From Deltaproteobacteria bacterium (GTDB taxonomy: Bacteria > UBA10199 > SBBF01): a stretch of DNA of 10,039 nucleotides. Each line of letters begins with the position of its first letter. Within the stretch, counting starts at the first letter, position 1. The position numbers and the translations under genes were made by a program. This document shows positions 1 through 10,039 of this stretch, piece by piece. The notes beneath the pieces were generated by a model that saw only the letters and a list, made by a program, of their open reading frames with translations, searched no databases and was not told the DNA's origin. The stretch lies in assembly GCA_016207765.1 (NCBI GenBank), contig JACQOY010000025.1, positions 1-10,039 of the forward strand, given 5' to 3'.

Positions 1-18
1 CAAAGGAGCGTTTTGCCC

Positions 19-1329
19 ATGCGTCTGAAGCTTAGAGGAAAGAAAAATCTCCACGGTCAAAAGGTGTGGTCGATTTACGCGGTCGATCACGCTTTTGGCA
101 CACGTCGAGAAAAACTCTACAAGTCACTGGGCCCTGTCCCGAAAGCCCTTGCCGTAAAGATTTTCGAGCAATCAAAGATTTCCACCGTCTGCAATGAAGA
201 AAATATCCGGCAAAACGTCGATGTTCCCTTTGAGCAGGTCTGCGACGAATACCTCGAACGGAAATGCCGCCCGCCCCATAAGGTTCAGGCCACGTATAAA
301 ATGAACGTGGTGACTTTCCGGCCGATCAAACGGGTCATGCAGAAGGTGTTCGATAAGTTCCAACCCTATCGAACCAACAAGACAATCTGGATTCACGCGG
401 TTACCATTCCGGTTCTGGATGGCTACAAGGTAACCCGAAAAGAGGAAGGGGTCTCCAACCGGACGATCAATATCGAATTGAACCTCATCCGGTGCGCAAT
501 CAAATACGCCCTTGAGGCAAACTACCTCATCCGCTTCCCTCTCCTTCAGTTTAAAAATCTCCCCGAAGAGCAACCCAAGCGGGCCTGGTGCGAAGATATT
601 GCCGAGATTGACCGGTTGATAGCCGCCGTTGACTGCCCGCAGACGAAACTCAAACTGAAGCTCGGTTTTGAGGCGGGATTGCGAAGAAGTGAAATACTCC
701 GGCTTAAACTGGAAAACATCGACTTGGAGCGGCGTCTCTTCACCGTTTATGGGGAAAAGGAAAATCGCTTTAAGGAAATTCCCATCGGTGAGGAAATGGC
801 TACCCTGCTCAATCCTCTCATGACCATGCGTTACGAAAAAGACGGCTACAAGCTTCATCCCCGCACGGGACATCAAAAGGTTTATCTTTTCTGTCATGAG
901 AACGGGGAACCATTCAAAAGCTTTGGGACCGGCTGGTACAAGGCCAAGAAGACAGCCGGTATCACTCGAAAGCTTGGCCCCCATAGTATGAGACACACGT
1001 TTGCGTCACATCTTTTGCAAGGCGGGGCTAATCCTGTCGATGTCTCGAAGATGCTTGGTCACGCAAAGGTCAGCACGACGCTCGATATTTACGGCCACAG
1101 TTCCCGTGAAGGAAGGCTAAAGGCCTTTGAGAAACTTCCCTACCTCCGTAGGGCACCGGCACAAGTAATTCCGCTTCGAAAAGTGGTCAACGGGCCTGAT
1201 TTTTCCGAGCGGGGGAGTAAATGGGGAGTAAATCCAAATGGGGGGTCGGCGGAAAACGTATTTAACTACTTGAAATTCTTTGGAGCGGGCGGAGGGAATC
1301 GAACCCTCACACTCAGCTTGGGAAGCTGA
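19..1329 (+). CDS. Tyrosine recombinase (phage/island integrase)
   Basis: Site-specific recombinase that would integrate and excise a mobile element by strand exchange at a tRNA-Gly site. Numbering from the ATG at 19 (436 aa), the C-terminal catalytic domain shows the family residues: first Arg in GLRRSE (R222), beta-strand Lys in GEKEN (K247), HSMR box (H322, R325), LGH (H348) and nucleophile Tyr in LDIYGH (Y358). An N-terminal SAM-like core-binding region precedes it (about 70-175). The ATG is preferred over an in-frame TTG at 13 because AAGGAG at 3-8 lies 10 nt before the ATG but only 4 nt before the TTG. The last 15 residues (from GAGGGNRT) are the antisense of tRNA-Gly, so the stop codon lies inside the tRNA gene. 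The native element form may end differently. The gene reads toward the attachment site, which puts the element body left of the window. Confidence 0.93.
   Translation: MRLKLRGKKNLHGQKVWSIYAVDHAFGTRREKLYKSLGPVPKALAVKIFEQSKISTVCNEENIRQNVDVPFEQVCDEYLERKCRPPHKVQATYKMNVVTFRPIKRVMQKVFDKFQPYRTNKTIWIHAVTIPVLDGYKVTRKEEGVSNRTINIELNLIRCAIKYALEANYLIRFPLLQFKNLPEEQPKRAWCEDIAEIDRLIAAVDCPQTKLKLKLGFEAGLRRSEILRLKLENIDLERRLFTVYGEKENRFKEIPIGEEMATLLNPLMTMRYEKDGYKLHPRTGHQKVYLFCHENGEPFKSFGTGWYKAKKTAGITRKLGPHSMRHTFASHLLQGGANPVDVSKMLGHAKVSTTLDIYGHSSREGRLKAFEKLPYLRRAPAQVIPLRKVVNGPDFSERGSKWGVNPNGGSAENVFNYLKFFGAGGGNRTLTLSLGS
1212..1233 (+). repeat. Tandem 11-bp direct repeat near the att site
   Basis: GGGGAGTAAAT occurs twice back to back (1212-1222 and 1223-1233), followed at 1237-1245 by a partial AAATGGGGG. 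It lies in the last codons of the integrase gene, downstream of the catalytic domain and about 50 bases from the tRNA end. Short direct repeats beside an attachment site can be arm-type sites for the integrase or an excisionase; that role is inference only. The encoded tail (GSKWGVNP) is outside the conserved recombinase fold. Confidence 0.5.
1281..1329. other. Probable att half-site of an integrated element (tRNA-Gly 3' end)
   Basis: An integrase gene ends inside the 3' half of an intact tRNA gene, the common arrangement for elements that recombine at the T-arm or anticodon arm and restore the tRNA at one junction. The exact crossover cannot be placed because the direct-repeat copy of the tRNA 3' end is not in the window. 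It should lie left of base 1. The boundary is therefore inferred from gene layout, not from a seen repeat pair. Confidence 0.6.
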
Positions 1330-1354
1330 TATGCTACCACTACATCACGCCCGC
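1281..1354 (-). tRNA. tRNA-Gly (anticodon CCC), CCA encoded
   Basis: On the minus strand a complete cloverleaf folds by eye. It has a 7-bp acceptor stem (GCGGGCG with CGCCCGC), a D-arm with a 4-bp stem and GGTA loop, anticodon stem TCAGC/GCTGA around loop TTCCCAA (anticodon CCC), a 4-nt variable region, T-stem GAGGG/CCCTC with loop TTCGATT, discriminator T and an encoded CCA at 1283-1281. It reads codon GGG. It lies downstream of ppx on the same strand, 35 bases away, so it could be co-transcribed with that operon. Its 3' half overlaps the end of the integrase gene and serves as the likely attachment site; the tRNA is intact. Confidence 0.95.
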
Positions 1355-1389
1355 CTGTAACAAACTTGTTTCTTAACCCATTAGAGAAT

Positions 1390-2337
1390 TTATTTCAAAT
1401 ACTTCTGACAAAACACCCCGTACCTCAAACCCCGGTCCGAAATAATCACCTTGTCCTGTTTGAAGTAACTCAAGATCTCGTTCAACAGCAATGCCCCCGA
1501 AAGGATCACATCGGCCCGAAGCGGCTCCAAGCCGGGAAGTTTTTGCCGTTCCTTGAGTGTTTTGGGGAGAAGAAGATTGATGATCCCCTCGAGATCCTTT
1601 TTTTTAAGGGTTAATCCGTGGACCTTGGCAGGATCGTAGACCTCCATTTTCCGGTGCATGGCGGCCAGGGTAGTGGCGGTTCCCGCCGTGGCCACCAGAA
1701 CCGACCCGGCCGGATTGAAAGCGGGGGGATAAAAATCGTCAAGCTCATCCTTGAGCGTATTTTTTATCGCCTTGAGGCATCTATCGAAATCAGTTTTCGA
1801 CAGCGGATCGCTCTGGGCATAGAGTTCCGTCAGGCGAACGGTTCCCAGTTGCAGGCTGATCACCGTTTCAGGGTTGGTTTTTTTGGCCGACTGAGGGCCG
1901 GTGATGATCTCGGTGGAGCCCCCGCCGATGTCCACGACAATCAGTTTTTTCTTGTTTCCGCCGAAATCCTTCCAGGCGGCGGAAAAGGTGTGCCGGGCCT
2001 CTTCCTCCCCCGAAATGATGTTGATCTTGAAACCGCACTCCTTTTCCGTTTTTTCGATAAACACCGACGCGTTGGCGGCGTAGCGGAAGGCCGCAGTTCC
2101 AACGGCGGTGATTTTTTTCACATCGTGTTCGTCACAGGTTTTCTTGAAACGGAGCAGGACGGAAAATGTCCTCTGCATTGCTTCCGAGAGGAAAAAATGG
2201 TTGTCGGTCAATCCCTGACCCAGACGGGTGATGCAGGCCTCGTCGCGGATGACCCTGATTTTGCCTTTGGACTGCGGCTCGGCGATCAGCAGAATAAGGG
2301 TGTTAGTGCCGATGTCGATGACGGCGTTTTTCATCAT
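1390..2337 (-). CDS. Ppx/GppA family exopolyphosphatase / (p)ppGpp phosphohydrolase
   Basis: Cytoplasmic ASKHA-fold phosphatase that would remove terminal phosphate from polyphosphate or convert pppGpp to ppGpp. Numbering from the ATG at 2337 (315 aa): phosphate-1 loop IDIGTNT (7-13), GTAAFR (80-85), GEEEAR (110-115) with the family's catalytic Glu, phosphate-2 loop VDIGGGSTEI (135-144), LGTVRLTE (164-171), an adenosine-type AGTATTLAA, then DRGLRYGV near the end. The length matches the short, two-domain form without the HD-like C-terminal extension of E. coli Ppx. ATG 2337 overlaps the tolB stop as ATGA; a second ATG lies one codon on, and a longer frame back to 2370 would run into tolB. Translational coupling to tolB is likely. 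Substrate preference between polyP and pppGpp cannot be told from the motifs. Confidence 0.9.
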   Translation of the reverse strand: MMKNAVIDIGTNTLILLIAEPQSKGKIRVIRDEACITRLGQGLTDNHFFLSEAMQRTFSVLLRFKKTCDEHDVKKITAVGTAAFRYAANASVFIEKTEKECGFKINIISGEEEARHTFSAAWKDFGGNKKKLIVVDIGGGSTEIITGPQSAKKTNPETVISLQLGTVRLTELYAQSDPLSKTDFDRCLKAIKNTLKDELDDFYPPAFNPAGSVLVATAGTATTLAAMHRKMEVYDPAKVHGLTLKKKDLEGIINLLLPKTLKERQKLPGLEPLRADVILSGALLLNEILSYFKQDKVIISDRGLRYGVFCQKYLK

Positions 2338-3614
2338 TTCAGCCGGGGACCCCAGTCGGGATTGATGCATCCCCCGGTATTCGGGATCAGCGTTTGATTG
2401 TTCCCGTCATCGAGCATGACATAGATGCCCGAGGCGCCGGCGCGGGCGGATGAGAAAGAGATGTAACGGCTGTCGGGGGACCAGGTGGGGGATTCGTTGT
2501 TTCCCTCGTCGCGCGTCAGGCGCTGGATCAACGAGCCGTCGGAGTTCATCATGAATACGTCAAAGGCCCCGCGGTCGCGGGCGGTAAAAACGATTTTGGA
2601 GCCGTCCGGCGACCAGTCGGGCTGATCGTTCTGGTAGCCGGTATAGGTGAGACGGGCATTGCCGCCCCCATTGGCGCCGGTGACAAAAAGATGAAGATTG
2701 CCCGCCCGTTCGGAGGCGAAAACAAGCCGCGAGCCGTCCGGCGACCAGGAGGGGGAAAGATCGATGTTCAAGACATTGGTGATCCGCCGGATGGTTTTTC
2801 CGGAGCGGTTCATCAGATAAAGCTCGGTATCGCCCGAAACCGAGCTGGCATAGGCGATCGAGTCCCCTCCCGGCGAAAAGGCGGGGGTGATGTTGGTTGC
2901 CTTGTTGTGGGTGAGTTGTTTTAATCCCCCGCCGCTGGAATTGACCGTGTAAATTTCCGGAAACCGGCTCTGAAACGACGTAAAGGCGATGGAGCCGCCG
3001 TCCGGCGCCCAGTTGGGGGAGATACTGTTTCCCTTTATTTTGGCGACATACCGCTGGCGGGTGGCGTCGATGCCGGTGATAAATATCTGGCGGGCCCCCT
3101 GTTTTCCGCAGGCGGCCGTGATTTCACTGTTAAATGGCCCCAGTGATCCGGTCAGGGCCTTCATCAACTCGTCCATAAAACGGTGAATGGCGACGGGAAA
3201 ATCCTTTTTGCCGACAGTGTACTGTTTTCCCACAAGCAACTGGCGGGTCTGCGTGTCGTAGAGGCGCATTTCCAGAAGAAGCTTTCCCCCTTTTTCTTCG
3301 ACAATCCCTTTCACCAGGGCGAAGGCCTCAATGGAGGTCCACTTGGTGAAATTGATGGTTTCGACGTCGGTGTCTCCCCCCAAAAAAGAGGTTTCGTCCA
3401 ATACCTTGAAAATGCCGGCTATATCCAGGTCGTTGCGGAAAAGTTCGGTAATTTCGCCGGTTAGCGAACTGTGTTTTCCCTTGACCGTCACAAATTCGGG
3501 AACCGCAATGGGAAATTTTCTTTCCGAGGCCTCTTCGAGGAGAATGTAAATTTTGGCCTGGGCCGCTATCGGCAGGAACAGGGCGAACAAAAGGGGAAGA
3601 ATTTTTTTCATCAT
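2334..3614 (-). CDS. tolB: TolB, periplasmic beta-propeller of the Tol system
   Basis: Periplasmic partner of the Tol-Pal complex, which links inner and outer membrane and supports outer-membrane constriction at division. Numbering from ATG 3614 (426 aa): a Sec signal peptide with a KK n-region, a hydrophobic core and an AQA cleavage site after residue 20. Then comes a TolB N-terminal domain to about residue 150, followed by at least five WD40-like TolB propeller repeats of the form SPxWSPDGxxIxF. The start was chosen because AGGAG at 3626-3622 lies 7 nt before ATG 3614; an in-frame ATG at 3635 would put seven extra polar residues before the signal peptide and overlap the upstream gene. It follows the tolA-like gene by 17 nt and overlaps ppx by 4 nt. 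Length is normal for TolB (about 430). Confidence 0.95.
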   Translation of the reverse strand: MMKKILPLLFALFLPIAAQAKIYILLEEASERKFPIAVPEFVTVKGKHSSLTGEITELFRNDLDIAGIFKVLDETSFLGGDTDVETINFTKWTSIEAFALVKGIVEEKGGKLLLEMRLYDTQTRQLLVGKQYTVGKKDFPVAIHRFMDELMKALTGSLGPFNSEITAACGKQGARQIFITGIDATRQRYVAKIKGNSISPNWAPDGGSIAFTSFQSRFPEIYTVNSSGGGLKQLTHNKATNITPAFSPGGDSIAYASSVSGDTELYLMNRSGKTIRRITNVLNIDLSPSWSPDGSRLVFASERAGNLHLFVTGANGGGNARLTYTGYQNDQPDWSPDGSKIVFTARDRGAFDVFMMNSDGSLIQRLTRDEGNNESPTWSPDSRYISFSSARAGASGIYVMLDDGNNQTLIPNTGGCINPDWGPRLK

Positions 3615-3631
3615 GTTTTGGCTCCTATGAA

Positions 3632-4459
3632 TCACCGGGAAAAGGAACCTAATACAGTTCGGGGGTTGAATTCAATCAAAAACCCTTCGGTGAGCGCCTC
3701 GTCCTTGATCTCCTCCGGGGGAGGGGGAAAAGGGGCCGACCGTTCGACCGCGCGCATGGCGGACAGGTCAAACGATGGATCGTCCGACTTCAATTCATAC
3801 TCGGTCCGGATGATGCTTCCGACGGAATCGATCAGGACGGTAATCTGCGTGCGGAGCTGTTTCCCTTCCTCCAGCGCCTTGGGGGTGGTGATCCATTCCT
3901 GGTTGATCTTCTTTTTCACCGCCTCGTAGTAGGCGATCAGCGCCGGATTGGTTTCGCCGTCCTGAATATCCATCGATCCATAGGGGGATTGGCCGGCCCC
4001 CTCTTTTTCAATCTGCGCCGCTTCGATTTGAACCTCCCTCTTTTCCAATTGTTCCTGCACGCGGGCCAAGGCCTCCTCCATTTTCCGGTCGCTCTCCGAT
4101 TTTCTTGAAATCCCCCCCTTTTCAGCCGTTTTTTTGGTGACCGGGGGGGTCTCAACGGCCTGCTTCTTTTTTACCGGCGATTCAAACGTGGTTTTGTCCC
4201 TGGCCTTCTCTTTGGCCTTGGTGACATCTTTAAGAGCCTCTTTTTGCTCCCGGATGGTCGACTCGGGCATCCCTTTGGCTTTCTTGTAGGGGGAAGGGCT
4301 CGGCTCCTCGCCGGTGCCCTTGGTCAGTTTGATCCAGGTGATCTTGGTTTTTTTTTCGGGAAAGAGATTAAAAAAGCCTGGGGATAAGAGGATAAAAAGA
4401 AACAGGGCTATGTGGACCCCAACCGAGATCCACAAAAATTTTCGAAAGACGATGGGCAT
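3632..4459 (-). CDS. tolA: TolA/TonB-like energy-transducing protein
   Basis: Predicted inner-membrane protein spanning the periplasm, coupling the TolQ-TolR motor to outer-membrane partners. In 275 aa: a short cytoplasmic N-terminus, one transmembrane helix at about 8-30, a Lys/Pro/Glu-rich extended region at about 35-120, a charged helical stretch likely forming coiled coil (about 122-155), then a TonB/TolA C-terminal-type domain at about 171-267. That domain contains the telltale SDDPSFDLSAMRAVERSAPFPPPP-like segment (residues 216-238). It is much shorter than E. coli TolA (421 aa), mainly in the helical middle. Assignment as TolA rather than TonB rests on position between tolR and tolB. 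It starts 13 nt after the tolR stop with no strong Shine-Dalgarno, so it probably depends on coupling. Confidence 0.85.
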   Translation of the reverse strand: MPIVFRKFLWISVGVHIALFLFILLSPGFFNLFPEKKTKITWIKLTKGTGEEPSPSPYKKAKGMPESTIREQKEALKDVTKAKEKARDKTTFESPVKKKQAVETPPVTKKTAEKGGISRKSESDRKMEEALARVQEQLEKREVQIEAAQIEKEGAGQSPYGSMDIQDGETNPALIAYYEAVKKKINQEWITTPKALEEGKQLRTQITVLIDSVGSIIRTEYELKSDDPSFDLSAMRAVERSAPFPPPPEEIKDEALTEGFLIEFNPRTVLGSFSR

Positions 4460-4472
4460 GGGTTTTTGGTTT

Positions 4473-4928
4473 TCACCGCCGTGATTTTGGCTTCTCTTTC
4501 GGTTGGGCCTCGCTTTCCGGAAGGGTTATCATCCCGACCCGTTCGATCCCTGCCTTCTGGCTGATGGCCATCACCTGGACGACGTACCCGTACTCGATTC
4601 CCTTGTCGGCCCGGAGGTAGATTTCCTTTTTTTCCTTGTTTTCAAAAATGGCTCTCAGTTTCTCCTCAAGGGTCTGGATGGTGTAGATGGTGTCCCTGTC
4701 ATCCCCCAGAAAGATTTTTCCCTCATTGTCGATGGCCACGATGAAATCCTCCTTGGTGGCCGAAACCGCCGCGGCGTTCACCTCCGGCAGATCGATGTCG
4801 ACCCCCTGTTGCAAAAGGGGCGCGGCCACCATGAAGATGATCAGGAGAACCAGCATAATGTCCACGAGGGGCACGATGTTTATTTCGGCAAGGGCCGTTT
4901 GTCCGGCGCCGTGATGTTGAAGCTTCAT
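4473..4928 (-). CDS. tolR: TolR/ExbD family proton-channel subunit
   Basis: Inner-membrane component that, with TolQ, uses proton motive force to drive the TolA arm. 151 aa: a short cytoplasmic start, one transmembrane helix at about 18-40 in the segment INIVPLVDIMLVLLIIFM with the essential membrane Asp at D23, then a periplasmic ExbD/TolR domain to about 138 (ending in AGIERVGMIT, a typical TolR close) and a basic tail. The ATG overlaps the tolQ stop as ATGA, and AGGAGG at 4944-4939 lies within the end of tolQ, 10 nt before the start. ExbD-like naming is possible, but the tolB neighbour favours TolR. Confidence 0.93.
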   Translation of the reverse strand: MKLQHHGAGQTALAEINIVPLVDIMLVLLIIFMVAAPLLQQGVDIDLPEVNAAAVSATKEDFIVAIDNEGKIFLGDDRDTIYTIQTLEEKLRAIFENKEKKEIYLRADKGIEYGYVVQVMAISQKAGIERVGMITLPESEAQPKEKPKSRR

Positions 4929-5632
4929 GAGGCGATTTCCTCCTCAATTTTCGAAACGAGATCGTCGGAAAAGAGGTCCATCATTTTGATGACGATTTTG
5001 ATCCGGTGAACAAAGTGGTTATAGGCGATAACGGCCGGAATGGCGGCCGCCAAGCCGATGGCGGTGGCGATAAGCGCCTCCGAAATATAGGGCCCCACGG
5101 TGGCCAAAGACGAGGAACCCGCCTTTCCAATGGCCCAGAAGGCGGTGAGGATCCCCCAGACCGTTCCAAACAGGCCGATAAACGGGGCGGCGGAGGCGGT
5201 GGTGGCCAGAAAAGGGGTGTATTGTTCGAGTTTGTAGATTTCTTCCTCACGGGTTTGGGCCAGACGCTGGACAATGGAATCACGTTCCAACTGGCCTGTT
5301 TTTCCCCTCTTTTTAAGCAGGGGGGCTACCTGCATGGCGACCTGATAAATCTCGTAGAGCGGACCCGATCGAACCCCTTTTTGATTGACCACATCCTGAA
5401 GCGATTTGGACTGGGAGAAGGCGTTCCAGAACGACTGGGAGTCCCCCTGGGCCTGTTTTACCTGGCGATATTTGTAGAAAATGATCGCCCAACTCACGAT
5501 TGAGAAGAACATGAGAACCAAAAGGGTGAATTTGACAATTGGATCGGCATCCAAAACGAGGCTCAAGAAACTTTTCTCCTGAAGCGTTGCTTCCGCTTCA
5601 ATTTGGGCCAATAGGGGGAACAGATGCAACAT
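4925..5632 (-). CDS. tolQ: TolQ/ExbB family proton-channel subunit
   Basis: MotA/TolQ/ExbB-family inner-membrane protein forming the proton-driven motor with TolR. 235 aa: a periplasmic N-terminus, a first transmembrane helix at about 32-53, a cytoplasmic loop at about 55-140 with LEQYTPFLATTASAAPFIGL leading into helix 2 (FIGLFGTVWGIL), then helix 3 at about 182-206 in the segment ISEALIATAIGLAAAIPAVIAYN. These are the hallmark family motifs. AAAGGAG at 5647-5641 sits 8 nt before the ATG and is the best ribosome site in the operon. It is the first gene after the promoter at 5923-5950 and so has an unusually long, hairpin-filled leader of about 280 nt. Confidence 0.94.
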   Translation of the reverse strand: MLHLFPLLAQIEAEATLQEKSFLSLVLDADPIVKFTLLVLMFFSIVSWAIIFYKYRQVKQAQGDSQSFWNAFSQSKSLQDVVNQKGVRSGPLYEIYQVAMQVAPLLKKRGKTGQLERDSIVQRLAQTREEEIYKLEQYTPFLATTASAAPFIGLFGTVWGILTAFWAIGKAGSSSLATVGPYISEALIATAIGLAAAIPAVIAYNHFVHRIKIVIKMMDLFSDDLVSKIEEEIAS

Positions 5633-5669
5633 AGTTTTGACTCCTTTCGGTTCGCTGATTTAAAAGTCG

Positions 5670-5910
5670 GTAACTACTCACCCCTTAAGGGGTGAGGTTC
5701 TTTTAGCCGGGGGCTTCTAGCCCCCGGGAAAATGTCAGGCAAAATGATTTTTGCCCTGGAAGGGCAAGGTCAATTATCGTTAACGTCGCCCTTTCAGGGC
5801 TGTTGATGTTTTGTTTCATTTCCATTCCGGGGGTTTTCACCCCCGGCTCAAGGAACTTGCCCCTCTGGGGCCTATTTTTTCTCTACTTTTTGGGGCGTCT
5901 GAGTAGTTAC
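5670..5910. repeat. 241-base six-hairpin element closed by an 11-bp inverted repeat
   Basis: A non-coding block bounded by GTAACTACTCA (5670-5680) and its exact reverse complement TGAGTAGTTAC (5900-5910). Inside are six near-perfect hairpins. (1) A 20-nt palindrome at 5677-5696. (2) CCGGGGGCT / AGCCCCCGG at 5707-5727, loop TCT. (3) TTGCCCT / AGGGCAA at 5751-5767, loop GGA. (4) GCCCT / AGGGC at 5788-5800, loop TTC. (5) CCGGGGGT / ACCCCCGG at 5827-5846, loop TTTC. (6) GCCCC / GGGGC at 5859-5871, loop TCT. The block contains no plausible gene. Such clusters of different small GC hairpins resemble palindrome-rich non-autonomous elements of the REP/RAYT or IS200/IS605 kind, which are moved by a transposase in trans; that identity is inference. 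As RNA in the minus direction it is the tolQ leader. Confidence 0.8.
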
Positions 5911-5922
5911 AAAAGCTGGGGA

Positions 5923-5950
5923 ATTATAGTGAGGCGCCCCCAAAAATCAA
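5923..5950 (-). promoter_or_regulatory. Sigma70-type promoter for the tol operon
   Basis: On the minus strand, TTGATT (5950-5945) and a perfect TATAAT (5928-5923) are separated by 16 nt. The -35 box begins just after the murU stop codon. Initiation is expected near 5917-5914, a few bases upstream of the first arm of the 11-bp inverted repeat. The whole hairpin block would then be leader RNA for tolQ. Confidence 0.65.
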
Positions 5951-5956
5951 TGCCTA

Positions 5957-6739
5957 TCAATGGGATCTTTTCTTTTTTCGGCTCAATATCTTCCTGAATT
6001 CTTCCAAGTGGTTATTATAGCTCAATCTGATTTTTGACTGTTTGAAGAGACGATTTGTTTTTTGCCATCTCTCCTTGGTGCCGAGGTCATTCCAATATCC
6101 TTTTTGAAAGAAGGCCGCAAGTTGTTCTCCCTTTTGCAAACGGGGGATATAATTGTCGCGGATGATGCATGCCTTGACCCCCCTTTTTTGATTTTTGAAA
6201 AAACGCCGGTCAAGAAGATGCACTCCTGTAAAAAACGTTTCATCGTATTTTTTGCCGTTTTTGGGTTGTTGAAGGATGGAAACGATTTCTCTTTCCCGAT
6301 TGGTGTAAAGAATTCCGTAATGACGGGCCAATCGGCTTTTAATAACCACCAGCGTGGCATATGGTTTTTGCCTTCGATGAAGCTTCATCAGGTGCTCAAG
6401 CGGCAGATCGGTGATGATATCGCCGTTTAACACCAGAAAGGGGCCGTTTTTGAGGAATTTTTCCGCCTTTTTGATGCCGCCGCCGGTGCCGAGGATTTTT
6501 TTCTCCGTCGAATAGGTGAAGTGAAAGCCGAATTTTTTGCCGGTGCCGAGGAGATTTTTGATCTTTTGCCCCAGATAATGGAGATTGATGACTACGTCCC
6601 TGATACCGTGTTTTTTCAACAGGGCCAGATTGTAAAAAATCAGCGGAATCCCATTGACCGGAATGAGCGGTTTCGGGATCCGATAGGTCAGCGGGCGAAG
6701 CCGGGTTCCAAACCCGGCGGCTAAAAGCATTGCTTTCAT
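5957..6739 (-). CDS. murU: MurU-like N-acetylmuramate-1-phosphate uridylyltransferase (NDP-sugar pyrophosphorylase)
   Basis: Cytoplasmic GT-A-fold nucleotidyltransferase, likely joining UTP and MurNAc-1-phosphate into UDP-MurNAc in peptidoglycan recycling. 260 aa: the nucleotide-binding N-terminus LAAGFGTRLRPLT (6-18) and PKPLIPV (22-28), LGTGGGIKKA (83-92), metal-binding NGD (105-107), and GYWNDLGTKERW close to the C-terminal end of the fold. About 30 residues of basic C-terminal tail extend beyond the usual MurU length. AAAGG at 6750-6746 lies 6 nt before the ATG. The substrate is inferred mainly from the AmgK-like gene at 8968-10011, the usual partner. By motif alone a GlmU/RfbA-like or heptose guanylyltransferase cannot be excluded. 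It follows the DUF1016 gene by 25 nt and could be read from that operon's promoter. Confidence 0.8.
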   Translation of the reverse strand: MKAMLLAAGFGTRLRPLTYRIPKPLIPVNGIPLIFYNLALLKKHGIRDVVINLHYLGQKIKNLLGTGKKFGFHFTYSTEKKILGTGGGIKKAEKFLKNGPFLVLNGDIITDLPLEHLMKLHRRQKPYATLVVIKSRLARHYGILYTNREREIVSILQQPKNGKKYDETFFTGVHLLDRRFFKNQKRGVKACIIRDNYIPRLQKGEQLAAFFQKGYWNDLGTKERWQKTNRLFKQSKIRLSYNNHLEEFRKILSRKKKRSH

Positions 6740-6764
6740 TGTATACCTTTCTCTGGCGGCACTT

Positions 6765-7901
6765 TTATTTGATTTCTTTCAAGGTGGCCTCAAAAAATTT
6801 CTCGATTTCCTTCTTCTTGGGCAATTCCACCTGATACTTTGATACGAACAATTTGTTATTCATGCCCGCTAAGGCGTATTCGACCAACGCACGATTCTTT
6901 TTGGTGCATAGCAAAATGCCGATGGGGGGATTGTCGTCCTCAGCCAGTTCCTGTTTTGCGTAGTAACCTACGTAGGTGTTCAATTGACCCAAATATTCGT
7001 GCTTAAATCCATCGAGCTTGAGTTCGATCAAAATATGGCATTTGAGAATTCGGTGATAAAACACCAAGTCCACAAAGAAATATTCTCCACCGATGTTGAT
7101 GCGCTTTTGCCGGGCCTTGAAACAAAAACCATGGCCGAGTTCCAAGATAAATTCCTTCAATTTATCAAGCAGGGCATCTTCAAGGTTGGACTCACCCATA
7201 ACTTCCTTTGCCTTCAGTCCCAAAAATTCAAAAATGTAGGGATCACGTATGGAGAGTTCAGGCGAATTGGGTTCACTTTTCTTGTGCGTCAAAGACAAAA
7301 GCCTCTTTTTGTTCTTCGACAGTCCCGTTCTTTCAAAAAGAAGGGAATTGATCTGACGTTTCAATTCACGAACCGACCACCTGCCACGAATGCATTCAAT
7401 TTCGTAAAAAGCCCGCTTTAGCGGGTCGTCCAACGAAATCAATTGTTCCAAGTGTGTGTACGAAAGATTTTCAATCACCTTATCTGGATCTGTTTGCATT
7501 TTTGCGGTCACTGACCGCACTTTTTTCCCCACCATCATAGTTTCCGGAAACAAGACCTCAAATTTTGCGGTCAGTGACCGCAAAATTTGAGGGTAAGCCC
7601 GATAAAACAAAGCGTAGTAATAAAGCTGACGGCTACGGCAATTTGAAACCTTCAACTTCTCAAGTTGTTTGCTCAGTTCTAAAAACAAGTTCTTCCCATA
7701 AACTGCCCGATCTGCACCGTGTAGCTCGTAATGCGCAACGTAAAACCCAATCGCCCAGTTGCGCAACGTCAGACTAATATTGACAGCCCGATTCGCTTGA
7801 GAAGCAAAATATTGGTCCGCTTGACGAATGGCGGATACAAGTTGCCCAAAAGTTGGTTTGGGATGTCTTACCGTCAAAGATTGTGTTTTACGTTTTGGCA
7901 T
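6765..7901 (-). CDS. DUF1016 / YhcG-type PDDEXK nuclease family protein
   Basis: 378 aa with the two parts of this family. The DUF1016 N-terminal helical domain (about 15-105) contains the segment NRAVNISLTLRNWAIGFYV and ends in LYYYALFYRAYPQI. The C-terminal PDDEXK nuclease-like domain (about 210-370) has D278 in FFVDLVFYHR and E293-L-K295 in LIELKL as the probable D...ExK site. The linker at about 106-140 carries two copies of R-S-[LV]-T-A-K (108-113, 129-134), encoded by DNA palindromes. Members are common in defence islands and beside restriction systems; the exact function is not established, and no methylase or restriction partner is seen here. The gene overlaps the upstream gene by 14 nt and has a weak ribosome site. 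By eye it is more AT-rich than the tol genes, suggesting transfer. Confidence 0.88.
   Translation of the reverse strand: MPKRKTQSLTVRHPKPTFGQLVSAIRQADQYFASQANRAVNISLTLRNWAIGFYVAHYELHGADRAVYGKNLFLELSKQLEKLKVSNCRSRQLYYYALFYRAYPQILRSLTAKFEVLFPETMMVGKKVRSVTAKMQTDPDKVIENLSYTHLEQLISLDDPLKRAFYEIECIRGRWSVRELKRQINSLLFERTGLSKNKKRLLSLTHKKSEPNSPELSIRDPYIFEFLGLKAKEVMGESNLEDALLDKLKEFILELGHGFCFKARQKRINIGGEYFFVDLVFYHRILKCHILIELKLDGFKHEYLGQLNTYVGYYAKQELAEDDNPPIGILLCTKKNRALVEYALAGMNNKLFVSKYQVELPKKKEIEKFFEATLKEIK
7503..7519. repeat. 17-nt odd palindrome inside the DUF1016 gene (copy 1)
   Basis: TGCGGTCA, a central C, then TGACCGCA: a perfect 8-bp inverted repeat. On the coding strand it spells codons for R-S-V-T-A within the domain linker. 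Its core is the same as that of the larger palindrome centred 63 bases away, apart from the complementary central base. Confidence 0.9.
7556..7592. repeat. 37-nt perfect odd palindrome inside the DUF1016 gene (copy 2)
   Basis: CCTCAAATTTTGCGGTCA, a central G, then the exact 18-nt reverse complement. On the coding strand it encodes Q-I-L-R-S-L-T-A-K-F-E. The centre at 7574 is 63 bases (21 codons) from the centre of copy 1 at 7511, so both copies keep the same reading frame and give the same R-S-x-T-A-K peptide. An 18-bp perfect arm inside a coding gene is far beyond chance and could form a strong cruciform or mRNA hairpin. Confidence 0.95.
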
Positions 7902-8604
7902 TAAGTAGGTCGCCTATCTCATCAATCATTGTTTGCATGGCGGGTTTGCATCGTGTTCTGCTAAAAATTTTAAAGGTCGAAAGATGCGGCAATCTGACAA
8001 TGTCGAGCTTCTTGTCAGTATTGGCTAATCTTTCGATTGAGTAGCTTGTCTTGCCCCAGCCGATTGGTTGCACTTGATCATTATCTTTGCAATACCCACT
8101 AACCGCGGCAATATCTCTTAAATGCCGATTTGTTATGTTACTCATAGTAATGATGACCTTGGGCTCGATGTGGGTAAATATCTTTTTCCATAAAGACACA
8201 GAGAATTGAATGCTCTCCGACTTTCTCTCAAGAGCGCCCCAATTTTTTGATCGAAACGGAACAAGATTGGCAAATAAACTCTTGTTCATCAAAGAAGCAA
8301 CTTCTATCGGCTGTGGGGAGTTCTGTGCAACCAGGTGAAACAATTTTTGGACTTGAATCTGCAATGGACTAGAGCCGGGTTTGCATCCATTCCAGCTTTC
8401 AACTAGAAACGCATTCCCCATTTCAACGCTTGAGCTTGGCGGTTCGTAGGCATCACCGCCGGGGTTCAGTCCGATGAACCACAATTTCGAAGATGGGGAT
8501 AATGTGCGGGCAGATGTATAAAGAAATCTCCAGGATTTTCTGTGTCCTAACTCCAGATAAGCTGACTCTATTTCTTGGCAACAAACTGAGAAAAAATCTT
8601 CCAT
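7888..8604 (-). CDS. Putative uracil-DNA glycosylase-fold protein
   Basis: 238 aa, soluble. The strand-loop LWFIGLNPGGDAY (41-53) resembles the GLNPG-type motif of the Mug/UDG superfamily. NKSLFANLVPFRS (107-119) fits the following N/F-P segment, KVIITMSN (149-156) a later core strand, and VRLPHLSTFKI (203-213) occupies the place of the family's final H-P-S-type motif. Together these suggest a base-excision glycosylase fold. The catalytic and leucine-loop residues are not canonical, so activity on uracil is not assured. The ATG at 8604 lies 12 nt after the stop of the small gene upstream, and its end overlaps the DUF1016 start by 14 nt, so the two are probably made together. The link to a nuclease of a defence-associated family is suggestive, not proof. 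It could also be an uncharacterised family that merely shares the fold. Confidence 0.55.
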   Translation of the reverse strand: MEDFFSVCCQEIESAYLELGHRKSWRFLYTSARTLSPSSKLWFIGLNPGGDAYEPPSSSVEMGNAFLVESWNGCKPGSSPLQIQVQKLFHLVAQNSPQPIEVASLMNKSLFANLVPFRSKNWGALERKSESIQFSVSLWKKIFTHIEPKVIITMSNITNRHLRDIAAVSGYCKDNDQVQPIGWGKTSYSIERLANTDKKLDIVRLPHLSTFKIFSRTRCKPAMQTMIDEIGDLLNAKT

Positions 8605-8616
8605 GATGAATCAGAA

Positions 8617-8811
8617 CTATTTCCCTTCTCCCCAGTGCCCGCCGTTGTCGGTAATCACTGTAACTGATTTCCGGTTGAAGCGGGTCAACGTTCCCGTCTG
8701 CGGCTCATGGCCCGATGGATTAAACGTCACTTGATCCCCGATTTTGAAACGGAACATTTCCTTATGGGACTTGTCTCTGATCATCAGAAGCAGTGCTAAT
8801 TTTTCTTTCAT
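8617..8811 (-). CDS. Small SH3-like domain protein, function unknown
   Basis: 64 aa from ATG 8811, with AAAGG 6 nt upstream. A longer form from TTG at 8835 would add eight residues but lacks a better ribosome site. An N-terminal basic helix (about 1-20) is followed by FKIGDQVTFNPSGHEP...GTLTRFNRKSVTVITDNGGHW. This beta-rich pattern is seen in small proteins with an SH3-like barrel that begin with a GDxVxF strand. The C-terminus stops soon after the W of the last strand, where relatives I recall go on for a few residues. It is the first gene of the inserted three-gene block and lies directly downstream of two candidate promoters. I do not recognise a specific role; nucleic-acid binding is possible. 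Confidence 0.6.
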   Translation of the reverse strand: MKEKLALLLMIRDKSHKEMFRFKIGDQVTFNPSGHEPQTGTLTRFNRKSVTVITDNGGHWGEGK

Positions 8812-8855
8812 AAGGGACCTTTCATTACTGTTCAACCTTTTGAAGAGGAACGAGG

Positions 8856-8884
8856 CTTATACAATCGTAGCGGAGAAAATTCAA
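8856..8884 (-). promoter_or_regulatory. Candidate promoter P2 of the three-gene block
   Basis: Minus strand TTGAAT (8884-8879), 17-nt spacer, TATAAG (8861-8856). It points at the small gene starting at 8811, giving a leader of about 40 nt. Both boxes are four to five matches to the sigma70 consensus. Confidence 0.45.
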
Positions 8885-8912
8885 TCCTAAAGGGGGACTG
8901 CTTCGTTGTCAA
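8884..8912 (-). promoter_or_regulatory. Candidate promoter P1 of the three-gene block
   Basis: Minus strand perfect TTGACA (8912-8907), 17-nt spacer, TAGGAT (8889-8884). Its -10 abuts the -35 of P2, so the two would be tandem and overlapping. Together they indicate that the block between amgK and murU has its own transcription start. Confidence 0.45.
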
Positions 8913-8967
8913 AGATTCCCTGATTGGGCGCATCATGCGGCCCTTTGGACTGTCAAGGATAAGGCCC

Positions 8968-10011
8968 CTACTTGAACTCCGGCAAATATTTGCCGATCAC
9001 CTGCAACAATTCCGCGTATTCTGTCTGTCGCTCCAGCGCCTGTTTCACATATCGAAGCGACGCCGGCACGCTCTTCAAAAACGAATCGTTTTTCTTTACC
9101 GTCTTGATGAATTGAAACCGCCCCGTATCTTTCAGTTTCCGCTGGATCGTGATCAGGTCGAAATCGTTGCGGATCGCCTTGATCTTTGCATGGTAGGGAT
9201 GGTCATTATCAATTTTTTTCACATAAAATTCCTGAAGCCCTTCTATCTCCGCGGGCGACAGCTCGATATACGAATCGCGCAAAAGGGCAACAAGGTCGTA
9301 GAGGAGGGGGCCCATCAGGGCGTCCTGAAAATCGATCAGTCGCAGACTGTCGTTTTGCACCATCAGGTTGCGGCTCTGAAAATCGCGGTGAACAAAGCCT
9401 TGCGGCATTTGGACGATTTTTTTCGTGATGGTGCGGGTCAACTCCGCAAATTTCTTTTTGTCCGTTGCCGGCACCTTGATTTGCAGACGGTCTTCAATCC
9501 CGTATTCCAAAAAATGGTCGAATTCCCAATTGAGAAGGTTAGCGTCGAATGTTCGATAGATGGCGACGCAATCTTTTGGCGGTACGGCACGACTCTTTTT
9601 TTGCAAAAGGGCCAAGAGGTCGAGCGCCTTTTGATACCACGCGGTTCTCTGAGCCGAAGGCAAATCACGAACGGTTTTTTCGAGCGTGACATCGCCCAGA
9701 TCCTCCAGAATCAGGAGGCCGTCTTTTTTGGAATAGGCCAAGATATCCGGAACGGGGAGGGAAAGCGATTTGAGGTAATGTTGAACATTGATAAACGGAA
9801 GCTCATCGATCTGTTTTGATGTCTTGGTGATTTCTTCCGACACCGAGGAAGGGCCGGCCGGCATTTTCATGACCATGAACGTTTTACCGTTGTCGAACCG
9901 GAGCCGGTAATACTCGCGATAGCTGGCATCGCCGGAGAGTTTGTGGAGTTCGAAAGGGCTTAAGGGGATGTTTGTTTGCGATTTCAGCAGGTCGCGGATA
10001 ACCTCATCCAT
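8968..10011 (-). CDS. amgK: AmgK-like N-acetylmuramate/N-acetylglucosamine anomeric kinase (APH fold)
   Basis: Cytoplasmic aminoglycoside-phosphotransferase-fold kinase expected to phosphorylate MurNAc (and GlcNAc) at C1, feeding MurU in a route that bypasses de novo UDP-MurNAc synthesis. 347 aa, full length: N-lobe SGDASYREYYR (26-36), a likely ATP-binding Lys at 49 and ILEDLGD (101-107). The C-lobe has the Brenner motif FVHRDFQSRNLM (206-217; D210, N215), the DFG-equivalent LIDFQDA (225-231) and GPLLYDL (234-240), all as in known AmgK proteins rather than antibiotic kinases. The ATG at 10011 is the first in frame after a stop at 10023-10021; the upstream ribosome site is poor (GCCGGA), so coupling to a gene right of the window is possible. 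In other genomes murU follows directly; here about 2.2 kb of other genes intervene. Confidence 0.85.
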   Translation of the reverse strand: MDEVIRDLLKSQTNIPLSPFELHKLSGDASYREYYRLRFDNGKTFMVMKMPAGPSSVSEEITKTSKQIDELPFINVQHYLKSLSLPVPDILAYSKKDGLLILEDLGDVTLEKTVRDLPSAQRTAWYQKALDLLALLQKKSRAVPPKDCVAIYRTFDANLLNWEFDHFLEYGIEDRLQIKVPATDKKKFAELTRTITKKIVQMPQGFVHRDFQSRNLMVQNDSLRLIDFQDALMGPLLYDLVALLRDSYIELSPAEIEGLQEFYVKKIDNDHPYHAKIKAIRNDFDLITIQRKLKDTGRFQFIKTVKKNDSFLKSVPASLRYVKQALERQTEYAELLQVIGKYLPEFK

Positions 10012-10039
10012 TCCGGCGATTTAGCATGAGGGATCAGGG

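Follow-up and report, generated by a model that had tools for sequence, protein, structure and literature searches.

Structure of the element in the tol leader

The window, by which we mean the whole stretch of 10,039 nucleotides that was analysed, contains a tolQ gene on its minus strand, and the leader of this gene holds a non-coding element that is separated from the tolQ start codon by 37 nt. The features of the locus are as follows.

4925..5632, minus strand: tolQ (MotA_ExbB), whose leader holds the element
5662..5669, plus strand: left flank, AAAAGTCG, taken to be a decayed 8-bp target duplication, equal to 5911-5918 at 6 of 8 positions
5670..5910, no strand assigned: whole element, 241 bp, non-coding, with ends that recur in genomic copies
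5670..5682, plus strand: terminal inverted repeat (TIR), short end, GTAACTACTCACC
5678..5695, plus strand: hairpin 1, TCACCCC-TTAA-GGGGTGA
5703..5706, plus strand: TTAG at the foot of hairpin 2, a recurrent TAG box with a presumed guide-like role
5707..5727, plus strand: hairpin 2, CCGGGGG..CCCCCGG, compensated to CCGTAGG..CCTACGG in genome G007
5753..5765, plus strand: hairpin 3, GCCCT-GGA-AGGGC
5766..5773, minus strand: centre box TTGACCTT, of which TTGACCT is common to the G007 elements (alignment A3)
5788..5800, plus strand: hairpin 4, GCCCT-TTC-AGGGC
5827..5846, plus strand: hairpin 5, mirror of hairpin 2
5859..5871, plus strand: hairpin 6, mirror of hairpin 1, with a terminator-like plus-strand T-run after it
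5898..5910, minus strand: terminal inverted repeat, long end, read on the minus strand as GTAACTACTCAGA
5911..5918, plus strand: right flank, AAAAGCTG, taken to be the other copy of the decayed 8-bp target duplication
5923..5950, minus strand: predicted sigma-70 promoter TTGATT-16-TATAAT, facing tolQ

A preliminary description of this DNA had reported perfect 11-nt inverted arms bracketing six separate GC-rich hairpins with loops of 3-4 nt, in 241 bases without a gene. The arms are indeed exact (GTAACTACTCA at 5670-5680, TGAGTAGTTAC at 5900-5910), with hairpin 1 sharing 3 nt with the left arm; all six hairpins were located, and none of the open reading frames of at least 80 aa in the listed set overlaps the element. 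The loops are short as described, in a slightly wider range of approximately 3-6 nt that depends on the inner pairs counted. All six hairpins are present, but the lowest-energy single-strand fold predicted for 5660-5920 pairs half A with half B in one long foldback (-124.2 kcal/mol, z -8.3, with 0/200 shuffles as low); this foldback and six separate hairpins are both possible. The two halves are mirror images of each other, half A scoring 19.5 against the reverse complement of half B compared with a mean of 9.1 and a maximum of 15.5 in 300 shuffles; the alignment spans hairpins 1-2 against 6-5, and hairpins 3 and 4 are mirror partners by reading.

The promoter scan returned 2 promoter-like sites in 461 bp (0.5 in shuffles), and similar promoter hexamers are seen by eye in G001, which represents one of the two sister genera of the family. 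Since the element lies just downstream of the predicted tolQ promoter, the tol transcript should carry it as a structured 241-nt foldback leader, which might in turn influence expression. Terminator-like sites numbered four where 1.2 were expected: a single one, within the element (5767-5751), points in the tolQ direction, and the remaining three are on the opposite strand.

Genomic copies and orthologous tolQ sites

A nucleotide search of the element's own genome (G000; 1.89 Mb in 256 contigs, 84% complete) yielded the dispersed copies that the preliminary description had thought worth seeking: five further substantial copies, 82-92% identical over the matched part (C208, 92%; C192, 83%; C65, 82%; C204, 83%; C108, partial, 82%), making six places with the window included and leaving out of the count a 50-bp, 82% match in C26 (L007). 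Three of the copies (C192, C65 and C108) run to a contig end, as repeats often do. Those ends that lie on a contig are GTAAC-like, with a degenerate end in L006 and one interrupted arm in L002, and are of two types. The short end reads GTAACTACTCACCCC in the window; the long end comprises GTAACTACTCAGG and a further 30 nt or so that precede hairpin 6.

The tolQ region is syntenic in both sister genera (G001 and G002) and lacks the element. Structure model R1, built only from the gene-less G000, G002 and G007 copies and containing no Bacteroidota sequence, reported nothing at the G001 and G002 tolQ sites under strict filters; its genome scan scored at most 70 candidates per genome, so that such absences are not firm, and gave a weak match in G020 (E 0.004). 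No exact empty site could be demonstrated, because the intergenic region has diverged. When genome_contigs was scanned for the core pattern, a single contig matched, and with 100% identity over 210 bp it was taken to be from G002 itself. No DNA match to the 241-bp element was found among phages or plasmids at E 1e-5, and the sole gathering-level Rfam match in the window is a tRNA elsewhere, with none at the element. Because there are five more genomic copies, and the element is absent before tolQ in both sister genera, 5670-5910 is mobile DNA rather than a tol-specific RNA.

Terminal repeats of a wider MITE superfamily

A wider MITE superfamily, whose members in G000, G008 and G010 have unrelated cores, has GTAACTACTCA(GG) as its terminal repeat. 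Within G000, GTAACTACTCAGG bounds two non-coding elements with unrelated hairpin cores, one at C11:3951-4110 with duplication TATGCCGC (8/8) and one at C77:14028 with flanks equal at 7/8 positions. The exact 14-mer GTAACTACTCAGGT occurs at six places among 46 genomes of the class, in the same three genomes (reversed control, 1), and every one of these places is a short element bounded by inverted repeats. Mismatched matches were not above chance, numbering 11 in total in G000 at two mismatches (40 for the reversed pattern) and 21 in nine relatives with one mismatch (40 for the control), with only G010 enriched (13 against 3); exact or one-mismatch matches in inverted pairs were therefore used.

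Of the 21 rows of the pair table, 11 were kept as elements of this kind. Flanks of 8 bp are equal at at least six positions in 9 of the 11 paired elements, which becomes 9 of 13 if L085 (211 bp) and the 227-bp L101 pair, of similar size and dropped with one poor arm each, are retained; the kept rows match at 6, 6, 8, 7, 6, 8, 3, 7, 7, 6 and 2 of 8 positions, and the 10 dropped rows at no more than 5. L005 was kept as an established copy despite an arm as divergent as those of the dropped pairs, and its flanks match at 8/8 if a 1-nt shift is allowed. Flank duplication is absent from L080 (3/8), L101 (2/8) and L002 (approximately 2/8, by eye and outside the pair table), and the flanks of the window copy match at 6/8 only. 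The case for an 8-bp target duplication is good for the superfamily and moderate for the window copy.

GTAA ends and an 8-bp duplication are features of the IS66 family, and the superfamily displays both. As the present engine, IS66 was considered and rejected: the carriers G000, G008 and G010 gave 0 IS66 transposase matches, and only G005 and G007 of the 11 genomes gave any. No parent transposase with the same ends was seen among the TIR matches (46 genomes for the exact 14-mer, nine for one mismatch), nor was an autonomous element with GTAAC ends found in the genomes examined. A literature search for the letters of the repeat gave, as judged from titles and the beginnings of abstracts, papers on unrelated subjects only.

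Separately, 15 GTAAC elements were examined for neighbouring frames. In 6 of them (L002, L003, L005, L065, L080 and L095) the TAA of the terminal GTAA provides the stop codon of an adjacent open frame that is 90 codons or longer, and L065 (and L082, by eye) sits at a stop/start junction.

Relatives of the six-hairpin core in the same order

G007, from the same order, contains gene-less elements of 288-316 bp (L108, L110-L113) in which the six-hairpin layout and the centre box TTGACCT recur, with stems CCGTAGG/CCTACGG instead of CCGGGGG/CCCCCGG and with a different TIR, of the GAGCCTATTCGAAAACC type. Alignment A3 comprises eight sequences from G000, G002 and G007 (L109, L110, L111 and L113 were omitted, their segment being identical to that of L112); 95.8% of its cells pair, and five base pairs are changed on both sides. 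These double-sided changes amount to 10 cells, a value reached by 0/500 shuffles, and five such pairs were reached by 31/500; the apparent compensatory changes among eight related sequences are accordingly supportive, not conclusive. The alignment begins with AG and ends with CT, which fits the recurrent TAG box, and TAG, read by eye, also precedes hairpin 2 in L045, L050, L054 and L152.

The 1174-bp element L045 of G007 carries a Y1_Tnp gene and a 66-aa ORF (no Pfam match) between hairpins 3 and 4, and R1 finds the half arrays beside this Y1 gene at E 4e-7 and 4e-6. Locus L044 of G002 begins with a Y1 fragment at the contig start, followed by an array that R1 finds at E 5e-5. Another G002 core, L028 (G002:C71), is bracketed by a 14-bp direct repeat, AATTTGCATTTGAC, and no TIR was detected around it.

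Y1 genes adjoining three-hairpin arrays

The preliminary description had envisaged an IS200-like or RAYT gene in the same genome; none was found in the assembly, which at 84% completeness gave 0 Y1 transposase matches. Among 26 Y1 loci from the order, labelled by motif, four carry Y---Q--HH, 14 Y---NP, four are otherwise class-1-like and four have no label. Hairpin units adjoin the gene in all four Y---Q--HH carriers (L044, L045, L050 and L054). R1 detects the array beside the gene at two of the 26 loci, on both sides in L045 and on one side in L044; the arrays of L050, with inverted hairpin 3/4 partners, and L054, on one side, were judged by eye and have no R1 match. The Y1 proteins encoded beside the arrays contain DHxH, WQ and Y---Q--HH, the complete ones being approximately 150-160 aa long. 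Against the IS200 model (cut-off 55), L045, L050 and L054 score 53, 71 and 58 bits, respectively; with the RAYT model (cut-off 80) the scores of all three are 25-28 bits, and the L044 fragment matches neither.

A mirrored-flank test, covering 24 loci (L055 was too short and L044 not included), gave z above 5 at nine: L045, L050 and the class-2 loci L040, L046, L048, L051, L052, L060 and L062. For L054, with its array on one side only, z was 0.5. The inverted flanks of the class-2 Y1 genes are of another kind than the three-hairpin arrays; those of L040, L046, L048, L051, L060 and L062 are significant, in some cases contain GGGGTCA, and resemble TIRYT/TIRtrons. A hairpin scan (stem at least 6) proved nonspecific, as several other Y1 genes also adjoin hairpins without the three-hairpin layout, and it missed L050 on account of the long loop of the middle hairpin.

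A tblastn search of plasmids with the L050 protein gave, among the matches listed (30 of 443 records), two relatives at 99% coverage, both from Bacteroidota. The gene of Persicobacter sp. JZB09 (CP012861.1, L152) has mirrored arrays on both sides, in the order hairpin, TTAG, hairpin CGATGGGT/ACCCATCG, hairpin with CCCTGAAGGG, gene and then the mirror, with a mirror score of 34 compared with 11-15 in three other records. Bernardetia (NZ_CP147018.1, L151) has a 1.2-like Y1 without a three-hairpin array; the same array stands beside the Y---Q--HH genes of L044, L045 and L152 and not beside that of L151; by eye, several GTTGCAGAGCAAC hairpins of a different type lie upstream of position 1501 in L151. 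L153 and L154 have neither the Y---Q--HH signature nor mirrored arrays, and a search for viral contigs encoding the L050 Y1 gave two pattern matches, of which none was confirmed.

The 200 kb covered of the 632-kb Persicobacter plasmid, together with a single locus on a second replicon, contain one place that has the gene and seven gene-less six-hairpin places, of which two have an altered hairpin 2. R1 finds these elements with a best E of 1.4e-7, with 3.4e-4 for L155 on the other replicon and 0.17 for the weakest copy; a control of 150 kb of the same plasmid (L157-L159) gave nothing under 0.1. A single 13-kb stretch of related sequence contains six of the seven gene-less copies, and local duplication may therefore explain part of their number.

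Proposed origin and alternative explanations

We consider it likely that the element is a non-autonomous composite, in which a gene-less core of the subclass-1.2 Y1 type lies inside a MITE with GTAAC TIRs and an 8-bp duplication. The core (hairpins 1-6) would derive from a TnpA-Y1 subclass-1.2 type of Y1 (HuH) transposon that had lost its gene: two mirrored three-hairpin arrays would have bordered a Y1 gene, the loss of which from between hairpins 3 and 4 would produce the six-hairpin foldback. This core would have come to lie in a GTAAC-type MITE, by enclosure or by insertion, and would since have been copied as that MITE. As the enclosing TIRs are those of an 8-bp-duplication superfamily, copying of the composite to its present sites, the tolQ leader included, would most likely have been the work of a DDE-type transposase acting in trans on the GTAACTACTCA(GG) ends. 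Y1 would thus once have moved the core as single strands, and a DDE enzyme would move the present composite. The preliminary description had offered, as one of two alternatives, a non-autonomous mobile element linked to IS200- or REP-type hairpins, and the six genomic places, the presence of the core beside IS200-like Y1 genes elsewhere and the TIR and target-duplication evidence agree with it; that arms and hairpins belong to different kinds of element had been overlooked.

More tentatively, and with rather less than even confidence, we suggest that subclass-1.2 Y1 proteins are the transposases of cross-phylum foldback transposons with TAG-tagged three-hairpin ends, whose gene-less forms spread in a dual mode, by Y1 and DDE enzymes.

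An unlikely alternative to the composite is that Y1 itself moves the whole unit, arms included, as a TIR-bearing Y1 family with host-variable ends, of which the window copy is a gene-less member. G007 lends this some substance, in that its Y1-bearing (L045) and gene-less forms have one TIR type and the left-end homology starts a few bases from the TIR; at another site in this genome, the L105 contig end repeats 201 bp of the L045 left end, reaching into the Y1 gene, at 99% identity. The GTAAC ends, however, also bound other cores and leave 8-bp duplications, and to our knowledge IS200/IS605 enzymes leave no target duplication. No TIR of this sort was seen by eye at the Persicobacter elements. 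In the available text of PMC6006769, the hairpins that IS200/IS605 enzymes use are subterminal and the circles single-stranded.

A REPIN/BIME of the RAYT type is a still less probable reading. As outlined in the portions of PMC3116915 available, such units resemble the present one in their inverted hairpin pair, dispersed gene-less occurrence and short tag at the hairpin foot, and the copies here do lie mostly beside genes and have TAG at the foot of a hairpin; here, in contrast, there are three hairpins per half, few copies, no RAYT, and a TIR with target duplication. The GTAG/GTGG tag is replaced by TTAG and, on the minus strand at hairpin 5, TGAG in the window, and by CTAG in other copies; copy number is low (six places), there is no Y1 in the own assembly, and the Y1 proteins of L045, L050 and L054 fall far below the RAYT cut-off.

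A leader RNA that regulates the tol operon in cis, conserved before tolQ as the preliminary description had alternatively proposed, would suit a strongly folded element placed between a predicted promoter and tolQ with a tolQ-direction terminator-like site inside, but the absence of the element from the orthologous G001 and G002 sites, the copies at other loci and the lack of an Rfam match make it highly improbable; a secondary recruitment of the element as a tol regulator is conceivable.

Relation to known systems

The proteins adjacent to the arrays, with DHxH, WQ and Y---Q--HH, resemble TnpA-Y1 subclass 1.2, for which Y---Q--HH is the signature (Quentin et al. 2018, PMC6006769). In the available text of that survey, members of the subclass occur mostly in Cyanobacteria and Bacteroidetes, do not have IS properties, are low in copy number, and generally lack IS200-type end structures; these HuH proteins are thereby left with neither a mobile element nor a DNA substrate. 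Here, by contrast, the gene is flanked by three-hairpin arrays, which in L045 and L152 are mirrored, gene-less derivatives exist, and G007 and G002 belong to the window's own order. A literature search confined to titles and the beginnings of abstracts, with most subscription journals outside its range, did not turn up any account of six-hairpin arrays, or of mirrored three-hairpin ones, at genes of subclass 1.2. The arrays, alike in layout in the window's order and in Bacteroidota, are a candidate substrate with gene-less offspring, and the substrate question thereby becomes testable with purified protein and oligonucleotides.

Bacterial MITEs, as characterised in the available parts of PMC3733652 and PMC3116915, are non-coding elements of 70-400 bp with TIRs, duplicated flanks and several copies; the 5670-5910 element likewise is short, non-coding, TIR-bounded and present in several copies, and flank duplication is a further likeness. 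It differs in that its core is related to another transposon class and its TIR is common to MITEs with unrelated hairpin-rich cores. The TIRtrons/TIRYTs are similar in placing a Y1 gene between terminal inverted repeats and in their dispersed TIR families, but the TIRtron motif in the text available, GGGGWSAS, differs from the TIR here (PMC3733652), and TIRYT proteins are assigned to class 2 with Y---NP (PMC6006769, likewise in part), unlike the array-adjacent Y---Q--HH proteins. The nesting of the core in MITEs with TIRs and 8-bp duplications suggests how two unrelated transposition systems could share one passenger.

Other features of the tol leader and the window

The tolQ leader of G001 (L076, 2225-2340) contains a different inverted repeat, which is dispersed, with 23 matches in G001 (itself included) and 3 in G000, suggesting that the tol leader has received different repeats in different genera. 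Further along the window, at 6765-8604, a YhcG/DUF1016 nuclease gene is found together with a gene whose UDG match is below cut-off; this block separates a nucleotidyltransferase gene from the ORF at 8968-10011, and as those two are nearly adjacent in G001 and G002, the block was either inserted in the window or lost there. At 13-1354, the 3' end of a phage-type integrase gene overlaps a tRNA-Gly on the opposite strand, an arrangement common for elements integrated at a tRNA.
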